IMG/VR virus record: IMGVR_UViG_3300007734_000759 | Location: 95,436-159,435 of that record | DNA from: a virus | Direction: 5' to 3' (one strand) | Length of the DNA: 64,000 nt | Shown here: positions 1 through 64,000 of the stretch, piece after piece | How positions within the stretch are numbered: position 1 is the first letter of the stretch | Layout of the letters: every line of letters starts with the position of its first letter | Translations under genes and position numbers: made by a program | The notes under the pieces: model-generated | What the model saw: only the letters and a program-made list of their open reading frames with translations | What the model was told of the DNA's origin: nothing | The model's database searches: none

Positions 1-1
1 T

Positions 2-211
2 CAAACTTTAGGACCTGTAATGGATATGCTAAAAGCATCAGGAACCCCTGTTAAGAAAATTAACGTAGACTACGACACACAGTACGTGCAAGAATATAAC
101 GTAATGAATATTCCTACCATCATTCTATTTGAGGAAGGAAGAGGGGAGTTGGGACGTCGGACAGGAGTACAAACTCAACAGTCGCTCATGGAGTGGTTTA
201 ATAATGGATAA
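2..211 (+). CDS. Thioredoxin-like protein, 5'-truncated by the window edge
   Basis: The open frame runs in from the left edge and ends at TAA 209-211; the first in-frame ATG (position 20) is internal to the fold, so the true start lies outside the window. The visible part has the thioredoxin C-terminal half: a VDYDTQYVQEYNV segment followed by the cis-proline motif NIPTIILFEEG, then a final helix ending in WFNNG. The CxxC active site would be just upstream and is not visible. Probably a small thiol-disulfide or glutaredoxin-type electron donor; a second thioredoxin-like gene lies at 1054. Confidence 0.75.
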   Translation, partial: QTLGPVMDMLKASGTPVKKINVDYDTQYVQEYNVMNIPTIILFEEGRGELGRRTGVQTQQSLMEWFNNG

Positions 212-272
212 GATGCAGTGGATTACTACAACGACATTTGGAGAAATAAAATACAAGTACATAGTAAAATGA
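204..272 (+). CDS. Possible 22-residue peptide upstream of queE
   Basis: A tiny frame starts ATG GAT AAG ATG and ends in TGA that overlaps the ATG at 269 (ATGA), the typical coupling arrangement of this genome. The peptide (MDKMQWITTTTFGEIKYKY...) has no recognisable domain. Its main value is that it supports 269 rather than GTG 218 as the start of the next gene. It may be a leader peptide or not translated at all. Confidence 0.35.
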   Translation: MDKMQWITTTTFGEIKYKYIVK

Positions 273-1042
273 ATAAAAGAATACAAGATTACGATAAAGT
301 ACTTCCAGTTTTAGAACTATACGTATGCGTTCAATCTGAAGGTTCTCGTCAAGGAAGACCTACGGTAGCAGTACGAACTACAGGATGTACTCATAGATGC
401 TACTTCGGTGAAGGTGGTTGGTGTGATAGCTGGTATACAAGTATTCATCCGGAGAAAGGAAAGTTTACATTTAACGACATTGTTAGAATGTATGACGAGA
501 ATCCAACCATCAAAGAAATGATGTTGACAGGAGGATCACCCACAATGCACCCAGCTCTAATTAACGAACTTACCCACTTTGCAAATGAAAGAGGTATCAT
601 CATCACAATGGAGACTGAAGGGTCGCATTACGTTGAAACTGACTACCCGATCGGATTACTTTCACTGAGTCCTAAGTTTGGTAACAGTGTACCTCAGGTA
701 GGAGCAGTAACACCTATGGGAGATGTTGTCGATGAGAAGTTTGTAAAACAACACAACAAGTTTCGTCTAAACTACTCAGCAATCAAAGCAATGATGGACT
801 TCCATTCCGACTATCATTTGAAACCGGTATGGGATGGAACAGAAGAAAACCTACAGGAGATTGAAGATGCTCGAGTGTTTTTAGAGATTCCAAAAGAGAA
901 AGTATGGTTAATGCCAGCAGGTGATACTAGAGAGGAACTTATTAAGATGTATCCTATCTCAATTGAGAAAGCAGCAGAGATGGGTTATAACTGGACAGGT
1001 AGAGATCACATCATAGCATACGATACTAAACGAGGAGTTTGA
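269..1042 (+). CDS. queE: QueE-like 7-carboxy-7-deazaguanine synthase (radical SAM)
   Basis: Radical SAM protein of 257 residues if started at ATG 269; the same frame can be extended to GTG 218. QueE converts 6-carboxy-tetrahydropterin to 7-carboxy-7-deazaguanine. Seen: an early VQSEG segment (residues 21-25), cysteines at 40, 44 and 52 with W-C-D at 51-53, then MMLTGGSPTMHP, corresponding to the GGEP-type SAM-binding segment, and an ETEGS segment. The spacing CX3CX7C differs from the usual CX3CX2C, with about five extra residues before the third Cys. Neighbours queD, folE and the DpdA-like gene support a deazaguanine pathway. Family assignment fairly firm; product inferred. Confidence 0.8.
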   Translation: MNKRIQDYDKVLPVLELYVCVQSEGSRQGRPTVAVRTTGCTHRCYFGEGGWCDSWYTSIHPEKGKFTFNDIVRMYDENPTIKEMMLTGGSPTMHPALINELTHFANERGIIITMETEGSHYVETDYPIGLLSLSPKFGNSVPQVGAVTPMGDVVDEKFVKQHNKFRLNYSAIKAMMDFHSDYHLKPVWDGTEENLQEIEDARVFLEIPKEKVWLMPAGDTREELIKMYPISIEKAAEMGYNWTGRDHIIAYDTKRGV

Positions 1043-1053
1043 TATTTATCTCT

Positions 1054-1359
1054 ATGAAAGATATTAAAACACCACAAGATTTTAAGGAAGCCTTGCAATC
1101 GCACAGCGAGGCTTTCTTTTTTCTATACTCAAACGGATGTGAGAGCTGTAGAGAGATTAAACCACAGGTAAGACTGTTTGAAAGTAAAACACAATCACAT
1201 GCTCCTTTCTACAACGTTTCAACTTATGGAAAAGAAGCTTTAGTAGAAAGTCTTAAACTAGAATGGGTACCTACTTTAATTCACTTAACAGAGGGTAAAG
1301 TAAGACGTATCGAAGGAGCAGATAAAATTTTAGATTACATCAATGAACGTCCTTTTTGA
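1054..1359 (+). CDS. Thioredoxin-like protein with CESC motif
   Basis: 101-residue thioredoxin-fold protein. It has FFFLYSNGCESCREIKP (CxxC, residues about 29-32) and a VPTLIHL cis-proline segment near residue 74. A TTG at 1039 would extend it, but ATG 1054 is a better start and follows a TATTTAT late-type motif at 1043-1049. It likely recycles disulfides for phage or host reductive enzymes; the partner is unknown. It overlaps the following phosphoribosyltransferase gene by 17 bases, suggesting one transcript. Confidence 0.75.
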   Translation: MKDIKTPQDFKEALQSHSEAFFFLYSNGCESCREIKPQVRLFESKTQSHAPFYNVSTYGKEALVESLKLEWVPTLIHLTEGKVRRIEGADKILDYINERPF

Positions 1360-1867
1360 CAGAAAAACAATCCAGGCCAGAGTAGAATACCTAGCTGTAA
1401 AGATATCGCAAGACCATTACGATGACCCAACACCAGTTGTATTCATCTGTCTTTTGAATGGAGGATATATGTTCTTTTCCGATCTTACAAGAGAAATAGA
1501 CTTTCCAATCGAGTGTGAGTTTATGAGAGTAAAGAGTTACGTATCTAAAAAGAAACAAGGGGATATTCAAATCACAAAAGATCTAGAAACTCCAGTCACA
1601 GGTAAGCACGTCTACATCGTAGACGACATTTACGATACAGGTAACACTATGAAAGCAGTAGCAGAGTACTTACATATTAAAGAACCTGCTTCTATTAATA
1701 TGGTTACACTCACGAAGAGAAGAGAAAACAAAATCAATCCAACAGAGATTCCACATATTAGATCTTTCCTATATGGGTTTGAAATTAACGATGAGTGGAT
1801 TATCGGATACGGCTGCGATAAAGAAGACGGCACAGGAAGGAACATTCCAGGAATCGTTGCAATCTAA
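1343..1867 (+). CDS. Purine phosphoribosyltransferase (hypoxanthine/guanine type)
   Basis: 174 residues, the usual size of bacterial hypoxanthine-guanine phosphoribosyltransferases. The PRPP-binding signature VYIVDDIYDTGNTM sits near residues 93-106, preceded by a FICLLNGGYMF loop and followed by an aromatic YGFEINDEWIIGYG segment typical of the purine-binding end. The reaction would join a purine base to PRPP to give the nucleotide. In this setting it may salvage purines or act on a deazapurine base, but that is inference. Starts inside the 3' end of the thioredoxin-like gene. Confidence 0.8.
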   Translation: MNVLFDRKTIQARVEYLAVKISQDHYDDPTPVVFICLLNGGYMFFSDLTREIDFPIECEFMRVKSYVSKKKQGDIQITKDLETPVTGKHVYIVDDIYDTGNTMKAVAEYLHIKEPASINMVTLTKRRENKINPTEIPHIRSFLYGFEINDEWIIGYGCDKEDGTGRNIPGIVAI

Positions 1868-1896
1868 TCAATTGTTTTGTATATTAAGAGAAAAAT

Positions 1897-2376
1897 ATGT
1901 TTTTAAACGCACATCAAATCGAACCCTTAATTCAAGGAACACCAGGAAAGAAAGCTCAAGTAGGTATTGATCTTACCGTTTGTGATATCAAATCAATCCA
2001 CGGAGGAGCTTTATTGAAAGATAAAACAGAACTACAACCCTACGCAACTAAGGCGTTAGACACCTTTGACGGTAAAGAAGGATGGTACCTAATCTCAGGA
2101 CATGCTTACTCAGTAACATTTGACCAAGGAGTTAAACTAGGAAGTATTCACACAGCCTTTATTCGACACCGTAGTTCTCTCTTACGTATGGGATGGACCT
2201 GTACAAGCGGAGTATACGATCCAGGATTCGAAGTAGATCAAATGGGAGCAGTGCTTATGGGTAATTGTAATATCTTCATCGAGAAAGGAGCTCGCATTGC
2301 TCAGATTGTTGTAGCAGAAAATTATAATGCAGACCTCTACAATGGCCAATGGCAGGGTCAAAAGGATGTTAAGTAG
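1897..2376 (+). CDS. dUTPase / dCTP deaminase superfamily protein
   Basis: 159 residues. Motifs of the trimeric dUTPase/Dcd fold are visible in order: QVGIDLTV (residues 22-29), RHRSSLLRMGW (about 90-100), GVYDPGFEVDQMG (about 105-117) and KGARIAQIVVAE near 130-141. The family hydrolyses dUTP or deaminates dCTP, keeping uracil out of DNA and feeding dUMP to thymidylate synthase; a thyA gene lies at 41689. The sequence does not let me choose between dUTPase, dCTP deaminase or the bifunctional form. It is the last gene before a late-type motif. Confidence 0.8.
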   Translation: MFLNAHQIEPLIQGTPGKKAQVGIDLTVCDIKSIHGGALLKDKTELQPYATKALDTFDGKEGWYLISGHAYSVTFDQGVKLGSIHTAFIRHRSSLLRMGWTCTSGVYDPGFEVDQMGAVLMGNCNIFIEKGARIAQIVVAENYNADLYNGQWQGQKDVK

Positions 2377-2386
2377 TAATGTAGAC

Positions 2387-2393
2387 TATTTAT
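2387..2393 (+). promoter_or_regulatory. Late-type promoter motif TATTTAT
   Basis: CTATTTATTATAAAA lies 14 bases before the ATG of the packaged-protein candidate at 2407. The same motif precedes the other candidates at 8836 and 40785 and several homing endonuclease genes. It resembles T4-family late -10 boxes in composition and position, but no -35-like element is visible. Promoter function is inferred. Confidence 0.5.
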
Positions 2394-2406
2394 TATAAAA
2401 CATAAG

Positions 2407-3267
2407 ATGGCACGAGTATTAAACGAGCAATTTATTAGAATGCAAAAGCTTGCTGGAGTAATTACAGAAGGTGAGTATAAGATGAAGATGCAAGAAGCTG
2501 ATGAACAACAACTTGAAAAAGTAGCAGATGCAGTTGAAAAAAAGGCAGAACAAGTTGCAGACGATCCTGAAAAAGCAAAACAAATATTAGCCGCAGTGAA
2601 GGCGGCAGGTATAGATATGAATCTCGTAGCACAAGCAGCTGCGCAACTCAAACAGGGAAAAGATCCTAAAGATGTTTTAACATCGATAGATAGTAAAGCA
2701 CAAAAGGAAGTCACAGAAGGAGACAATGATAGTGTAAAAACATCTAAAACAAAGAAACTGTTACAGAACATGGGGCTAGGCTTCCTAGTTGGCGGATCAG
2801 CAGGATTCCTGGGTGCAGCAGGTATAGCAGGAGCAGCATTACTTTCAGGACCAGTTGCACCAGCTGTACTTTTTGCTGCTTTCCTATTAGGAGGAGGAGC
2901 GATAGGAGCAGGAATCGGCGCAGCCAATACCAACCGAGGCGATACAGGAGGTAACATACCAGACTACATACTTATTCAGAACGCCCAAAAGGATTTTGAC
3001 GAAGAGCAAGACAAAGCTTACAGAGAAACAGGCCGTCATAGAGAAACACCTAAAAGGGATCAAATTTATATTGTCGATAACGGTGCTACACCCGAAGAAC
3101 TTAAAGGTAAGGATTTATGGAGAAGAAGTTACAAAAATCGGGATGTATTGATTGATTTGTCAAACATTCCTATCTCAACAGACCGGCGTTTCGTACTATC
3201 TCCCGAATTAGAAAAAGAAAAAGAAGAATTAGCTCGACTTTCAGATAAGGCATGGCGAGGACGTTGA
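2407..3267 (+). CDS. Putative virion-packaged protein with capsid-targeting-like leader and hydrophobic core
   Basis: 286 residues of unknown function. The N-terminus, L-N-E-Q-F-I-R-M-Q-K-L-A-G-V-I-T-E-G, is shared with the proteins at 8836 and 9174 and partly with 40785. It ends I-T-E|G, matching the (I/L)-x-E cleavage rule of T4-type prohead proteases. Next comes a charged helical segment (about 25-110), then a Gly/Ala-rich hydrophobic stretch (about 120-175) able to form a membrane hairpin, then a basic/acidic soluble tail. Inference: an internal head protein that is cleaved and perhaps ejected with DNA. A TATTTAT motif just upstream fits late expression. Confidence 0.65.
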   Translation: MARVLNEQFIRMQKLAGVITEGEYKMKMQEADEQQLEKVADAVEKKAEQVADDPEKAKQILAAVKAAGIDMNLVAQAAAQLKQGKDPKDVLTSIDSKAQKEVTEGDNDSVKTSKTKKLLQNMGLGFLVGGSAGFLGAAGIAGAALLSGPVAPAVLFAAFLLGGGAIGAGIGAANTNRGDTGGNIPDYILIQNAQKDFDEEQDKAYRETGRHRETPKRDQIYIVDNGATPEELKGKDLWRRSYKNRDVLIDLSNIPISTDRRFVLSPELEKEKEELARLSDKAWRGR

Positions 3268-3303
3268 GTAATATTATAAACTATATTCTTAAAAAATCTT
3301 AAC

Positions 3304-3328
3304 AAGCCAACTTTATGTTGGCTTTTTC
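3304..3328 (+). terminator. Rho-independent terminator, overlapping the queD promoter
   Basis: Perfect 8-bp stem AAGCCAAC/GTTGGCTT (3304-3311 and 3317-3324) with a 5-base loop and a T-run. The TTG in its 3' arm is correctly placed to be the -33 box of the next promoter. Confidence 0.85.
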
Positions 3329-3348
3329 TTTTTCTGTGCGTATCTTTA
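3318..3348 (+). promoter_or_regulatory. Promoter for queD (TTG / TATCTTTA)
   Basis: TTG at 3318-3320 and TATCTTTA at 3341-3348, 20 bases between, matching the Bacteroidetes -33/-7 pattern. The gene's ATG is only 5 bases past the -7 box, so the mRNA would be leaderless or nearly so. Confidence 0.75.
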
Positions 3349-3353
3349 AGTAT

Positions 3354-3695
3354 ATGAAAAAATACATAGAAGTAAGATTAGACATTGAAGGTTTACACAA
3401 CTGGCCAGATTGTAACCTACCACACGTAGATTATTTAGCACATCTACATCGTCACACATTCCAGATCTTCTGTAGATCAGAAGTTAGCCATGGTAATCGA
3501 GATATTGAATTCATCGATCTCAAGCACAGAGTTAAGAAGTACATTGCCAACACTTGGTACGATCCAGCTTACGGATGCTGCAACTTTGGTGCAATGAGTT
3601 GTGAAATGATTGCCGAAGACCTACTAAACTATTTTGGATTTTGTAGAGTATCTGTATCAGAAGATGGTGAGTTTTTTGGAATTGTTGAAATCTAA
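3354..3695 (+). CDS. queD: 6-carboxy-tetrahydropterin synthase-like protein (QueD)
   Basis: 113 residues. An upstream ATG (3315) lies inside the terminator/promoter, so 3354 is chosen. QueD makes 6-carboxy-5,6,7,8-tetrahydropterin from dihydroneopterin triphosphate. Seen: a zinc-ligand-type LHRHTFQIFC segment, a FIDLKHRVKKYI helix, and SCEMIAEDLLNYF, which matches the family's S-E-x-x-A segment. A catalytic Cys in the usual place is less clear. It lies between FolE upstream chemistry (4180) and QueE (269), giving the GTP to CDG route. Ends with TAATG overlap into the kinase gene. Confidence 0.75.
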   Translation: MKKYIEVRLDIEGLHNWPDCNLPHVDYLAHLHRHTFQIFCRSEVSHGNRDIEFIDLKHRVKKYIANTWYDPAYGCCNFGAMSCEMIAEDLLNYFGFCRVSVSEDGEFFGIVEI

Positions 3696-4177
3696 TGAAA
3701 GTATTGTTCCTATTCGGAGAGATCTGCTCAGGTAAGAGCACATATGATCCAGGAGCTGAGTATCACAGATACACAGTATCATCAGTAGTTAAAAAAATAA
3801 TGCAAACAGAGGATAGAGCATTGCTTCAAGATTCTAAACACCTTACCGAGCACATTGCAAACACGATTTGTGAAGACATCTTCTACTATCAGAATTTTGT
3901 ATTCGTTGATGAGCAAAGTACTCCTCAATATTTCGTGGTAGACGGGATTAGACAGTATGAAATACTAACTATCATTGAAGATTATTTGACACGTACCTAC
4001 CCGAGTTTAACACTGGAATACAAGTGGTTGGAAGTGGATCGAGAAGAACGTAAACGTAGATTTGAAGCTCGTAAGGATGTTAAAGATACTTTATCATTTG
4101 AAGAAGCAGAAAAAAGAGATAATGAGTTGGGATTATCAACTTTATTTAGTATATTAAAAGAACAAAATAAAATTTAA
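3695..4177 (+). CDS. P-loop nucleotide kinase
   Basis: 160 residues. Walker A GEICSGKST is at residues 8-16 and FFVVDGIRQYEIL follows near residue 90 as a Walker-B-like strand. A lid-type basic region, DREERKRRFEARKDV, near residue 125 resembles adenylate/dephospho-CoA/deoxynucleotide kinases. It probably phosphorylates a (deoxy)nucleotide, perhaps the modified one in this cluster, but the substrate cannot be read from sequence. Its start overlaps the queD stop and it ends two bases before folE. Confidence 0.65.
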   Translation: MKVLFLFGEICSGKSTYDPGAEYHRYTVSSVVKKIMQTEDRALLQDSKHLTEHIANTICEDIFYYQNFVFVDEQSTPQYFVVDGIRQYEILTIIEDYLTRTYPSLTLEYKWLEVDREERKRRFEARKDVKDTLSFEEAEKRDNELGLSTLFSILKEQNKI

Positions 4178-4179
4178 GT

Positions 4180-4821
4180 ATGGAGTTATTGAAAAAGCCT
4201 AATGGCAACATTGTACGAACTGAGGAGGAAAAAGCTCAAATGATCGAACAAGCAGCTGTGTATTATGGTCAGTTTTTGAACGCTTTAGGGTTTGACTGGG
4301 CTGCTGATGCACACTCAGCAGATACCCCACGTCGAGTGGCTAAAGCATGGGTACATGATTTAATTAAAGGATCAATTAATGCAGAGCCGAAAATTACTGC
4401 TTTTCCTAATGATGAAGGGTACACGGGTATTATAGCACAAACAAGGATACCGGTGGTGAGTATGTGCGCACACCACAACTTGCAATTCGTTGGTATCTGC
4501 CATGCGGCCTACATACCAGGAAAGGAAAACACCGACATGGTTATTGGCCTAAGCAAGCTGAACCGCATTGTAGATTTCTATGCTCGCAGACCTCAGATTC
4601 AGGAAAGTTTGACCAAACAGATCCATGATCATATTGATCGTTTATGTGTAGGTAATCGTGGAGTTGCTGTGGTAATCGAATCACAACACAATTGTGTACG
4701 TTGTCGACAACTTAACCACGAAAGTGTTATGAAAACCTCTCAACTATCTGGATACTTCTTCACGAATGAAATAGGCACTCGCACTGAGTTGTTTTCTCTA
4801 ATCGAGAACTCCAGACTTTAA
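4180..4821 (+). CDS. folE: GTP cyclohydrolase I
   Basis: 213 residues, full length for FolE. The enzyme opens GTP to 7,8-dihydroneopterin triphosphate, the first step toward folates and deazapurines. Diagnostic parts are present: SADTPRRVAKAW, the zinc/active-site C-A-H-H-N-L-Q-F segment near residue 95, GLSKLNRIVDFYARRPQIQE, and the C-V-R-C-R segment near residue 171 supplying another metal Cys. Immediately follows the kinase gene. With QueD and QueE it completes GTP to 7-carboxy-7-deazaguanine. Confidence 0.92.
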   Translation: MELLKKPNGNIVRTEEEKAQMIEQAAVYYGQFLNALGFDWAADAHSADTPRRVAKAWVHDLIKGSINAEPKITAFPNDEGYTGIIAQTRIPVVSMCAHHNLQFVGICHAAYIPGKENTDMVIGLSKLNRIVDFYARRPQIQESLTKQIHDHIDRLCVGNRGVAVVIESQHNCVRCRQLNHESVMKTSQLSGYFFTNEIGTRTELFSLIENSRL

Positions 4822-4839
4822 TCTTTCAGGAATGTCGGC

Positions 4840-4846
4840 TATTTAT
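4840..4846 (+). promoter_or_regulatory. Late-type promoter motif TATTTAT
   Basis: GGCTATTTATTACAAA occurs 19 bases before the homing endonuclease ATG at 4865. Homing endonuclease genes elsewhere in this window (44231, 50227) also follow this motif. Confidence 0.45.
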
Positions 4847-4864
4847 TACAAATAAACTAATACA

Positions 4865-5614
4865 ATGGCTGACATTTCATCTATTAAAGTTAACAAAGGA
4901 GATGTGTTTGGACACTGGACTGTTGTAAGCATCTACACAGCCCAGAAGGTTGAGTGTGTATGTAGATGTGGGTATGTTAAAGAACAAAGACAAACAGACC
5001 TACTCAGAGGGGCAACTAAACAATGTCCAAGTTGCTATGCTAAAAAACCTAAGGCAGGAATTGAAACAGGAAAGAGGTTTGGTAAGTGGACGGTTGTCGA
5101 CGTTGAGGACTATACCTACCTGTATAGGAGGAATGGAAAGGTACTAGAGAGGCAGTATAGATGTATTTGCGATTGTGGAACAGAAAAGTACATCAGAACA
5201 TCACACATAACCAGAGGGCTATCAAAACAATGTGGCACGTGCCGTATGATGGATTACTCGGTAAGTACCGTAGGTTGTATACCAACCACAGATATTAAGA
5301 GGTATAAGGCAGGAGCAGCCAAGCGAAATAAGGAATGGAATATCACTTCCGAGTACTTATACGAACTATACGAGAAGCAAAATAGGCTTTGTGCTCTGAC
5401 AGGTATACCCATACAGTTTTCTCAAAAAGGTATAGGGACTCCAGGAGCTAAGGATGTTAGCACAGCTTCTCTTGATCGAATAGATTCGACGAAAGGGTAC
5501 ACACCTGATAACATACAGTGGATACATAAGGATGTAAATAAAATGAAAATGGATTTGGAAGAACTAAATTTTCTTCGTATAGTTAAACAAATATACGAAT
5601 ACAAACAACTATAA
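4865..5614 (+). CDS. HNH homing endonuclease with two Cys-rich repeats
   Basis: 249 residues. Two related zinc-binding repeats (about 1-65 and 60-137) share the pattern FGxWTVV...C-x-C-x-CG...QC-x-x-C. A C-terminal nuclease-like part follows: RLCALTGIPI, then SLDRIDSTKGYTPDNIQWIHKDVNKMK, typical of phage HNH-type proteins where D-R-I-D and N-I-Q replace the canonical core. It lies alone between folE and the DpdA-like gene, the expected placement of a free-standing mobile endonuclease. It likely cuts a neighbouring locus in endonuclease-free relatives. Confidence 0.75.
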   Translation: MADISSIKVNKGDVFGHWTVVSIYTAQKVECVCRCGYVKEQRQTDLLRGATKQCPSCYAKKPKAGIETGKRFGKWTVVDVEDYTYLYRRNGKVLERQYRCICDCGTEKYIRTSHITRGLSKQCGTCRMMDYSVSTVGCIPTTDIKRYKAGAAKRNKEWNITSEYLYELYEKQNRLCALTGIPIQFSQKGIGTPGAKDVSTASLDRIDSTKGYTPDNIQWIHKDVNKMKMDLEELNFLRIVKQIYEYKQL

Positions 5615-5624
5615 AAAAATTAAT

Positions 5625-6419
5625 ATGATGGATTTCTATGTAATATCTCCAGTAAGTGATCTTTCACCTATGGATCTAGGTAACCGAATCTTCGTATTGG
5701 CTCACCTATGGGTACAGTTCCCACACTATCAGAATCACATTCTACAGAAAAAGGAAGAAGGATACTGGATTACCTTAGATAACTCTGCAGCAGAACGAGC
5801 TCTAGTAACAGAGGATGTATTAATTGACGTATGCCACGAATTGATGCCTGACGAAGTAATTGCACCTGATGTATTGTTCGATAAGGATGCAACTATCCAA
5901 AACGCAATCAAGTTTAGAGAGCGAATGGAAGAAGAAGGATTGTTAGGTACTATCGACATCTTCTTTTGCCCTCAAGGAGCAACTAAAGAGGATTGGTTAG
6001 AGGCATACGAATGGGGTATCAACCAAGACTGGATTAATGTAATTGGTTTCTCTAAGATTGCTATTCCAAATGCATGGCTTCCAGAGTGGAAAGATGATCA
6101 AGGAATCAAAGAAGCTCGTCATGCAGCATACGATTACCTGAAGGAAAGAGATATGTTAAAGAAGCCTATCCATTGCCTTGGCCAGGGGGATCCAACAGAA
6201 TTCACATACTACGACCATCCAATGATGCGAAGCACAGACTCAGTATTCCCAGTACTAGCTGCTTCTTTAGGACAGGACTTCCGCATTGATCACGAGACTC
6301 GTACTCCAACACCTCACAACTTCTTAGAGACTTACGATATGAGTAAAGTAGATAAGGAGCTTATCAGAGCTAATGTTGAGTTCTTGAAGATGAGTTGTAC
6401 AGGAGATCTATTAATCTAA
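5625..6419 (+). CDS. TGT/DpdA-like deazaguanine DNA transglycosylase
   Basis: 264 residues resembling phage members of the tRNA-guanine transglycosylase superfamily (DpdA group), which exchange guanine in DNA for a 7-deazaguanine base. Seen: ITLDNSAAER near residue 50, in the position of the TGT D-S-G motif; PDVLFDKDATI near 80; a TIM-barrel-like strand IDIFFCPQGA; and KPIHCLGQGDPTEF followed by MMRSTDSVFPVLAASLG near residues 185-225, a DpdA-like R-S-x-D stretch. The position after queE, queD and folE supports the call. A divergent relative with another substrate is possible. Confidence 0.68.
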   Translation: MMDFYVISPVSDLSPMDLGNRIFVLAHLWVQFPHYQNHILQKKEEGYWITLDNSAAERALVTEDVLIDVCHELMPDEVIAPDVLFDKDATIQNAIKFRERMEEEGLLGTIDIFFCPQGATKEDWLEAYEWGINQDWINVIGFSKIAIPNAWLPEWKDDQGIKEARHAAYDYLKERDMLKKPIHCLGQGDPTEFTYYDHPMMRSTDSVFPVLAASLGQDFRIDHETRTPTPHNFLETYDMSKVDKELIRANVEFLKMSCTGDLLI

Positions 6420-6441
6420 CACACCACCCAGATGATAAATC

Positions 6442-6470
6442 AAGCCAACTTTTTGTTGGCTTTTTTATTT
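6442..6470 (+). terminator. Rho-independent terminator, overlapping the polA promoter
   Basis: Same 8-bp stem AAGCCAAC/GTTGGCTT as at 3304, with loop TTTTT and a run of six T. As at queD, the TTG of the 3' arm doubles as the -33 box of the downstream promoter. Confidence 0.88.
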
Positions 6471-6486
6471 TTTATGCGTATCTTTA
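6456..6486 (+). promoter_or_regulatory. Promoter for DNA polymerase gene
   Basis: TTG at 6456-6458 and TATCTTTA at 6479-6486 with the same 20-base spacing as at queD. The ATG at 6493 is 6 bases past the -7 box, again implying a leaderless mRNA. Confidence 0.75.
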
Positions 6487-6492
6487 ATCAAT

Positions 6493-8799
6493 ATGAGCAA
6501 TAAGAGTTATAAAATCATTACTACGCAAGAAGGTGTAGTTGAGTTGATGGAACATATCGAAAAGCATAACATAATAGCTTTTGATACTGAAACCACAACC
6601 TTGAATCCAAGACACGGACAGATCATTGGATTCTCAGTATCAGGGCAAATAGGAGAGGGATATTATTTTCCTACTCGTATTTGGAACCCTACTTCTCAAC
6701 AAATCGAAGACTTAGAGATAGCAGGAATATCTTGTGATAAGATTGCAAAGAAGTTATTGAAGATGTTAGTAGGTAAACAGCTTGTCATGCACAACGCATC
6801 ATTCGATACTCGATACACTAAGAACTTCTACGGTATAGACTTACTTCCTTCTCTATGGGTCGATACAGGATTGCTAGTACATACAGTACAGGAAGAAGGA
6901 GCTTTTGGATTTGGTAATCCTTTTGGATTGAAATCTATTGCAATCATGGTTCAGAAAGAGATTGGACTTGATGTAGAGAAAGCAGCTAACGAAGAGCAGT
7001 TAATCCTTAAAGAGAATATCAAAGCTAACGGAGGATCAACCACAAAGGAAAACTTTGAAATCTTCAAAGCAGATATGCAAATACTTGGAGAATATGCTGC
7101 AGCAGATACTGACTTAACTTTACGAATCTGTAATCACTTTTTAGAAATCTTAGAGAAAGAAGGTCTAACTGATTTCTTTTTTGAGGAAGAAGTTATGCCT
7201 CTATACCGAGAAGTAACAGTTCTAATGGAGGACAGAGGTATTGCTTTGGATATGGAACTGATCGAAAAGACAGATACACAGATTCAAGAAGATCAGAGAC
7301 TGTATGGTAAGAAGGTACTAGATTCTCTGATGGCTTTACCTAAGACAAGAGAATGGATTATCGATCAAGCATTTAAAGAATGTCCACCATCCCATAAAGG
7401 AAAGTGGGCAAGTGTATACGCTGAGATGCGACAACTACCACTACCTAAGACAGCTAAAGGATATTCTTTAACAGCAAAAACATTAGCAGTACTTACTGAT
7501 CCTATGGATATTGCTTTTTTAAAGGACGGAAATATCGAAGCAGTACCTGAGGAATTCAGAGCTAAGATCTCTCTAAAACTATGGAAAGAGAAGAACGATG
7601 GAGTTTACATCAACATCCAATCAAAAGTCCAGCTAGGAGATATTGCATTCAACTACTTAGGTATTAAGCCACTATCAACAACTGCAAAAGGAAAACCACA
7701 GTTTGATGATGATATATTAGAGGCACTTGCTCCTAAACACGACTGGGCAGAGAACTTACGAATCTATAACAAGCTATTGAAGATTAAATCTACATACATT
7801 GATAGGTTCTATCTTAAAGCAGAGGATGGAATCTTCTATCCCTACTTTAAACAAAACGGAACAGTATCAGGACGTTATGGATCGGACATGCAACAGCTTC
7901 CCAAACCAAAAGAGGATGGAGAGGCAGCAGAGATTGTAGTTAGATACAATAACGAGATTCGAGCTTTCTTCAAAAGCAGACCAGGCTATAAGTTTGTAGA
8001 TTGCGACTACGAATCATTAGAACCTCACTTATTTGCTTCAGTATCGGATGATAAGAACCTGCAAGAGATCTTTAATAACGGATATGACTTCTACTCCTAT
8101 GTAGCGATTAGAACTGAGAAGATGGAAGGAGTATCCGCAGATAAGAAAGCACCTAACTTTTTGAAGAAAGTAGATCCAGTAAAGAGACAAAGAGCTAAGT
8201 CGTATTCACTTGGAATGGCTTATGGTATGAGTCCTTATGCATTAGCGATGTCGTTAGGAATTGATAAGAAGGAAGGAGCACAACTGCACTCTGCTTACTT
8301 AGAAGGGTTCCCTGGTGTAGCTAACTGGATTGATAAGTCAAGAGAGCATTTCAAAGAACACGGATACGTTAAGAATAAAGTAGGACGTATTAGACATTTG
8401 AATAAAGGTAAAGAAGTGTACGATGTACTAGGAGAATCTATTATGGATTTCAAAGTACGTAAGACTCTTTCACAGGAATATGGAACAGAAGCAGTACAAA
8501 AGTGGTATGGAGATTACAGAAACGCTCTGAACAACTGTTTGAACTTTCAAATCCAATCCTTTGCAGCATCAGTAGTGAATAGAGCAGCGCTAGCAATCAA
8601 TAGAGCTTTCAAAGAAAGAGGATGGGATGCACAAGTAATAGCACAGATCCATGACCAATTAGTTATGGAAGTGGCAGAGGAACACGCAGAGGAAGCAGCT
8701 AAGATTGTACAGCATCTAATGCAAACAACCACACAACCTCCAGGCATCACTCTAAAAGCACCACCAGAGATCGCAACTAACCTTAGAGATGGGCATTAA
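6493..8799 (+). CDS. Family A DNA polymerase with 3'-5' exonuclease domain
   Basis: 768 residues. The N-terminal DEDD exonuclease has IIAFDTETTTLNP (Exo I, residues about 28-40), LVMHNASFDTRY (Exo II) and an ADTDLTLRI segment (Exo III region). The polymerase domain shows RYGSDMQQLPKP, motif A DCDYESLEPHLFASVS, motif B KRQRAKSYSLGMAYGM and motif C IAQIHDQLVMEV near the end. No 5'-3' exonuclease domain is present, so it is a phage replicative polymerase rather than a full Pol I. Single gene with its own promoter. Confidence 0.95.
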   Translation: MSNKSYKIITTQEGVVELMEHIEKHNIIAFDTETTTLNPRHGQIIGFSVSGQIGEGYYFPTRIWNPTSQQIEDLEIAGISCDKIAKKLLKMLVGKQLVMHNASFDTRYTKNFYGIDLLPSLWVDTGLLVHTVQEEGAFGFGNPFGLKSIAIMVQKEIGLDVEKAANEEQLILKENIKANGGSTTKENFEIFKADMQILGEYAAADTDLTLRICNHFLEILEKEGLTDFFFEEEVMPLYREVTVLMEDRGIALDMELIEKTDTQIQEDQRLYGKKVLDSLMALPKTREWIIDQAFKECPPSHKGKWASVYAEMRQLPLPKTAKGYSLTAKTLAVLTDPMDIAFLKDGNIEAVPEEFRAKISLKLWKEKNDGVYINIQSKVQLGDIAFNYLGIKPLSTTAKGKPQFDDDILEALAPKHDWAENLRIYNKLLKIKSTYIDRFYLKAEDGIFYPYFKQNGTVSGRYGSDMQQLPKPKEDGEAAEIVVRYNNEIRAFFKSRPGYKFVDCDYESLEPHLFASVSDDKNLQEIFNNGYDFYSYVAIRTEKMEGVSADKKAPNFLKKVDPVKRQRAKSYSLGMAYGMSPYALAMSLGIDKKEGAQLHSAYLEGFPGVANWIDKSREHFKEHGYVKNKVGRIRHLNKGKEVYDVLGESIMDFKVRKTLSQEYGTEAVQKWYGDYRNALNNCLNFQIQSFAASVVNRAALAINRAFKERGWDAQVIAQIHDQLVMEVAEEHAEEAAKIVQHLMQTTTQPPGITLKAPPEIATNLRDGH

Positions 8800-8814
8800 T
8801 CGTGAACAACAGAC

Positions 8815-8821
8815 TATTTAT
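8815..8821 (+). promoter_or_regulatory. Late-type promoter motif TATTTAT
   Basis: GACTATTTATAATTAAAAA lies 15 bases before ATG 8836, ahead of two genes with capsid-targeting-like leaders. Confidence 0.5.
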
Positions 8822-8835
8822 AATTAAAAACAAAT

Positions 8836-9162
8836 ATGAAACAACCATTAAATGAACAATTCCGCAGAATGCAAAAACTTGCTGGAATTATTACTGAAGG
8901 AATGTCATCTACCGCTACTTACGAAGGCGATCCTGTAACTATAGTTGCAATGTATGATAACATTGGAGATGCTGTTGAAGGAGCAAAGAAATACTTAGAC
9001 GGAGGTAATGGAGAGATCACCTCAGATCAGTGGATGGATGCTGATGGAAGATATTATATGCAAGATCTTGCTGGAAGCACTCAAATTGCTCACATCGCAG
9101 GCGTAGGAGAAGTTCCAGGATCTCAACCACCTATGTTAGTAGATGCTTCTGAGCTAGACTAA
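8836..9162 (+). CDS. Small putative packaged protein with ITE|G leader (copy 1)
   Basis: 108 residues. The first 22 residues (M-K-Q-P-L-N-E-Q-F-R-R-M-Q-K-L-A-G then IITEG) are nearly identical to those of the next gene and similar to 2407, while the body is unrelated to both. The body is acidic (pI low) and unrecognised, with a GDAVEGAKKYLDGG helix. Inference: a T4-like internal head protein whose leader is removed after Glu21. Confidence 0.6.
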   Translation: MKQPLNEQFRRMQKLAGIITEGMSSTATYEGDPVTIVAMYDNIGDAVEGAKKYLDGGNGEITSDQWMDADGRYYMQDLAGSTQIAHIAGVGEVPGSQPPMLVDASELD

Positions 9163-9173
9163 TAAAAACAAAT

Positions 9174-9491
9174 ATGAAACAACAACTAAATGAGCAATTC
9201 CGCAGAATGCAAAAACTTGCTGGAATTATCACCGAAGGAATGGAAGGTGGAACACAGTACGACATACTACAGAATGGTGAAGGAGGAGAGGATTTTTTCC
9301 AAGATAAAGAAGAGATAGTACAATACTTTGAACGCCGAGGAATACTAAACTTTGAACTAGAAGATGGTGAGCAGATCAGCGTAGAGGATGGAGTTGATAG
9401 AATGATGAATGGAGAGACTCTGGTAGTAACAAACGAAGAGTTGGTAGAGATGGGAGATGACTATGCTGAATGGTCTGTTGAAGAAGTGTAA
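9174..9491 (+). CDS. Small putative packaged protein with ITE|G leader (copy 2)
   Basis: 105 residues, following copy 1 after 11 bases. The leader (M-K-Q-Q-L-N-E-Q-F-R-R-M-Q-K-L-A-G then IITEG) and even the bases before its ATG repeat those of 8836, but the remaining 83 residues diverge completely and are very acidic. This suggests leader duplication joined to a different body. No known domain is seen. Confidence 0.6.
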   Translation: MKQQLNEQFRRMQKLAGIITEGMEGGTQYDILQNGEGGEDFFQDKEEIVQYFERRGILNFELEDGEQISVEDGVDRMMNGETLVVTNEELVEMGDDYAEWSVEEV

Positions 9492-9521
9492 TAGTAATTT
9501 ATTATAAAAATTTTTACAAAG

Positions 9522-9547
9522 AGCCTTGCCAACGCAAGGCTTTTTTG
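9522..9547 (+). terminator. Rho-independent terminator
   Basis: Stem GCCTTGC/GCAAGGC around a short loop, followed by six T. Ends the packaged-protein transcript before hsp20. Confidence 0.88.
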
Positions 9548-9616
9548 TTATATTAAGATATGTATTAGAGACCCAAGGGCAAAACTAAATTTATTGTTAA
9601 ACTAAAAAACCATCTT

Positions 9617-9625
9617 AGGAGGTAA
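9617..9625 (+). promoter_or_regulatory. Strong Shine-Dalgarno before hsp20
   Basis: TTAGGAGGT lies 5-12 bases before ATG 9630. Such a perfect anti-16S match is rare in this window, where most genes have A-rich leaders without one. Confidence 0.6.
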
Positions 9626-9629
9626 AATT

Positions 9630-10064
9630 ATGACACATTTCTTGTTAAGGGAACGTATGAACGACCCATTTGACATTTTGTTCAGAGACTTTTTTAATTC
9701 AAATTCAAATTTCAACTTTCTCTCTGACGTAAAAATCACACACCCAGTAGATATTTTCGAAGATCCACAAGGACTGCATTTTGAAATTGCATGTACTGGA
9801 CTTACAAAAGAAGACGTAAACATCGACATCGAAGGCGATGTACTAAAGGTTTCGTATACAAGACCTAAAGGAGACGACTCTCCAGACTCAGAAGACCGTA
9901 CTTATCTAGTTAAGAACGTAGCTCGTAGGTCTTTCAACTTAGGTTACAAAATCTCAACACGTTTTGATCTTACAAAAGCAGAGGCCAACATGCAAGGAGG
10001 TCTGTTGCACATCTCAATTCCATTTGCAGAAAGTTCCAAACCAAGATCTTTGAAAATTAAATAA
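9630..10064 (+). CDS. Small heat-shock protein (Hsp20/alpha-crystallin)
   Basis: 144 residues, normal size. After a short FxxF-rich N-terminal arm (FDILFRDFFNSNS) comes the alpha-crystallin domain: PVDIFEDPQGLHFEIACTGLTKEDVNIDIEGDVLKVSYTR, and a late strand ANMQGGLLHISIPF that corresponds to the A-x-x-x-n-G-v-L motif. The C-terminal I-x-I-like tail is reduced to SLKIK. An ATP-independent holdase; next to GroES/GroEL it forms a chaperone set. It has its own strong ribosome-binding site. Confidence 0.93.
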   Translation: MTHFLLRERMNDPFDILFRDFFNSNSNFNFLSDVKITHPVDIFEDPQGLHFEIACTGLTKEDVNIDIEGDVLKVSYTRPKGDDSPDSEDRTYLVKNVARRSFNLGYKISTRFDLTKAEANMQGGLLHISIPFAESSKPRSLKIK

Positions 10065-10065
10065 T

Positions 10066-10087
10066 CCAATAGCCCTTGGGTTTTTTC
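10066..10087 (+). terminator. Weak hairpin plus T-run after hsp20
   Basis: CCAA/TTGG with a six-base loop precedes GTTTTTT. The segment GCCCTTGGGT (10072-10081) is also the exact reverse complement of 9571-9580 in the hsp20 5' leader, so a long-range pairing is possible. Confidence 0.45.
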
Positions 10088-10095
10088 AAAGATTA

Positions 10096-10129
10096 TTGTT
10101 GGGAAATCGAAAAAAGTTTCGTATCTTAA
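10096..10129 (+). promoter_or_regulatory. Probable promoter of the groES-groEL operon
   Basis: TTGTTG at 10096-10101 and TATCTTAA at 10122-10129 resemble the other promoters with one change in the -7 box. The leader ends AAAAGTTATG, the same start context as many genes here. Confidence 0.55.
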
Positions 10130-10146
10130 AGATATAATCAAAAGTT

Positions 10147-10422
10147 ATGGGAAAAAAGAAAACAGATCAAAACAGCGGAGTAATTACTGATCCTGCAATG
10201 GAGCCTTACTTCATTACAATGGATGAATACAATTTCACATTGATGAAGAAGTACAATGGAGAAAAGGGACACGCAGCTACTGTAGGATACTTCAACTCCT
10301 TCGGTGCATGCGTACGAGCTATTGCTTCATACCAATCCAGACAAGGACAGTTTGACTCGCTCAATGAGTATGTGACAAACTATCAAACAATTGTTGACAA
10401 ATTAAATGTATTAGATAAATAA
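10147..10422 (+). CDS. Conserved-looking phage protein of unknown function
   Basis: 91 residues. I do not recognise a domain. The sequence has a basic N-terminus (MGKKKTDQ), an aromatic PYFITMDEYNFTLMKKY segment, and GYFNSFGACVRAIASYQSR. It opens the operon that continues into groES one base after its stop, so it may be co-expressed with the chaperonins. Confidence 0.7.
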   Translation: MGKKKTDQNSGVITDPAMEPYFITMDEYNFTLMKKYNGEKGHAATVGYFNSFGACVRAIASYQSRQGQFDSLNEYVTNYQTIVDKLNVLDK

Positions 10423-10423
10423 C

Positions 10424-12351
<1,928 letters not shown>

Positions 12352-12359
12352 TCAAGGTT

Positions 12360-12626
12360 ATGTCAAAGACAGAACAAGTAGAAGTTTTGACTAAGATCGC
12401 CGTAAGGGTTCCACCTGGTGATCGCTGGCAGATGGTGGTAGGAGAGGATCAGAAAACGATCCTCCCTACTCTCACCGATGCTTTGGAGAAGTATGTTACA
12501 CAAGCAGCAGGACGTTGTCCCTTTCGCTTAGATCCTTTTGAAGGTAGTTTATATGCAATTGGAACTCAAGAACAACCTCTTCCTGAACCTGAAGTTAAAA
12601 GATACAGCATCTACGACGAGTATTAA
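12360..12626 (+). CDS. Unknown 88-residue protein downstream of groEL
   Basis: No domain recognised. Contains KIAVRVPPGDRWQMVVGEDQKTILPTL near the N-terminus. The TAATG overlap with the next gene (12626) places it in the same operon. Confidence 0.65.
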   Translation: MSKTEQVEVLTKIAVRVPPGDRWQMVVGEDQKTILPTLTDALEKYVTQAAGRCPFRLDPFEGSLYAIGTQEQPLPEPEVKRYSIYDEY

Positions 12627-12829
12627 TGAAACACTTTATCCACTATACAGTAAAATGGATTGCAGGAAACTTATCGATACCTTTTTGGATGGTAGGTCAT
12701 GTGCACCTAAGCTTGAATGTATATGAGGATATTTACGAGATCCTGGCGTCATTAGGAATGAACATCTTAGTTGGCGCTGGGTTCTTTTTAGAATGGAAAG
12801 AATATAAAAACCAGTTAAATAATAAATGA
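12626..12829 (+). CDS. Small membrane protein, unknown
   Basis: 67 residues with two hydrophobic stretches (YTVKWIAGNLSIPFWMVGHV and LASLGMNILVGAGFFLEW) that could span the membrane. Begins at the stop of the previous gene and overlaps the next start. Function unknown. Confidence 0.55.
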   Translation: MKHFIHYTVKWIAGNLSIPFWMVGHVHLSLNVYEDIYEILASLGMNILVGAGFFLEWKEYKNQLNNK

Positions 12830-13080
12830 TGGAAAATCAACAACAGATGAAGTTGAATATCGACTTCAATAACACCACAGGTGTAGAATCAGAAGATGGA
12901 AATGTAGTGTTTCAAGAAGGATTTATTCTTCGTAGAGTATCTAAATTTGTAACAGGAACACAAGAAGACGGCATCATCCCCATCCCAGTATTCTACGACG
13001 TTGCAACAGGAAAGATTTTGAAAGAGACATTACCTAAGGAAATCCGTAAGTTTTACGAGGATGGATCAACTGAAGGATAA
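12826..13080 (+). CDS. Unknown 84-residue protein
   Basis: Overlaps the preceding stop (ATGATGG). Segments GNVVFQEGFILRRVSKFVTG and PIPVFYDVATGKILKETLP look like a small beta-rich fold; no family recognised. Overlaps the next gene by 20 bases. Confidence 0.6.
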   Translation: MMENQQQMKLNIDFNNTTGVESEDGNVVFQEGFILRRVSKFVTGTQEDGIIPIPVFYDVATGKILKETLPKEIRKFYEDGSTEG

Positions 13081-13324
13081 GATCACGGAAGCAGTTATCG
13101 AGGACTTAAAGTCTCGAAGTGAGAGAGGTATTAAGAAGTACAACACAACTTTGGACCAGAATAACAAAGACAACTACATGCAACACGCATACGAAGAAGC
13201 CTTGGATCTGGCTCAGTACCTCAAAAAGGAAATGTCTATCATTCCAGATCTACAACAGATGATGATGGATTATCCAAACGATATTGAATTTGCTCAGGCA
13301 GTTCGTAAAAAGTATTCTAAGTAA
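13061..13324 (+). CDS. Small helical phage protein, MazG-like region
   Basis: 87 residues. SRSERGIKKYNTTLDQNNKDNYMQHAYEEALDLAQYLKKE matches a pattern common in phages (R-x-x-x-G...H-x-x-E-E-x-x-D-x-x-x-Y-L) related to short all-alpha NTP pyrophosphohydrolase-like proteins. The paired E-E-x-x-D could bind Mg. Enzyme activity is uncertain. Its stop overlaps the nuclease ATG. Confidence 0.6.
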   Translation: MDQLKDKITEAVIEDLKSRSERGIKKYNTTLDQNNKDNYMQHAYEEALDLAQYLKKEMSIIPDLQQMMMDYPNDIEFAQAVRKKYSK

Positions 13325-14253
13325 TGGCAAAGAAAGTACCTTCTGCTGTAAAGCAAATACAAAACCATATATTGATGGAGCAAGGAGAGACTAAAGCAAT
13401 CTCATTCTCTCAAATGCAGACATATTTAACCTGCCCTCACAAATGGGATTTGCAGTACCGGCAGAAGTTACTTCCTTTTGAACAGTCAATACATACAACT
13501 TTTGGAACAAGCTTCCACGAGCTGATGCAACACTACTTGACAACTCTATACACAGAGACAGCTAAAGCAGCAGATCAAATCGATGCACAGCAGTACTTAC
13601 TTGAAAGACTGCAACACAATTACAGAGAGGGTGTAGAGCAGAACGGAGAACACTACTCAACCAAACAACAACTTGCAGAGTTCTATGAAGATGGTTTAGC
13701 TATCTTCGAATGGTTTCGTAAAAAAAGAACTGCATACTTCACAACTAAAGGTTGGCATTTAGTAGGAGTTGAGATTCCGTTACTAACCCCTGCGTTTGAC
13801 AGTAATCCTAACGTGTTATACAAAGGATTTATCGATTTGGTGATGTACGATGAGGGTAGTGAGAAATATTACATCTACGACATCAAAACATCTACAAGAG
13901 GATGGGGAGATAGAGAAAAGAAAGATCCAACCAAAGTAGCACAAGTACTCCTATATAAAAAGTACTACGCTCAGCAATTTAACGTTAGTGAGGATCAAAT
14001 CGAAGTAGAATTCTTTATTGTTAAGAGGAAGCTGATGGAGAACTGCGACTTTCCTCAAAAAAGAGTTCAGCTATTTAAACCTACACAAGGAGCAGCCAAG
14101 GTAAAGGCAGCAGTACAATTAGTACATGACTTCATCACTGACTGTTTCGATGAGCAAGGTAAACCTATTGAAAAGGAATATACAAAGAATCTTAATGAGT
14201 ATTCTTGTAAGTTTTGTCCATTTTTAGATCGAAATGATCTATGTAGTAAATGA
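13324..14253 (+). CDS. PD-(D/E)XK nuclease of the RecB/Cas4 type
   Basis: 309 residues. Core elements are visible: SFSQMQTYLTCPHKWDLQY, FGTSFHELMQHYL, a GFIDLVMYD strand carrying the first acidic residue, YYIYDIKTSTRGW (D...xK), and QVLLYKKYYA (Q-x-x-x-Y). A single Cys near residue 38 plus a C-terminal CKFCPFLDRNDLC cluster fits the four-Cys iron-sulfur arrangement of Cas4/AddB-like nucleases. Likely a DNA exonuclease in recombination or replication. No CRISPR array is nearby. Confidence 0.85.
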   Translation: MAKKVPSAVKQIQNHILMEQGETKAISFSQMQTYLTCPHKWDLQYRQKLLPFEQSIHTTFGTSFHELMQHYLTTLYTETAKAADQIDAQQYLLERLQHNYREGVEQNGEHYSTKQQLAEFYEDGLAIFEWFRKKRTAYFTTKGWHLVGVEIPLLTPAFDSNPNVLYKGFIDLVMYDEGSEKYYIYDIKTSTRGWGDREKKDPTKVAQVLLYKKYYAQQFNVSEDQIEVEFFIVKRKLMENCDFPQKRVQLFKPTQGAAKVKAAVQLVHDFITDCFDEQGKPIEKEYTKNLNEYSCKFCPFLDRNDLCSK

Positions 14254-14264
14254 TAAAACATATA

Positions 14265-14271
14265 TATTTAT
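14265..14271 (+). promoter_or_regulatory. TATTTAT motif before small RHH gene
   Basis: TATATATTTATATATAAATA lies 22-28 bases before ATG 14293. The tract is strongly AT-rich, so this is a weaker instance. Confidence 0.35.
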
Positions 14272-14292
14272 ATATAAATAACTGTTACGAAC

Positions 14293-14469
14293 ATGGATAC
14301 CAAAGGAAGAGTTTTAACAAGTGTGAAGGTCGATAAAGACATCTTCGAAGAGTACAAAGTAGCTTGTGTCAAGTACAAATTTAATTTTCAGAAGCTTGCC
14401 GATAGAGCAATGCATCTTTATCTAACAGACGAGGACTTTAGAAGAAAATTAAATAGTCATAAGTTGTAA
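14293..14469 (+). CDS. Small ribbon-helix-helix-like DNA-binding protein
   Basis: 58 residues. A beta-strand segment LTSVKVDKDIFEEYK leads into two helices (ACVKYKFNFQKLADRAMHLYL), and the tail is TDEDFRRKLNSHKL. This matches the compact MetJ/Arc fold and a type often seen in Bacteroidetes phages. It would bind DNA as a dimer and may regulate the adjacent glycan operon. The assignment is by pattern only. Confidence 0.6.
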   Translation: MDTKGRVLTSVKVDKDIFEEYKVACVKYKFNFQKLADRAMHLYLTDEDFRRKLNSHKL

Positions 14470-14511
14470 GTATTAAATTTAGTTACTATATTAGTTTTAT
14501 AAATCAAATTT

Positions 14512-15945
14512 ATGGAAATGAAACAGGGTTATATCCCAAAAAATCAAAGAAAGAAAATCTTACTGATGTGCGATGATATTCGAATGCACTCAGGAGTGGC
14601 TAACGTAGGTAAGGATTTAGTTATCCATCTAGCACATAAGTACAATTGGCTCAACATTGGAGGAGCAATTAACCACCCTGAGGCAGGACAAAAGCTGGAT
14701 ATTTCACAAGACACTAATAAACTAGCAGGCATTGAAGATTCTGAGGTATTCGTAATTCCCTCTAACGGGTACGGAGATCAAATGTTCCTTCGTCAAATCT
14801 TACAAATTGAGAAACCGGATGCTATCTTTTTAATTACCGATCCTAGATACTGGGCTTGGTTATTCGCAATGGAAAATGAAATTCGTAAGAATATACCAAT
14901 TGTTTACTTAAACATCTGGGATGATTATCCTGCACCACAATACAATGAAGCGTTTTACGAATCTTGTGATGCTCTTCTTGCAATTTCAAAACAGACTAAG
15001 AATATCAATGAGATTGTATTAGGAGCAAAAGCTAAAAGTAAAATTATTGAGTATGTTCCTCATGGGATAAATGAAAATAATTTCTTTCCTATTAGTACTA
15101 CTGATATTGAATACAATAATTTTAAAAATAGATTATTAGGAGGTGAGAAGGATTTTGTATTACTATTCAATTCTCGAAACATTCGTAGAAAACAAATCGC
15201 AGACACAATCTTAGCATATAAACATTTTATTGACGGACTATCGGAAGAGCAAGCTAAAAAATGTGCTTTTGTATTGCATACACAACCAGTGGATGAGAAT
15301 GGAACTGATCTGTATGCAGTTAAAGAATATTTCTGCTCCGATGAAAAGTACAACATTATATTCTCAGATAAGCCACTTCCTCCTAAAGAGATGAACTACC
15401 TATACAACATGGCAGATGCTACTATCTTATTAACTTCTAACGAAGGTTGGGGATTGGCATTGACAGAGAGTTTAGTAGCAGGTACTTGCATTATCGCAAA
15501 CGTAACAGGAGGTATGCAAGATCAAATGCGATTTGTAGATAAGAAAGGAAAATGGATTAACTTCACACCTGAGTTCCCATCTAACCATAGAGGAACCTTT
15601 AAGAAGTGTGGAGAGTGGGCATTTCCTGTATTTCCAACTAACTTATCAATTCAAGGGTCGGTTCCTACACCTTACATCTTCGACGATAGATGTTCTTGGG
15701 AGGACGCTGCTAAGCAAATAAAAGCAGTATACAGTTTACCAAAGCAAGAAAGAATTGAAAGAGGTTTGAAAGGTAGAGAATGGGCTACAGGAGATGAAGC
15801 AGGATTCACAGCCGAGAAGATGGCAAAACGAGCTGAGAACGCTATGGAGGAGTTGTTTGAAACTTGGAAACCACGAAAGAAGTATGAACTAGTGGCTGAC
15901 ACAGATTATACTAAGAAAACCCTTAAACATAATTTGATTTATTAA
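14512..15945 (+). CDS. Glycosyltransferase, GT4/GT-B type
   Basis: 477 residues. The C-terminal nucleotide-sugar-binding half shows LLFNSRNIRRKQ and the GT4 E-x-7-E type element NEGWGLALTESLVAGTCIIANVTGGMQDQM. The N-terminus has MCDDIRMHSGVANVGKDLV, a donor/acceptor-domain loop. First gene of an uninterrupted 17.6-kb glycan operon. It likely transfers a sugar to a glycan, surface or virion acceptor; the acceptor is unknown. Confidence 0.85.
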   Translation: MEMKQGYIPKNQRKKILLMCDDIRMHSGVANVGKDLVIHLAHKYNWLNIGGAINHPEAGQKLDISQDTNKLAGIEDSEVFVIPSNGYGDQMFLRQILQIEKPDAIFLITDPRYWAWLFAMENEIRKNIPIVYLNIWDDYPAPQYNEAFYESCDALLAISKQTKNINEIVLGAKAKSKIIEYVPHGINENNFFPISTTDIEYNNFKNRLLGGEKDFVLLFNSRNIRRKQIADTILAYKHFIDGLSEEQAKKCAFVLHTQPVDENGTDLYAVKEYFCSDEKYNIIFSDKPLPPKEMNYLYNMADATILLTSNEGWGLALTESLVAGTCIIANVTGGMQDQMRFVDKKGKWINFTPEFPSNHRGTFKKCGEWAFPVFPTNLSIQGSVPTPYIFDDRCSWEDAAKQIKAVYSLPKQERIERGLKGREWATGDEAGFTAEKMAKRAENAMEELFETWKPRKKYELVADTDYTKKTLKHNLIY

Positions 15946-15946
15946 T

Positions 15947-17272
15947 ATGAAACCAGTATTTGTAATAAGCTGCCCTATCGATACCTACTCAGGATACGGA
16001 GCTCGTTCTAGAGACTTAGTCAAAGCAGTTATAGACTTAGATAAGTATGATGTAAAAATAGCACCACAACGATGGGGAAATACTCCTTGGAACTTTATTG
16101 AAGATCATAAAGAGCAGTGGGGATTCTTAAAAAAATATTTTCTAAACTCTCCTCAACTCAACAAGCAGCCAGAAGTATGGATGCAGATCACTGTACCAAA
16201 CGAGTTTCAACCTATCGGAAAGTTTAATATAGGGGTGACAGCGGGTATTGAGACAACAATCTGTGATGCTTCATGGATCCAAGGATTGAACCGTATGAAC
16301 TTAAATTTAGTCTCCTCAAATCACGCTAAGCAAGTATTTATGGAATCTAAATACGAGCAAAGGGATCAAAACACTCACCAAGTGGTAGGCATAGTAGAGT
16401 TGAATAAACCTGTAAAAGTGTTAATGGAAGGAGCTCATTTAGATGTCTATAAACACCTCAATTGGGAAGACATGACCAACCCAATTCCAGAACTAGACTC
16501 TATTACAGAAGATTTTTGCTACCTTGTTGTAGGTCATTGGATGCAAGGAGACTTAGGAGAGGATAGAAAGAATATAGGACTAACAGTAAAATCTTTTTAC
16601 GAAACGTTTAAGAATAGGGAAAAAGCTCCTGCATTAATTTTAAAAACTAGCAGCATAGGAGCATCTTATATGGACCGTAGTGATATACTACGTAGGATAA
16701 ACATTATACGAGATTCTGTTAAAGCAACAACTTTACCAAAAGTATACTTGCTCCATGGCGAGTTCTCCGATACAGAGATGAATATTATATATAATCATCC
16801 TAAGGTTAAAGCAATGGTTAGTTTGACTAAGGGTGAAGGTTTTGGGAGACCCTTACTAGAATTCTCATTGACTAAAAAACCAATCATAGCAACAGGTTGG
16901 TCGGGCCACACAGACTTCCTGGATCCTGAATATACTAATCTACTAACAGGAGAGCTTAAAAACGTACATCCATCAGCAGCAATACAGTCTATGATTCTTC
17001 AAGAGTCTCAATGGCTGTCTGTAGATGTGCAGCAGGTAGCAGCCACACTTATGGATGTTTTTACAAACTATGATAAACAGCTATCTAAAGCAAAGAGACA
17101 GTACCATAGGTCTAAATCCAAATTCAGCTACGAAGCAATGGCAACTGATTTAGGATACATCTTGGATAGATACCTTCCAGAGTTTCCAAAACCTTTGCAA
17201 CTGAAGTTACCCCAGCTTAAAAAAATTGAATTACCTAAGCTTAAAAAAGTAGAAGAAAATGAAAAAGGATAA
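15947..17272 (+). CDS. Glycosyltransferase, GT4 type
   Basis: 441 residues, one base after the previous gene. It has CPIDTYSGYGARSRDLVKAV at the N-terminus and the donor-site element LTKGEGFGRPLLEFSLTKKPIIATGWSGHTDFL (E-x-7-E). The tail has three imperfect repeats of LPxLKKxE (about 420-438), a lysine/leucine-rich end that may mediate interaction. It differs enough from the preceding gene to suggest a different linkage. Confidence 0.85.
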   Translation: MKPVFVISCPIDTYSGYGARSRDLVKAVIDLDKYDVKIAPQRWGNTPWNFIEDHKEQWGFLKKYFLNSPQLNKQPEVWMQITVPNEFQPIGKFNIGVTAGIETTICDASWIQGLNRMNLNLVSSNHAKQVFMESKYEQRDQNTHQVVGIVELNKPVKVLMEGAHLDVYKHLNWEDMTNPIPELDSITEDFCYLVVGHWMQGDLGEDRKNIGLTVKSFYETFKNREKAPALILKTSSIGASYMDRSDILRRINIIRDSVKATTLPKVYLLHGEFSDTEMNIIYNHPKVKAMVSLTKGEGFGRPLLEFSLTKKPIIATGWSGHTDFLDPEYTNLLTGELKNVHPSAAIQSMILQESQWLSVDVQQVAATLMDVFTNYDKQLSKAKRQYHRSKSKFSYEAMATDLGYILDRYLPEFPKPLQLKLPQLKKIELPKLKKVEENEKG

Positions 17273-17723
17273 TATGGTAACATGCAATCGCTGTGGAGGT
17301 GATGCTTGCTATGAAAATAAAGTTAATGAATCTTTTACAACATATTGGTGTTTCGGATGTGGTTTTACATCCAACACCTTTATGCTTGAGGACCATGAAT
17401 TTTTTCTAAACCAGAAAGAAATTCTACCTGAGTTGTACAAGGATTTACTTTTTTACGATAAAGATCGCTACATTTGGATGCCTTCTAATACAAATATTCC
17501 AACCAAGGGTATGGTATTTTTAGATGGTCCTTCTAAGGATGATTGGTGGTGGAGCGCTGTATTAGCAGTACCTGTGAAGGATGAGGAAAAAGAAAAGTTC
17601 CCTATCCCCAGCCAAAAAGGAAAGTATTACTCTCATAGAGTAGATATGACTACTTTAAAGAAATATTCACATAGTGATTATATGGATGCATTGGACTACA
17701 TTGGAATTTTTGACGAGCAATGA
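17259..17723 (+). CDS. Zinc-ribbon protein, unknown role
   Basis: 154 residues. Cys9-x2-Cys12 and Cys31-x2-Cys34 form a zinc ribbon (VTCNRCGG ... YWCFGCGF). The rest has an unusual WWWSAVLAVPVKDEEKEKF core that recurs in phage proteins of unknown function. It overlaps its neighbours by 14 and 4 bases and so is part of the glycan operon, but it does not look like a sugar enzyme. Confidence 0.65.
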   Translation: MKKDNMVTCNRCGGDACYENKVNESFTTYWCFGCGFTSNTFMLEDHEFFLNQKEILPELYKDLLFYDKDRYIWMPSNTNIPTKGMVFLDGPSKDDWWWSAVLAVPVKDEEKEKFPIPSQKGKYYSHRVDMTTLKKYSHSDYMDALDYIGIFDEQ

Positions 17724-18352
17724 AGATTACATACGCAATAACAGCTTGTGATGAGCATAAGGAGCTAGAAAGGCTCCTTAGCTTTTTACAAGATAATATA
17801 GACGAGCAGGACGAGATTATAGTACAGCTTGATGCCGAAAATGCAACACCGGCTGTGATAAACGTTTGTCAAGCAGCTTTTAATCGTGATACAAAGGTTT
17901 ATTTTAACTATACATACTTTGCATTGGAAAAAGATTTTGCATCGTTTAAAAACAATCTATTTAATTTTTCCAAAGGAGATTTTATCTTTCAGATTGATGC
18001 TGATGAAATGCCGAGCATTGAGTTGATTTGCAATCTCAGACCTTTACTGGAGAGCAATCCCGACAACGAAGTGTATTTAGTTCCAAGAATCAATACAGTC
18101 GATGGACTTACTACAGAGCATATTATGAAGTGGGGGTGGAGATTGGACGAAAAAGGAAGAGTAAATTTTCCAGATTACCAGTGGCGGATTTACAAAAATT
18201 GTTCGTATATTAAATGGAAGAACAAAGTACATGAAGTTTTAGAAGGGTTCAAAACATATGCAGCATTACCGGCAGAGGATGGGTGGTGTTTAGTTCATCC
18301 AAAGAATATTAAAAGACAGGAAGCACAGAATAGTTTTTATAATAATTTATGA
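17720..18352 (+). CDS. Glycosyltransferase, GT2/GT-A fold
   Basis: 210 residues. Starts KITYAITACDEHKELERLLSFL, a typical GT-A first strand. The D-x-D-type metal motif is FIFQIDADEMPS near residue 95. Later WRLDEKGRVNFPDYQWRIYK and IKWKNKVHEVLEG resemble enzymes that glycosylate surface polysaccharides. It overlaps both neighbours by four bases. Confidence 0.8.
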   Translation: MKITYAITACDEHKELERLLSFLQDNIDEQDEIIVQLDAENATPAVINVCQAAFNRDTKVYFNYTYFALEKDFASFKNNLFNFSKGDFIFQIDADEMPSIELICNLRPLLESNPDNEVYLVPRINTVDGLTTEHIMKWGWRLDEKGRVNFPDYQWRIYKNCSYIKWKNKVHEVLEGFKTYAALPAEDGWCLVHPKNIKRQEAQNSFYNNL

Positions 18353-19350
18353 AAAAAGCAGTAGTATTAGGAGGCGGTGGATTCATCGGAGGCCACTTAG
18401 CTAAAAGATTAAAACAAGAAGGGTATTGGGTTCGTATAGTGGATATTAAAAAACATGAATATTTTAACCATAATGATATTTGTCACGAGTTTATATTAGG
18501 AGATTTGAGAGATCCTGCGGTAGTCTCTCATGTAATCGATCAAGAGATTGACGAGCTATACCAACTAGCAGCTGATATGGGAGGTGCGGGATACATTTTT
18601 ACAGGAGATAACGACGCAAACGTAATGCACAACTCAGCTCTAATTAATTTAAACGTTGCCCTCGAGGCAACTAAAAAGAATGTAAAGAAGATATTCTACT
18701 CATCATCAGCTTGCATGTATCCTGAATATAATCAAATGGATCCTGATAACCCAAACTGTGAGGAAGCCTCCGCATACCCAGCTAATCCGGATTCAGAGTA
18801 TGGATGGGAAAAGTTATTTAGTGAGAGATTATTTTTAGCGTTTAATCGTAATTACAAGTTGGATGTTCGAATAGCTCGCTTTCATAACATATTCGGACCT
18901 TATGGTACTTGGAGAGGTGGTAAAGAGAAAGCACCAGCAGCTATGTGCCGTAAAGCAGCTGAAGCGCAAGATGGAGAAGAGGTTGAGGTGTGGGGAGATG
19001 GACTACAAACGAGATCTTTTCTGTATATTGATGAATGCCTTGAGATGGTACTTAGATTAATGAGACAAGATGGATTCACGGGACCCGTCAACATCGGTTC
19101 AGAAGAGATGGTCACAATTAATCAGCTTGCAAAGCTTGCCATTGAAGCTTCTAATAAGGATATTACTATTAATAACATCAGCGGAGAAGAATTCAAAGCT
19201 AAGTATGGATTTAAGTGTCCTATAGGTGTTAGAGGAAGAAACTCTGATAACAAATTATATAAAGAAAAAATAGGGTGGGAACCGACTCAACCACTCTATG
19301 AGGGTATGTTGAAAACGTTCGAATGGATAAATAAACAAGTAAATAAATGA
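18349..19350 (+). CDS. GDP-mannose 3,5-epimerase-like NAD-dependent sugar epimerase
   Basis: 333 residues. SDR Rossmann GGGGFIGGHLAKRL at the start, the S-S-A-C-M-Y-P active-site strand near residue 121, and catalytic YGWEK (YxxxK). Long stretches read like GDP-mannose 3,5-epimerase: LAADMGGAGYIF, RFHNIFGPYGTWRGGKEKAPAA, GDGLQTRSFLYIDECLEMVLRL, VNIGSEEMVTINQLA and GVRGRNSDNKL. That family makes GDP-L-galactose/GDP-L-gulose from GDP-mannose. It lies next to gmd, so it could instead act on the 4-keto product. Confidence 0.82.
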   Translation: MKKAVVLGGGGFIGGHLAKRLKQEGYWVRIVDIKKHEYFNHNDICHEFILGDLRDPAVVSHVIDQEIDELYQLAADMGGAGYIFTGDNDANVMHNSALINLNVALEATKKNVKKIFYSSSACMYPEYNQMDPDNPNCEEASAYPANPDSEYGWEKLFSERLFLAFNRNYKLDVRIARFHNIFGPYGTWRGGKEKAPAAMCRKAAEAQDGEEVEVWGDGLQTRSFLYIDECLEMVLRLMRQDGFTGPVNIGSEEMVTINQLAKLAIEASNKDITINNISGEEFKAKYGFKCPIGVRGRNSDNKLYKEKIGWEPTQPLYEGMLKTFEWINKQVNK

Positions 19351-20342
19351 AAAAAAGAGCACTCATTACAGGCATCACAGGACAAGATGGTTCTTACTTG
19401 GCTGAGTTTTTGTTGGAAAAAGATTACGAAGTGTGGGGCATAGTTAGAAGACAATCTACTTCTAACACACATAACATAGAACATCTGTTAGATAAAATTA
19501 ATTTAGTATACGCTGATTTAACAGACCTAGCTTCCTTACAATCAGCTATAATAAAATCAAATCCTCATGAAATTTACAATTTAGCAGCTCAAAGCCATGT
19601 AACTGTTAGTTATGAAAACCCTATTTATACTACAAATGTAGTAGCCATAGGTACTTTAAATTTACTAGAAGCTATAAGAAATTACGTCCCCTACGCTAAA
19701 TTATACCAGGCAGGGACTTCTGAGATGTTCGGTAACTCTATAGATTCTGATGGGTTTCAAAGAGAAACTACACAATTTAAACCAGCTAATCCATACGCTT
19801 GTGGAAAAGTGTTTTGTTATAATATTTGTAAAAATTATAGAAATGCATATAATTTATTTATAAGTAATGGTATTTTATTTAATCACGAATCACCAAGAAG
19901 AGGTGAAGAATTTGTAACAAGTAAAGTAGTTAGAGAAGCAGTTAAAATATCTCAAGGATTAGAAACAGAGCTTCACTTAGGAACATTATCCACATCAAGA
20001 GATTGGGGTCATGCTAAAGACTATGTTAAAGCTATGTGGATGATACTCCAACATGATGAACCAGATGATTTTGTTTGCTCTACAGGAATAACATATACTG
20101 TAGAGTATTTATGTGATTATGTGTTTAAAAAATTAGGATTAGATTATAAGCAGCATGTAGTACTAGATCCTAACTACTCTCGCCCAGAGGAAACCCACCA
20201 TTTAAAAGGAGACTGCTCTAAGTTAAAATTAGTGTTAGGTTGGAAACCTGAGTATACTTTTGAAAGTTTATTAGATGAAATGATTGAGTATTACCAAAAT
20301 AAACTTCCTTTAAGGTTATCTGATACGCATGGATGGAGATGA
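19347..20342 (+). CDS. gmd: GDP-mannose 4,6-dehydratase
   Basis: 331 residues. NAD(P)-binding GITGQDGSYLAEFLL, then VRRQSTSNTHNI, YNLAAQSHVTVSYENP, catalytic Q-A-G-T-S-E-M-F-G-N with Glu, the Y-A-C-G-K YxxxK motif, FNHESPRRGEEFVTSKV and a substrate RPEETHHLKGD segment. It converts GDP-mannose to GDP-4-keto-6-deoxymannose, the precursor of fucose, rhamnose and perosamine. From about 19.4 kb the codons become AT-richer. A second, altered copy is at 29163. Confidence 0.93.
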   Translation: MKKRALITGITGQDGSYLAEFLLEKDYEVWGIVRRQSTSNTHNIEHLLDKINLVYADLTDLASLQSAIIKSNPHEIYNLAAQSHVTVSYENPIYTTNVVAIGTLNLLEAIRNYVPYAKLYQAGTSEMFGNSIDSDGFQRETTQFKPANPYACGKVFCYNICKNYRNAYNLFISNGILFNHESPRRGEEFVTSKVVREAVKISQGLETELHLGTLSTSRDWGHAKDYVKAMWMILQHDEPDDFVCSTGITYTVEYLCDYVFKKLGLDYKQHVVLDPNYSRPEETHHLKGDCSKLKLVLGWKPEYTFESLLDEMIEYYQNKLPLRLSDTHGWR

Positions 20343-20360
20343 CAAATATAATTTGAATAT

Positions 20361-21104
20361 ATGATAAACGATAAATTAAATAGTAAAATATGCTTAGTCT
20401 TCCAACCTCTTGGAATAGGAGATGTATTTTTTTGTCAAGCTATAGGTAAACATTTTATAGAAAAAGGATATAGAGTAGTATGGCCTTTAGCTTCCCATAT
20501 AATGTATATTACTGATTATATTGAAACTTATGGTATAGAATATGTAGATAGAGAAAGTGATTTCCCTAAAAAAGATTTTTATGTTGAACAAAATCCTTTA
20601 GTATTAGAAGAAGATTTTGTTTTTTTACCATTAGCTAATGCTTCTCATCGAGTGCCTAATTCCTCTCTTATGTATGCTAAATATGAATTAGTTGGATTAG
20701 ATTTTAAAATTTGGAAAGATTCTTTTACAATCAAAAGAAATGTAGAAAGAGAAAATAATCTATATTACAATGTATTAGGACTAAAAGAAGATGAAGAATA
20801 TGTTTTCTTAAATAGAAAATGGGGTACCCCACCTTATTACAACGAAGCACCATTTAGTGTGGATACAGATCTTAAAACAGTTGAAATGCAATTTATCCCA
20901 GGAGATAATATATTTGATTGGTTAAAGGTTATAGAAAACGCTTCTATGATAGTTACAGTTGATACAAGTTACTTGCTTTTAATGGAAAAATTAGATAATA
21001 TAAAATCAACAGCTTTTTATTGTTATCCAAGAAGTGGTACTTTAGATTTTGTTCCTATCATAGAAAAAATGTATAGCATAGATTGGCAATACTTTGTAAA
21101 ATAG
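20361..21104 (+). CDS. GT-B-like protein (GT9/heptosyltransferase-like), paralog A
   Basis: 247 residues. The N-terminal LVFQPLGIGDVFFCQAIGKHF resembles the G-x-G-D entry loop of GT9-type transferases. The family is not certain. Its middle is nearly identical to the protein at 22453, with an exact 86-base match at DNA level. Very AT-rich. A short 18-base gap separates it from gmd. Confidence 0.6.
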   Translation: MINDKLNSKICLVFQPLGIGDVFFCQAIGKHFIEKGYRVVWPLASHIMYITDYIETYGIEYVDRESDFPKKDFYVEQNPLVLEEDFVFLPLANASHRVPNSSLMYAKYELVGLDFKIWKDSFTIKRNVERENNLYYNVLGLKEDEEYVFLNRKWGTPPYYNEAPFSVDTDLKTVEMQFIPGDNIFDWLKVIENASMIVTVDTSYLLLMEKLDNIKSTAFYCYPRSGTLDFVPIIEKMYSIDWQYFVK

Positions 21105-21124
21105 TATATTAATAATAAATAAAT

Positions 21125-22348
21125 ATGAAGAAATTAACAGAATTAGGAAACCATTATGTATCTGATTTCATTAAAAATGAATCTGATTATGTGAATAGAA
21201 AAAAATACAGTTTAGATGTTTACCTAGATGAAACAATAGGAGCAGCCAGATTAAAAGAAATAGCGCCTTCCGACTCTATGTGGGGGCAATACTGGTACCG
21301 ATCAGGCATTAATGCTACCATGACTAAAGAATTAAGTAGTATAGTTACTGAAATTACATCTAGGATTAAATATAATCGAGGTGATATTTGGTTAGATATT
21401 GCATGTAATGATGGAACTTTACTCAAACAGATACCTAATGACTTTATTAAATTAGGTATAGATCCATGTGATGATTCTTTTTATAAAGAAGCTAGTCAAT
21501 ATGGTACTATTACTCAAGATTATTTTAGTTATAATGCCTATCAAAAAACTGGATATGGAGATAAAAAAGCAAAAGTAATTACAACTATAGCTATGTTTTA
21601 TGATTTGGATAATGCTAATCCATTTATTGAGGATATAAATAAAGTATTAGATGATAACGGTCTATGGGTCATACAGCTATCTTATACTCCTTTAATGCTA
21701 CAACAATTAGCTTTTGATAACATATGTCATGAACATATTTACTATCACTCTTTAAATAGTATCAAAAACTTAATAGTACCTCATAACTTAAAAATAGTAG
21801 ATGCTAGTTTAAATGATGTTAATGGAGGAAGTATACGAATTTATATGCAAAAAAATATTGCTAAAGAATCATCATTTGCTACTGGACCTCTTAGAGATGT
21901 ATGTAATTTTAGAGTTCAATCTTTATTAGAATATGAAAACACTAAATTTGATATCAGCAAACCAGAAGTATGGGAAGAGTTTAATGAAAAAATTACAGCG
22001 TTAAAAGAACAAACTGTTAATTTTATTAAAGAAGAAAAAGCTAAAGGTAAAATAATTTGTGGGTATGGAGCATCAACTAAAGGAAATACATTGCTACAAT
22101 GGTTTGGATTAGATCATACTTTAATTGATGCTATTGCTGAACGCTCACCTTATAAATTTGGATTAAAAACCATTGGAACTAATATCCCTATTAAATCTGA
22201 AGAAGAAGTTAGAGCCATGAACCCAGATTATATGTTAGTTTTACCTTGGCATTTTATTTCTGAGTTTATTCAACGTGAAGATGAATTTTTATCTAAAGGA
22301 GGAAAATTTATAGTACCGTGCCCTCAATTTGAAATTTATAAAAAATAA
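21125..22348 (+). CDS. SAM-dependent sugar C-methyltransferase-like protein
   Basis: 407 residues. The SAM-binding region is IWLDIACNDGTLLKQIP near residue 97. It continues LWVIQLSYTPLMLQQLAFDNICHEHIYYHSLNSI and NDVNGGSIRIYM, typical of deoxysugar C-methyltransferases. The C-terminal domain has GYGASTKGNTLLQWFGLD and YMLVLPWHF as in that two-domain family. It would add a methyl branch to a keto-deoxysugar nucleotide such as the Gmd product. The N-terminal zinc-Cys cluster found in many relatives is not obvious. Confidence 0.78.
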   Translation: MKKLTELGNHYVSDFIKNESDYVNRKKYSLDVYLDETIGAARLKEIAPSDSMWGQYWYRSGINATMTKELSSIVTEITSRIKYNRGDIWLDIACNDGTLLKQIPNDFIKLGIDPCDDSFYKEASQYGTITQDYFSYNAYQKTGYGDKKAKVITTIAMFYDLDNANPFIEDINKVLDDNGLWVIQLSYTPLMLQQLAFDNICHEHIYYHSLNSIKNLIVPHNLKIVDASLNDVNGGSIRIYMQKNIAKESSFATGPLRDVCNFRVQSLLEYENTKFDISKPEVWEEFNEKITALKEQTVNFIKEEKAKGKIICGYGASTKGNTLLQWFGLDHTLIDAIAERSPYKFGLKTIGTNIPIKSEEEVRAMNPDYMLVLPWHFISEFIQREDEFLSKGGKFIVPCPQFEIYKK

Positions 22349-22354
22349 AAAATT

Positions 22355-22453
22355 ATGTCTAATAATAATTGGAAAGAATTTATAGGAGAAAATATTGAAT
22401 TACGTGACCATAGTGAAAAATATTTTAATTTATTTACAAAATTTTTATCTTAA
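22355..22453 (+). CDS. 32-residue ORF, possible gene remnant
   Basis: Reads M-S-N-N-N-W-K-E-F-I-G-E-N-I-E-L-R-D-H-S and ends FTKFLS; its TAA overlaps the next ATG (TAATG). The strict overlap suggests it is or was translated. It looks like the first residues of a longer sugar enzyme that has been cut short. Confidence 0.35.
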   Translation: MSNNNWKEFIGENIELRDHSEKYFNLFTKFLS

Positions 22454-23205
22454 TGGACCATAGTTTAATAAAAACAATTCTAATAAAACAACCAGCAGGT
22501 TTAGGAGATATATTTTTCTGCCAAAAAATAGCACATGCTTTATATAATAAATATAAATGTAATATTATTTGGCCAGTAATACCAGAGTTTATATGGGTTA
22601 AAGAATATATTCAGGTACCTTTTATACAATTTGTAGATATAGAATCTAATTTTTTATTTAAAGAAGCTTTTGACAATATAAATGATGTTTCTTATATTTT
22701 CTCATTGCAAGATTGTTTAGTAATTCCTCTACAAAGAGCAGACTGGGCTATACCTGGATCAGTTATGGAAGCTAAATATAAATTTATAGGATTAGACTTT
22801 GATGATTGGACTAATTACTTTACAATTAAAAGAAATGTAGAAAGAGAAAATAATCTATATTACAATGTATTAGGACTAAAAGAAGATGAAGAATATGTTT
22901 TCTTAAATAGAAACTTTGCTTCTCCTCCTAATACTAAAAAAATAACAAACATAGAATACTTTGGTGATAAAAAAACAGTTGAAATGCAATTTATCCCAGG
23001 AGATAATGTATTTGATTGGTTAAAGGTTATAGAAAATGCTTCTGAAATTTATACTGTAGAAACTTCTATATGTTATTTTATAGAAAAATTAGATTGCAAG
23101 TCAAAACAAATAAACCTTTATTCAAGAGATAGAGAACTTAATTTTGATTATATTAAAAATATTTTTAACAAAAATTATATATACTATGAAGGTAGATGTG
23201 CCTAA
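22453..23205 (+). CDS. GT-B-like protein (GT9/heptosyltransferase-like), paralog B
   Basis: 250 residues. Same architecture as 20361: IKQPAGLGDIFFCQKIAHALY at the start, then a central block identical in sequence (about residues 124-152) and a second near-identical block MQFIPGDNVFDWLKVIENAS. The flanking thirds differ strongly. This looks like paralogs with sequence exchange in the centre. AT-rich like its neighbours. Confidence 0.6.
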   Translation: MDHSLIKTILIKQPAGLGDIFFCQKIAHALYNKYKCNIIWPVIPEFIWVKEYIQVPFIQFVDIESNFLFKEAFDNINDVSYIFSLQDCLVIPLQRADWAIPGSVMEAKYKFIGLDFDDWTNYFTIKRNVERENNLYYNVLGLKEDEEYVFLNRNFASPPNTKKITNIEYFGDKKTVEMQFIPGDNVFDWLKVIENASEIYTVETSICYFIEKLDCKSKQINLYSRDRELNFDYIKNIFNKNYIYYEGRCA

Positions 23206-23563
23206 TGGAGAAATTGTAGATAAAATTACAATACTAGAACTTAAGCAAAAACATATAAAAGATCCTATTAAATTATTAAATATTAAAAAAGAATTAGAAT
23301 CTTTAATGGAATATTATCCTTTTATAATAAATGATTCTAACAAAAAATTCTATATAGACTTATATGAAATTAATTCTAAATTATGGAATATTGAAGATCA
23401 AATTCGAAAAAAAGAATACAATAAAGAATTTGATGAGGAATTTATATCTCTTGCTAGAAGTGTTTATGTGTGTAATGATAAAAGAGCTAAAATAAAATAT
23501 GATATAAATATATCTACTTCATCTAATTTAATAGAAGAAAAACAATATTCTTCTTATTTATAA
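23186..23563 (+). CDS. Small glycan-cluster protein, DUF6165-like
   Basis: 125 residues from ATG 23186; the frame upstream to 23144 is within the previous gene. It starts MKVDVPNGEIVDKITILELKQ, a signature I associate with a small family (DUF6165) found near glycosyltransferase genes. Mostly helical. Function unknown. Confidence 0.6.
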   Translation: MKVDVPNGEIVDKITILELKQKHIKDPIKLLNIKKELESLMEYYPFIINDSNKKFYIDLYEINSKLWNIEDQIRKKEYNKEFDEEFISLARSVYVCNDKRAKIKYDINISTSSNLIEEKQYSSYL

Positions 23564-23575
23564 ATTATAAAAAAC

Positions 23576-24361
23576 ATGAATCAAAAAACAGATATAGTAC
23601 TGCAAGGTCCAATTTGGCCTACAACACTTCAAACTGCTGTTTACTATTTAGAATTACCATTTGTTAGTAAAGTGATTGTATCAACTTGGGAGGAGGAGAA
23701 TATAGAAGACCCGAATATTCCTAATATTGAAATAATTAAATCACCTAAACCTCCTTTTAGACCTAGTGCCACTGGTTTAAATACTATAGACTATCAAATA
23801 TTATCATCATTCGAAGGTGTTAAAAAAACCACTTCAGACATCATAGTTAAAATGAGAACAGATCAAACCATCCACAAAGATGATATGGTGATGATGAACA
23901 ACTTCGTTCTAGGAGATATAGACAACACAGATTTAATCTATGTGGATGGTACAAAAAGAAAAGGAAACGTGTATGTTCTAGGTTTGAATAGAATATTTCC
24001 TTTCCATCCTCAAGATCACGTATTCTGGGGGTATCGAGAAGACGTTCGTAGAATATTTGATATACCTCTTAAACCTGAACACCTAGCTAATGATCCTGGA
24101 TTATTTAGAGACCCATCTTACATAGGAGCAATGTATTTCAAACAATTTTATCCTGAAGTAGAATTATATTTAGATAATTTTAAAGAATACATGATTGACA
24201 ATCCTTCTAAGCTAGATGCTAGAGTCCTTTCTGAAAAAACTAGAGATAAAGTATTTAAAGTCTTTCCTAGGATATACATGGAATGGCCTAAGTATAATTG
24301 CAACTATCCGTACGATTTATACTACCCACAGGGAGAGTATTATTACGAAGATTTAGTATAA
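23576..24361 (+). CDS. WavE-like polysaccharide synthesis protein
   Basis: 261 residues. DIVLQGPIWPTTLQTAVYYLELPFVSKVIVSTWEEE at the N-terminus, then IIVKMRTDQTIHKDD and HPQDHVFWGYREDVRRIFDIPL match the WavE lipopolysaccharide-synthesis family, a GT-A-like fold. It likely adds a sugar in the same glycan. It is four bases from the next gene. Confidence 0.75.
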   Translation: MNQKTDIVLQGPIWPTTLQTAVYYLELPFVSKVIVSTWEEENIEDPNIPNIEIIKSPKPPFRPSATGLNTIDYQILSSFEGVKKTTSDIIVKMRTDQTIHKDDMVMMNNFVLGDIDNTDLIYVDGTKRKGNVYVLGLNRIFPFHPQDHVFWGYREDVRRIFDIPLKPEHLANDPGLFRDPSYIGAMYFKQFYPEVELYLDNFKEYMIDNPSKLDARVLSEKTRDKVFKVFPRIYMEWPKYNCNYPYDLYYPQGEYYYEDLV

Positions 24362-24364
24362 GAG

Positions 24365-25105
24365 ATGATAACTCTACAAGGACATTCAGGTTGCAATGTT
24401 ACTCTACTGAACCGAGGTGTGGTTAGGAAGACTTCACCTACTGTGGATTATAACGAAAGATTGAAACATCAAATGGAAAAGCAACAGACCTTCTCACATA
24501 GCATCTTGGAAACTCCTCAGGTATATGATTTGGGATACACTACGGATGGTCTGTTTTATTTCGATATGGAGTACATACATGGAGTAAATCTTAACATATA
24601 TTTTGAAAGAGAAAGACTACATCGGTGTCTGGAGATAATAGATTTAGTTACATCCTTCCAAACTACAACTAAGCAGGTGGACATAACAGCTCAAGTTGTG
24701 GATAAAATTCAAAATATAAGACTAGATGAGAATACGAAGGAGGTTTTAATGACTAGCAATTGGGTTATTGATGTTGGATATGGCCATGGAGACTTGACTT
24801 TTGAAAATATTATAGTCAATAAAAATAAAATATATTTAATAGATTTTCTAGACTCATTTGTAAATGGTCCCCTAATCGATCAATCAAAGCTATTGCAAGA
24901 CGCGTTTTGCTACTGGTCCTTCAAGAACCAATCATCAGTACCCAAAAGAAAACTCCTACCAGTAAGAGATAGATTCAACTCTAAACAACACTACTCCATG
25001 CTACTGCTACACTTAGTAAGAGCAATACCGTATGCAAATATAAATAAAAAACAAGAAATAATATGCATGATAAAAAACGTGAAATCGCAAATAAACCAAC
25101 TTTAA
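24365..25105 (+). CDS. Phosphotransferase-type (APH-like) kinase
   Basis: 246 residues. The kinase core is GYGHGDLTFENIIVNKNKIYLIDFLDSF (H-G-D-x-x-x-x-N ... D-F-x-D) near residues 140-168; the N-lobe is short with GHSGCNVTLLNRGVVRKTSP. It probably phosphorylates a small molecule or sugar used in glycan assembly. Overlaps the next gene by 43 bases. Confidence 0.72.
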   Translation: MITLQGHSGCNVTLLNRGVVRKTSPTVDYNERLKHQMEKQQTFSHSILETPQVYDLGYTTDGLFYFDMEYIHGVNLNIYFERERLHRCLEIIDLVTSFQTTTKQVDITAQVVDKIQNIRLDENTKEVLMTSNWVIDVGYGHGDLTFENIIVNKNKIYLIDFLDSFVNGPLIDQSKLLQDAFCYWSFKNQSSVPKRKLLPVRDRFNSKQHYSMLLLHLVRAIPYANINKKQEIICMIKNVKSQINQL

Positions 25106-26139
25106 TCATCCCAGCTGCAGGCAAGTCATCTAGGTATCCTAATATGAAACCTAAATGGATGCTGACACACCCATCAGGAAAATTAATGATTGAAAAAGTT
25201 GTCGATGGATTAAAAATAGACGATTATGAGAAAGTCTACTTCGTCGTCTTGAAAGAGCATTGCATCGAGCACGATGCGGCTTTTATACTAAAGCAAGCTT
25301 TTCCTGATGATATCTTCGAAGTAGTGGTTCTAGAGTCCCCAACACAAAGCAGTCCAGAAACAGTATACCAGTGTATTAAGTTACGCGATATTGAAAGCAG
25401 CATTGTGGTAAAAGATTGTGATTGTTTAGTTGAATATGAGATTCCCGATACAACTAATTTTGTTGTAGGTTTGCCTTTAACCGACAAGTGGAATGTTAAA
25501 AATTTACAACAAAAATCATTTGTCATAGCTAACCAAGATAGTGTTGTTCAAGAGATTGTAGAAAAGAAAATAGTATCAGATATCGTATGCGTAGGAGTAT
25601 ACGGAATGAATGCTCAAGATATGGTAAGATCGTATGAGAAACTTTTAAACATACTATCTCGAGAAATGTACTTTAGCCACATAGTTTCTGATATGGTAGA
25701 TACATCCGGTGTGATTTTCAAGACAGTCGAGGCTAACAACTTCGTCGACTGGGGAACGAAGGAGGAATGGTTCTCAACAACTACTATGAAGACCACTTAC
25801 CTATTTGACGTTGATGGGGTGGTGTTGTTCAATACTGGAAAGTATGGAAGAGAGAATTGGTTTAATACCATTAAACCCATAGAGGAAAATATAAACCTAA
25901 TCAAACAGTTGTCAGATGAGGGAAATGAGATTATCTTTATAACATCGAGAACTAAAGATGCGATCGTATTATTTGAGAAATTTTTAGAAGATAGAGGTAT
26001 AACATATAAAACAATAATCCACTCTTGCCTACATTCGAAACGAATCCTAATCAACGACTTTGCAACCAGCAACCCATTTCCAAGTTGCTTAGCTATCAGC
26101 ATCCCAAGAAACCAATCTATAAAACTGTACTTAAAATAA
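25063..26139 (+). CDS. Fusion of sugar nucleotidyltransferase and HAD phosphatase domains
   Basis: 358 residues. Residues about 10-240 form a nucleotidyltransferase: LIIPAAGKSSRYPNMKPKWML, then a D-C-D metal motif in VVKDCDCLVEYE and NFVDWGTKEEW. Residues about 245-355 form a HAD domain: YLFDVDGVVLFN (D-x-D), FITSRT and HSKRILINDFATSNPF. It could make a nucleotide-activated polyol or sugar and dephosphorylate its partner substrate in one protein. Confidence 0.8.
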   Translation: MHDKKREIANKPTLIIPAAGKSSRYPNMKPKWMLTHPSGKLMIEKVVDGLKIDDYEKVYFVVLKEHCIEHDAAFILKQAFPDDIFEVVVLESPTQSSPETVYQCIKLRDIESSIVVKDCDCLVEYEIPDTTNFVVGLPLTDKWNVKNLQQKSFVIANQDSVVQEIVEKKIVSDIVCVGVYGMNAQDMVRSYEKLLNILSREMYFSHIVSDMVDTSGVIFKTVEANNFVDWGTKEEWFSTTTMKTTYLFDVDGVVLFNTGKYGRENWFNTIKPIEENINLIKQLSDEGNEIIFITSRTKDAIVLFEKFLEDRGITYKTIIHSCLHSKRILINDFATSNPFPSCLAISIPRNQSIKLYLK

Positions 26140-26163
26140 TTTAAAACTTAAACATAAAAAATA

Positions 26164-26811
26164 ATGAACGACCTAAACATCCACTTAGGATGGTTAGCGC
26201 AGATTCCTCAAGATTTAGATTTGGTTCTGGATTTAGGAGCTAACCACGGCGATTTTTTAATTGAGGCTTTAGTCTCACCTTCTGGCAAAAAAAACATTAA
26301 TCAATTCGTGTATTTTGAACCTGATCCCGAAAACTTCAACATCTGCCAATCTCGACTAAACTCCTACGAATTTGCACAGGGTCACAATATTGGAATTTAC
26401 TATGGACATGATCAATCTAGTGTTAATGGAGTAGGAGATAATAACGTCGGAGGTTATATGGTTTCACATATCGATCCTCTATACACAGCGCAGTGGGCAA
26501 CCCCAACAAGCAACCCTTGGAATAAGCACCTAACAACCTATCCAGATAAGATCTTCACTTTAAAACCTCTAGAGACTATCATCAACAGACCAGCCGACTT
26601 AGTGAAGATGGATATAGAAGCTTCAGAGTGGAACGTTATCGAACACTCGACTCTACTTAAAGTTAGTAATTACTTAATGATAGAATGGCATAATATTCCA
26701 AATTACGAAACTGAAGGGATGTCTTATGTTTTCGATTTTATTACTAAACATCTACCCAACCACATTATAATAGATGCTACAAAAGGATATACATTTTTAA
26801 AACTCAAATAA
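26164..26811 (+). CDS. FkbM-like methyltransferase
   Basis: 215 residues. SAM-binding LVLDLGANHGDFLIEAL near residue 20, then VYFEPDPENF (acidic end of strand 2) and DLVKMDIEASEWNVIEHSTLL, a hallmark of the FkbM family. Likely O-methylates a glycan sugar. Confidence 0.78.
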   Translation: MNDLNIHLGWLAQIPQDLDLVLDLGANHGDFLIEALVSPSGKKNINQFVYFEPDPENFNICQSRLNSYEFAQGHNIGIYYGHDQSSVNGVGDNNVGGYMVSHIDPLYTAQWATPTSNPWNKHLTTYPDKIFTLKPLETIINRPADLVKMDIEASEWNVIEHSTLLKVSNYLMIEWHNIPNYETEGMSYVFDFITKHLPNHIIIDATKGYTFLKLK

Positions 26812-26814
26812 CAT

Positions 26815-27474
26815 ATGCAAAAACTAAATTTTCATCCCAACCACGGAATAGATATCAATCCCGAGGAGTTTAATACTAACGTGGGATTATCCGAACTAAG
26901 GAAGATAAATAATCGAGTAATGGGAGGAGGATCCTCTCAAGGCTTTGCAGCGTTCAAGCTATTGGAACATTTAATAGTCTATGATAAGTTCCAGTACGTT
27001 GTGGAGATAGGTTCTCAAAAAGGAGGGATGTCAGTGTACTTAGGAACTATGGCGTGTGCTTCTGAGAAGTTTTTATTTCATACTTTTGAAATTAACAAAG
27101 ATCGTGATTGGTATAATAGAGTAGTTGAAGGAGTGGGCCACTGGTTTGAGAAGATGGAAACTCTGTCCCCATACTGTAAATCATATGAAGGAAACATATT
27201 CTCCTCGGGGATGTACAACCTTATAAAAGAAACGTCATCCAATTACAAAACATTAATTATTTGCGATGGTGGTGATAAAATTAAAGAGTTGGAAATGTAC
27301 AGCGGCGTTCTAAAACCAGGAGACGTTATTATGGCTCACGATTTTCCTGATAGCAGAGGACATGCAGAGATCAGAGATGAGAATGTTAATTACAACGTTC
27401 TTAAAGAATACCAACCTTGGAACACTCGCTTTGTAGAAAATGAAACCCTTTTCAAAGTATTTACCCTAAAGTGA
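26815..27474 (+). CDS. Class I methyltransferase, CmcI/methyltransferase-24-like
   Basis: 219 residues. YVVEIGSQKGGMSVYLGTMA is the SAM loop; LIICDGGDKIKELEMYSGVLKPGDVIMAHDFPDS near residue 145 gives the metal-type D-G-G-D and H-D residues of the CmcI group. It follows the FkbM-like gene after 3 bases. Probably methylates a sugar. Confidence 0.7.
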   Translation: MQKLNFHPNHGIDINPEEFNTNVGLSELRKINNRVMGGGSSQGFAAFKLLEHLIVYDKFQYVVEIGSQKGGMSVYLGTMACASEKFLFHTFEINKDRDWYNRVVEGVGHWFEKMETLSPYCKSYEGNIFSSGMYNLIKETSSNYKTLIICDGGDKIKELEMYSGVLKPGDVIMAHDFPDSRGHAEIRDENVNYNVLKEYQPWNTRFVENETLFKVFTLK

Positions 27475-27475
27475 A

Positions 27476-28297
27476 ATGAATATATTCTCAAACTTCATAG
27501 AGCAAGAGAGATGGGAGAAAGCCTTCGCAGATCTAAAAGAAGTGAAGGCTTCTTTGTTTAACGAGTACCGACCCTCCTTAGAAGAATTAGCGATAAACCC
27601 TATCAACATATTGGTTATAGGTAGCGAACCCAACGAATACTTCGGCAACCATGACTATGCAGTCCAGAACTGGGATCAATTTAGTGTGATTCTAACTTGG
27701 AGTACTAAAATATTAAACCAGGTGCCTAATGCAGTTCATATAACATATGGTGAGAGTTGGTGGCAGGATAATCCATACCAATACGAGGAATGTGAAAAAG
27801 ATTTTAAAGTTTCTTTTTTACGAGGTTCTTTGTTGAAATTGCCTGGACATTTTATTCGCCATGAGGTGTTTGCTAGGCAGAATGAGTTTAAAATTCCTAC
27901 ACAATTTTGGGATAAGTTAGGAGAGAGAGGGGATTTTGAAAAATGGAGACAGGATAAGATAGACTCCTTCCGACCCTACCAATATTCCTTATGCATTGAA
28001 AATTCATCAAGGGATAATTACTTCTCGGAAAAGATCACAGATTGTATTTTAAACAAGACCATACCCATTTACTTTGGATGCTCTAATATTGAGAAATACT
28101 ACAACCCTGATGGAATTATACAAGTGCGTAATGCGGATGAGATCATAAGAGTCTGTAATGAATTAACTCCTGAATTATACCAAACGAAATTAACAGCTAT
28201 TGAAGAAAACTACAATACAGCGTTGTATTATAAAGATTATGTGGGGAATGTTAAGAGTACGGTTATTGATATACTACAAATGAATAATATACTATGA
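27476..28297 (+). CDS. GT10-like fucosyltransferase
   Basis: 273 residues. The C-terminal part YQYSLCIENSSRDNYFSEKITDCILNKTIPIYFGCSNIEKYY is the GT10 donor-binding signature (F/L-x-I-E-N-S ... Y-x-x-E-K ... P-I-Y-x-G). Upstream VPNAVHITYGESWW and a LRGSLLKLPGHFIRH stretch fit the acceptor half. It would use GDP-fucose or a related GDP-deoxysugar, matching gmd in the same operon. Confidence 0.8.
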   Translation: MNIFSNFIEQERWEKAFADLKEVKASLFNEYRPSLEELAINPINILVIGSEPNEYFGNHDYAVQNWDQFSVILTWSTKILNQVPNAVHITYGESWWQDNPYQYEECEKDFKVSFLRGSLLKLPGHFIRHEVFARQNEFKIPTQFWDKLGERGDFEKWRQDKIDSFRPYQYSLCIENSSRDNYFSEKITDCILNKTIPIYFGCSNIEKYYNPDGIIQVRNADEIIRVCNELTPELYQTKLTAIEENYNTALYYKDYVGNVKSTVIDILQMNNIL

Positions 28298-29166
28298 AGT
28301 CTACTTTAATATGCTTGCACGTAATGCCTCACGAGATTGAACTGTTAGAGCGGTTTACAGCGCAGCTAAGAAGATCTTTTTCCTACTTAGATGAGACAGA
28401 TAGGGTTACTATAAAAGCATCTTTAAACCTTAATCCACTACTCACTGATTGGAGTAGTAGCGAGTTATCTCAACAATACTTCATAGATATTTTTAACGAA
28501 TGCTTCAAAGATATCCCTAACATAAATGAAGTGGTAACTAACACAACTCTTATGGGAACAACTCAACAGAAGAGAGAGTGTATTCTACTACCATACGATC
28601 AATTTATATTCGTCGATACCGATATAGCGTTTTCTGAAACATTATTAAAGTACCAAATTACAGCTGCGGAGCATCTGCAGGGTATGTACGTTGTGATCCC
28701 TCAACTAGTCAAATTGTGGGATGCTAGCTGGGATATGCTAGTGCATGAAGATTATATCGACAAGCCCTACGGGTACTACAATCAACACGATCCTGAGTTG
28801 ACGTATAACCAGCCTGTAGGAGACGTTGCATTAAAACAATTACCTGTTGTTAAGTTTGGATGTGGAATGCATACCTTATACTCTAAAGAGTTTTGGAATT
28901 TTATAGGCATACCTCAATCCTTTGGAGGATACGGCTCCGAGGACTCATTTGCAATGATGGCAAGCGGTATGGCTATTTCTAAAGGACATCAGATCAATCA
29001 ATACTATTTAGAAGGTTTGTATATTACTGAGAATCTCGTAGATAGGACTCCATCCTTCGAAGGAAAGATAGTAAATACATTCCACAAAGAAAAATCAAAA
29101 GAAGCTTCCTGGCAGATAATGAATGAGGAGCTGAGCAAGTTTGCAAACAAACTCCAGGACAGATGA
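28294..29166 (+). CDS. Putative GT-A glycosyltransferase
   Basis: 290 residues. The D-x-D-like FIFVDTDIAFSET lies near residue 110, and VVKFGCGMHTLYSKEFWNFIGIPQSFGGYGSEDSFAMMASGM near residue 190 resembles the galactosyltransferase-type C-terminal G-G-x-x-x-E-D motif. No close family recognised. Overlaps both neighbours by four bases. Confidence 0.65.
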   Translation: MKSTLICLHVMPHEIELLERFTAQLRRSFSYLDETDRVTIKASLNLNPLLTDWSSSELSQQYFIDIFNECFKDIPNINEVVTNTTLMGTTQQKRECILLPYDQFIFVDTDIAFSETLLKYQITAAEHLQGMYVVIPQLVKLWDASWDMLVHEDYIDKPYGYYNQHDPELTYNQPVGDVALKQLPVVKFGCGMHTLYSKEFWNFIGIPQSFGGYGSEDSFAMMASGMAISKGHQINQYYLEGLYITENLVDRTPSFEGKIVNTFHKEKSKEASWQIMNEELSKFANKLQDR

Positions 29167-30131
29167 GCAGCACCAAGGCATTTATAACAGGAGCATCGGG
29201 ACAGGATGGATCTCTTTTAGCTGAACTATTGCTTGCTAAGGGTTATGTGGTGTACGGATTAGTTAGAGAAAAATCTAGTATTGAAAATTTACAAGATTTA
29301 ATTGATAATCCTAATTTACATATCATATACGGAGACTCTCAAAACAATGATTTGCTTAGGTTTGTCTTGGAGAAGTATCAATTTGATGAGATATACAACT
29401 TAGCATCCCAAAGTAATGTTCGCCTAAGCTACGACAGCCCCATATTAACTTTCAACGTAACCCTACTAGGAACTTTAATACTACTTGAGAATATTAGAAA
29501 ACACTCCCCTAACTCCAGAGTGTTTCAGGCAGGATCATCAGCCATGTTTGGAAACAGTACCGACCCTGATGGATTTCAGAGAGAAACAACTCCTTTTTTT
29601 CCAGTAAGTCCTTACGCGTCCTCTAAGCTATTTTCTCACAATATTTGTTGCAATTATAGAAATAATTACGGATTGTATATAAGTAATGGGATATTATACA
29701 ACCACGAATCTACTAAATCCAAAACATTGTTAGGAGTATTGAATACGATAACAAAGAATGCCGTTGATATTAAAAATAAGAATACCGATAAGTTTCACAT
29801 ACCTAATATCAACATACGGATTGACTGTGGTGACGCAGCGGAATATGTAGAAGCTATGTGGCTTACGTTACAACAACAAGAACCCGACGACTACATAATA
29901 TCAACAGGTGTCACTCACAGCCTTGCTGAGATTTGTGATTATGTGTTTAGCAAACTAGGTTTGGATTGGACTCAACATATCACAACAGACCATCATACAT
30001 CACTTACAGCTTTTGCTAAAGGAGATAATTGTAAAATAAAAAATATAGGATGGAATAAAGATTTCAACATCCACACTCTATTAGATAAATTATTAAATTA
30101 CTATGATACACAACCTGCAAACACTAATTAA
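29163..30131 (+). CDS. GDP-mannose 4,6-dehydratase paralog lacking the catalytic Glu
   Basis: 322 residues, same SDR fold as 19347: GASGQDGSLLAELLL, YNLASQSNVRLSYDSP and the YxxxK motif Y-A-S-S-K. The catalytic T-S-E is Q-A-G-S-S-A-M-F-G-N here, with Ala for Glu. The PRRGEEF loop is replaced by TKSKTLLG and the R-P-x-E-x-H segment by HHTSLTA. Either a different activity (reductase, epimerase) or a decaying copy. Its 3' end overlaps the next gene by 29 bases. Confidence 0.75.
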   Translation: MSSTKAFITGASGQDGSLLAELLLAKGYVVYGLVREKSSIENLQDLIDNPNLHIIYGDSQNNDLLRFVLEKYQFDEIYNLASQSNVRLSYDSPILTFNVTLLGTLILLENIRKHSPNSRVFQAGSSAMFGNSTDPDGFQRETTPFFPVSPYASSKLFSHNICCNYRNNYGLYISNGILYNHESTKSKTLLGVLNTITKNAVDIKNKNTDKFHIPNINIRIDCGDAAEYVEAMWLTLQQQEPDDYIISTGVTHSLAEICDYVFSKLGLDWTQHITTDHHTSLTAFAKGDNCKIKNIGWNKDFNIHTLLDKLLNYYDTQPANTN

Positions 30132-30663
30132 CAACCTACACAGCACTCCCTCAGACATAAATGAACACTTCCCTGCTATACTAAAATATGGAAGTGAGTG
30201 TGATCACATTACGGAAATGGGGGTACGAGGGATTGTTTCTACATGGGGGTGGTTAGCATGTGCACCTAAAAAACTAATAAGTTACGATATAGCTGATCCT
30301 TCCCACTGGGGAGCAAGTATTCAAGATGTATACGACACAGCTGAGGCTTACGGCATACCTTTTGAATTTAGACTCAACGATGTGCTAAAAATTGAAATAG
30401 AAGAAACAGATTTACTATTCCTCGACACAGCTCATTTATATACGCAAGTTAAGGCTGAGCTTGCTCTCCACAGCTCTAAGGTAAGGAAGTATATTTGTTT
30501 CCACGACACAACTTCCTACGAAACTAAGGGTGAGGATGGAATCGAGGGCAATGGTATATGGAAAGCAATTGAAGAATTTATATCTAGTAGCAACGGCGAG
30601 TGGGTACTGCATGAAAGATTTACAAACAATAACGGGTTTGCTATTATCAAAAGAATTAAGTGA
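30103..30663 (+). CDS. Methyltransferase-like protein
   Basis: 186 residues. HITEMGVRGIVSTWGWLA (SAM-loop-like), LISYDIADPSHWG, then DLLFLDTAHLYTQVKAELALHSSKVRKYICFHDTTSY, similar to methyltransferase-24/CmcI relatives with a D-x-x-H metal pair. It may act on a sugar or an acyl group. Starts within the Gmd paralog. Confidence 0.6.
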   Translation: MIHNLQTLINNLHSTPSDINEHFPAILKYGSECDHITEMGVRGIVSTWGWLACAPKKLISYDIADPSHWGASIQDVYDTAEAYGIPFEFRLNDVLKIEIEETDLLFLDTAHLYTQVKAELALHSSKVRKYICFHDTTSYETKGEDGIEGNGIWKAIEEFISSSNGEWVLHERFTNNNGFAIIKRIK

Positions 30664-31352
30664 TGAAGATTCACATTTTCTATAGACATTATAACATAGC
30701 AGGTACAGACGGTAAGCAGAGACCTTCGTGGTTTGATTACGAGAAATGCTTTCAGAATTTACTAAATACTGTGGATGAGAGCGTATCTATAAATATTATA
30801 TATGATGGAGATCTAGGTGATGGAAATTTCATACATAAGTACAGCAAACAAGTAAACAGTATAAAACAAATCACAGGCAAGAGTGACTTCAGATCCTTCC
30901 AGCATACCTGTGAAGCAATAAAGAACAGCCCTCAGATCCATACTAACGATGTAGTATATTTTTTGGAGAATGACTATCTCCACGTCCAAGGGTGGTGTAA
31001 AGAGGTGTTAAATTTATTTCAAACTTATGAAACATCGTACGTCAGTTTGTATGACCATAACGATAAATATTTTCTACCACAGTATGAAGATTTAGTATCC
31101 AAAGTATTCACAACATCAACCCGCCACTGGAGAACAACACCTAGCACATGCAATAGCTTTGCTCTTACTAAAAAACTATTTGATCAGGATTACGATATAC
31201 TTTTGACCATGGAAGGAGACCATAATAAGTTTATGTGGCTAGCTGAACACAGAGATAGGTATGTTGTTACTCCTCTGCCTGGCCTATCGACTCACTGTAT
31301 GCAGCACTTACTTAGCCCTGCGATTGATTGGGAAAAACTAATAACAACATGA
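30660..31352 (+). CDS. Putative glycosyltransferase, GT-A-like
   Basis: 230 residues. KIHIFYRHYNIAGTDGKQRPSWFDYEKC at the start and DVVYFLENDYLHVQGWCKEVLNLF near residue 100, in which E-N-D-Y fills the D-x-D position. Later MEGDHNKFMWLAEHRDRYVVTPLPGLSTH. The fold is inferred by pattern. Confidence 0.55.
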   Translation: MMKIHIFYRHYNIAGTDGKQRPSWFDYEKCFQNLLNTVDESVSINIIYDGDLGDGNFIHKYSKQVNSIKQITGKSDFRSFQHTCEAIKNSPQIHTNDVVYFLENDYLHVQGWCKEVLNLFQTYETSYVSLYDHNDKYFLPQYEDLVSKVFTTSTRHWRTTPSTCNSFALTKKLFDQDYDILLTMEGDHNKFMWLAEHRDRYVVTPLPGLSTHCMQHLLSPAIDWEKLITT

Positions 31353-32116
31353 TCTCAGTAATAATACCTACATACAAATCACCTGAGGCTCTGGATCTCT
31401 GCCTAAGATCAGCTATCACTAGTCAACTGAATAATAATCAGATCATCGTAGTAGTTGATGGTCATTACGACATTAACAAAGAAGTGCTTGAGAGGTACGC
31501 TCAACATATAGATATTTTAAACTTAGAAGAAAATGTCGGATTGTGTAGAGGAACAAACCTAGGTGTATTTAATTCGAAGTACGAGAAGGTTCTCATTGTA
31601 AATGACGACAACGTATTCCCACCTAACTGGGACGCTATGCTACTGAGGGCTTACCAACCAAACTCAGTTGTAGCTCCTAATCAAGTGGAACCTTATCCTA
31701 GTATGTTTTCACAATTCGTTATTAAAGACTTAGGTAGAGATCCTAAAACATTTGATTTAGATCAATTCTGGAAGGAGGATGTGAATCTAACTAAGAATGT
31801 TATCGACGAGACTGGTTCAACACTCCCAATCTTTATGAGCAAGTTGGATTACCTAAAGGTAGGAGGTTGGGATGAGAACTATGAAATGGGAATGGTAGCT
31901 GATTGGGATTTTTTTCTTAAATGTCAGCTAAGTGGATTGAAGATGTTAAGAACTTACAACACTCATTTTTATCACTTTGTATCTCTTTCAACAACCGACA
32001 CAGCTGAAAAACAGCAACGTCGATATGAATCGGAGCAAGCAGGTCATCAATATGCTGTGTACAAATGGGGAACAAATATTAAACACGATCCAATTTCCAA
32101 CCTTAAATATTTATAA
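31349..32116 (+). CDS. Glycosyltransferase family 2
   Basis: 255 residues from ATG 31349, which overlaps the previous stop; an upstream ATG at 31328 would add seven residues. Begins MISVIIPTYKSPEALDLCLRSAI, followed by LNLEENVGLCRGTNLGVFNSKYEKVLIVNDDNVFPPNW (D-x-D-x metal site) and GGWDENYEMGMVADWDFFLK, the E-D/D-x-D acceptor helix. Last gene of the glycan operon. Confidence 0.88.
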   Translation: MISVIIPTYKSPEALDLCLRSAITSQLNNNQIIVVVDGHYDINKEVLERYAQHIDILNLEENVGLCRGTNLGVFNSKYEKVLIVNDDNVFPPNWDAMLLRAYQPNSVVAPNQVEPYPSMFSQFVIKDLGRDPKTFDLDQFWKEDVNLTKNVIDETGSTLPIFMSKLDYLKVGGWDENYEMGMVADWDFFLKCQLSGLKMLRTYNTHFYHFVSLSTTDTAEKQQRRYESEQAGHQYAVYKWGTNIKHDPISNLKYL

Positions 32117-32130
32117 TAAACTCCACGACT

Positions 32131-32442
32131 ATGAAAAAAGCTCAGCAAAGAAAATTACTTAATGTGGAAATTATATACGAAGATGCAGAAGACTTACAGC
32201 AGCTTGAAGATAGTCCGCAGTTTAACGATCTGATTTTAAAGGATGCCTTTGATGTAGTAGAGAAGGCAGCTAAAACAAGGAAGAAGAGCGTGCCACTTAT
32301 TAATATTCCAAACCTAGGATTGGAAGTATCAATCGAAAGGCATAACTTTAAACCGATCCTACAGAAGGCATTAGACTACTACACAGAGCAGGAACAATAC
32401 GAACGATGTGCAGATGTTGTACAGCTAATTGAAAGTTTATGA
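32131..32442 (+). CDS. Small protein with UVR-like C-terminal hairpin
   Basis: 103 residues. The end NFKPILQKALDYYTEQEQYERCADVVQLIESL follows the pattern of UvrB/UvrC-type helical hairpins. The protein at 34171 has the same length and ends similarly (LKHYIREERYEDCIEIEKAI), so the two seem paralogous. Role unknown. Confidence 0.6.
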   Translation: MKKAQQRKLLNVEIIYEDAEDLQQLEDSPQFNDLILKDAFDVVEKAAKTRKKSVPLINIPNLGLEVSIERHNFKPILQKALDYYTEQEQYERCADVVQLIESL

Positions 32443-32861
32443 AGAACCCACAAAGAGATATCGCAAACCTAATGAAAAACATCTTAGGTACCGATGTCAA
32501 AATAAAAACAACAGAGGATCAGTTTTTGAAGCAAGCAAAAAAACTTTTTTGCAAGTTTGTACAGCACGTAGATAAATTCGAAGCAACCTCCCAGAAAGTT
32601 TTAAAAGATCATAACCTAGATGTAGATCCTTTCGTAGAAGATCTATACGTAGCAATCGACTACTTAGTTATGTTCTCCTTCGATGACTCGGTAGCGGAGA
32701 TTGTTCAACACTACCTATATGGTAGAGATGAAAACGGAAGTGTTAAGTATAATTTCGAAGGTAAGGAGATGATAATCAACACACCCGAGAAGTTATTTGA
32801 CTTTATGGTAATGCTTGGAGAAAGATTAGCTGACCAAGAAGAAGAAGGTGGAATTTCTTAA
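32439..32861 (+). CDS. Unknown 140-residue helical protein
   Basis: Overlaps the preceding stop. Mostly alpha-helical with VEDLYVAIDYLVMFSFDDSVAEIVQHYL and FDFMVMLGERLADQEEEGG; no family recognised. Ends ahead of a type-1 promoter. Confidence 0.6.
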   Translation: MKNPQRDIANLMKNILGTDVKIKTTEDQFLKQAKKLFCKFVQHVDKFEATSQKVLKDHNLDVDPFVEDLYVAIDYLVMFSFDDSVAEIVQHYLYGRDENGSVKYNFEGKEMIINTPEKLFDFMVMLGERLADQEEEGGIS

Positions 32862-32907
32862 AATTTCTTAACAGAGTTTGTAATTAATTTTTACCGTTGT
32901 ATCTTTA
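32856..32907 (+). promoter_or_regulatory. Type-1 promoter
   Basis: CTTAAAATTTCTTAACA boxes, TTTG at 32877-32880, TATCTTTA at 32900-32907; leader ends AAATAGTTATG at 32931. Confidence 0.75.
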
Positions 32908-32930
32908 GGTATTGAAAAAATTAAATAGTT

Positions 32931-33281
32931 ATGAATAAAGTTAATCACATGAATTGCGTACATTGTTTACAACCAATTGCTGAAGGACGTTTGAAAGCAT
33001 TACCTAACACGAAGACTTGTGTTGAGTGTTCAACAGCAGGAATGAAAAGAGGAGTAACTGTTACCCTTGGAGAAGGAGATCATACTTGTAACGAATTAGT
33101 TATTATGGATGAGCAGGAGTACTTCAAGTTCAAGCAAGCAGAAGCCAAGGCTTACGGAACACCTCCACCGATCATGGAAGACATCTACTCTCCTGATGAG
33201 ATCTTTGCAGAGGTAGCAGCCAAGCGAGCTACTAACGAAATTGATTATAAGTCCTTAGACAATTCAAACCTAAGTGAGTAA
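32931..33281 (+). CDS. DksA/TraR-like zinc-finger protein
   Basis: 116 residues. The C4 finger is HMNCVHCLQPIAEGRLKALPNTKTCVECSTAG (Cys9/Cys12 and Cys31/Cys34 region), as in DksA/TraR proteins that act on RNA polymerase. The long coiled-coil N-terminus of DksA is missing; instead an acidic tail follows. A role in redirecting host transcription is plausible but not shown. Confidence 0.7.
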   Translation: MNKVNHMNCVHCLQPIAEGRLKALPNTKTCVECSTAGMKRGVTVTLGEGDHTCNELVIMDEQEYFKFKQAEAKAYGTPPPIMEDIYSPDEIFAEVAAKRATNEIDYKSLDNSNLSE

Positions 33282-33972
33282 TCCAGATAAGATAAACCTA
33301 AGTGGTAATCCCAATTACTTCGATAGACCTAACTCTAAGCCTATCACTAAGGCTATGGCTGTCAATGCAATAGCCAAGACAGGTTCTAATCATGCAGCAG
33401 CAAGATACCTAAACGTATCATTCAACCACTGGAAGAAGTTTGCTAAGTTGTACATTGATGAGGAAAGTGGTCTTAGTTTATTCGAAGTACATAAGAATAA
33501 GCAAGGGAAAGGTATTCCAAAGTTCTTTGGAGCAGAGAAGAAGAAAGCAGCTCCACTACTAGACATCATCGAAGGTAGGGTATCAGCAGTACATTATAAC
33601 CCTGAGAGACTGCGTATACGAATGGTACAAGAGGGATATCTACTTGAGGAATGTCACAAGTGCGGGTTCAAAGAACGACGTGTCCTAGACTATAAAATAC
33701 CTCTGTTATTATTTTTCAAAGATAATAATAAGAAGAATTATAAGTTGGACAACGTAGAACATCTTTGCTACAATTGCTACTTCCTAACTGTAGGTGATGT
33801 GTTTACCGAAAGAGATGTTAAGGAAATGGAACACTATGCTCCTTTAAAAGGATCTGAAACCAAGGAAGCGGAGTGGGGGCTAGACGATTACCAGCTGCAA
33901 AGGCTAAAAGAGCTGGGACTTGCAGAAGACGGACCAGTAGAGGATGGGTCGGAGTTTATTTCAAAGTGGTAA
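33274..33972 (+). CDS. HNH-like zinc-binding protein (possible endonuclease)
   Basis: 232 residues, apparently from GTG 33274, overlapping the previous gene by 8 bases. N-terminal helix-turn-helix-like MAVNAIAKTGSNHAAARYLNVSFNHWKKF, then EECHKCGFKERRVLDYKIPLLLFFKDNNKKNYKLDNVEHLCYNCYFL. This is the HNH layout of many T4-like phages with paired Cys-x-x-Cys, but the catalytic His pair is absent. Possibly a DNA-binding protein rather than a nuclease. Confidence 0.65.
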   Translation: MSNPDKINLSGNPNYFDRPNSKPITKAMAVNAIAKTGSNHAAARYLNVSFNHWKKFAKLYIDEESGLSLFEVHKNKQGKGIPKFFGAEKKKAAPLLDIIEGRVSAVHYNPERLRIRMVQEGYLLEECHKCGFKERRVLDYKIPLLLFFKDNNKKNYKLDNVEHLCYNCYFLTVGDVFTERDVKEMEHYAPLKGSETKEAEWGLDDYQLQRLKELGLAEDGPVEDGSEFISKW

Positions 33973-33974
33973 CG

Positions 33975-34169
33975 ATGGCTAAGCAGAATAAGAAAAAACT
34001 TCCTAAGGATAAACGACTACAAAGGAAACTTGAGATGGTACGTAAAGACTATGAAGGACAAAAAAGTGCTACACTGGAGATGCTAGCCAATAAGATGCTC
34101 AAGCAGGATGAGAAGATGGAACGCCTGGCCGAAAAAAGAATACCAGGAGATTTTTTAGATTTATTTTAA
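33975..34169 (+). CDS. Small basic protein, unknown
   Basis: 64 residues from ATG 33975; the longer frame upstream lies within the previous gene. Lys-rich start (MAKQNKKKLPKDKRLQRKL) and helical remainder, ending GDFLDLF. May bind nucleic acid. Confidence 0.55.
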   Translation: MAKQNKKKLPKDKRLQRKLEMVRKDYEGQKSATLEMLANKMLKQDEKMERLAEKRIPGDFLDLF

Positions 34170-34170
34170 T

Positions 34171-34482
34171 ATGGATAAGATATTCAAGGTTGCGACAATG
34201 TCTGAGTTTGAAATGATGATTGCTGCTAAAGATTTTTCAATAGCGCAATGTATAGTGGAAACTGTACTAGCAAACTTAAACACAAAGAAGAAAAGACTAC
34301 ATGCATTCTCTGTTGAATGTATGGATAAGGGGGTGACTCTGGACATTACAATGGAGACCAAGTACTTTGTTCAAACACTACAAGAAAACCTCAAACACTA
34401 CATTAGAGAAGAGAGGTATGAAGATTGTATTGAAATAGAGAAAGCAATCAAGACTTTACAGCAGAAGGGGGGCTATTTATGA
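34171..34482 (+). CDS. Unknown protein, paralog of 32131
   Basis: 103 residues. The C-terminal helical hairpin LQENLKHYIREERYEDCIEIEKAIKTLQ parallels that of 32131. The N-terminal half MSEFEMMIAAKDFSIAQCIVETVL is different. Overlaps the next gene by four bases. Confidence 0.6.
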   Translation: MDKIFKVATMSEFEMMIAAKDFSIAQCIVETVLANLNTKKKRLHAFSVECMDKGVTLDITMETKYFVQTLQENLKHYIREERYEDCIEIEKAIKTLQQKGGYL

Positions 34483-34790
34483 TAAATCTTTTACGTAAAT
34501 GGCTGCAAAAACTAAAACACAAACCTCAGTTATCTGGAGAGCAAAAGGAAAGGTATCCCGCCCAGGAGTCCATGCAAAAACCAAAACATCAAAGCTCAAA
34601 TCCTCAAAGAACTACAAAAAGGCCTACAAAGGTCAAGGTAGATAAATTATTATACGAGGAAGTATTCGGACAAGCAACAGACGAGTATTTAGTAGCACTT
34701 GCTATGATGGGCAAGCTTAGATCATTTTGTTTCTTGATTAACTTAGAAGTAGAACTTCACAACGAGGCGGTAAATGTTAAAAAACTTTAA
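34479..34790 (+). CDS. Unknown 103-residue protein
   Basis: Basic, Gln/Lys-rich N-terminal half (residues 5-55) probably disordered, followed by a helical EEVFGQATDEYLVALAMMGKLRSFCFLINLEVEL segment. No family recognised. Confidence 0.5.
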   Translation: MINLLRKWLQKLKHKPQLSGEQKERYPAQESMQKPKHQSSNPQRTTKRPTKVKVDKLLYEEVFGQATDEYLVALAMMGKLRSFCFLINLEVELHNEAVNVKKL

Positions 34791-34826
34791 CAACGATTGC
34801 ATTTCGAATTGATGTTTGTATCTTTA
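34777..34826 (+). promoter_or_regulatory. Type-1 promoter, leaderless gene
   Basis: TTAAAAAACTTTAACAA upstream, TTG at 34797-34799, TATCTTTA at 34819-34826. The ATG at 34830 is three bases past the -7 box. Confidence 0.75.
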
Positions 34827-34829
34827 GGT

Positions 34830-35108
34830 ATGGCAAAGAAACAAGAACTGATAATGAGACAATTCAAGAACGATGACGGAACTGTTGATCGTTACTACTA
34901 CTCAATTGAAAGACAAGAAGGTCCTGTAAAGGTGGAGTATAATGTGAAGGCAACGGATGAGGTTTTATCCGATGATCCATCCAAAGCATTAGCTCAACAA
35001 GTAGCAAAAGCTAACAAAGGTCTTCCAAGAACTAAACAAAGGTTCATCAATCCTGCAACAGGAACAGATGTATCTTATATTAGAGCGAAGCAATTAGGAA
35101 TTATTTAA
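34830..35108 (+). CDS. Unknown 92-residue protein
   Basis: Starts MAKKQELIMRQFKNDDGTVDRYYYSIERQEG; an upstream in-frame ATG lies inside the promoter. The tail RFINPATGTDVSYIRAKQLGII is neat but unrecognised. Heads a run of closely spaced small genes to 35996. Confidence 0.65.
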   Translation: MAKKQELIMRQFKNDDGTVDRYYYSIERQEGPVKVEYNVKATDEVLSDDPSKALAQQVAKANKGLPRTKQRFINPATGTDVSYIRAKQLGII

Positions 35109-35116
35109 TAGAGGTT

Positions 35117-35332
35117 ATGAACATTACAGAAACTTACAGACAAGGATTACAACTTGCAAAGCAAAACAAAAAGGATCAAGCAAGAGATTGTTTCGATTCT
35201 GTTATTGGATATTTAGGAAACTTATCACTAACCCAAGGACTCAAATCAACTGATGAGATTGAGAAAGCAACTAAGGATGCTTGGTTGGATCGTTGCTGGG
35301 GAGCTTTGGAATCTAATAAGTTAATGCTATGA
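35117..35332 (+). CDS. Unknown 71-residue protein, TPR-like helix pair
   Basis: ETYRQGLQLAKQNKKDQARDCFDSVIGYLG looks like a tetratricopeptide-type helix pair; too short for a domain claim. Its stop overlaps the next ATG (ATGA). Confidence 0.6.
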   Translation: MNITETYRQGLQLAKQNKKDQARDCFDSVIGYLGNLSLTQGLKSTDEIEKATKDAWLDRCWGALESNKLML

Positions 35333-35646
35333 AGAGAGGTAATCTAATTAAGACTAAACTTATCTGGGACTTTAACTCAGCTAATGCCTGCTATGTACAA
35401 GTTAAGAGCGGGTTATGGGCTCAGGTTACCCCAAACGAGTTTAGATCTTTTGATGGACCAAGAAAGCTTAGAGGAGTTACTATTGGACCTAATAGAGAGT
35501 CAATTCCTTTTGAAAAGGATTATGAAGGACCAATCTACGGCTTAGGTACTAACTTTCTTATGGAGGGTACCGACTCAAGACAAGTTCTTCAACATTTATC
35601 AAACCATAGGATTGAAGCAAAGGCAAGACCAGGAGAAAACTTTTAA
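35329..35646 (+). CDS. Unknown 105-residue protein
   Basis: Beta-rich appearance: LIKTKLIWDFNSANACYVQVKSGLWAQVTPNEF, then KDYEGPIYGLGTNF. No family recognised. Overlaps the preceding gene by four bases. Confidence 0.6.
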   Translation: MKRGNLIKTKLIWDFNSANACYVQVKSGLWAQVTPNEFRSFDGPRKLRGVTIGPNRESIPFEKDYEGPIYGLGTNFLMEGTDSRQVLQHLSNHRIEAKARPGENF

Positions 35647-35650
35647 TATA

Positions 35651-35812
35651 ATGAACAAGAAACGCAATACGATCCAGGACCATGAAGATGAGTTGAACGG
35701 CTTATCTCCTCGCCACGTGGCTCAAATTGTACGTAGTAAGATGACTACTAAGATGAAGCCATCAAAGAAAGGTAAGTATGTTCGATCTAAAGATTGGTCT
35801 ACCGATGATTGA
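35651..35812 (+). CDS. Small basic protein, unknown
   Basis: 53 residues, rich in Lys/Arg (MNKKRNTIQDHEDELNG...KMKPSKKGKYVRSKDW). The upstream ATG at 35612 belongs to a shadow of the previous gene. Overlaps the next start by 8 bases. Confidence 0.5.
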   Translation: MNKKRNTIQDHEDELNGLSPRHVAQIVRSKMTTKMKPSKKGKYVRSKDWSTDD

Positions 35813-35996
35813 GATTTGGAAAGAGCATCCTTTTGGGGTGTATGTGCTATGTGGAGTTTTGTTTGCTCTACTGCTAGACGTGTTAAATGAAATGATGGGA
35901 AGTCCTGAGGAGTTTGATTGGGGTCATAGAGCTGCCATAGTTGCATTATGGCCTATATTTGTTATCGTATTTATAGTTGGTTTATTTAGGAACTAA
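35805..35996 (+). CDS. Small inner-membrane protein
   Basis: 63 residues with two predicted membrane spans (FGVYVLCGVLFALLLDVL and AAIVALWPIFVIVFIVGLF). Start at ATG 35805, overlapping the previous stop. Function unknown. Confidence 0.55.
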   Translation: MIEIWKEHPFGVYVLCGVLFALLLDVLNEMMGSPEEFDWGHRAAIVALWPIFVIVFIVGLFRN

Positions 35997-36000
35997 TATA

Positions 36001-36007
36001 TATTTAT
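36001..36007 (+). promoter_or_regulatory. TATTTAT motif
   Basis: TATATATTTATATATAAA, nine bases before ATG 36017; similar AT-rich context to 14265. Confidence 0.35.
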
Positions 36008-36016
36008 ATATAAAAA

Positions 36017-36247
36017 ATGATTAACACTTCCCTAATCGTTGAGTTGCTCGATGAACAGTTAACTAAAGGAGCAGTTTACACTCGACTTAAAGGAGCAATG
36101 GTCTCCAAGGCCCAAGCTCAAAAATGCATACAGCAGGCTTACTTACAAGGAATGTTAGAGATGTATGATAAGATGACAAAAGGGGAAGACATCTCAGATT
36201 TATTTCAACATTACGTACCGAAGGAGCGATTTGTTAAAATTTCTTAA
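36017..36247 (+). CDS. Unknown 76-residue protein
   Basis: Helical: VELLDEQLTKGAVYTRLKGAMVSKAQAQKCIQQAYLQGMLEMYDKM. No family recognised. Confidence 0.55.
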   Translation: MINTSLIVELLDEQLTKGAVYTRLKGAMVSKAQAQKCIQQAYLQGMLEMYDKMTKGEDISDLFQHYVPKERFVKIS

Positions 36248-36283
36248 CGAAGTTGTTTAATTGAAATGTTGTGCGTATCTTTA
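36233..36283 (+). promoter_or_regulatory. Type-1 promoter
   Basis: TTAAAATTTCTTAACGA boxes, TTG at 36253-36255, TATCTTTA at 36276-36283. It overlaps the end of the preceding gene; leader ends AAAAAGTTATG (36302). Confidence 0.78.
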
Positions 36284-36301
36284 GATATAAATCAAAAAGT
36301 T

Positions 36302-36499
36302 ATGACAAAGCAACAAATCAATCTACGAAACAAAGTAATGACTACACGTAATAAATGTACAGGTGAAGTTTTATTTAGGGAAGGTAACATCTACAAGAAA
36401 TATTTATTTAAGAAAGGAGTTCAAGACCTTCGCTTTGCTGACTATCTAGTAGTTGAGCATGTTGATGGTAATGTACTAAGTCTAACTAAATTACGATAA
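36302..36499 (+). CDS. Unknown 65-residue protein
   Basis: Start chosen after the promoter leader, not at ATG 36266 inside the promoter. Compact beta-type sequence: CTGEVLFREGNIYKKYLFKKGVQDLRFADYLVVEHVDGNVLSL. Shares its last base with the next gene's start codon region. Confidence 0.6.
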   Translation: MTKQQINLRNKVMTTRNKCTGEVLFREGNIYKKYLFKKGVQDLRFADYLVVEHVDGNVLSLTKLR

Positions 36500-36930
36500 T
36501 GAAAAAATTTATCTACGAAAATAGATACCACGACAGGATCGTATTCCAACAAGTACAGGAGAATGTTTGGCATATGTCTGGATTTAATCCTCATTGGTGT
36601 AGGCATGGATGGCCTAACGACTACACAGTAGCGTATGCTGCTTACTGTACTGATGAAGATGATCCAATGCCCATTGAAGAGTTTGAGAAAGAAGTTACTA
36701 AGTGGTACGGATCAGATAAGACAGAGATTGCTGAGAAGTATGGCCAGATGGTAACATCAGATAAATCAAAGATCAGTATGTTTGATCCATCAGGTGGACC
36801 TTATATGGAGGTAGGACAGTACTGGAAAGAATTAGGAGGAGTCGTTACTGACATTAACATAACTGTAGAAGGACTTCCTGGAGTAGTAGAATTAACAATA
36901 CAACCTAAAGATGAAGGAGTTACTAAATAA
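36499..36930 (+). CDS. Unknown 143-residue protein
   Basis: Contains VWHMSGFNPHWCRHGWPNDYTVAYAAYCTDEDDPMPIEEFEKEV with His/Cys residues that could bind a metal, and a beta-rich C-terminal third. No family recognised. Confidence 0.6.
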   Translation: MKKFIYENRYHDRIVFQQVQENVWHMSGFNPHWCRHGWPNDYTVAYAAYCTDEDDPMPIEEFEKEVTKWYGSDKTEIAEKYGQMVTSDKSKISMFDPSGGPYMEVGQYWKELGGVVTDINITVEGLPGVVELTIQPKDEGVTK

Positions 36931-37108
36931 ACCATACGACTTGATTGCTTTCTTGGAAGTAGCAAAGTTGAGAAGTTACAAGTGGATGAAACAAAATCCT
37001 GAAGTAATCCGTAGATATACTCGACGGTATTATAGAATGGACTTTGATGCAACAGCCTTAGTTAATAGAATAAAAAGTTATAAAAAGCACCTCAAGAATT
37101 TAAAATGA
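36911..37108 (+). CDS. Small basic protein, unknown
   Basis: 65 residues, Arg/Lys-rich (YTRRYYRMDFDATALVNRIKSYKKHLKNLK). Overlaps the preceding gene by 20 bases and the next by four. Confidence 0.5.
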   Translation: MKELLNKPYDLIAFLEVAKLRSYKWMKQNPEVIRRYTRRYYRMDFDATALVNRIKSYKKHLKNLK

Positions 37109-37230
37109 ATGAAGTTATGCACGTGTTAGGAGTATGTCCTGATGCAGTCTCACATATCGATGTTATTGATTTATTAACAACAAACCAGACAGTTCTAATA
37201 CAAATCCTTAATTGGTTTACTAAAAAGTAA
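37105..37230 (+). CDS. Unknown 41-residue protein
   Basis: Starts in the ATGA of the previous stop and ends in TAATG shared with the thioesterase start, so it is well placed within the operon. Sequence includes CPDAVSHIDVIDLLTTNQ. No domain. Confidence 0.5.
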   Translation: MNEVMHVLGVCPDAVSHIDVIDLLTTNQTVLIQILNWFTKK

Positions 37231-37643
37231 TGCAACTGGTCTCTACACATATTGCAATGACCAAAGACATGGGGGTGCATGGTAATCTATTCGGAGGTAA
37301 GATGCTAGCTGCCTTAGATGAAGCAGTGGCAAGCTTTGCTACAATGTACTGCCGTACTCCCAATATGGTTACTTTAAAGATTGATGAGATGGTCTTCAAA
37401 GAAGCAGTTAAGGTCAACAACCAAGTTAGGATCTATTGTGATGTAGTAGACGTAGGTACAACCAGCATCAGAATTAAAGCAGAGGCAAGAAAAGTATCAT
37501 ACTACACAGAACAGGAACGAGTAGTATGTTCAACTATATTTACATTTGTACGGATTGATGAAGACGGACACCCAGTACCAATTGCTGAGCATGTTCGTAA
37601 AAAGTTCGCAACCGACCAACCAATTCCAGAATCTAAAATTTAA
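37230..37643 (+). CDS. Hotdog-fold acyl-CoA thioesterase (YciA/BFIT type)
   Basis: 137 residues. The signature HGNLFGGKMLAALDEAVASFATMY (residues about 17-40), with the N-x-F-G-G and acidic helix residue, is followed by VTLKIDEMVFKEAVKVNNQVRIYCDVVDVGTTSIRIKAEA, the central strands of this family. These enzymes hydrolyse acyl-CoA thioesters. A phage could use one to alter host lipid flux; that role is inferred. Confidence 0.85.
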   Translation: MQLVSTHIAMTKDMGVHGNLFGGKMLAALDEAVASFATMYCRTPNMVTLKIDEMVFKEAVKVNNQVRIYCDVVDVGTTSIRIKAEARKVSYYTEQERVVCSTIFTFVRIDEDGHPVPIAEHVRKKFATDQPIPESKI

Positions 37644-37647
37644 AAAT

Positions 37648-37896
37648 ATGATAGTACTTAAAGCAATGTTTGTAGGCATGTTTATCCTAATACTTATTTT
37701 AGGATGGGTAGTTGTAATTGCAGTCGAAAAAGTTCAGAAGAAGACGTACGACGAACCTGAATCATCTCACACAGAAAATTTTGCAACCAACTACGAAGAC
37801 GCTCCGGAAGTCTTAGCAGGATCTGAAATGCCTAAGGAGATGGTCGATGAGATGGTTGAGAAACCAAAAAGAGGACGACCACGTAAAAGTTCTTAA
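37648..37896 (+). CDS. Membrane protein with C-terminal AT-hook-like motif
   Basis: 82 residues from ATG 37648. One membrane span near the N-terminus (FVGMFILILILGWVVVIAV), an acidic middle, and the tail PKRGRPRKSS, whose R-G-R-P core matches AT-hook DNA-binding peptides. This could tether AT-rich DNA to the membrane. Confidence 0.6.
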   Translation: MIVLKAMFVGMFILILILGWVVVIAVEKVQKKTYDEPESSHTENFATNYEDAPEVLAGSEMPKEMVDEMVEKPKRGRPRKSS

Positions 37897-37953
37897 CAAA
37901 TCTTAAAATCAATTCAAGGAGTTTGCTAAATGCAAACTCTTTTTGTATCTTTA
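37891..37953 (+). promoter_or_regulatory. Type-1 promoter overlapping a terminator
   Basis: CTTAACAAATCTTAAAA boxes, TTTG at 37922-37925, TATCTTTA at 37946-37953. Leader AAACAAAATAAGTTATG precedes 37981. Confidence 0.8.
37919..37945 (+). terminator. Terminator hairpin inside the promoter
   Basis: GAGTTTGC/GCAAACTC (37919-37926, 37932-37939) then TTTTTG. Its 5' arm holds the -33 TTTG of the next promoter. Confidence 0.8.
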
Positions 37954-37980
37954 AGTATTGAAAGAAAAACAAAATAAGTT

Positions 37981-38352
37981 ATGAAAGCAACTGACATGGT
38001 GTTACACCTACCACAACAAGTTCAAGGGAACATTAATATTAACCACTTAGATGATACGTACACAGTACGGTTTACTAAAAGTGAATATGAGGGTATTGTT
38101 ATCGAACTTGTCAACAAAGAGCTTCACTTCTCCAGAGAGCTTGGTGCTTTGAAAGATGGACGATGGAGTTACATTACCCAAGAAAGATTCCAAGAGTTGT
38201 GGACTATTATGAAGTCTCATAAGAAGGCACATTCAATGCTCAAGAAGTTCATTCGTATGGATATCTATGCATCAGTTAACAAACAGATCAGTTGCGGACG
38301 TAGACGTTTCAACATTGCAGTTACTCGTATGTTCTATAAATTAACCAAGTAA
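37981..38352 (+). CDS. Unknown 123-residue protein
   Basis: N-terminal beta region (DDTYTVRFTKSEYEGIVIELVNKEL) and a basic helical C-terminus (KFIRMDIYASVNKQISCGRRRFNIAVTRMFYKL). No family recognised. Confidence 0.6.
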   Translation: MKATDMVLHLPQQVQGNININHLDDTYTVRFTKSEYEGIVIELVNKELHFSRELGALKDGRWSYITQERFQELWTIMKSHKKAHSMLKKFIRMDIYASVNKQISCGRRRFNIAVTRMFYKLTK

Positions 38353-38353
38353 G

Positions 38354-38899
38354 ATGTTAGCACTAAGTAAAAACAATCTACTTGCAGATGGATCAGAGAG
38401 TGCAGTGTTTAAGAACCCTGACGACCCTTCTACCGTTATTGCAATCTCTTCCTGTGCTTGGTATGAGATGAGACATAGTGAGTATGATTCAGATAACTAC
38501 GAACCTATTACAGATGAGTGTCCTAAGTATCAAACCTTTCAAAAGTATCCTGACCTATTTCCAAAAGTGTATCAGGTAACTAAAGAGTGGGTAACTCTTG
38601 AGAGATTGGATAGTGAGAAAGCTCGAGTAGAGCTTGAAGACATTAGTACCATCCTCGATACTAGCATATCGTACACCATTAACAACTACAAGCAGGTGAA
38701 AGCACTTGGGAAGTGGAACAATACTCAAAAGATCGCTTTAGAGGCGTTGAAACCTTATGCCGACATCGTTGATCAACTCCGTAAGAGATTAACGCGTAGC
38801 GACTTGAAAAAGCTGGTTAGAATGGATAAAATGTTTGACATTCACGAAGAGAACTGGGGATATGATTGTAATGGAACTTTAAAACTATTAGACCTGTGA
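38354..38899 (+). CDS. Protein-kinase-like phage protein
   Basis: 181 residues. LLADGSESAVFKNPDDPSTVIAIS recalls a glycine-rich loop and beta-strand, and MFDIHEENWGYDCNGTLKLLDL near the C-terminus recalls the H-x-x-N and D-L pair of small kinase-fold proteins common in phages. The fold is truncated relative to real kinases; activity is uncertain. Confidence 0.65.
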   Translation: MLALSKNNLLADGSESAVFKNPDDPSTVIAISSCAWYEMRHSEYDSDNYEPITDECPKYQTFQKYPDLFPKVYQVTKEWVTLERLDSEKARVELEDISTILDTSISYTINNYKQVKALGKWNNTQKIALEALKPYADIVDQLRKRLTRSDLKKLVRMDKMFDIHEENWGYDCNGTLKLLDL

Positions 38900-38927
38900 T
38901 CTGGACTATTATATTAACAATTATTGT

Positions 38928-39449
38928 ATGGGAACTATTAAAGAAACTATTTTGGATCTTGGTGAACCGATCCGCAGACTGATCAACAACATTAGGATGT
39001 CCTGGCGATGGGCTAAGCTCGGTTGGAATGATCGAGACTTTGATTTCATCTACATCTATAAGGTAATGAAGTTCAAGATTGACAACATGGAGAAGGCATT
39101 TATCAAATACGGATACCATGCTGAACCGGAGTACAATCTATCAAGGATGAGACTAGCTTCTAAGTTAATTGAGAAGGTCTCAACTGAGTTCTATGAGATG
39201 GAGTATTGGGATTACATATACGACAAGGACTTCAATAGGATTGACAACATAGACCTTTACCTGGCAGCAAATAAACACAACTACAGAAGATGTGATAAGA
39301 TTTTCAGTTCAAGGGATGGATTATCCAATTTCAAAACTAGAAACTTCAAAGAAGCTTGTGCTATGGACATTGGACATTACAAGCAAGCAAAAGCAAAACG
39401 AATCTTATTCAAACTCCTAGAGCACCGTTTGGAATGGTGGTGGGATTGA
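38928..39449 (+). CDS. Unknown 173-residue protein
   Basis: Helical, rich in aromatic and charged residues (SWRWAKLGWNDRDFDFIYIYKVMKFKIDNMEKAF; MEYWDYIYDKDF). Looks like a phage family of unknown role. Confidence 0.6.
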   Translation: MGTIKETILDLGEPIRRLINNIRMSWRWAKLGWNDRDFDFIYIYKVMKFKIDNMEKAFIKYGYHAEPEYNLSRMRLASKLIEKVSTEFYEMEYWDYIYDKDFNRIDNIDLYLAANKHNYRRCDKIFSSRDGLSNFKTRNFKEACAMDIGHYKQAKAKRILFKLLEHRLEWWWD

Positions 39450-39452
39450 TTT

Positions 39453-39503
39453 GTTAAAAAATCTTAACACATTTGCAAAACAGAAATACATAACGTATCT
39501 TTA
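39453..39503 (+). promoter_or_regulatory. Type-1 promoter, leaderless gene
   Basis: TTAAAAAATCTTAACAC boxes, TTTG at 39472-39475, TATCTTTA at 39496-39503; ATG at 39508. Confidence 0.75.
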
Positions 39504-39507
39504 TATT

Positions 39508-39795
39508 ATGACAAAGGAAGCATTTATCGATTTGATCGAGCGGATGAAAGCAACAGCCGAAACGATCAACCAAGCATATCAGTTGAAAATTGATCTCGTT
39601 GAGTTTAGCGACTCATGGGAGCAGATCATCACAATACTACTAAAAGAACTATTTACCAAAGAAGGTTACGAATGGATCAGTTGGTGGGCGTACGAAGATG
39701 GCAGGAAGGCTTGGGAGAAGGACGGCACAGACATTCCAATGGATACAGCAGAGGACCTATACAACTATCTGAAGAAGGAAGGGTATTTGAAATGA
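39508..39795 (+). CDS. Unknown 95-residue protein
   Basis: Acidic, helical, Trp-rich centre (EGYEWISWWAYEDGRKAWEKDG). The upstream ATG at 39451 lies within the promoter and is rejected. ATGA overlap with the next gene. Confidence 0.6.
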   Translation: MTKEAFIDLIERMKATAETINQAYQLKIDLVEFSDSWEQIITILLKELFTKEGYEWISWWAYEDGRKAWEKDGTDIPMDTAEDLYNYLKKEGYLK

Positions 39796-39953
39796 CAGAA
39801 GAGCAACTACAAAAACTATTAAAGTTTCTCCAGGAAAGAAAACAATTCCATTCCGCAGTAGGAACAGTAACAAAGGACCCTTCGTTCCATGCTGGAGCAG
39901 TAACAGAATTGCTTGGAGTAGAAGAACATATTTACAAATTACTAAATCAATAA
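39792..39953 (+). CDS. Unknown 53-residue protein
   Basis: MTEEQLQKLLKFLQERKQFHSAVG... then GAVTELLGVEEHIYKLL. Helical; overlaps the preceding stop. Confidence 0.55.
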   Translation: MTEEQLQKLLKFLQERKQFHSAVGTVTKDPSFHAGAVTELLGVEEHIYKLLNQ

Positions 39954-39957
39954 AGTT

Positions 39958-40284
39958 ATGAAAACTAGAGAACAACTTATCAGTGAGATTGTTGAGAACT
40001 TTGATTGGGAGAGGACTCACAAAGCAATGTCACTTCTCAAGTGGCAGTGGGCTAATACGATAACAGATGATGGAGTTCCAACTATTGGAAACTTAATGGT
40101 AACAGCTATGAAGTTGCTTCAAGATGCTTATGATGGTGCTATGAAAGAGAAAAAGACTTACCATGCATGTACAGGAGGGTTTGAAGCAGTGGCTCATGTT
40201 GATGAGGATGAGTTGTGGAATTTAGAACTTCAATTTGTATTAGCTAGTTGGGACGTAGAAGTTAATGAACAAAGTTATGACTAA
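39958..40284 (+). CDS. Unknown 108-residue protein
   Basis: FDWERTHKAMSLLKWQWANTITDDGVPTIGNLMVTAMKLLQDAYD resembles a widespread phage sequence pattern of unknown role. Strong context AAAGTTATG at its start. Confidence 0.6.
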   Translation: MKTREQLISEIVENFDWERTHKAMSLLKWQWANTITDDGVPTIGNLMVTAMKLLQDAYDGAMKEKKTYHACTGGFEAVAHVDEDELWNLELQFVLASWDVEVNEQSYD

Positions 40285-40435
40285 AGAAACATATTCAATA
40301 CCCATTTATGAAAATGGGGTAAAGACAGAGTGGACTGTTGATGGTGTAGTTGGAGATGAGAAATACCAACAATTGATAGAAATATCACCTGAAGGTAAAT
40401 TACCTATTATAATTAATACAACAACGAAACAATAG
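40277..40435 (+). CDS. Unknown 52-residue protein
   Basis: The start follows AACAAAGTTATG; an ATG at 40265 would add four residues. Contains KTEWTVDGVVGDEKYQQLIEISPEGKLP. Overlaps the preceding gene by 8 bases. Confidence 0.5.
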   Translation: MTKETYSIPIYENGVKTEWTVDGVVGDEKYQQLIEISPEGKLPIIINTTTKQ

Positions 40436-40441
40436 AAAGTT

Positions 40442-40702
40442 ATGTCTAAAGAAGAAATACTAAAAGAACTGCTGAACATTTACAAGATCCAAGCAATTGA
40501 TTTATCAATAATATATAAGATTGAATTTGGTGATGATGTCCTTGCTGAGATTAATCGTCTACAAAATATGTTGATGGAGATGGAAGAACAAGAGTTGTGG
40601 GATGAAACTTTAATGGATGGACTTGAAGATGAACCACCTTATGTGAGTGATGATTTTCAAATTGGTTCTGATGGTGCTTATGAAAATAAAGAAAAAGAAT
40701 AG
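40442..40702 (+). CDS. Unknown 86-residue acidic protein
   Basis: Starts SKEEILKELLNIYKIQ; highly acidic C-terminal half. No family recognised. Confidence 0.5.
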   Translation: MSKEEILKELLNIYKIQAIDLSIIYKIEFGDDVLAEINRLQNMLMEMEEQELWDETLMDGLEDEPPYVSDDFQIGSDGAYENKEKE

Positions 40703-40762
40703 ACCCTAATGTATTTGAAATTGGATATGAATAAAGTACAAATCTTTTCTAAAAACTCAACA

Positions 40763-40769
40763 TATTTAT
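40763..40769 (+). promoter_or_regulatory. Late-type promoter motif TATTTAT
   Basis: CATATTTATTATAAAATT lies 15 bases before ATG 40785, ahead of a gene with an ITE|G leader. Almost the same sequence as at 2387. Confidence 0.5.
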
Positions 40770-40784
40770 TATAAAATTATTAAA

Positions 40785-41264
40785 ATGAAAGATATTATTA
40801 GAATGAATCAATTAGCTGGTCTTATTACTGAAGGCCAAGCTCGTAAAATGATGGAAATTTTAAATGAAGATAATTTAGAAGTAAAATCAATTGCTAAACA
40901 AATATATTCTTGGTTAAAACAAAATGATGTAAATACTAAATTAGTAGCTCAAACCCCTAGTGCTGATTATGGCAAACAAATTGGCGCTTCTTTAAAAGGA
41001 GGAAGCAACGAAGCTCTTATATCCTATTATGATGATCCCAAAACAAAACAAACAGTAATACAGATCCAATTGTATGGAGGAGCCACATCTAAAGATTTAG
41101 TTTTACAGGTAGAAAAAAAATTATTATCAGCCTATCCAAAACTTGAACAATATGATAGACAAGAAATCCCAACTCAAACATTCTTTCAATTGAATTTTAA
41201 AGTTAAAGAAAAAACAACTGCAAAAGGTGGATTAGCTGGTAATACTCAAACTAATAAATCTTAA
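40785..41264 (+). CDS. Putative packaged protein with shortened ITE|G leader
   Basis: 159 residues. MKDIIRMNQLAGLITEG matches the second half of the leader at 2407, 8836 and 9174 (R-M-x-x-L-A-G-x-I-T-E-G), so cleavage after Glu16 is predicted. The body (IAKQIYSWLKQNDVNTKLVAQTPSADYG...) is helical then beta-rich, unrecognised. Confidence 0.6.
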   Translation: MKDIIRMNQLAGLITEGQARKMMEILNEDNLEVKSIAKQIYSWLKQNDVNTKLVAQTPSADYGKQIGASLKGGSNEALISYYDDPKTKQTVIQIQLYGGATSKDLVLQVEKKLLSAYPKLEQYDRQEIPTQTFFQLNFKVKEKTTAKGGLAGNTQTNKS

Positions 41265-41294
41265 ATTATATATTTAAAAAATAAAATTATTAAG

Positions 41295-41618
41295 ATGAAA
41301 GTATCAGAACTAAGACAAATCATCAAAGAAGAAATCTCTAAAGTATTGAATGAAGAAAAAATTCCTTTTTTTACTTATCAAGATGTATTAAAACCATTCG
41401 GAATAGATAAACCCAAAGCCGACCAGATGGCTGATTTAAAAGTAGGATTAGATTATGTAATACCTAAAAAACACTATTCTGATATGAAGGATATAAGACA
41501 ACATTTAGGTAAAGTTAAAAGTATAGAAGGAGATAAGGTAACTATAGAAAGAAGAGATGGGAAAGACTACACCAACAAAATCTCAGATTTAATTCATATA
41601 ATTAATTTTGGCAGTTAA
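41295..41618 (+). CDS. Putative packaged protein with LNE|E leader
   Basis: 107 residues. MKVSELRQIIKEEISKVLNEE is an amphipathic leader seen at the N-termini of T4-like marine phage proteins and ends L-N-E|E, again matching (I/L)-x-E. The body KPFGIDKPKADQMADLKVGLDYV... is unrecognised. It follows 40785 and precedes a terminator. Confidence 0.55.
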   Translation: MKVSELRQIIKEEISKVLNEEKIPFFTYQDVLKPFGIDKPKADQMADLKVGLDYVIPKKHYSDMKDIRQHLGKVKSIEGDKVTIERRDGKDYTNKISDLIHIINFGS

Positions 41619-41632
41619 AATTATTTAAAATA

Positions 41633-41658
41633 AAGCTTGGATTTCCAAGCTTTTTTTC
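41633..41658 (+). terminator. Rho-independent terminator
   Basis: AAGCTTGG ATTT CCAAGCTT followed by a run of T; ends the packaged-protein genes. Confidence 0.88.
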
Positions 41659-41688
41659 TTATGTTATGTTATAGTAAAAAGTAAAGTT

Positions 41689-42765
41689 ATGAATAAACTA
41701 GATACAGACTACCAAAACCTACTCCAAGACATTCTTGACAACGGAGTAGAAAAGAAAGACCGAACAGGTACAGGAACCATCTCAGTATTCGGAAGACAGA
41801 TTCGTCATAAGATGTCAGATGGGTTTCCATTACTCACCACAAAGAAGATGGCTTGGAAGACGATGGTGACTGAGTTACTTTGGTTTTTAAGAGGTGATAC
41901 AAACATCAAATACTTGGTTGATAATAGTTGTCATATTTGGGATGGAGATGCCTTTGCTAACTATTATAGGAATTTTGAAAAGTATTTGAATACCTTACCT
42001 GAAGGTAGTGAAGTGGAATTTATTATTAACAAAGATAAGTTCATCAACAAAATAAAAGAAGATAAACAAATTGAACATTCACCATTTACATTTGCTAAGA
42101 AGTGGGGTGAGTTAGGTCCCGTGTATGGTAAGCAATGGAGAAATTGGAAAACATTCTTTACTCAAAAACAAGGTGTAGACCAAATCCAAAACCTAATCAA
42201 CGATCTCAAAACAAACCCAGACTCAAGACGACTAATGGTTTCAGCTTGGAATGTAGGTGAATTAGACCAAATGGTTTTACCTCCTTGTCATTATGGATTT
42301 CAAGTTTATACAAGAGAGTTGAGTTTGGATGAGAGATTAGACCTTATGCGAAAAAGAACCAGAGATGGTACAGTTGATTATGATAACAGACATCATAGTT
42401 TTTTAGACTTCCATAATGTCCCTAAACGAGCAATCTCTCTAATGTGGAATCAACGTTCAGTAGATACATTCTTGGGTTTACCATTCAACATTGCTTCTTA
42501 TGGGTTACTACTTGAAATTATTGCTAAAGCAGTTAATATGGTACCTGATGAACTGATTGGTAACTTAGGTGATGTCCACCTTTACAGTAACCACATTGAA
42601 CAAGCAAAGGAACAGATTAGTAGAGAACCTTATCCATTACCTACGTTGAAAATAAAAGATGGATTTGACATAGTATCTGGTTTAGATGATATGTATGAAA
42701 TAGATTCATTTTTATTAGAAAACTATCAATCACACCCAACAATTAAAGCCAAACTCTCAAATTAA
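41689..42765 (+). CDS. thyA: Thymidylate synthase
   Basis: 358 residues, well above the usual 264. The core is intact: DRTGTGTISVFGRQIRHKM, ELLWFLRGDTNIKYL, LGPVYGKQWRNW, the catalytic LPPCHYGFQV, and QRSVDTFLGLPFNIASYGLLLEII with NLGDVHLYSNH. Extra residues fall near 100-145 and in a loop near 235-265. It converts dUMP to dTMP with methylenetetrahydrofolate. Leader ends AAAGTTATG. Confidence 0.95.
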   Translation: MNKLDTDYQNLLQDILDNGVEKKDRTGTGTISVFGRQIRHKMSDGFPLLTTKKMAWKTMVTELLWFLRGDTNIKYLVDNSCHIWDGDAFANYYRNFEKYLNTLPEGSEVEFIINKDKFINKIKEDKQIEHSPFTFAKKWGELGPVYGKQWRNWKTFFTQKQGVDQIQNLINDLKTNPDSRRLMVSAWNVGELDQMVLPPCHYGFQVYTRELSLDERLDLMRKRTRDGTVDYDNRHHSFLDFHNVPKRAISLMWNQRSVDTFLGLPFNIASYGLLLEIIAKAVNMVPDELIGNLGDVHLYSNHIEQAKEQISREPYPLPTLKIKDGFDIVSGLDDMYEIDSFLLENYQSHPTIKAKLSN

Positions 42766-42768
42766 GTT

Positions 42769-42906
42769 ATGAAAATAAGAATCGATGAGGTCCTATATCA
42801 AACCTACCTACTACCTTACATCAAGGTAACCTACTCAACAATACTTAACGGTAACAGAGAATTTATACTTGGTTGGTTGAGGTGGCAGTTGGTTGTGATT
42901 GTTTGA
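42769..42906 (+). CDS. Unknown 45-residue protein
   Basis: ATG three bases after thyA (TTAAGTTATG). Basic/aromatic: MKIRIDEVLYQTYLLPYIKV then FILGWLRWQLVVIV with a hydrophobic end. No family. Confidence 0.4.
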   Translation: MKIRIDEVLYQTYLLPYIKVTYSTILNGNREFILGWLRWQLVVIV

Positions 42907-42913
42907 TATTTAT
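42907..42913 (+). promoter_or_regulatory. Late-type promoter motif TATTTAT
   Basis: GATATTTATTAATAAAAGG, 15 bases before ATG 42929; spacing as at 2387 and 40763. Confidence 0.5.
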
Positions 42914-42928
42914 TAATAAAAGGTAAAC

Positions 42929-43387
42929 ATGAAAAAATTATTAACCTTAGTATTTTTACTAATTGGATTAGTAGGTTTTACCCAAACTAATTCACACCAA
43001 CAAATGACCGGTACCATTCATACAACAGGTCTAAACTTTATTCCATCCAACAATGATATTCAAATCTTACTCTATGAAGTAGATACATTTGGAGTAGCAA
43101 GACCATACGTGTTAGGAAACTACACAACAGCATTACAGAACAATAGATATGTAATTTCATTTATACTTCCACCTACCAACCCAGTAGTTGTTTATGTTAA
43201 ACTTTTACCAGGTAGTAGATTGTATGGTAAGTATGTTAGTACATTTGGTAGATCATCTACAAGTATTAATTCTGCTACTCGAGTGATTATTCCTTACACT
43301 CCACCTGGAACAACAGCTACAGCTAATTGCGATGTGTATATGATTCCTGATATTAGTTGGAGATCAAATTTAAGACACTCAGAATAA
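42929..43387 (+). CDS. Secreted protein with Sec signal peptide
   Basis: 152 residues. MKKLLTLVFLLIGLVGFTQT is a clear signal peptide with a cleavage region at about residue 18-20. The mature part is beta-rich with Thr/Pro/Asn (NPVVVYVKLLPGSRLYG; IIPYTPPGTTATANCDVYM). It may be exported to the periplasm or surface during infection. No family recognised. Confidence 0.7.
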   Translation: MKKLLTLVFLLIGLVGFTQTNSHQQMTGTIHTTGLNFIPSNNDIQILLYEVDTFGVARPYVLGNYTTALQNNRYVISFILPPTNPVVVYVKLLPGSRLYGKYVSTFGRSSTSINSATRVIIPYTPPGTTATANCDVYMIPDISWRSNLRHSE

Positions 43388-43390
43388 TTT

Positions 43391-43452
43391 CTTAACAAAT
43401 CTTAAAATTTTAAATTGAGTTTGGCTTTTGTCAAACTCTTTTCGTATCTTTA
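43391..43452 (+). promoter_or_regulatory. Type-1 promoter overlapping a terminator
   Basis: CTTAACAAATCTTAAAA boxes, TTTG at 43420-43423, TATCTTTA at 43445-43452. ATG 43457 follows after four bases. Confidence 0.8.
43417..43444 (+). terminator. Terminator hairpin inside the promoter
   Basis: GAGTTTG/CAAACTC (43417-43423, 43432-43438) then TTTTC. Fourth case of a hairpin arm that also holds the -33 box. Confidence 0.7.
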
Positions 43453-43456
43453 TGAT

Positions 43457-44116
43457 ATGAAAATTGAAATAGGTTACGGAATAGCAAGAAGGTTATGGTT
43501 TACAAGTGACACTCACTTTGAACACAGTAACATCTGTAGAGCTACTACTAAGTGGGAAGGTGCAGATAATGTTACAAGAGATTTCAAATCTCTAGACCAC
43601 ATGAACGATACTTTGGTCAATAACATTAACGAAGTAGTAGGTGAGGATGATATTCTTATCCACTTAGGTGATTGGTCATTTGGAGGATTTGAGAACATTA
43701 AATTGTTTAGAAACAGGATCAACTGTAAGAATGTTCACTTGGTGTTTGGTAATCACGATCACCACATCCGTAGGGATAAGGGAGGAGTACAATCATTATT
43801 TTCTTCTACTCAGGATTATTTGATGGTGGATCTACGAGTACATAAACCAGGTAAGGTTGTTGATAGACATACTTTAATTTGTATGCACTATCCGCTGATT
43901 TCTTGGGATGGAATGAATGATGGTACTGTACATCTGTTCGGCCATGTGCATCTACCTAAGGAGCTAAGACTTTTAGAGGGTAAAGCAATTGATGTAGGAG
44001 TTGATGGAAACAAATACTATCCCATTGAGGTAACAGAGGTACTGAACATCGTAAAGAACCAGCCGATAAAAAGATCAACAATACCCAGAGACCACCACGA
44101 AAAAAGGTTAGTCTAA
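43457..44116 (+). CDS. Calcineurin-like metallophosphoesterase
   Basis: 219 residues. All family motifs are present in order: WFTSDTHFEHSN (D-x-H), DILIHLGDWSFGG (G-D), HLVFGNHDHH (G-N-H-D), ICMHYPLISW and LFGHVHLP (G-H-x-H). It hydrolyses a phosphoester, perhaps a cyclic nucleotide or nucleic acid end. The start in the -7 shadow is preferred because the first motif begins at about residue 12. Confidence 0.9.
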   Translation: MKIEIGYGIARRLWFTSDTHFEHSNICRATTKWEGADNVTRDFKSLDHMNDTLVNNINEVVGEDDILIHLGDWSFGGFENIKLFRNRINCKNVHLVFGNHDHHIRRDKGGVQSLFSSTQDYLMVDLRVHKPGKVVDRHTLICMHYPLISWDGMNDGTVHLFGHVHLPKELRLLEGKAIDVGVDGNKYYPIEVTEVLNIVKNQPIKRSTIPRDHHEKRLV

Positions 44117-44129
44117 CACATTCCTAGAC

Positions 44130-44136
44130 TATTTAT
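44130..44136 (+). promoter_or_regulatory. Late-type promoter motif TATTTAT
   Basis: GACTATTTATACGAG immediately precedes the hairpin at 44135 and the terminator at 44178-44230, so the implied transcript is short. Confidence 0.5.
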
Positions 44137-44230
44137 ACGAGTAGGGTCGCAGCTACTTGTATTGAATAAAAACTTAAAAACCTTAGATGAGTAGGAGACT
44201 GCGACCTCCGAAAGTCTAAGGTTTCTTTTT
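44135..44230 (+). ncRNA. Structured RNA with predicted kissing loops
   Basis: Hairpin 1 is a 10-bp stem (44135-44144 with 44153-44162, one G-U) with loop GGTCGCAG. Hairpin 2 is a 10-bp stem AAACCTTAGA/TCTAAGGTTT (44178-44187, 44215-44224) followed by CTTTTT. Inside it GGAG/CTCC (44194-44197, 44206-44209) presents loop ACTGCGAC. The two loops are complementary over seven bases (GTCGCAG/CTGCGAC). The order of the pairing parts makes a kissing complex or an alternative-fold switch. It ends one base before the HNH gene's ATG. Confidence 0.65.
44178..44230 (+). terminator. Long-loop terminator at the end of the structured RNA
   Basis: The 10-bp stem with a 27-base loop then CTTTTT. The loop contains the complement of the upstream hairpin loop, so termination may depend on RNA folding. 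Confidence 0.65.
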
Positions 44231-44890
44231 ATGGATTATCAAAGAATATACAACCAGTTAATTGAAAGAGCTCGGAGTGAAAATAGAGTCAAAGGTGGAG
44301 GAAGCTACTACGAAGCTCACCATATAGTTCCTAAATGTATGGGGGGAGGAGGTAAAGGTAGCGAGTGGAAAACTCATCCAAATATCATCCTATTAACTGC
44401 AAGGGAACATTTCTTAGCTCATCAACTACTTTGCAACCTTTACCCTACTGAATTAAAACTTTCCCATGCCTTGTGGTTTTTCTTAAATGCTAAAAGAAGA
44501 AACGGAAACACAATAACGAGGGTAACATCTAGACAGTACAAAGAAGCTAGGGAGCAACACGCCTTAGCAGCATCCAAACAGCGAAAAGGTAAACCCCGAT
44601 CTCAGCAGACAAGAGACTTACTCTCGAAAGTGAACACAGGTAAAAAGTTATCTGATGAAGTTAGACAGAAAATATCAAGATCCAATAAGAGCAGTGTTGT
44701 AAAGCAGAGAGCAACTTTTCTAATGAAGAAACCAATCTCCCAATACACAGTAGATGGCGTCTGGATGAGAGATTGGGATAGTGTGCAGGATGTGAAGAGA
44801 ACCTTAGGAATAACAAGCGTGTTGGATAATCTTAAAGGTAGGCAGAAGACAGCCGGAGGTTATGTTTGGAAATATCTTAACAAATCTTAA
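44231..44890 (+). CDS. HNH homing endonuclease with NUMOD repeats
   Basis: 219 residues. HNH core: YYEAHHIVPKCMGGGG ... NIILLTAREHFLAHQLL (H-H, N, H). Then a NUMOD3-like KGKPRSQQTRDLLSKVNTGKKLSDEVRQKISRSNKS and a NUMOD1-like end, PISQYTVDGVWMRDWDSVQDVKRTLGI ... GYVWKYL, that bind DNA. ATG follows the terminator T-run with no ribosome-binding site, so expression is probably restricted. Confidence 0.88.
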   Translation: MDYQRIYNQLIERARSENRVKGGGSYYEAHHIVPKCMGGGGKGSEWKTHPNIILLTAREHFLAHQLLCNLYPTELKLSHALWFFLNAKRRNGNTITRVTSRQYKEAREQHALAASKQRKGKPRSQQTRDLLSKVNTGKKLSDEVRQKISRSNKSSVVKQRATFLMKKPISQYTVDGVWMRDWDSVQDVKRTLGITSVLDNLKGRQKTAGGYVWKYLNKS

Positions 44891-44936
44891 AATTTGAAAC
44901 GATGTTTTGTAAATCAAAAATCATTTCTTATCTTTA
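44875..44936 (+). promoter_or_regulatory. Type-1 promoter
   Basis: CTTAACAAATCTTAAAA boxes, TTTG at 44906-44909, TATCTTTA at 44929-44936. Leader ends GAGAGTTATG (44954). It overlaps the end of the HNH gene. Confidence 0.78.
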
Positions 44937-44953
44937 AGTATTGAATGAGAGTT

Positions 44954-45208
44954 ATGAAAGGAACATTACACAAAATTAACAGCCAGTGGATCATCTCCTA
45001 CCAAGAAGAGGTGATGCCAAGAGTAACCAGAAACTTGGACCTACCCCTATATCCTGGAGATGTCAAGACGCTGAACGATTACGGAGACTACTCAACCTCA
45101 TGGGAGGATGGTCTAGCAGTTCAGTTTGAGATCATTGACGAGTTTACCCATCAGAAACTTTATGAAGGATTAGAATGGGGTATTGGGAAGTTTGCTAAGT
45201 TGTTGTGA
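44954..45208 (+). CDS. Small phage protein, MKGT family (copy 1)
   Basis: 84 residues from ATG 44954; ATG 44945 would add three. MKGTLHKINSQWIISYQEEV ... LDLPLYPGDVKTL ... VQFEIIDEF shares its layout with the protein at 46589. Role unknown; both are in the promoter-rich accessory region. Confidence 0.6.
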   Translation: MKGTLHKINSQWIISYQEEVMPRVTRNLDLPLYPGDVKTLNDYGDYSTSWEDGLAVQFEIIDEFTHQKLYEGLEWGIGKFAKLL

Positions 45209-45209
45209 T

Positions 45210-45443
45210 ATGTCGAGGAAGTCGTTAACAGAAACACCTGACGGTACCATCCCTGAGTTCTACGTAGTAAATTCTTTTGGAGAGATCTACGTGGGACTTT
45301 ACCAGGGAGGTTGTGCAAAGTGGTCAAGTGATTGGAGCGAAGGTAAAACTCTCAACAATATTAACCAGCTACAGACAATCAAAAAGATGATGAAGTATGA
45401 GTATGGAGAGTTGGATATTAAAGTGGAATTGGTGTACTTATAA
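45210..45443 (+). CDS. Unknown 77-residue protein
   Basis: MSRKSLTETPDGTIPEFYVVNSFGEIYVGLYQGGCAKWSSDW looks beta-rich. Starts one base after the previous stop. Confidence 0.55.
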   Translation: MSRKSLTETPDGTIPEFYVVNSFGEIYVGLYQGGCAKWSSDWSEGKTLNNINQLQTIKKMMKYEYGELDIKVELVYL

Positions 45444-45454
45444 AAAAAGAAGTT

Positions 45455-45904
45455 ATGGCATACAACCGTTTTCGATGGTGGAGTAAAGGTAGACCAAGTA
45501 AGCCTCTCTCCGATAAAGCACACATCTGGGATAAGATTGAGAACAATGAGTACGAGCTGTCGTATATGTTCAAAGAGCTCGAAGATGAAAGAGCAAGAGC
45601 TCAAAAGCTGTACGACGAAGCTTACAGCTCCTACAAAGGTTCAGATGAGTTTGGTAAGAGGTATGTTGGATACGACAACAGCAGAATGGCTAGAGTGAGG
45701 TGTATGAAGTTGATGGAGGAGGCACATAAGGATGAAGAGAAGATCCTCACTAAACTAATAGCAGACTTTTCTTCTTGGTTTGGAATTGATCTAGAGCAGA
45801 TCCTTGAGACTATTCCTCCTATGGATACTAAGGAACTATACCAGTACCTAAACGAAACTTATCCGAGAAGGACCGTTCCTCCTGTCCCAAGGGTGTGGAA
45901 GTAA
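45455..45904 (+). CDS. Unknown 149-residue charged protein
   Basis: Helical and highly charged (LEDERARAQKLYDEAYSSYKGSDEFGKR; MKLMEEAHKDEEKILTKLIADFSSWFG). Basic Pro-rich tail RRTVPPVPRVWK. No family recognised. Confidence 0.6.
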   Translation: MAYNRFRWWSKGRPSKPLSDKAHIWDKIENNEYELSYMFKELEDERARAQKLYDEAYSSYKGSDEFGKRYVGYDNSRMARVRCMKLMEEAHKDEEKILTKLIADFSSWFGIDLEQILETIPPMDTKELYQYLNETYPRRTVPPVPRVWK

Positions 45905-45905
45905 T

Positions 45906-45957
45906 TGTTAACAAATCTTAACAAAGTTGCTAAATCAAAATACAGATCGTATCTTTA
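45906..45957 (+). promoter_or_regulatory. Type-1 promoter
   Basis: Two TTAACAAA boxes 10 bases apart, TTG at 45927-45929, TATCTTTA at 45950-45957; leader AAACAGTTATG. Confidence 0.85.
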
Positions 45958-45976
45958 AGTATAGAAAGAAACAGTT

Positions 45977-46354
45977 ATGGAAGATAGAATCCAAATTAAC
46001 GGTACCTGGTATGTAAAGGAACAACCAGATCCAGTAGTCAAAGAAAGACAAGTTGAAGTATTTGAGTACAAATGTCTAATGTACGAAGATCAGAGATTTT
46101 GTTTTGAAGCAACTATTGACATTAAGGACAATGGTATACTAGATATACTAGACTTGATTAAAGTTACTGACAAAAGAGTCAAACCTTGGAAAGAAGAGAC
46201 ATGGGATAGTTTAGATTTCTTCCGCGGATGTCTAGAACGCAATTTAGACTCACTTTTATCTAGAGGCCTTAGAGGTGAAAGTGGGTTTAGTGATGATGAT
46301 GTTGAAAACTTTATTGCGTTCTTAAAAGAAATTCAAAAGAGAGGTTGGTTATGA
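45977..46354 (+). CDS. Unknown 125-residue protein
   Basis: Starts MEDRIQINGTWYVKEQPDPVVKERQVEVFEYKCLMYED, beta-rich, then a helical acidic half. ATGA overlap into 46351. Confidence 0.6.
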   Translation: MEDRIQINGTWYVKEQPDPVVKERQVEVFEYKCLMYEDQRFCFEATIDIKDNGILDILDLIKVTDKRVKPWKEETWDSLDFFRGCLERNLDSLLSRGLRGESGFSDDDVENFIAFLKEIQKRGWL

Positions 46355-46587
46355 AACAAACAGCAGTAGAATGGTTAATTAGCAATTTGCAACAATCTAA
46401 GGATTGGCAAAGAGTATTGAATGAAGTTAGCCAAATGAGTACAGTGCAATTTAATTTACTTGAACAAGCTAAAAAGATGGAGAATGAGCAGAGGTTTGAA
46501 GATTTTAAACAAGGTTTTCATTCAGCTTTTGAATCATTAGAAGCCGCAAACAACTCGGTTCAAAGTAAAACCTTTAAATCAGAATAA
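46351..46587 (+). CDS. Small phage protein, TAVEWL family (copy 1)
   Basis: 78 residues from ATG 46351 (stop overlap). MKQTAVEWLISNLQ ... LEQAKKMENEQRFEDFKQGFH matches a widespread small phage family; a second copy is at 58973. Function unknown. Confidence 0.7.
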   Translation: MKQTAVEWLISNLQQSKDWQRVLNEVSQMSTVQFNLLEQAKKMENEQRFEDFKQGFHSAFESLEAANNSVQSKTFKSE

Positions 46588-46588
46588 G

Positions 46589-46828
46589 ATGAAAGGAACA
46601 ATAGACCTACATGAGAAATGGGGTTGGGGTGTAATCAACCATACTGATGAATCAATTCCAGATTGGATACCTCTACACCCTGATGACCTCACCTACTTTG
46701 CTGAGATGAATGAGAGGTTTGATAACTTCGAAGCTCGTGTACTTTCAAAACCTGAAGTAGAGTTTGAAACTATTATCCATCCTAAATTTACAGGTAGAAT
46801 CATCTACGCTAAACTAATTACAAAATGA
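46589..46828 (+). CDS. Small phage protein, MKGT family (copy 2)
   Basis: 79 residues. MKGTIDLHEKWGWGVINHTDESIPDWIPLHPDDLTYFAEMNERFDNFEARV, related to 44954. Overlaps the next gene by four bases. Confidence 0.62.
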   Translation: MKGTIDLHEKWGWGVINHTDESIPDWIPLHPDDLTYFAEMNERFDNFEARVLSKPEVEFETIIHPKFTGRIIYAKLITK

Positions 46829-47064
46829 GCCAAAAGTTTATATACGTTGCAACATGGGATGGTATTCCTGTACTAGGTGCACCTAATAGAGAGTTACTAG
46901 AACAAGCCCTCAATGAGTATAATAACGATACACCTATCAGATATGAAGCCTACAATCCAAAATACCCTGATGATTTAGAAGGTTGGTATTATTACAAAGA
47001 CCCTCAAACAGAAGGTGAAGAGATTAGATTTTCTGTTAGGTGTATTGAATTTAAAGGAGAGTAA
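46825..47064 (+). CDS. Unknown 79-residue protein
   Basis: FIYVATWDGIPVLGAPNRELLEQALNEYNNDTP, then a Pro/Tyr-rich turn and a beta end. No family recognised. Confidence 0.55.
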   Translation: MSQKFIYVATWDGIPVLGAPNRELLEQALNEYNNDTPIRYEAYNPKYPDDLEGWYYYKDPQTEGEEIRFSVRCIEFKGE

Positions 47065-47067
47065 CAA

Positions 47068-47253
47068 ATGAGTAGTGGCAAACAGTATATCATTGTTGAC
47101 TTAATCAACAAAAGATTCTTTTTAGATACCAACGGTGATGTTATGATATTTGAAGATTATGATAAGACATTATTACATTGTGGTATCTATGAACTTGAAA
47201 ATGCTTGGGTAAGTGAATTAAAACATAATCATATAGAAGGAGGTAACAAATGA
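47068..47253 (+). CDS. Unknown 61-residue protein
   Basis: Beta-rich start (QYIIVDLINKRFFLDTNGDVMIFEDYDK). Precedes a gene with a strong Shine-Dalgarno. Confidence 0.5.
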   Translation: MSSGKQYIIVDLINKRFFLDTNGDVMIFEDYDKTLLHCGIYELENAWVSELKHNHIEGGNK

Positions 47254-47414
47254 AATTTGAACTAATGCAATTCAGATGGTACCGTAAGTGGAAAGGTGGT
47301 TCATATTATCTAATCTATAATTGGTTACCTATGTTCCCATTTTGGTCAGACAAACTAATAACAAGTTGTGGAAGTAGAGCAATCAAAGAAGAACATTGGG
47401 AGGTTAGGAAATGA
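47250..47414 (+). CDS. Small aromatic/basic protein, unknown
   Basis: 54 residues. MKFELMQFRWYRKWKGGSYYLIYNWLPMFPFWS is very aromatic and may sit at a membrane. AAGGAGGT precedes the ATG by six bases, a rare good ribosome-binding site here. ATGA overlaps on both sides. Confidence 0.5.
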   Translation: MKFELMQFRWYRKWKGGSYYLIYNWLPMFPFWSDKLITSCGSRAIKEEHWEVRK

Positions 47415-47497
47415 TTATTATTCTAGCAGCACTTCTAATTTGTTTACCTCTATACTTAATAGCAGGTGAATTAAGACAAATAAATAAAAAGAAATGA
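47411..47497 (+). CDS. 28-residue membrane peptide
   Basis: MIIILAALLICLPLYLIAGE is one membrane span with a basic end. Overlapping ATGA starts and stops at both ends suggest real translation. Confidence 0.45.
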   Translation: MIIILAALLICLPLYLIAGELRQINKKK

Positions 47498-47652
47498 AAG
47501 TAAGAGTAAAACACAAAGAGACAGAAGTAGAAGTAAGTGATGAGTTGGGAAAGCAAGATACATATGTTTTAATTTATTACAACCAAACCTACCTACTCAA
47601 ATTACTTGAAAAGATTGCAGATGAAATTGTAAAAATGAATAAAGATGAATAA
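47494..47652 (+). CDS. Unknown 52-residue protein
   Basis: Lys/Glu-rich start (MKVRVKHKETEVEVSDELG), then YVLIYYNQTYLLKLLEKIADEIVK. Overlaps both neighbours. Confidence 0.45.
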   Translation: MKVRVKHKETEVEVSDELGKQDTYVLIYYNQTYLLKLLEKIADEIVKMNKDE

Positions 47653-47845
47653 GTACCATTTACGAGTATTGTACGCATCCCATTATACCGATATAGTTAT
47701 TGCTGATGGGGTGGATGTAAATGCAAGAGGAGACTATCAGTTTTGGAAATTTGAAAATGATAGTGCTACTACATACAATGTAGCTCATTATCCAATCCAC
47801 CGTACAATTATTGAAACAATAGAATACGGAACAGAAGAAGGTTGA
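47645..47845 (+). CDS. Unknown 66-residue protein
   Basis: YHLRVLYASHYTDIVIADGVDVNARGDYQFWKF looks like a small beta domain. Overlaps the preceding stop by 8 bases. Confidence 0.5.
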   Translation: MNKYHLRVLYASHYTDIVIADGVDVNARGDYQFWKFENDSATTYNVAHYPIHRTIIETIEYGTEEG

Positions 47846-47847
47846 GT

Positions 47848-47900
47848 TTCTTAACAAATCTTAACAAAGTTGCAAACTAAATTCTCTGAGCGTATCTTTA
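47848..47900 (+). promoter_or_regulatory. Type-1 promoter
   Basis: Two TTAACAAA boxes, TTG at 47870-47872, TATCTTTA at 47893-47900; leader AAACAAAACAAGTTATG. Confidence 0.88.
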
Positions 47901-47926
47901 AGTATTGAAAGAAAACAAAACAAGTT

Positions 47927-48286
47927 ATGAAAGTATCAAACAGATCAAGACAAGTAGCCCAAACCATTCAAGAACAATTGATGGCAGGTGGAATGGAAAA
48001 GGTAATGAGTTGGGGAGTGAGTCAGTGGAGAGTTGGAGAGTTGGAAGACGAACGTCCTTTCCTTGCAATGAGTGTTAATGGACTGTTGCATCAAGGTGAG
48101 ACTCGTATTATCTTAGAATGGAGTGATACATACACTGTGCAGAACATGGAACAAGGCAAAGTGATTAAAGAACAGCAAGACGTTTACTTTGATGAAGTTA
48201 CAGATGTGGTGGATAGTTTTGTAGAGTATCCTGGATCAGATGAAGAGTATCGTGATGCAATCAATAAAGTTTTTAACAATGAGTGA
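47927..48286 (+). CDS. Unknown 119-residue protein
   Basis: ARG/Gln-rich start, then a beta segment FLAMSVNGLLHQGETRIILEWSDTYTVQ. No family recognised. Confidence 0.6.
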   Translation: MKVSNRSRQVAQTIQEQLMAGGMEKVMSWGVSQWRVGELEDERPFLAMSVNGLLHQGETRIILEWSDTYTVQNMEQGKVIKEQQDVYFDEVTDVVDSFVEYPGSDEEYRDAINKVFNNE

Positions 48287-48464
48287 CAAAGAAAAGTCAG
48301 GAGGTATTGGTTTATTGGGAATGGTTTTCCTAGTGTTCCTGATCCTTAAATTAGCAAACGTAGGAGCAGTAGCTAACTGGTCTTGGTGGTGGGTATTCTC
48401 TCCTCTTTGGATCCCAGTAGTGGTAGGGTTACTAATCGTAGCTTTGATCCAATTGTTTGATTAA
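48279..48464 (+). CDS. Two-span membrane protein of a common phage type
   Basis: 61 residues from ATG 48279. Spans GIGLLGMVFLVFLILKLANVG and WWVFSPLWIPVVVGLLIVAL, with the characteristic NWSWWWVFSPLWIP turn seen in many phage small membrane proteins. Role unknown. Confidence 0.65.
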   Translation: MSDKEKSGGIGLLGMVFLVFLILKLANVGAVANWSWWWVFSPLWIPVVVGLLIVALIQLFD

Positions 48465-48473
48465 GTAACAAAG

Positions 48474-48549
48474 GCTCCTGTATCCCCTCATGCTTATACC
48501 ATGTCGAAAGGGTAGTTGGTTCACGTGGGTTCAAGTCCCTCCAGGAGTA
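48474..48549 (+). tRNA. tRNA-like element with acceptor and T arms, atypical middle
   Basis: Acceptor GCTCCTG (48474-48480) pairs with CAGGAGT (48542-48548) and the T arm GTGGG-TTCAAGT-CCCTC (one mismatch) fits. Total length is 76, but no normal D arm or clear anticodon arm can be drawn between them; a short CATG/CATG hairpin with loop CTTATAC is the only candidate. It directly precedes two normal tRNAs. Degenerate, or a tRNA mimic. Confidence 0.4.
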
Positions 48550-48564
48550 CCTAATAAAGTAAAT

Positions 48565-48637
48565 GCGCTCTTAGCTCAGAGGTTAGAGCAGGGAACTCAT
48601 AATTCCTTGGCCATAGGTTCGATCCCTATAGGGCGCA
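48565..48637 (+). tRNA. tRNA with CAT anticodon (Met or Ile2)
   Basis: Cloverleaf: acceptor GCGCTCT/AGGGCGC, D stem GCTC/GAGC, anticodon stem GGGAA/TTCCT with loop CTCATAA (anticodon CAT), T arm ATAGG-TTCGATC-CCTAT. No encoded CCA. Without identity testing it could be elongator Met or lysidine-modified Ile2. Confidence 0.93.
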
Positions 48638-48642
48638 CAAAT

Positions 48643-48716
48643 GTCTCCATAGCTCAGTTGGATAGAGCGACTGCCTTCTAAGCAGTAGGTCACAAGTTCG
48701 AACCTTGTTGGAGATA
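48643..48716 (+). tRNA. tRNA-Arg (TCT)
   Basis: Acceptor GTCTCCA/TGGAGAT, D stem GCTC/GAGC, anticodon stem ACTGC/GCAGT with loop CTTCTAA (TCT), T arm ACAAG-TTCGAAC-CTTGT. Reads AGA codons, which are very common in this AT-rich phage. No encoded CCA. Confidence 0.94.
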
Positions 48717-48729
48717 CGAATAAAGAATT

Positions 48730-48945
48730 ATGAAGTATATTTTCAGAGGTCATACAGTATTTGAATATGACCCAAACGACAAATATGATAAAGTCAAACA
48801 AGGTAAAATACATGATGTTATTCCTGCATTTGACTTTTGTAGGATGATCTCTGAAGATTACAGATTACTAGGTGAGTTTTTTACGACAGTATATAGACAC
48901 ACCCAAGGTGAGAATGTGGAACTAAAAGACATTGAAGTATATTAA
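48730..48945 (+). CDS. Unknown 71-residue protein
   Basis: MKYIFRGHTVFEYDPNDKYDKV starts the protein; the rest is helical with CRMISEDYRLLGEFFTTVYRH. Follows the tRNAs. Confidence 0.5.
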   Translation: MKYIFRGHTVFEYDPNDKYDKVKQGKIHDVIPAFDFCRMISEDYRLLGEFFTTVYRHTQGENVELKDIEVY

Positions 48946-48957
48946 AATAAAAGTGAT

Positions 48958-49212
48958 ATGGAAATAAGTATGTATGGGACGGAGTCCTATGTAACCTTTG
49001 TTCGTAGAGAACGTATTGAGATTGACACAGACAACTATCCTGAACTAGAAGGAATGAGTTTGGAAGAGGCTCAGCAGTACATTATGGAGAATGCATGGGA
49101 CATGAAGCCCACAAACGATCAGTACTATGATTCGTTAGGTGAGGAAGTATTCCAAATGGATGTGGCCAGAGAAAAGATCACAGGAGAGGAAAGTGGGATT
49201 GAATTTGATTGA
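48958..49212 (+). CDS. Unknown protein, paralog of 59497
   Basis: 84 residues. RRERIEIDTDNYPELEGMSLEEAQQYIMENAWDM shares I-E-I-D-T-x-x-Y-P-x-L-x-G-x-x-x-x-E with 59497. Unknown role. Confidence 0.6.
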   Translation: MEISMYGTESYVTFVRRERIEIDTDNYPELEGMSLEEAQQYIMENAWDMKPTNDQYYDSLGEEVFQMDVAREKITGEESGIEFD

Positions 49213-49221
49213 GGTGCAAAT

Positions 49222-49273
49222 TGTTAACAAATCTTAACAAAGTTGCTGAGTTAATTTTCTCAACGTATCTTTA
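49222..49273 (+). promoter_or_regulatory. Type-1 promoter
   Basis: Two TTAACAA boxes, TTG at 49243-49245, TATCTTTA at 49266-49273; leader ends AAACAGTTATG. Confidence 0.88.
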
Positions 49274-49306
49274 GGTATTGAAAGTTAAACAATTAAATAA
49301 ACAGTT

Positions 49307-50125
49307 ATGTCAATGATGAACATCAAATCAGCGGTACACAAGTACCTAACCATGGAGCAGATCAAAGAACAAGCTCCTTCAATCTTTACTGAGACTGCTA
49401 TCCCTACAGCGTCTGAGAAGTACACTCACATTCCAACCTCTCGTATCATTTCTGATATGGAAGCTTTGAATTGGAAAGTGGTAGATGCTAAGCAAGTTAA
49501 GGTACGAGCAGAACGTAAGATGGGATACCAAAAGCACTTGCTTGTGTTCCGTAATGAGGATGTAGTGATCAATGGAAGTAATGGAGACACAGTCTATCCT
49601 CAAATTCTTATGACCAACTCTCACGACGGTCTTAGTGCTTTCCACTTCAAGGCAGGACTGTTTCGATTAGTATGCTCCAATGGTTTGGTTATTGCAGATA
49701 AGGAGTTCGAAGATGCAAAGATCCGTCACAAGGGGTACACCTTTGAGGAGTTACAACAAACCATCCGAGAGCTTACATTGAAGTTACCTTTGACAGTAGA
49801 GGCAATGAATAAGATGAACGAGACTGAACTTGGTATGGAGCAAGCTTTGGAATTTGCTAAGAAGGCTTTGGAGCTTCGTCACCCTGAGAAGAATGGATTC
49901 CGTATTGAGGTTGACTTGGAAGAACTCCTTTCAGCTCAGCGTCAAGAAGATGAAGGAATGTCGGTTTGGAAAGTGTTTAATCGTGTACAAGAGAAGATCG
50001 TTTCCGGAGATTACAAATACGCTACACGTAAAAGCAATCGCCGTGCAAAACCTTTAAAATCTTTTATTCGAGATACCAAGATCAACGAGGAGATGTTTAG
50101 TCTAGCTCTCGAGTATTGTAATTAA
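49307..50125 (+). CDS. DUF932-like phage/plasmid protein
   Basis: 272 residues. Matches the family: IPTSRIISDMEALNWKVVDAKQVKVRAERKMGYQKHLLVFR, then MTNSHDGLSAFHFKAGLFRLVCSNGLVIAD and a helical C-terminus. DUF932 proteins are widespread on phages and plasmids and are of unknown function. The last third is Arg/Lys-rich (YATRKSNRRAKPLKSFIRD). Confidence 0.85.
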   Translation: MSMMNIKSAVHKYLTMEQIKEQAPSIFTETAIPTASEKYTHIPTSRIISDMEALNWKVVDAKQVKVRAERKMGYQKHLLVFRNEDVVINGSNGDTVYPQILMTNSHDGLSAFHFKAGLFRLVCSNGLVIADKEFEDAKIRHKGYTFEELQQTIRELTLKLPLTVEAMNKMNETELGMEQALEFAKKALELRHPEKNGFRIEVDLEELLSAQRQEDEGMSVWKVFNRVQEKIVSGDYKYATRKSNRRAKPLKSFIRDTKINEEMFSLALEYCN

Positions 50126-50154
50126 AAAATCATAATTTTGTTTGTTTAGTGTAA

Positions 50155-50188
50155 AGGAAAACCCTGGTGCATAGCCAGGGTTCCTTTT
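50155..50188 (+). terminator. Rho-independent terminator
   Basis: AACCCTGG/CCAGGGTT with a seven-base loop, then CCTTTTT. Precedes a late-type motif and the GIY-YIG gene. Confidence 0.85.
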
Positions 50189-50196
50189 TAGTCTGA

Positions 50197-50203
50197 TATT
50201 TAT
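50197..50203 (+). promoter_or_regulatory. Late-type promoter motif TATTTAT
   Basis: CTGATATTTATAAGTGACC, 24-30 bases before ATG 50227 of the GIY-YIG endonuclease. Confidence 0.45.
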
Positions 50204-50226
50204 AAGTGACCAAACAAATAAATACT

Positions 50227-50844
50227 ATGATAAATATCAGCATAATCTACAAGATTACAAACCCCTCAGGGAAAGTCTACATAGGACAAACTATAAACCT
50301 CAAGGCTAGAAAATGGGCCTACTCGAGAGGAGGATCTACTCAACAGGCCAAACTTAGCAGATCGATTCAGAAACATGGATGGGATAGTCATACTTTTGAT
50401 ATTATCTTCCAAGGTATTTGCAGTGCGGATTGTTTGAATAAGTTGGAAAGGTACTACATAGCTCACTACAACAGCATGAAGCAAGGTCTCAACTGCACAG
50501 AAGGAGGTGGTGGAGCAAGAGGTCGTACTATGAGCGCTGAATCCTTGGCCCAAATGTCACAGCGACTGAAGGGGAGAGTCTTTACAGAAGAGTGGAAAAG
50601 AAAGATATCAGAAGCTTGTAAGGGTAGACCTGCTCACAACAAAGGAAAACAAAAAGCTCCGGAACTAGTGGAACTTCATAAAAAACCAATCATTCAATAC
50701 AGCAAGCAGGGAGACTTTATACGAGAGTGGTCTTGTGCTATGGAAGCTTCCAAAGCTTTAGCAATATCTAATAGCTGCATAGGCAGGTGTTGCACAGGAG
50801 ATTTGAAATCCTATTCTGGACATGTCTGGCGTCATAAATCTTAA
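50227..50844 (+). CDS. GIY-YIG homing endonuclease
   Basis: 205 residues from ATG 50227; GTG 50206 would add seven. IIYKITNPSGKVYIGQTINLKAR is the GIY-YIG core, ERYYIAHYNSMKQGLNCTEGGGG carries the catalytic Glu region, and RTMSAESLAQMSQRLKGRVFTEEWKRKISEACKG is a NUMOD3-type DNA-binding repeat, with a NUMOD1-like C-terminus (QYSKQGDFIREWSCAMEASKAL). Free-standing. Confidence 0.9.
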   Translation: MINISIIYKITNPSGKVYIGQTINLKARKWAYSRGGSTQQAKLSRSIQKHGWDSHTFDIIFQGICSADCLNKLERYYIAHYNSMKQGLNCTEGGGGARGRTMSAESLAQMSQRLKGRVFTEEWKRKISEACKGRPAHNKGKQKAPELVELHKKPIIQYSKQGDFIREWSCAMEASKALAISNSCIGRCCTGDLKSYSGHVWRHKS

Positions 50845-50890
50845 AATTTCTTAACAAAGTTTCTCAATTCAAAATATGTCAGTATCTTTA
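50840..50890 (+). promoter_or_regulatory. Type-1 promoter
   Basis: CTTAAAATTTCTTAACAAA boxes, -33 TTTC at 50860-50863 in place of TTTG, TATCTTTA at 50883-50890; leader ends AACAGTTATG. Confidence 0.72.
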
Positions 50891-50914
50891 GGTATTGATA
50901 AAATAAAAACAGTT

Positions 50915-51712
50915 ATGAATTACTACCAAAAGCAAAAGTTAAAACGTCAAGCATTAGCAGCAGCTAACGTATTCGATGTTACACAGGTCAAAACTTACAG
51001 AGCACATGAGTTGCATTTCGACCCTAGCCTCTTTGTGCCAATGCCTTCAGGAAAGGAGATTGATACCTTATTTTCTTCTGAGGGAGGATTGATGCCTGCT
51101 ACTTCTGTAATGATTTCAGGGGGTCCGGGATCAGGAAAGACTACCGTTACTTTGGATTTATTAGCTGCTCTTACTAAGAAAGGATATCGATGTCTTTTTA
51201 TTAGCGGTGAAATGGATGCCATCGGATATGTAAAATACGCAAAGAGGATGCCTGTTATTCAAAACGTGGAGACTTTATTTTTACGCGACTATGCCTTACA
51301 AGTTAAGCCAGTATTGGAACACGTCCTTGATATTGGATATGATGTTGTTGCTACTGACTCTATTGCTGAGGTTATTGACTTGTTCAAGGATGGACAATCG
51401 ACTACTGAAGGAATCGCAGAGCATTGGTTCTTGCAGTTGATTGATAAACATAAGAAGGGATCTAACACAAGAGGAGTCCATACTTCGTTTGTTAATATCC
51501 AACAAATGACTAAAGCAGGGATCGGTAGTGGTTCCAATAGATTACCTCACATGCATGATGGAGTAGCTTTGATTCAAAGAAACAAAGAGACTGGTGAACG
51601 TAAGTTGTGGTTCTCTAAGAATAGAGATTGTGCTTTGGACTATGCTGTTCATTTCTCAATCGACGGAGATGGAGTTAGATATCACTTTGCCCCTATTGAC
51701 GATGAAGAATAA
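50915..51712 (+). CDS. RecA-like P-loop ATPase
   Basis: 265 residues from ATG 50915. Walker A SGGPGSGKTTVTLDLL (about residue 80), RCLFISGEMDAIGYVKYAKR, and DVVATDSIAEVIDLF as Walker B. The RecA/RadA/DnaB-type core is present but not the full recombinase length. Likely in DNA recombination, repair or replication. Confidence 0.82.
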   Translation: MNYYQKQKLKRQALAAANVFDVTQVKTYRAHELHFDPSLFVPMPSGKEIDTLFSSEGGLMPATSVMISGGPGSGKTTVTLDLLAALTKKGYRCLFISGEMDAIGYVKYAKRMPVIQNVETLFLRDYALQVKPVLEHVLDIGYDVVATDSIAEVIDLFKDGQSTTEGIAEHWFLQLIDKHKKGSNTRGVHTSFVNIQQMTKAGIGSGSNRLPHMHDGVALIQRNKETGERKLWFSKNRDCALDYAVHFSIDGDGVRYHFAPIDDEE

Positions 51713-51929
51713 ATTTACACAGCTGCTAGCTAGGACCTGGGATTGGGTCCTGCTAGCTTTTGCAGCAGCCTTTGCTATGGTAATCTTTAAGGGAGGAGTT
51801 TGGATAATGGATCACTCCAACCCCTTGGTAATGTTGTTGGGTTTTATTGTATGCAGCAGTGCAGTATTAACTTTCTCAGCAGTAGTGTTTGAATTTGTAG
51901 ATAGGGTGAGAAATCTTAAAAAACCTTAA
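51702..51929 (+). CDS. Small two-span membrane protein
   Basis: 75 residues from ATG 51702, overlapping the ATPase end by 11 bases. Spans WDWVLLAFAAAFAMVIFKGG and PLVMLLGFIVCSSAVLTFS. Unknown role. Confidence 0.55.
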   Translation: MKNKFTQLLARTWDWVLLAFAAAFAMVIFKGGVWIMDHSNPLVMLLGFIVCSSAVLTFSAVVFEFVDRVRNLKKP

Positions 51930-51965
51930 CAAAGTTTCTCTTTCCGATTGATGTGTGTATCTTTA
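51914..51965 (+). promoter_or_regulatory. Type-1 promoter
   Basis: CTTAAAAAACCTTAACAAA boxes, -33 TTTC, TATCTTTA at 51958-51965; leader AAACAAAACAAGTTATG. Confidence 0.75.
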
Positions 51966-51988
51966 GGTATTGAAAAACAAAACAAGTT

Positions 51989-52750
51989 ATGAACAAATTT
52001 AACATTGCCCAAGCCAAACGTCAAACAGGATTGTCTTACATCGGTGGAGTAAGCTTAAGCTCTAAGATGGAGAAGTCTGAGAACTACAATGAGTTGACTT
52101 ATGTAATCTATTTAGCTCCTGCTAAGTTGTCAGGTTACAATGTATGTCCTCAAGCATCCTCTCACTGCATCGCAGCTTGCTTACATGAGTCAGGACAGAA
52201 CCGAATGGACATTCACGAAAATAGAATCAACAAAGCAAGGATCAAGAAGACTAAGTTATTCTATGAGGACAGAGAGTTATTTGTTCGATGGACTGTTGAG
52301 GAGATCCGTAAAGCCAAAGCCAAGGCAGATAAGGAAGGTAAGGCATTCTCAGTTCGACTAAATGGAACTAGTGACCTATCTCCAGAGCTATTCAAGTTGG
52401 AAGGTAAGAACATCTTAGAGATCTTTCCGGACATTCAATTCTATGATTACACTAAGGTAGCTAAGAGGTTAGCTCTTGTTAACAAGTATCCTAACTACGA
52501 TCTAACTTATTCATTCTCAGGGGATAACTGGGAGCAGTGTGAGCAAGCATTAGGAGAAGGTTTCAGGATCAGTGTAGTTTTCGATAAGCTCCCTCAGCAG
52601 CACTTAGGTTACAAAGTTGTAGATGGAGACATTTATGATATGAGGTACAAAGATCCTTCTAACTGTATTGTAGGGTTGAAGTTCAAGAAGGTACGAACTA
52701 AGATTGACTTTTCCTCTACTCCTTTTGTAATTCAAACCAACTGTGGTTGA
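51989..52750 (+). CDS. Conserved phage protein with Cys-x-x-x-Cys motif
   Basis: 253 residues. It resembles a phage family with the pattern NVCPQASSHCIAACLHESGQNR (three Cys), INKARIKKTKLFYEDRELFVRW and FSVRLNGTSDLSPE, then QFYDYTKVAKRL and NYDLTYSFSGDNWEQCEQALGEGFRISVVFD. Conserved acidic and Cys residues suggest an enzyme, but I cannot name the reaction. Confidence 0.7.
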   Translation: MNKFNIAQAKRQTGLSYIGGVSLSSKMEKSENYNELTYVIYLAPAKLSGYNVCPQASSHCIAACLHESGQNRMDIHENRINKARIKKTKLFYEDRELFVRWTVEEIRKAKAKADKEGKAFSVRLNGTSDLSPELFKLEGKNILEIFPDIQFYDYTKVAKRLALVNKYPNYDLTYSFSGDNWEQCEQALGEGFRISVVFDKLPQQHLGYKVVDGDIYDMRYKDPSNCIVGLKFKKVRTKIDFSSTPFVIQTNCG

Positions 52751-52751
52751 G

Positions 52752-52816
52752 TTTCTTAACAAATGTTAAAATAAAAGGGAAGGTGTTTCTTAATCGAAAT
52801 ATCTTCCCTATCTTTA
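52752..52816 (+). promoter_or_regulatory. Type-1 promoter with internal palindrome
   Basis: CTTAACAAATGTTAAAAT boxes, spacer palindrome GTGTTTC-N6-GAAATAT within GGGAAG/CTTCCC, TATCTTTA at 52809-52816. Confidence 0.75.
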
Positions 52817-52849
52817 AGTATTGAAAGTAAAACACTAAAATAAAAAGTT

Positions 52850-53185
52850 ATGAACAAGATTAAAACATCCATTAACCAAGTCAAATCTCGATTGGTTGCA
52901 CACGTGAACTCATCAGTAAAGGACTTAGAGGATATGCTACGTAGTGATGCAAAGATTAACATAGACCGAGGAGATTACGAAGACGCAGCTGACATGCTCA
53001 AAGACATTGCTCGTCACAAGAACGATGCAGAGCAGTTAATTGCTATGATTGAAGGTAGTCGATTTGCTGGAGCTATTATTCACAACATCGAGGATAACAT
53101 CGATTGGTTTGGTCCATACTTCATGGAAGATACTTTAGAGCTAGTCTCTATAATGTTTGATACACAATTTGAAGTAGACCATTGA
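52850..53185 (+). CDS. Unknown 111-residue protein
   Basis: Helical; DLEDMLRSDAKINIDRGDYEDAADMLKDIARHKNDAEQLIAMIEGSRF resembles the hairpin of 32131 and 34171. No family recognised. Confidence 0.55.
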   Translation: MNKIKTSINQVKSRLVAHVNSSVKDLEDMLRSDAKINIDRGDYEDAADMLKDIARHKNDAEQLIAMIEGSRFAGAIIHNIEDNIDWFGPYFMEDTLELVSIMFDTQFEVDH

Positions 53186-53186
53186 T

Positions 53187-53303
53187 ATGATTTTATACAA
53201 GGACTTAATCAAGCAGGCTCACAAGTTGGGCCTGCACACGAAGGGACTCACTTACAGTCAGATCCTAAGAGCAGTACAAGTAGAACAATCTAAACAAAAA
53301 TAA
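53187..53303 (+). CDS. Unknown 38-residue protein
   Basis: MILYKDLIKQAHKLGLHTKGLTYSQI... basic and helical. One base after the previous stop. Confidence 0.45.
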   Translation: MILYKDLIKQAHKLGLHTKGLTYSQILRAVQVEQSKQK

Positions 53304-53308
53304 AGGTT

Positions 53309-53452
53309 ATGAAGAAAGTAATTATTTTAGTAGGAGCACTATCATTCTTTGCATTAGCTCTCTACATCACCAACGGAGGAACAAAGACAGGCAAGCAGGT
53401 CTGGAATGAAACATTTAGTACGACTGATACGGTTGTTGTAGTGGTTAAATAA
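53309..53452 (+). CDS. Small membrane-anchored protein
   Basis: 47 residues. MKKVIILVGALSFFALALYI is a signal-anchor; the rest is polar, ending DTVVVVVK. Start context TAAAGGTTATG. Confidence 0.5.
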   Translation: MKKVIILVGALSFFALALYITNGGTKTGKQVWNETFSTTDTVVVVVK

Positions 53453-53469
53453 TTAAACAAAAATAAGAT

Positions 53470-53892
53470 ATGGGGTTTTTCAGTTTCCTAACACAAGACA
53501 CAGACAAGTCGATTGCAAGCAGCTACAGCAACAGACCAACGTTCACTGTCCACATGGTAGACGATAAAGGTAACGTATGGAAGGAAGAGAACTATGAAGG
53601 GTATGGAGAGTTTGGAGGAAAGGATTACTACGAATTACTTTCAGAGATGAATGGTGGTACAGGTGATCGAGGTGAAGGTATCTCAATGGCCTTTGATGGA
53701 GATGGTAGAGGACGTAATCCAAGCGTCAAGCATCCCAACTTAGTTGAGGTTGTTAGTGGTTGGGAGTACACTCCAGAGGCTCCTCTCTCATGTCCGGATC
53801 AAGGATACTTTTATGGTACTGATGATGAGTACGAGTACGAGGATGATGATTGGAATAATGATGAAGGAGATAGTACTCAGTATGATGACTGA
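53470..53892 (+). CDS. Common phage protein, MGFFSFLT family
   Basis: 140 residues. MGFFSFLTQDTDKSIASSYSNRPTFTVHMVDDKGNVWKEENYEGYGEFGGKDYYELLSEMN matches a family shared by many large phages. Very acidic C-terminal tail. Function unknown. Confidence 0.75.
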   Translation: MGFFSFLTQDTDKSIASSYSNRPTFTVHMVDDKGNVWKEENYEGYGEFGGKDYYELLSEMNGGTGDRGEGISMAFDGDGRGRNPSVKHPNLVEVVSGWEYTPEAPLSCPDQGYFYGTDDEYEYEDDDWNNDEGDSTQYDD

Positions 53893-53900
53893 GGTTAAGT

Positions 53901-53953
53901 TTCTTAACAAATCTTAACAAAGTTGCTAATCAAATTCTCTCAGCGTATCTTTA
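53901..53953 (+). promoter_or_regulatory. Type-1 promoter
   Basis: Two TTAACAAA boxes, TTG at 53923-53925, TATCTTTA at 53946-53953; leader AAACAAAACAAGTTATG. Confidence 0.88.
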
Positions 53954-53976
53954 AGTATTGAAAAACAAAACAAGTT

Positions 53977-54285
53977 ATGTCATACAAACTAATCTTTAAA
54001 GTAGAGGTAAAAGACCCAAGGGGTAACCTCAAATTGTTTAAAACCTTTGTCAATGAGAACACAGCAATGTTATCTCACTACTTAGTAGGTCCAACAGGTA
54101 CAAGCTTCTCCATTAGTAACATGCAGTGCAAAGGATGGAAACCTGATCACTTAGATGAGTTGAGAGATGAGGATAGCGGTCAAGTTCAGTTAATCAAGTT
54201 AGTAGAGTACATCGATTCAGGATTGTACACTCGAGTACCTGGAACCTTAAAAATGTTTATGAACTATAATGGGGAGGTAGTGTAA
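53977..54285 (+). CDS. Unknown 102-residue protein
   Basis: Beta-rich (YKLIFKVEVKDPRGNLKLFKTFVNENTAMLSHYLVG). Stop TAATG overlaps the next start. Confidence 0.55.
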   Translation: MSYKLIFKVEVKDPRGNLKLFKTFVNENTAMLSHYLVGPTGTSFSISNMQCKGWKPDHLDELRDEDSGQVQLIKLVEYIDSGLYTRVPGTLKMFMNYNGEVV

Positions 54286-54587
54286 TGGCTATATACAATA
54301 CTGACGTAGATCCAAACGTAACAATGTGGAACAAACAAAATGAAAAACCTACTATGAAAAAATTTACTGTAACTACATCAGCACCTTGCACTCAATACTG
54401 GACGTATGAGATTGAAGCTGAGACAGAAGAGCAGGCAATTGAGATTGCTTTAAGTGGAGAACATGATCCAGATGACTACTATGTAGAAGATGATGGATGG
54501 AATGACATTGAAGTATTCGAGTCGTATGAGATTGATGAAAATGGATTTCCTAAACAACAAGACAATGACAGTACAGGAACTAATTGA
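54285..54587 (+). CDS. Unknown 100-residue acidic protein
   Basis: KFTVTTSAPCTQYWTYEIEAETEEQAIEIALSGEHDPDDYY... carries a Y-E-I-E-A-x-T-E-E-Q-A pattern common in phage small proteins. Overlaps both neighbours. Confidence 0.55.
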   Translation: MAIYNTDVDPNVTMWNKQNEKPTMKKFTVTTSAPCTQYWTYEIEAETEEQAIEIALSGEHDPDDYYVEDDGWNDIEVFESYEIDENGFPKQQDNDSTGTN

Positions 54588-54816
54588 GAATTTAGAGTAC
54601 CTCAAAGAAGAGTACGGAGCAGATACTGAGGTGATGTTTTCTTACACCGCTTCTGACTACTGGAAGACTGAGCTAGCACGAAACGTCAATGATGTGGATC
54701 TCAAAGCAGTAGCGTTTAGTAGCTACCATAGAACAGACAAGATTGTGGACTTAGAGGATTATGATGAGGATGATCAAGAGCCTAGTTCCGATAAAAAAGT
54801 AATAGTAATTAGCTAA
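54565..54816 (+). CDS. Small protein related to 63517
   Basis: 83 residues from ATG 54565, which overlaps the previous gene by 23 bases. MTVQELIENLEYLKEEYGADTEVMFSYTASDYWKT resembles 63517 (MTIKQLIEELSKFN...). Unknown role. Confidence 0.55.
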   Translation: MTVQELIENLEYLKEEYGADTEVMFSYTASDYWKTELARNVNDVDLKAVAFSSYHRTDKIVDLEDYDEDDQEPSSDKKVIVIS

Positions 54817-54833
54817 CCTTAAACAATAAAGAT

Positions 54834-55046
54834 TTGAATAGCACCATAGTAAGAGATTATTTAGAACAAGCAGTAATGCTGCTTTTGGAAGTACAAGACC
54901 AAGTAGATGATGAAACAAGTCAAGCAATAGATGACCTATTAGATAAGATAGATCTCGAAATGGAGTTTGAAGAATATGATGAGCAGCTACCTACTACTTT
55001 ACAAAATGAATTAACCAAGTTAGGGATCAAGTGGAACCAAGGGTAA
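54834..55046 (+). CDS. Unknown acidic protein, TTG start
   Basis: 70 residues from TTG 54834 after AAAGATTTG, which replaces the usual AAAGTTATG. Helical, very acidic. No family. Confidence 0.45.
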   Translation: MNSTIVRDYLEQAVMLLLEVQDQVDDETSQAIDDLLDKIDLEMEFEEYDEQLPTTLQNELTKLGIKWNQG

Positions 55047-55047
55047 G

Positions 55048-55101
55048 TTTCTTAACAAATCTTAACAAAGTTTCTCTTTCCATTTTCTCAGCGTATCTTT
55101 A
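55048..55101 (+). promoter_or_regulatory. Type-1 promoter
   Basis: Two TTAACAAA boxes, -33 TTTC, TATCTTTA at 55094-55101; leader ends AAAGGTTATG. Confidence 0.82.
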
Positions 55102-55136
55102 AGTATTGAAAGAAAACAACTAAACAAATAAAGGTT

Positions 55137-55361
55137 ATGGCTAAGACTAAAACAAACAAGCAGGTGCTTACAAAAGCAATCAAAGAGATGAACGACTTCT
55201 CTGTAGCAATCCTAAGAGCTCACATCTTAGACTACTGTGATTCTATTTTGAATCTAAATGCAGATCAGTTGGAGGAGCAGTATGGTAAATCATTTATCGC
55301 TCCAGCACTATTAGTGTCTGTGGCACAAGAGATCAAATCTAAAGTAGACTTTTCAAACTGA
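55137..55361 (+). CDS. Unknown 74-residue protein
   Basis: Lys-rich N-terminus, helical body (DFSVAILRAHILDYCDSILNLNADQLEEQYG). No family. Confidence 0.55.
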   Translation: MAKTKTNKQVLTKAIKEMNDFSVAILRAHILDYCDSILNLNADQLEEQYGKSFIAPALLVSVAQEIKSKVDFSN

Positions 55362-55367
55362 GGACCT

Positions 55368-55601
55368 ATGAAGACTATCGATTACAACAAACATATTTGG
55401 GAAGGGTGGACTGTAGGAGACTTTGTACAAGAGTTACAACCACACTTCGACTCTATCGTAAGTAATGCTAGACAGTGGGGTAGTGAACCTTTTCAAGCTG
55501 AAGGAAGCAGTCTAAAGGAGTGGTGCATGAGTGAACAACCATACTACAAGAAACACATTCCAGGAGTTTACAATCACTTCAAAAATCAATTAACAAAATA
55601 A
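55368..55601 (+). CDS. Small protein of a common phage type
   Basis: 77 residues. HIWEGWTVGDFVQELQPHFDSIVSNARQWGSEPF fits a widespread phage family; role unknown. Confidence 0.6.
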   Translation: MKTIDYNKHIWEGWTVGDFVQELQPHFDSIVSNARQWGSEPFQAEGSSLKEWCMSEQPYYKKHIPGVYNHFKNQLTK

Positions 55602-55604
55602 GGT

Positions 55605-55877
55605 ATGCTAAAAATTACAAGAGGAACAGGTTTCCAAATGACATTCGAAAACGGATGGACTATTTCAGTACAGTTCGGATTTATGAACTACTGCGGTAAT
55701 AGAGGTAGAGAAGATTCGTACCAGCCTGAGGGGATCCATAACTCCTACGATGCTGAGATTGCTATTTGGGATAGTGAAGGTTCATGGTACAACTTCGAGG
55801 ACGGTGATACAGTTAAAGGCCACTGTAGTGCTGATGAAGTGGCTACTTGGATTGAGTTTACTAAAAATCAAAAGTAA
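55605..55877 (+). CDS. Common phage protein, MLKI-x-GTGF family
   Basis: 90 residues. GTGFQMTFENGWTISVQFGFMNYCGNRGRED ... DAEIAIWDSEGSWYNFEDGDTVKGHCSADEV matches a family shared by many phages, function unknown. Overlaps the next gene by one base. Confidence 0.68.
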   Translation: MLKITRGTGFQMTFENGWTISVQFGFMNYCGNRGREDSYQPEGIHNSYDAEIAIWDSEGSWYNFEDGDTVKGHCSADEVATWIEFTKNQK

Positions 55878-56257
55878 TGGCTACAAGATCAAGAATAGCT
55901 GTTAAGCAGCAAGACGGAACTATCGATTCAATCTATTGTCACTTTGATGGTTACCCTTCAGGTGTAGGTGATGTTCTTATTAACTATTATTCACGTAAGG
56001 AAGCAGACCAGTTAATGCAAGGTGGTGACATTAGTACATTAGGGGATGATCCTGAGCATTGTAAGAAGTATCAGGATGCTGGACGCAAGTACCTCGATCT
56101 CAACTCCTTCTTCGAGAATCTTGGTAACAGGGGTGAAGAGTATGGTTACATTCTTATGGAGGACGATCAATGGTACTGTGTTCCTGTAGTGGGAGATGGT
56201 GTAGGAGAGTTGCAATTAGTTACAAAGGTGTTATCAGAGAGAGGTGGAATTTCTTAA
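55877..56257 (+). CDS. Common phage protein, MATRSRIA family
   Basis: 126 residues. MATRSRIAVKQQDGTIDSIYCHFDGYPSGVGDVLINYYSRKEADQLMQGGDISTLGDD is the characteristic start of a large phage family of unknown function. Full length. Confidence 0.78.
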   Translation: MATRSRIAVKQQDGTIDSIYCHFDGYPSGVGDVLINYYSRKEADQLMQGGDISTLGDDPEHCKKYQDAGRKYLDLNSFFENLGNRGEEYGYILMEDDQWYCVPVVGDGVGELQLVTKVLSERGGIS

Positions 56258-56314
56258 CAAATGTTAAAATAAAAGGGAAGGTGTTTCTAAATCGAAACAC
56301 TTTTCCTATCTTTA
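56250..56314 (+). promoter_or_regulatory. Type-1 promoter with spacer palindrome
   Basis: CTTAACAAATGTTAAAAT boxes, exact palindrome GTGTTTC-TAAATC-GAAACAC at 56281-56300, TATCTTTA at 56307-56314. Confidence 0.8.
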
Positions 56315-56344
56315 GGTATTGATAAACAACTAAACAAATAAACC

Positions 56345-57163
56345 ATGAACACTTCAGTAACCAAAGCACTAAGAGAAGTTCTACTTGAACTCTTTGCGTA
56401 CACACCTAAAAGAGAAGTCTACTCTGATGTCCGGAAGGGTGGTGAAGCAATAGGAGTAAAGTTTGTAGGTCTTAAACTAACTGATGATGAGCTAGACCAA
56501 GTAAGACATCAGATGGAAGCTCGAGGCTTCATTCATCACTACAGTAGAATGAATGCTCAAGGATGGACTACAGGAACAAGATTTTGTTATTCTCCACCTG
56601 GGGTTGAGATTGTTAAAAAACCTAAACAAAATAAAATAACTAAAGTTATGAGCACGCCTAAAATGTACGAAGTCCATCTTAAAGACATTATGAAGATCCA
56701 CGACATAGCTTGTGATACGTGGAAGGAGATCATTATGAATAACTACATCTCTAAAGTACATAACCTAAAACTAACCTACACCTTCTTTCAAGGTGATGTA
56801 GATAAGATGTTCAATGCGGCAACAGCAGAACAAGTACCTGTACTTGAAGAAGTGTTTGGTAAACAGGTCGAGAAGATTCAATGGAGTAAGATCAAGACAG
56901 GATCTAAAGTCAAGATCAAATACTCAGGTGAGCATTGTAGTGGGTGGAGATGGGATATGGATGAGACTAGAGAAGTAGATGTAGTATTTTTTGGTACTGA
57001 ACATTACATCCGTGAAAATGGTACGTTTGTTGGTAAACAATCCCTCTACAACCACTACTTCACCTTCCATACACATGATGATAGGACAAATAAATTCGTT
57101 TTGTTTGCATCTAACCACTTTGACGACTGTAAGAACTTTATAGTAGAGGTTATTGAGTATTGA
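56345..57163 (+). CDS. Apparent fusion of two small phage proteins
   Basis: 272 residues. The first about 100 residues are basic and helical with GFIHHYSRMNAQGWTTGTRFCYSPPG; then the coding bases AACTAAAGTTATG (ending at 56650) repeat the start context of other genes, in frame, just before MSTPKMYEVHLKDIMK. The second part is beta-rich (VKIKYSGEHCSGWRWDMDETREVDVVFFG). Likely two genes merged by loss of a stop. Confidence 0.6.
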   Translation: MNTSVTKALREVLLELFAYTPKREVYSDVRKGGEAIGVKFVGLKLTDDELDQVRHQMEARGFIHHYSRMNAQGWTTGTRFCYSPPGVEIVKKPKQNKITKVMSTPKMYEVHLKDIMKIHDIACDTWKEIIMNNYISKVHNLKLTYTFFQGDVDKMFNAATAEQVPVLEEVFGKQVEKIQWSKIKTGSKVKIKYSGEHCSGWRWDMDETREVDVVFFGTEHYIRENGTFVGKQSLYNHYFTFHTHDDRTNKFVLFASNHFDDCKNFIVEVIEY

Positions 57164-57170
57164 GGTTGAG

Positions 57171-57235
57171 TTTCTTAACAAATGTTAAAATTGATACGGG
57201 GGTGTTTCTAAATCGAAACACTCTTTGTATCTTTA
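57171..57235 (+). promoter_or_regulatory. Type-1 promoter with spacer palindrome
   Basis: CTTAACAAATGTTAAAATT boxes, palindrome GTGTTTC-TAAATC-GAAACAC at 57202-57221, TATCTTTA at 57228-57235; leader AAACAAAACAAGTTATG. Confidence 0.8.
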
Positions 57236-57261
57236 AGTATTGAAAGAAAACAAAACAAGTT

Positions 57262-57495
57262 ATGATAAGTAAAGTACTAGCGACTAAGTTACAAAAGACC
57301 TTTGAGGAGTGTATTGTACAGGTGTATAGCAGAGGCGGTTACACACCAGAGCAAGCTCAGGATTGTGTCCTTAAAGTTGTCAACGAGTTCAAACCTCCTG
57401 TGACGGTACATAGTGTTAAGGAGTTGATCGGTACATTACAATTAGTCTTCCTGGACAAGACACCACACCAAGTAGTAAAAGAATTATTAAAATAA
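57262..57495 (+). CDS. Unknown 77-residue protein
   Basis: Helical (LATKLQKTFEECIVQVYSRGGYTPEQAQDCVLKVVNEF). No family recognised. Confidence 0.55.
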   Translation: MISKVLATKLQKTFEECIVQVYSRGGYTPEQAQDCVLKVVNEFKPPVTVHSVKELIGTLQLVFLDKTPHQVVKELLK

Positions 57496-57500
57496 AGGTT

Positions 57501-58157
57501 ATGAGTAAACAACAAACAAACTACGACAAAGTAGTAGGACGTAACGGACAAGAGATTTACATTCTCGACTACACATTCAAACATGACGATGGTTTCCAAG
57601 GAGCAGTAGGAACAGTAGTAGTTGGTCTTACCCCAGAGATGGAGAACTATATGAACTCCAACCAATGGTTATTGGAACGATGGTATGATGTTTTCAGTCC
57701 AGACGGGAAGAAGACAGAGCAGGAGGTCATAGATGAGATCGATAGGGAAATTGGCTTGGGTAACTTCGAACCATTCGAGACGTACCACGATGATGAAGAA
57801 CTGCTTGAACTACAGTACAGCAAAGACAATAACTTTGTAGCGTTTGAGGTAATAGGATGTGGTAGATGTTTCAAAGAAGACCAAACGTTTGAAGAGGTAT
57901 TCAACGAAGAACTACTCCAAGAGATCTTAAAGTATGAAGGAGCGATACTAAACACAAAGCAAAGAGAAGCAGTGATAGAGATTATACACAAGTTAGAACA
58001 GATCGATGTAGATGGAGAGACCCTTGAGTATATCATAAGAGGATTAGGTATGGAGGATCAGATGCTAAGACAATTAGTTATGACCTTACCCTTACAGCAA
58101 ACTCTACAACTCATACAGGAGAGGGTAGAATTGTTAACAAATCTTAACAAAGCTTGA
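57501..58157 (+). CDS. Unknown 218-residue protein
   Basis: Beta-rich first half (IYILDYTFKHDDGFQGAVGTVVVGLTPEM) and helical acidic second half. No family recognised. Leader AAAGGTTATG. Confidence 0.6.
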   Translation: MSKQQTNYDKVVGRNGQEIYILDYTFKHDDGFQGAVGTVVVGLTPEMENYMNSNQWLLERWYDVFSPDGKKTEQEVIDEIDREIGLGNFEPFETYHDDEELLELQYSKDNNFVAFEVIGCGRCFKEDQTFEEVFNEELLQEILKYEGAILNTKQREAVIEIIHKLEQIDVDGETLEYIIRGLGMEDQMLRQLVMTLPLQQTLQLIQERVELLTNLNKA

Positions 58158-58183
58158 CAATCAACAAATCAGTTGTATCTTTA
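58132..58183 (+). promoter_or_regulatory. Type-1 promoter
   Basis: Two TTAACAA boxes, TTG at 58154-58156, TATCTTTA at 58176-58183. It lies partly inside the previous gene. Confidence 0.85.
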
Positions 58184-58218
58184 GGTATTGAAAGTTAAAC
58201 AATAAAACAAAACAAGTT

Positions 58219-58512
58219 ATGGAAATGTTCGGTTTAAGAGGTTCAGTAGCCTACAAAGAGGCTCAAGGATTATCAAAGGTATGGGCAGCGTATGCCAACG
58301 AATGCGCAGGAGCATGGATCGAGTCAGTAGGGTTTAATCCAAACTCAGGTTATGTGTACATCTCTTTAGAGAATGGTATTCAGATCTGCTCTTGTTTAGG
58401 ACAGGATGTGGAGTATATAAAAGTAGACTTCAACACAGGAGAGGAAACATCCTACGATTCTTACTACGAAGCATACCTCGACCAATCGCAGGATGAGGAG
58501 ATCGAAGGGTAA
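58219..58512 (+). CDS. Unknown 97-residue protein
   Basis: MFGLRGSVAYKEAQGLSKVWAAYANECAGAWIESVGFNPNSGYVYISL. Acidic tail. No family recognised. Confidence 0.55.
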   Translation: MEMFGLRGSVAYKEAQGLSKVWAAYANECAGAWIESVGFNPNSGYVYISLENGIQICSCLGQDVEYIKVDFNTGEETSYDSYYEAYLDQSQDEEIEG

Positions 58513-58567
58513 GTTTCTTAACAAATCTTAACAAAGCTTGATTATCGAATTAGTGTGTGTATCTTTA
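58513..58567 (+). promoter_or_regulatory. Type-1 promoter
   Basis: Two TTAACAAA boxes, TTG at 58538-58540, TATCTTTA at 58560-58567; leader AAACAAAACAAGTTATG. Confidence 0.87.
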
Positions 58568-58593
58568 AGTATTGAAAGAAAACAAAACAAGTT

Positions 58594-58950
58594 ATGAAAA
58601 AGTATTACAAGTTCAAAGTGGAGTCCGGATGGGAGACCACACAACCAACTCAAATCATTGGTCAAGATAATATGGAGCAAGACTCCCAACAGGAGCTAGA
58701 CAGCTGGATCCAAATGATGAACAAGTCTGCAAATACTGAAGAGGATGCTAGATTCTTACAGGCCATTGCAGATGAGTTCGGAGGTATTGGAGAAAGAGAG
58801 TTCGGACGCTTAGTGTACGTAGGAGAAGAGGAGTTCTTTGTTTATGTAGATCAAGACAGTGCAGTGTACAACAACTGGATTAACCAAGACGGAGACATTG
58901 ATGATGAGCAGTCAGTAGACTACTTAGCGGAGTTATGTGATGCGTGGTAA
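58594..58950 (+). CDS. Unknown 118-residue acidic protein
   Basis: Contains SGWETTQPTQIIGQDNMEQDSQQELDSW and EFGRLVYVGEEEFFVYVDQD. No family recognised. Confidence 0.55.
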   Translation: MKKYYKFKVESGWETTQPTQIIGQDNMEQDSQQELDSWIQMMNKSANTEEDARFLQAIADEFGGIGEREFGRLVYVGEEEFFVYVDQDSAVYNNWINQDGDIDDEQSVDYLAELCDAW

Positions 58951-58972
58951 TAGACAAAGTAAATAAAAAGTT

Positions 58973-59218
58973 ATGAAAAAGCAAACAGCAGTCGAGTGGT
59001 TAATTAAGGAATTGATTAATTACGATAAACTACTTGATGGTAAAAGAAAAAATGATGACGCTACAGTGTTCAAAGCAAATCCTACTAAGATTTATGACCA
59101 AGCCAAAGCAATGGAGAAGGAGCAAATAATAGATGCTTGGGATAATGGATGTGAAGATGATGGCATTATTGATAATGCAGAACAATACTACAACGAAACA
59201 TATAAACAAGACATATGA
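58973..59218 (+). CDS. Small phage protein, TAVEWL family (copy 2)
   Basis: 81 residues. MKKQTAVEWLIKELINYDKLLDG ... IYDQAKAMEKEQIIDAWDNG, paralog of 46351 and typical of this phage family. Overlaps the next start. Confidence 0.7.
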   Translation: MKKQTAVEWLIKELINYDKLLDGKRKNDDATVFKANPTKIYDQAKAMEKEQIIDAWDNGCEDDGIIDNAEQYYNETYKQDI

Positions 59219-59394
59219 AAGAGACAGAACGTCAAAAGATACTACTTGAAATAAGAACGTTTTCTGATGATCCAGATAGTATGAAAGGAGATCCTTTAGA
59301 ATGCTTAGCTCAGTTATGCTCATTTATGGCAGTAGTATTTGGACTAGGAACACTAACACTAGTAGTTGAAATAATAATGTACTTAAATAAATAA
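59215..59394 (+). CDS. Small single-span membrane protein
   Basis: 59 residues. Polar N-terminal half, then a span MAVVFGLGTLTLVVEIIMYL. ATGA overlap at the start. Confidence 0.5.
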   Translation: MKETERQKILLEIRTFSDDPDSMKGDPLECLAQLCSFMAVVFGLGTLTLVVEIIMYLNK

Positions 59395-59400
59395 AAAGTT

Positions 59401-59490
59401 ATGGCAGTAGTTATCTGTATGTTATTCTTGATCATGGTTGGTCTAGGGAATATGAATAAGAAAAACAATCGGTACAATAAGAACAAATAA
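59401..59490 (+). CDS. 29-residue membrane peptide
   Basis: MAVVICMLFLIMVGLGNMNKK... one span with a basic Asn/Lys-rich tail. Good AAAAAGTTATG start context. Confidence 0.45.
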   Translation: MAVVICMLFLIMVGLGNMNKKNNRYNKNK

Positions 59491-59496
59491 GTAGAC

Positions 59497-59769
59497 ATGG
59501 AACAGAACACTAAAATCAAATTACAACTATTCGAAGAGTACACAACCAGGAGGTGGTACAATGAGATTGAGATTGATACTAATGACTATCCACAACTCAA
59601 GGGTAAGACTCAGCAAGAGATCGAAGACCTTATTCGAATGGATGGAGAGATTCTGAAGAACGAGCAAGAGGAGTGGCTAGCAGACTTGCTAAGAGATGAT
59701 ATAGACGATGAAGATACGAACTACTCAGACTACCGTATTGATATTAACCAAACAGCAGCACAACAATGA
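59497..59769 (+). CDS. Unknown protein, paralog of 48958
   Basis: 90 residues. RRWYNEIEIDTNDYPQLKGKTQQEIEDLIRMDGEIL, shared with 48958. Acidic second half. Confidence 0.6.
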   Translation: MEQNTKIKLQLFEEYTTRRWYNEIEIDTNDYPQLKGKTQQEIEDLIRMDGEILKNEQEEWLADLLRDDIDDEDTNYSDYRIDINQTAAQQ

Positions 59770-59942
59770 GCACAGACAATTCACTTACATTCATTAAGTA
59801 CACCTTACAAGACATAGACAAAGAGATCTACAAGATTGAAGGTAACGGACGTAAGCTCCTTGAGCTTAATGCTACAATAGCAAGGGCAAGGTACTTAGTA
59901 GACCAAATGATTGAAGAGCAAACAGAAGGAACAGATGAGTAA
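59766..59942 (+). CDS. Unknown 58-residue helical protein
   Basis: FIKYTLQDIDKEIYKIEGNGRKLLELNATIARARYLVDQMIEEQ is a coiled-coil-like stretch. Overlaps both neighbours. Confidence 0.5.
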   Translation: MSTDNSLTFIKYTLQDIDKEIYKIEGNGRKLLELNATIARARYLVDQMIEEQTEGTDE

Positions 59943-60396
59943 CAATAACAACATGAGGGATCAATTCCCAGGTATAGCAAAAGTAGACTCGCTAATAGAC
60001 TTTATAGCAGGAGCAATAACAGCCCTAGGATGGATCTATATGTTCATCTACATGCTCTCAGGTTGGTACCTATTACTCAAAGTAAGAAGCAAAGACCAGT
60101 GGTATAAAAGTATGGATTGGGCAACAAGAGTACTTGCACTGTGGGCACTAAGCTTTTTGGTAGGTATGATAATAATACTGATAGTAGGGAACACCCCAAC
60201 TCGTATGAACTGGTTGATTGCCTACCCCTTCGCCTTCATAGCTTTTGTAGGAATGATAGGAGGATTGGTGGTTAGAGTACTAGCGTACTGCATCAATTGG
60301 GTAGGTAGTACAAGAGAGAGTAATAAGGTTGAGAGTAAGGAGATCGAGTTTGCAAAGAAGCAAGGGTGGTATACTCCTACTAAGAAGTGGAAGTAA
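59935..60396 (+). CDS. Multi-span membrane protein
   Basis: 153 residues from ATG 59935. About four hydrophobic spans (IDFIAGAITALGWIYMFIYML; VLALWALSFLVGMIIILIVG; WLIAYPFAFIAFVGMIGGLVV; VLAYCINWVG). Basic C-terminus. Unknown role. Confidence 0.6.
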   Translation: MSNNNNMRDQFPGIAKVDSLIDFIAGAITALGWIYMFIYMLSGWYLLLKVRSKDQWYKSMDWATRVLALWALSFLVGMIIILIVGNTPTRMNWLIAYPFAFIAFVGMIGGLVVRVLAYCINWVGSTRESNKVESKEIEFAKKQGWYTPTKKWK

Positions 60397-60735
60397 AAAG
60401 TGTGTGGAACAAAAGTACGACAATATATATAGATATATTTATATATGGATAGGATGAGTATAAAGAAAGAGGTGAGGGAAGGAGAGAAGGGAAAAGGAGA
60501 TAAGTTGAAAGGGACCTCTAGACCTTCAGACAAATTCCCTATAGGAGAATATATATCGAATCGATCGAATCGACATTCTTTTCTACAGGATTTTCTACGG
60601 GAATTTTCTACAAGGTTTTTCTACGTGGATTTTCTGCTCCAATTTTCTACTCGAGAAACCTCAGGTATATTTTCTACTCGAGGATCCCTTCAGAACCTGT
60701 GCTAACAAAGTGTTACAAAAGATAAAAACAAAAAG
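60397..60735. other. Gene-poor segment with TATTTAT motif and 13-bp repeats
   Basis: No convincing gene. It holds a TATTTAT motif (60436-60442), a purine-rich tract (60450-60510) and the TTTTCTAC array (60579-60677). A frame at 60445-60705 exists but its second half is written by the array, so I do not count it as a gene. Confidence 0.6.
60579..60677 (+). repeat. 13-bp-period array of TTTTCTAC
   Basis: TTTTCTAC starts at 60579, 60591, 60604, 60617, 60630 (as TTTTCTGC), 60643 and 60670. Spacings are 12, 13, 13, 13, 13 and 27. The surrounding bases vary, so only the core is conserved. Further copies lie near 60900-60976, 61023-61056 and 62394-62454. Confidence 0.85.
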
Positions 60736-60993
60736 ATGAACCAAGATACCAAAACACAAAAAGGAAAGCATACACCCCGTGATATCACTGATGCAATGTT
60801 CATGTGGAGTAAGGAAGAAGGAATAGGGATCCGGAAGGCAAGAAAGAAAATGGATCATAGCCTAAAGGAATACCTGGGGGAGGATATAAAAGAAGTAGAT
60901 TTTCTATTAGGGATCCCTGGGATATTTTCTCTAAGGGGGATATTTATTAGGGAAGTATCTCTACTAGATTTTCTAATAAGGAAACGAGCCTAG
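60736..60993 (+). CDS. Unknown small protein, doubtful 3' half
   Basis: 85 residues. The first 50 (NQDTKTQKGKHTPRDITDAMFMWSKEEGIGIRKARKKMDHSLKEYLGEDIKEVDF) look like a real basic-helical protein. The rest is made of repeat-like GATTTTCTA/GGGATATTT sequences. It may be a short gene extended by repeat insertion. Confidence 0.4.
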   Translation: MNQDTKTQKGKHTPRDITDAMFMWSKEEGIGIRKARKKMDHSLKEYLGEDIKEVDFLLGIPGIFSLRGIFIREVSLLDFLIRKRA

Positions 60994-61269
60994 GGCCCAC
61001 AATAAAAAGAAAAGTACTTAGTTTTTCTACTTCCTCAGTTCTTTCAGATTTTCTACAAAAAGATTTTCCGGAGTAGGGTTCAAGTCGCACTAGACACCCC
61101 AGAGCGAAAGTCATGCTAGAGAAGCAGACATATTAAAAAAGATTATCCTGGAAGGTCTTAGACGCTTCCTTTCCCTGTTTGCTGTAAAAGCAATGCATAA
61201 AGATACTCACATTCCTTAAAGTGATCTTCAACGCTTGTTTAAACTTTTTAAGAAAATTATCCTCTCGAT
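60994..61269. other. Intergenic segment with hairpins
   Basis: No gene seen. Contains two more TTTTCTAC copies (61023 and 61049, 26 bases apart), a hairpin GGAAG/CTTCC (61150-61154, 61165-61169) and a tRNA-T-loop-like GGGTTCAAGTC that lacks an acceptor partner. Confidence 0.5.
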
Positions 61270-61321
61270 TCTTAAAATTTCTTAACAGCGTTTCTCTTTT
61301 CAGATTCTCTTCTTATCTTTA
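61270..61321 (+). promoter_or_regulatory. Type-1 promoter
   Basis: CTTAAAATTTCTTAACAG boxes, -33 TTTC, TATCTTTA at 61314-61321. Confidence 0.72.
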
Positions 61322-61349
61322 TGATATGAAACAAACAAACACATCTGTT

Positions 61350-61616
61350 ATGAAAGATCAAAAGAAAGTTATGTTCGAAGACGTCGAGTACTTCGTAGAG
61401 TTCGAATCATCAAATCATCAAGAAGTAGTAGACTACTTTAACTCAGTCTGTATAGAAGAATTTAAGACTACTGTAGACAACTCTCTAGAGTGTGATGAAG
61501 ATGACTATCAAGAGAATGATAAGTACTACTTACTAAGAGATAAGAGTGAAGGACCTGTAGGATCTACACAACCTGCTTTTATAGTATATGAAAGTACTGT
61601 TGAGATTCTAGACTGA
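61350..61616 (+). CDS. Unknown acidic protein
   Basis: 88 residues from ATG 61350, which follows the TCTGTTATG context; ATG 61326 would add eight and be leaderless. Very acidic (VDYFNSVCIEEFKTTVDNSLECDEDDYQEN). No family. Confidence 0.5.
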   Translation: MKDQKKVMFEDVEYFVEFESSNHQEVVDYFNSVCIEEFKTTVDNSLECDEDDYQENDKYYLLRDKSEGPVGSTQPAFIVYESTVEILD

Positions 61617-61645
61617 TCTTTAGAGAAAAGAAGAGAGAGACGTAT

Positions 61646-61698
61646 TTCTTAAAATTTCTTAACAACGTTTCTCTCTTCAACTTCTCTCAGTATCTTTA
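61646..61698 (+). promoter_or_regulatory. Type-1 promoter
   Basis: CTTAAAATTTCTTAACAA boxes, -33 TTTC, TATCTTTA at 61691-61698; leader ends AAAACAGTTATG. Confidence 0.78.
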
Positions 61699-61719
61699 CA
61701 TCATCAAACAAAAACAGTT

Positions 61720-62058
61720 ATGAAAAAGTATTTGAAAGTAGTAGAAGGTTCAAGAGGAGAGGTTGAGTCTTTAGAATTAGTTGAAACGTCCTTAGAGTTG
61801 ATTAAGGAGGGGTTGGACAAGCTTGTTGAGAGTTTGAAGCAGGAGGGGGAGTTGGACCTTAAATACATTGAGGAGTTTACTGGATGTTGGGAGGATAAGG
61901 ATAGTGGATTGATTATGGTAGGACAGGGTGAGGAGGATGGAACTACTTATGTGGACTATGAAATGTATAAGGAGCAGATTGATGAGATATTAAAGGATGA
62001 GGATGACGAGAGTTTGATCTATGACTTTTTAGATGAGGTTAGAGGTTGTAATTCTTAA
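61720..62058 (+). CDS. Unknown 112-residue acidic protein
   Basis: VVEGSRGEVESLELVETSLELIKEGLDKLVESLKQEGELDLKYIEEF and an acidic beta end. The last codons run into the next promoter. Confidence 0.55.
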   Translation: MKKYLKVVEGSRGEVESLELVETSLELIKEGLDKLVESLKQEGELDLKYIEEFTGCWEDKDSGLIMVGQGEEDGTTYVDYEMYKEQIDEILKDEDDESLIYDFLDEVRGCNS

Positions 62059-62104
62059 AAAACCTTAACAGAGTTGCTAACTCAAATAGCTCAGCGTATC
62101 TTTA
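62051..62104 (+). promoter_or_regulatory. Type-1 promoter
   Basis: CTTAAAAAACCTTAACAG boxes, TTG at 62074-62076, TATCTTTA at 62097-62104; leader ends AAATAAGTTATG. Confidence 0.82.
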
Positions 62105-62140
62105 AGTATTGAAAAAATAAACAAACTAAACAAATAAGTT

Positions 62141-62383
62141 ATGAAAAACACCACAAAGACCCCAACCGCAAAACAAGTAGCAGACTTAGTAGCTGAAACT
62201 TTGAAGGACCAAAACTTAACTGTAGAGGTCAAAGCTCCAACAAAGAGTGACGTAGCAAGAGAGATGTTGAAAGGAGACATGACCTTGACTTTGAAACCTA
62301 TCAACGTGGAGCTTACAAAGAGAGGAATGAAGACTATGTACTACAGTGAATTTCTACGTGTAAAGAACAGTCTAAAAAAATAA
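62141..62383 (+). CDS. Unknown basic protein
   Basis: 80 residues. KNTTKTPTAKQVADLVAETLKDQNLTVEVKAPTKSDVAREMLKGDMTLTLKPINVEL. Possibly a small nucleic-acid-binding protein; no family. Confidence 0.5.
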   Translation: MKNTTKTPTAKQVADLVAETLKDQNLTVEVKAPTKSDVAREMLKGDMTLTLKPINVELTKRGMKTMYYSEFLRVKNSLKK

Positions 62384-62393
62384 GGACTGTGAA

Positions 62394-62454
62394 TTTTCTG
62401 AGGGGGATTTTCTATTAGGTCCTCCTCAGGATTTTCTACACGCAGATTTTCTAT
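62394..62454 (+). repeat. Second cluster of TTTTCTA repeats
   Basis: TTTTCT starts at 62394, 62408, 62432 and 62447 (spacings 14, 24, 15), less regular than at 60.6 kb but the same core and again just before a promoter. Confidence 0.7.
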
Positions 62455-62461
62455 AGTGCAA

Positions 62462-62515
62462 TTTCTTAAATTTTCTTAACGGATTTGCTACTAAACTTTT
62501 CTGTGCGTATCTTTA
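62462..62515 (+). promoter_or_regulatory. Type-1 promoter
   Basis: CTTAAATTTTCTTAACGG boxes, TTTG at 62484-62487, TATCTTTA at 62508-62515; leader ends AAAACAGTTATG. Confidence 0.8.
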
Positions 62516-62545
62516 GGTATAGTTCAACAATAAACAAAAACAGTT

Positions 62546-62914
62546 ATGACAATCCGAGAAATTCAAACCCTAGTGCAACAAGCCCCTGGGTCAATCTACA
62601 CAAGAGAAGATGTGATCTCTTTGCTAAACCGGATCACCTTTCCAGAAGCAAAACCACAAGGTGAGGTAAACATTGATCATTTGATTGAGATCCTGGAAGA
62701 GAGTATGGACAACCTAAATAGACGTATGGACTCCTACTTAGATAAAAACTTCGACACTAGTAACGACTACGGCGGCTCTATAACCATTGAGTGTGAGGTA
62801 ACCATGGACACAAGCTCCTTCGTAAGGGATGCAATAGAGGAGGCCAGGGAGGACATCGAGAAGTTGTTCGAAGGTCCATCCTCAGAGACAGAGGAGCCTA
62901 AGGTGGAGTGGTAA
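62546..62914 (+). CDS. Unknown 122-residue protein
   Basis: TIREIQTLVQQAPGSIYTREDVISLLNRITFPEAKPQGEVNIDHLIEILEES looks like a helix-turn-helix-type N-terminus; acidic C-terminus. No family recognised. Confidence 0.5.
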   Translation: MTIREIQTLVQQAPGSIYTREDVISLLNRITFPEAKPQGEVNIDHLIEILEESMDNLNRRMDSYLDKNFDTSNDYGGSITIECEVTMDTSSFVRDAIEEAREDIEKLFEGPSSETEEPKVEW

Positions 62915-63018
62915 AGACATAGACGCAGACAAAGAGGATTTTCATAGCCTTTTTGTTTGATGAAGACAGCCCTGGGAATTTTCTTCCTGGGGTTCGTCGT
63001 TTTAGAGAGATCCGTTGA

Positions 63019-63025
63019 TATTTAT
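63019..63025 (+). promoter_or_regulatory. Late-type promoter motif TATTTAT
   Basis: TTGATATTTATATACG lies just before a structured non-coding segment ending in a terminator at 63164-63187. Confidence 0.5.
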
Positions 63026-63029
63026 ATAC

Positions 63030-63187
63030 GAATGCAATAGAGTCGGATCTAAAGCTTTTCAAAAGGGATGTTGTCCATTCAACCAAGATTGAGTATATTA
63101 CTACAACTATAATCTCCCAACAGCGTCCATCCGACTCCGCTGGAGGGAAACCCCAAACGGAAGCCCCTCCACAAGAGGGGTTTTCTT
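63030..63187 (+). ncRNA. Putative structured non-coding RNA
   Basis: A 9-bp stem GAGTCGGAT/ATCCGACTC (63040-63048, 63129-63137) encloses TGTTG/CAACA (63069-63073, 63118-63122) and AGATT/AATCT (63086-63090, 63111-63115), forming a long bent hairpin. A CTCC/GGAG mini-hairpin overlaps its foot, and a terminator closes the transcript. No reading frame of note. Function unknown. Confidence 0.55.
63164..63187 (+). terminator. Rho-independent terminator of the structured RNA
   Basis: CCCCTC/GAGGGG with five-base loop CACAA, then TTTTCTT. Confidence 0.8.
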
Positions 63188-63203
63188 ATTTCCCCTTATT
63201 GCG

Positions 63204-63455
63204 TTACGAGGTAGGAGATCCTTGGTAACCAATCCATCTGCACTTAGGCCTGGAAGATGTCTTTGGATCGGGTACGTTAAATCTCTCAGCATAAGCCCTG
63301 GCGTTTGTCTATTTGTAATGAACCACTATTGAGGGGATCCAGGATCTCTTATCTGACAGTACCTTCTTTCCGTAACGTGATTGGAACCCACATCCTAAAT
63401 AGACCCACCCCTCGATTGTGACATATCCTGAGTATCTAGTATTTCTTAAAAAACC
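63204..63455 (-). pseudogene. Minus-strand gene remnant with in-frame amber codon
   Basis: On the minus strand a frame without a start reads ...GWVYLGCGFQSRYGKKVLSDKRSWIPSIVVHYK, then TAG (63309-63311), then TNARAYAERFNVPDPKTSSRPKCRWIGYQG and ends at TAA 63204-63206. Protein-like composition on both sides of the TAG in the same frame suggests one decayed gene. Its 5' end is lost under the promoter at 63442-63495. I do not recognise the family. Confidence 0.5.
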
Positions 63456-63495
63456 TTAACAACGGTTGTCATTCAGATCATCAGTAGTATCTTTA
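63442..63495 (+). promoter_or_regulatory. Type-1 promoter
   Basis: CTTAAAAAACCTTAACAA boxes, TTG at 63466-63468, TATCTTTA at 63488-63495; leader ends AAAACAGTTATG. Confidence 0.82.
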
Positions 63496-63516
63496 CATTA
63501 TCAAACAAAAACAGTT

Positions 63517-63723
63517 ATGACTATTAAACAACTAATCGAAGAATTATCAAAGTTCAACCCTGATCAACAAATTAGATTTTCTTCCTATCTCGAAAGTGGA
63601 TTTGGATCTTGGACAGGATGTAGTGATTTGAAAGGTCCTTTCATTGAACTAGATGAGGATGTAGTAGAGATAAGATTTGAAGGTGAGGAATGGATTGAAG
63701 TGGAGGAGTTTGATGAGGATTGA
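63517..63723 (+). CDS. Small protein related to 54565
   Basis: 68 residues from ATG 63517; the frame upstream is in the promoter. MTIKQLIEELSKFNPDQQIRFSSYLESGFGSWTG ... shares its N-terminal layout with 54565. Acidic end. Confidence 0.55.
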   Translation: MTIKQLIEELSKFNPDQQIRFSSYLESGFGSWTGCSDLKGPFIELDEDVVEIRFEGEEWIEVEEFDED

Positions 63724-63777
63724 TTTCTTAAAAAACCTTAACAAGAGTTGTAGATCAAACATTCAGTAGTATCTTTA
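63723..63777 (+). promoter_or_regulatory. Type-1 promoter
   Basis: CTTAAAAAACCTTAACAAG boxes, TTG at 63748-63750, TATCTTTA at 63770-63777; leader ends AACAAAGTTATG. Confidence 0.83.
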
Positions 63778-63805
63778 GGTATCAAACAAATAAACAAACA
63801 AAGTT

Positions 63806-64000
63806 ATGAAAAAGTTAATTGTAGTTGAAGGAGATGGATTAGATGTGAACATTGTAAGAGTTGTAAAGTGTGAACAAGGTTTAGGTCTTGGACAGTACTT
63901 AACAAAGTTAGAGGATGAATTGAATAGTACTTTTGAAGAACATGAGATAGGAGAATTTGGTTTAGGATTAGGAGAGAGTGGAGAGTATGAAGGAAAGAAA
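63806..64000 (+). CDS. Unknown protein, 3'-truncated by the window edge
   Basis: 65 residues visible: MKKLIVVEGDGLDVNIVRVVKCEQ and an acidic Gly-rich continuation, still open at 64000. Its length and position suggest another small accessory gene, possibly related to 61720 (MKKYLKVVEGSRGEV...). Confidence 0.5.
   Translation, partial: MKKLIVVEGDGLDVNIVRVVKCEQGLGLGQYLTKLEDELNSTFEEHEIGEFGLGLGESGEYEGKK

Follow-up and report, generated by a model that had tools for sequence, protein, structure and literature searches.

A conserved kissing-hairpin RNA before homing endonuclease and replication genes in uncultured phages

Two hairpins in the gap before an HNH gene

Do two hairpins with complementary loops, lying directly upstream of a phage homing endonuclease gene, form a functional RNA, and if so, what does it do to the gene that follows? 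The question arises from a 64,000-nucleotide stretch of DNA (the window) that is part of a 159-kb virus record (G000). The hairpins occupy the gap between a calcineurin-like phosphoesterase gene (43415 to 44116; phrog_547, E = 1.1e-41) and a gene coding for a 219-residue HNH homing endonuclease with a NUMOD3 motif (44231 to 44890; phrog_655, E = 4.7e-45), and all of these features are on the plus strand. In the nearest cultured relative, another gene comes after the phosphoesterase gene, and neither the HNH gene nor the kissing-hairpin RNA is present there, so that the RNA and the HNH gene look like a single inserted cassette with the phosphoesterase gene at its left edge. The family-A DNA polymerase of the record is 57% identical to that of Flavobacterium phage immuto; because of this relationship and of the promoter boxes described below, the phages carrying the element are apparently uncultured phages of Bacteroidetes.

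Hairpin 1 (44141 to 44156) has a core stem of GUAG (44141 to 44144) and CUAC (44153 to 44156) closing an 8-nt loop (44145 to 44152), within which lies the first kissing sequence, GUCGCAG (44146 to 44152). An initial annotation had described a 10-bp hairpin at 44135 to 44162; this is present, and the minimum-energy fold lengthens it to 44130 to 44168 with one bulge, but the comparative data place selection for pairing in the inner 4 bp (44141 to 44144 with 44153 to 44156), or at most five. An AU-rich linker (44157 to 44177), whose sequence is not conserved and whose length varies among relatives, leads to hairpin 2 (44178 to 44224), which has the form of an intrinsic terminator. Its position and its inner stem, GGAG (44194 to 44197) with CUCC (44206 to 44209), are as originally described, but the outer stem (44178 to 44188 with 44214 to 44224) has 11 bp rather than 10, and it encloses 25 nt, not the 27-base terminator loop that had been claimed. 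The two stems are separated by an internal loop of GAGUA (44189 to 44193) and GAAA (44210 to 44213). The apical loop, ACTGCGAC, carries the second kissing sequence, CUGCGAC (44199 to 44205), which is complementary to GUCGCAG over the seven bases that had been noted, and the U-tract TTTCTTTTT (44222 to 44230) at the 3' end is a putative termination site. The two-hairpin stretch folds at -33.8 kcal/mol (z = -4.2), with none of 200 shuffled sequences folding as well, and hairpin 2 on its own folds at about -17 kcal/mol.

Relatives and covariation

Relatives were sought in IMG/VR, and at least 86 distinct members were gathered. Homologues of the HNH gene identified by protein search lacked the kissing-hairpin RNA. 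In many of these homologues the start codon is instead covered by a single hairpin, whose 5' arm contains TATTTATA, a putative late-type promoter box; at loci L013 to L022 a single hairpin with the late box in its 5' arm lies over or beside the ATG, about 50 nt before the HNH start, and at L011 and L092 the late box lies within a terminator hairpin that immediately precedes the ATG. When U-tracts close upstream of the conserved start ATGGATTATCAA were searched for, two loci (L084 and L130) were found with the same two-hairpin layout, at which the loops differ yet remain complementary. The exact pattern GGTCGCAG...CTGCGACC was set aside, as its matches in IMG/VR were mostly unrelated, with one layout-like match, L213. 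This locus and L456, in the 30-kb phage G017, are two further kissing-terminator-like layouts of other sequence, found once each.

More general patterns recovered the element repeatedly. A pattern describing hairpin 1 only matched 23 contigs, and a second hairpin with a matching loop was present in all 23. Patterns for the hairpin 2 core and for hairpin 2 with the pairing loop left free matched 77 and 114 stretches, respectively, some of them chance matches in coding sequence. Among 79 distinct free-loop matches, 72 have an exact 7-base complement upstream and two match at six of the seven bases; the remaining five look like chance matches. Because the 86-member collection demanded loop pairing, 72/79 is the unbiased figure, and with exact complements found in 0.04 to 0.12% of shuffled upstream sequences, the suggestion that the structure is unlikely to be fortuitous is well founded.

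Covariation was assessed in an alignment (A1) of 55 nonredundant sequences, in which the structure, including the pseudoknot, pairs in 93.3% of cells. Two-sided compensatory changes are seen at 25 of 26 pairs: at 5/5 pairs tested in stem 1 (the 4-bp core and one outer pair), at 11/11 in the outer stem of hairpin 2, at 2/3 in its inner stem, where the third pair is invariant, and at 7/7 loop-loop pairs. The loop-loop pairs are formed in 100% of cells. For these pairs, as for those of the inner stem, full pairing partly follows from how the members were collected, whereas the count of compensatory changes does not. The structure scores 0.694 for covariation, compared with 0.199 for shuffled alignments and at most 0.138 for slid ones. 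A lack of covariation among relatives had been named at the outset as a result that would refute the structure; its presence at every loop-loop pair strongly supports the core proposal of two hairpins joined through their loops, as predicted for a kissing-loop RNA. A second alignment (A2), built from 44 sequences collected by hairpin 2 patterns and excluding the window, gave a covariance model that recovers the window locus (65.9 bits, E = 8.7e-12) as well as all 23 of the hairpin 1-pattern loci (E = 8e-14 or better).

The element also appears to be new, as had been suspected when it could not be assigned to a recognized class. Against Rfam 15, only two tRNAs in the window reach the gathering threshold, with the best subthreshold matches at E = 4.5 to 7.5, and no family matches any of 20 member loci. 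A search of the open literature found no description of a kissing-hairpin RNA of this kind. One exact scan of GTDB bacterial genomes gave two matches, both lacking a matching loop, and thus no true member; none was found among 396 genomes from the phylum in a covariance search with strict filters and few candidates scored per genome; and blastn against cultured phages gave chance matches or none. On comparative grounds we regard the base pairing of the two-hairpin RNA as near certain, and conclude that this is a real, conserved RNA absent from Rfam and from the searchable literature.

Promoter boxes, family anatomy, and downstream genes

The members share a fixed order of parts: a promoter box, a 4-bp hairpin 1 with an 8-nt loop, an AU-rich linker, a terminator hairpin, a U-tract, and a start codon. 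In the window, the box is TATTTATA (44130 to 44137, plus strand), and the initial annotation was correct that a promoter-like motif overlaps the first base pairs of the longer hairpin, although the overlapped outer pairs match no better than a control. The same motif occurs 34 times on the gene strand and nine times on the other strand of the 159-kb record; it is the reverse complement of the T4 sequence TATAAATA, and appears to serve this group of phages as their late promoter. In members of this late type, TATTTATA lies exactly 3 nt before the 4-bp stem 1 in 35/35 cases. Other members have a box of the Bacteroidetes type, TAnnTTT(G/A), which in 36 of 39 is 4 to 5 nt before stem 1, and in 12 members the boxes are variant or not clear. 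Elsewhere in the window (32846 to 63797), an 80-nt block that ends in TATCTTTAAGTATTGAA recurs in at least 15 to 17 diverged copies, apparently as Bacteroidetes-type promoters preceding small genes.

These spacings bear on where the RNA begins. The Flavobacterium psychrophilum sigma-A TAnnTTTG box is at -12 to -5 (PMC9723704), which predicts that the RNA of TAnnTTT(G/A)-type members begins with the first base of hairpin 1 or the base preceding it. In T4, late boxes begin at -13 (PMC2988020), and this geometry would place the start of late-type members at the third base of stem 1, within the hairpin (at about 44143 in the window); for late-type members, T4 geometry and a start at the stem base are thus in conflict.

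Hairpin 2 is built throughout from an outer stem, a RAGUA/GAAA internal loop, a 3-bp inner stem (4 bp in the window), and the apical loop. The internal loop is near-invariant, a property partly imposed by the search patterns, although AGUA and (G/A)AAA are equally present in the 23 loci from the hairpin 1-only pattern; we presume that it resembles the sarcin-ricin, or bulged-G, motif. The U-tract is present in nearly all members, with T in at least about 90% of rows at A1 columns 96 to 100, and in 77 of 86 members the start codon lies 15 to 27 nt after GAAA, so that there is no room for a second promoter. There are 27 loop pairing codes in all. The 102-kb phage contig G002 has four copies of the element (L272, L383, L451, and L455), and some other contigs also have several. 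The idea of one distinct loop code per phage, as for specificity in trans, was rejected, since GTCGCGG is shared by two copies in G005 (L442 and L450).

The genes that follow the element are varied. GIY-YIG and HNH endonucleases account for 35 members in one cluster, NUMOD4-HNH endonucleases for 14, and a replication-region family for a further 14; KilA-N, DUF6291, and helix-turn-helix genes are single cases. Weak matches in two of the member phages revealed other internal-loop types with the same layout. Types B and C both keep the succession of promoter, hairpin, kissing, and terminator, with different internal loops. Type B (L380 and L459 to L463) has UGAC/UGAU with GUG/CAC and at least three covarying loop codes (GTGGAAG, GTAGTGG, and GTGGTAG), and type C (L454, L464, L466 to L468, and L471) is a single lineage. 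The kissing pair is thus the constant feature, and the internal loop is interchangeable.

A leader RNA and its possible modes of action

We propose that the element is a phage-specific, cis-acting leader, a promoter-coupled attenuator that throttles the downstream gene, and we put the probability of this at roughly 0.6; put simply, the RNA is probably a built-in brake on the next gene. To the pairing, conservation, position, and gene context that are observed, the proposal adds a candidate promoter and a predicted start site, with predicted termination and attenuation. Because the distance between promoter box and stem is fixed, transcription would start at or near the base of hairpin 1 to give a leader RNA of about 85 to 90 nt. 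As the terminator hairpin emerges, its apical loop would form 7 bp with the loop of hairpin 1, so that the two hairpins would form a rod-like kissing complex in which the RAGUA/GAAA internal loop is structured; on reaching the U-tract, RNA polymerase would then mostly halt before the next gene. That gene would be expressed by read-through alone, such that homing endonucleases, and elsewhere replication genes, are kept low or conditional. We favor an attenuator acting in cis because the start codon is so near the terminator that the gene can be expressed only through it, and a terminator hairpin and U-tract directly before a gene, here with predicted termination, are what attenuators and terminator riboswitches have.

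The leader nonetheless lacks the usual two-state anatomy of such systems, because there is no conserved antiterminator: comparison of the linker with the two terminator arms gave mean z values of 0.06 and 0.01, with p < 0.05 in 2 to 4% of members. A folding switch, raised in the initial annotation, fares poorly for the same reason, and also because the sole alternative helix in the window, in which CUAC joins GUAG and runs on into the loop pairing, is formed in 78% of cells and shows almost no two-sided change. An RNA of the window starting at 44143 is predicted to pair 44144 to 44161 with 44187 to 44207, leaving the terminator open, but the helix beyond the seven loop bases shows no covariation, and a terminator/antiterminator switch was rejected as a general mechanism. 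We still favor control of read-through into the gene that follows. Termination alone does not explain why the kissing is conserved, because hairpin 2, at about -17 kcal/mol, might terminate without it; perhaps the kissing speeds folding of a terminator with a large loop, or it may build a shape that is read by polymerase or by a protein.

Other interpretations account for some of these features. Promoter, compact fold, and terminator form a single unit, and together with the lack of an antiterminator this would suit a stand-alone small RNA of about 85 to 90 nt, stabilized by kissing and acting in trans, with the downstream gene tapped by leaky read-through; we consider this unlikely, as in 77/86 members the start codon follows the terminator by no more than about 30 nt, which is not expected of an independent gene, and 27 variable loop codes imply no shared, fixed target. 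Chance hairpins, or an ordinary terminator without special function, are hardly credible: hairpin 2 does have intrinsic-terminator form, but covariation at 7/7 loop pairs, the 72/79 exact complements, and recovery of the window by the model refute this explanation.

The overlap of TATTTATA with hairpin 1 in the window, where T4 geometry puts +1 at about 44143, suggests a timing mechanism like that of T4 I-TevI but operating through termination. RNA reading through from upstream would contain the whole of hairpin 1, and so would kiss and terminate, whereas late transcripts would begin inside hairpin 1 without its 5' strand and read through. The late-start RNA is indeed predicted to pair its freed loop with the terminator loop and to leave the terminator stem open, and in other HNH relatives a late box is found within a hairpin at the start codon. 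However, conservation does not extend to the long alternative helix, there is no selection for pairing beyond the 4-bp core of hairpin 1, and RNAs of members with flavobacterial promoters would start at the stem base and include all of hairpin 1, all of which makes this quite unlikely. The near-invariance of the internal loop, partly search-imposed but with AGUA and (G/A)AAA equally present in the 23 hairpin 1-only loci, could instead reflect recognition of the kissing fold and RAGUA/GAAA by RNA polymerase or a protein, as in HK022 put RNAs or an operator; this is very doubtful, since the sister types differ in the internal loop and the structure ends in a terminator, unlike antitermination sites.

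Returning to the cis-acting attenuator, a phage leader with a terminator is a known kind of element, and the principle of control stands a fair chance of being new. Tentatively, and at less than even odds, it may represent a new phage control device in which a first structure set by the promoter pairs forward with the terminator loop and determines whether polymerase stops. In such a device the loop codes and the internal-loop modules, at least three in number, would be interchangeable, and it would have spread together with homing endonucleases and been put to use by replication operons as well. In any case, this is a structured RNA family that had not been described, very strongly supported by comparison among relatives and linked to the promoters and terminators of uncultured phages. 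The family suggests that phages can regulate a terminator through that terminator's loop, with no antiterminator involved, and that the portable control elements of homing endonucleases come in more than one type. The compact layout (promoter, about 90 nt, gene) makes the question of regulation directly testable, and the kissing loops could serve as a designable part.

Comparison with known systems

The homing endonucleases I-TevI, I-TevII, I-TevIII, and SegB of T4-like phages, and mobE of Aeh1, have late-promoter hairpins with the ribosome-binding site sequestered in a single hairpin (PMC2988022). The element described here likewise places an RNA hairpin at a putative late promoter immediately before a homing endonuclease gene of a phage, where it would limit expression, but it has two kissing hairpins and a terminator, it also precedes nonhoming genes, and its structure does not take in the start codon: in the window, the outer stem ends at 44224 and the AUG is at 44231. 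We note that the window contains a classical I-TevI-like layout at 50190 to 50245, where TATTTATA (50197 to 50204) lies in a hairpin and the start codon of a GIY-YIG/NUMOD3 homing endonuclease gene (likely ATG 50227) is covered by the 3' arm of that hairpin. A long hairpin at 4820 to 4885 has CTATTTATT in its 5' arm and, in its 3' arm, the start codon (4865) of a 249-residue gene product that is endonuclease-like by eye and has no Pfam match. Like attenuators and terminator riboswitches, the element is a structured leader ending in an intrinsic terminator just before a gene, but it has no conserved antiterminator, and the terminator's own loop is engaged in a conserved 7-bp kissing pair. Complementary hairpin loops also pair in ColE1 RNA I/RNA II and in the purine riboswitch, whereas here the pairing is in cis and joins a 5'-terminal hairpin to the loop of a terminator. 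In the HK022 put antitermination RNAs, which act through RNA polymerase to suppress terminators farther along, two hairpins likewise lie close to the 5' end of a phage transcript; here, the second hairpin is itself a terminator.
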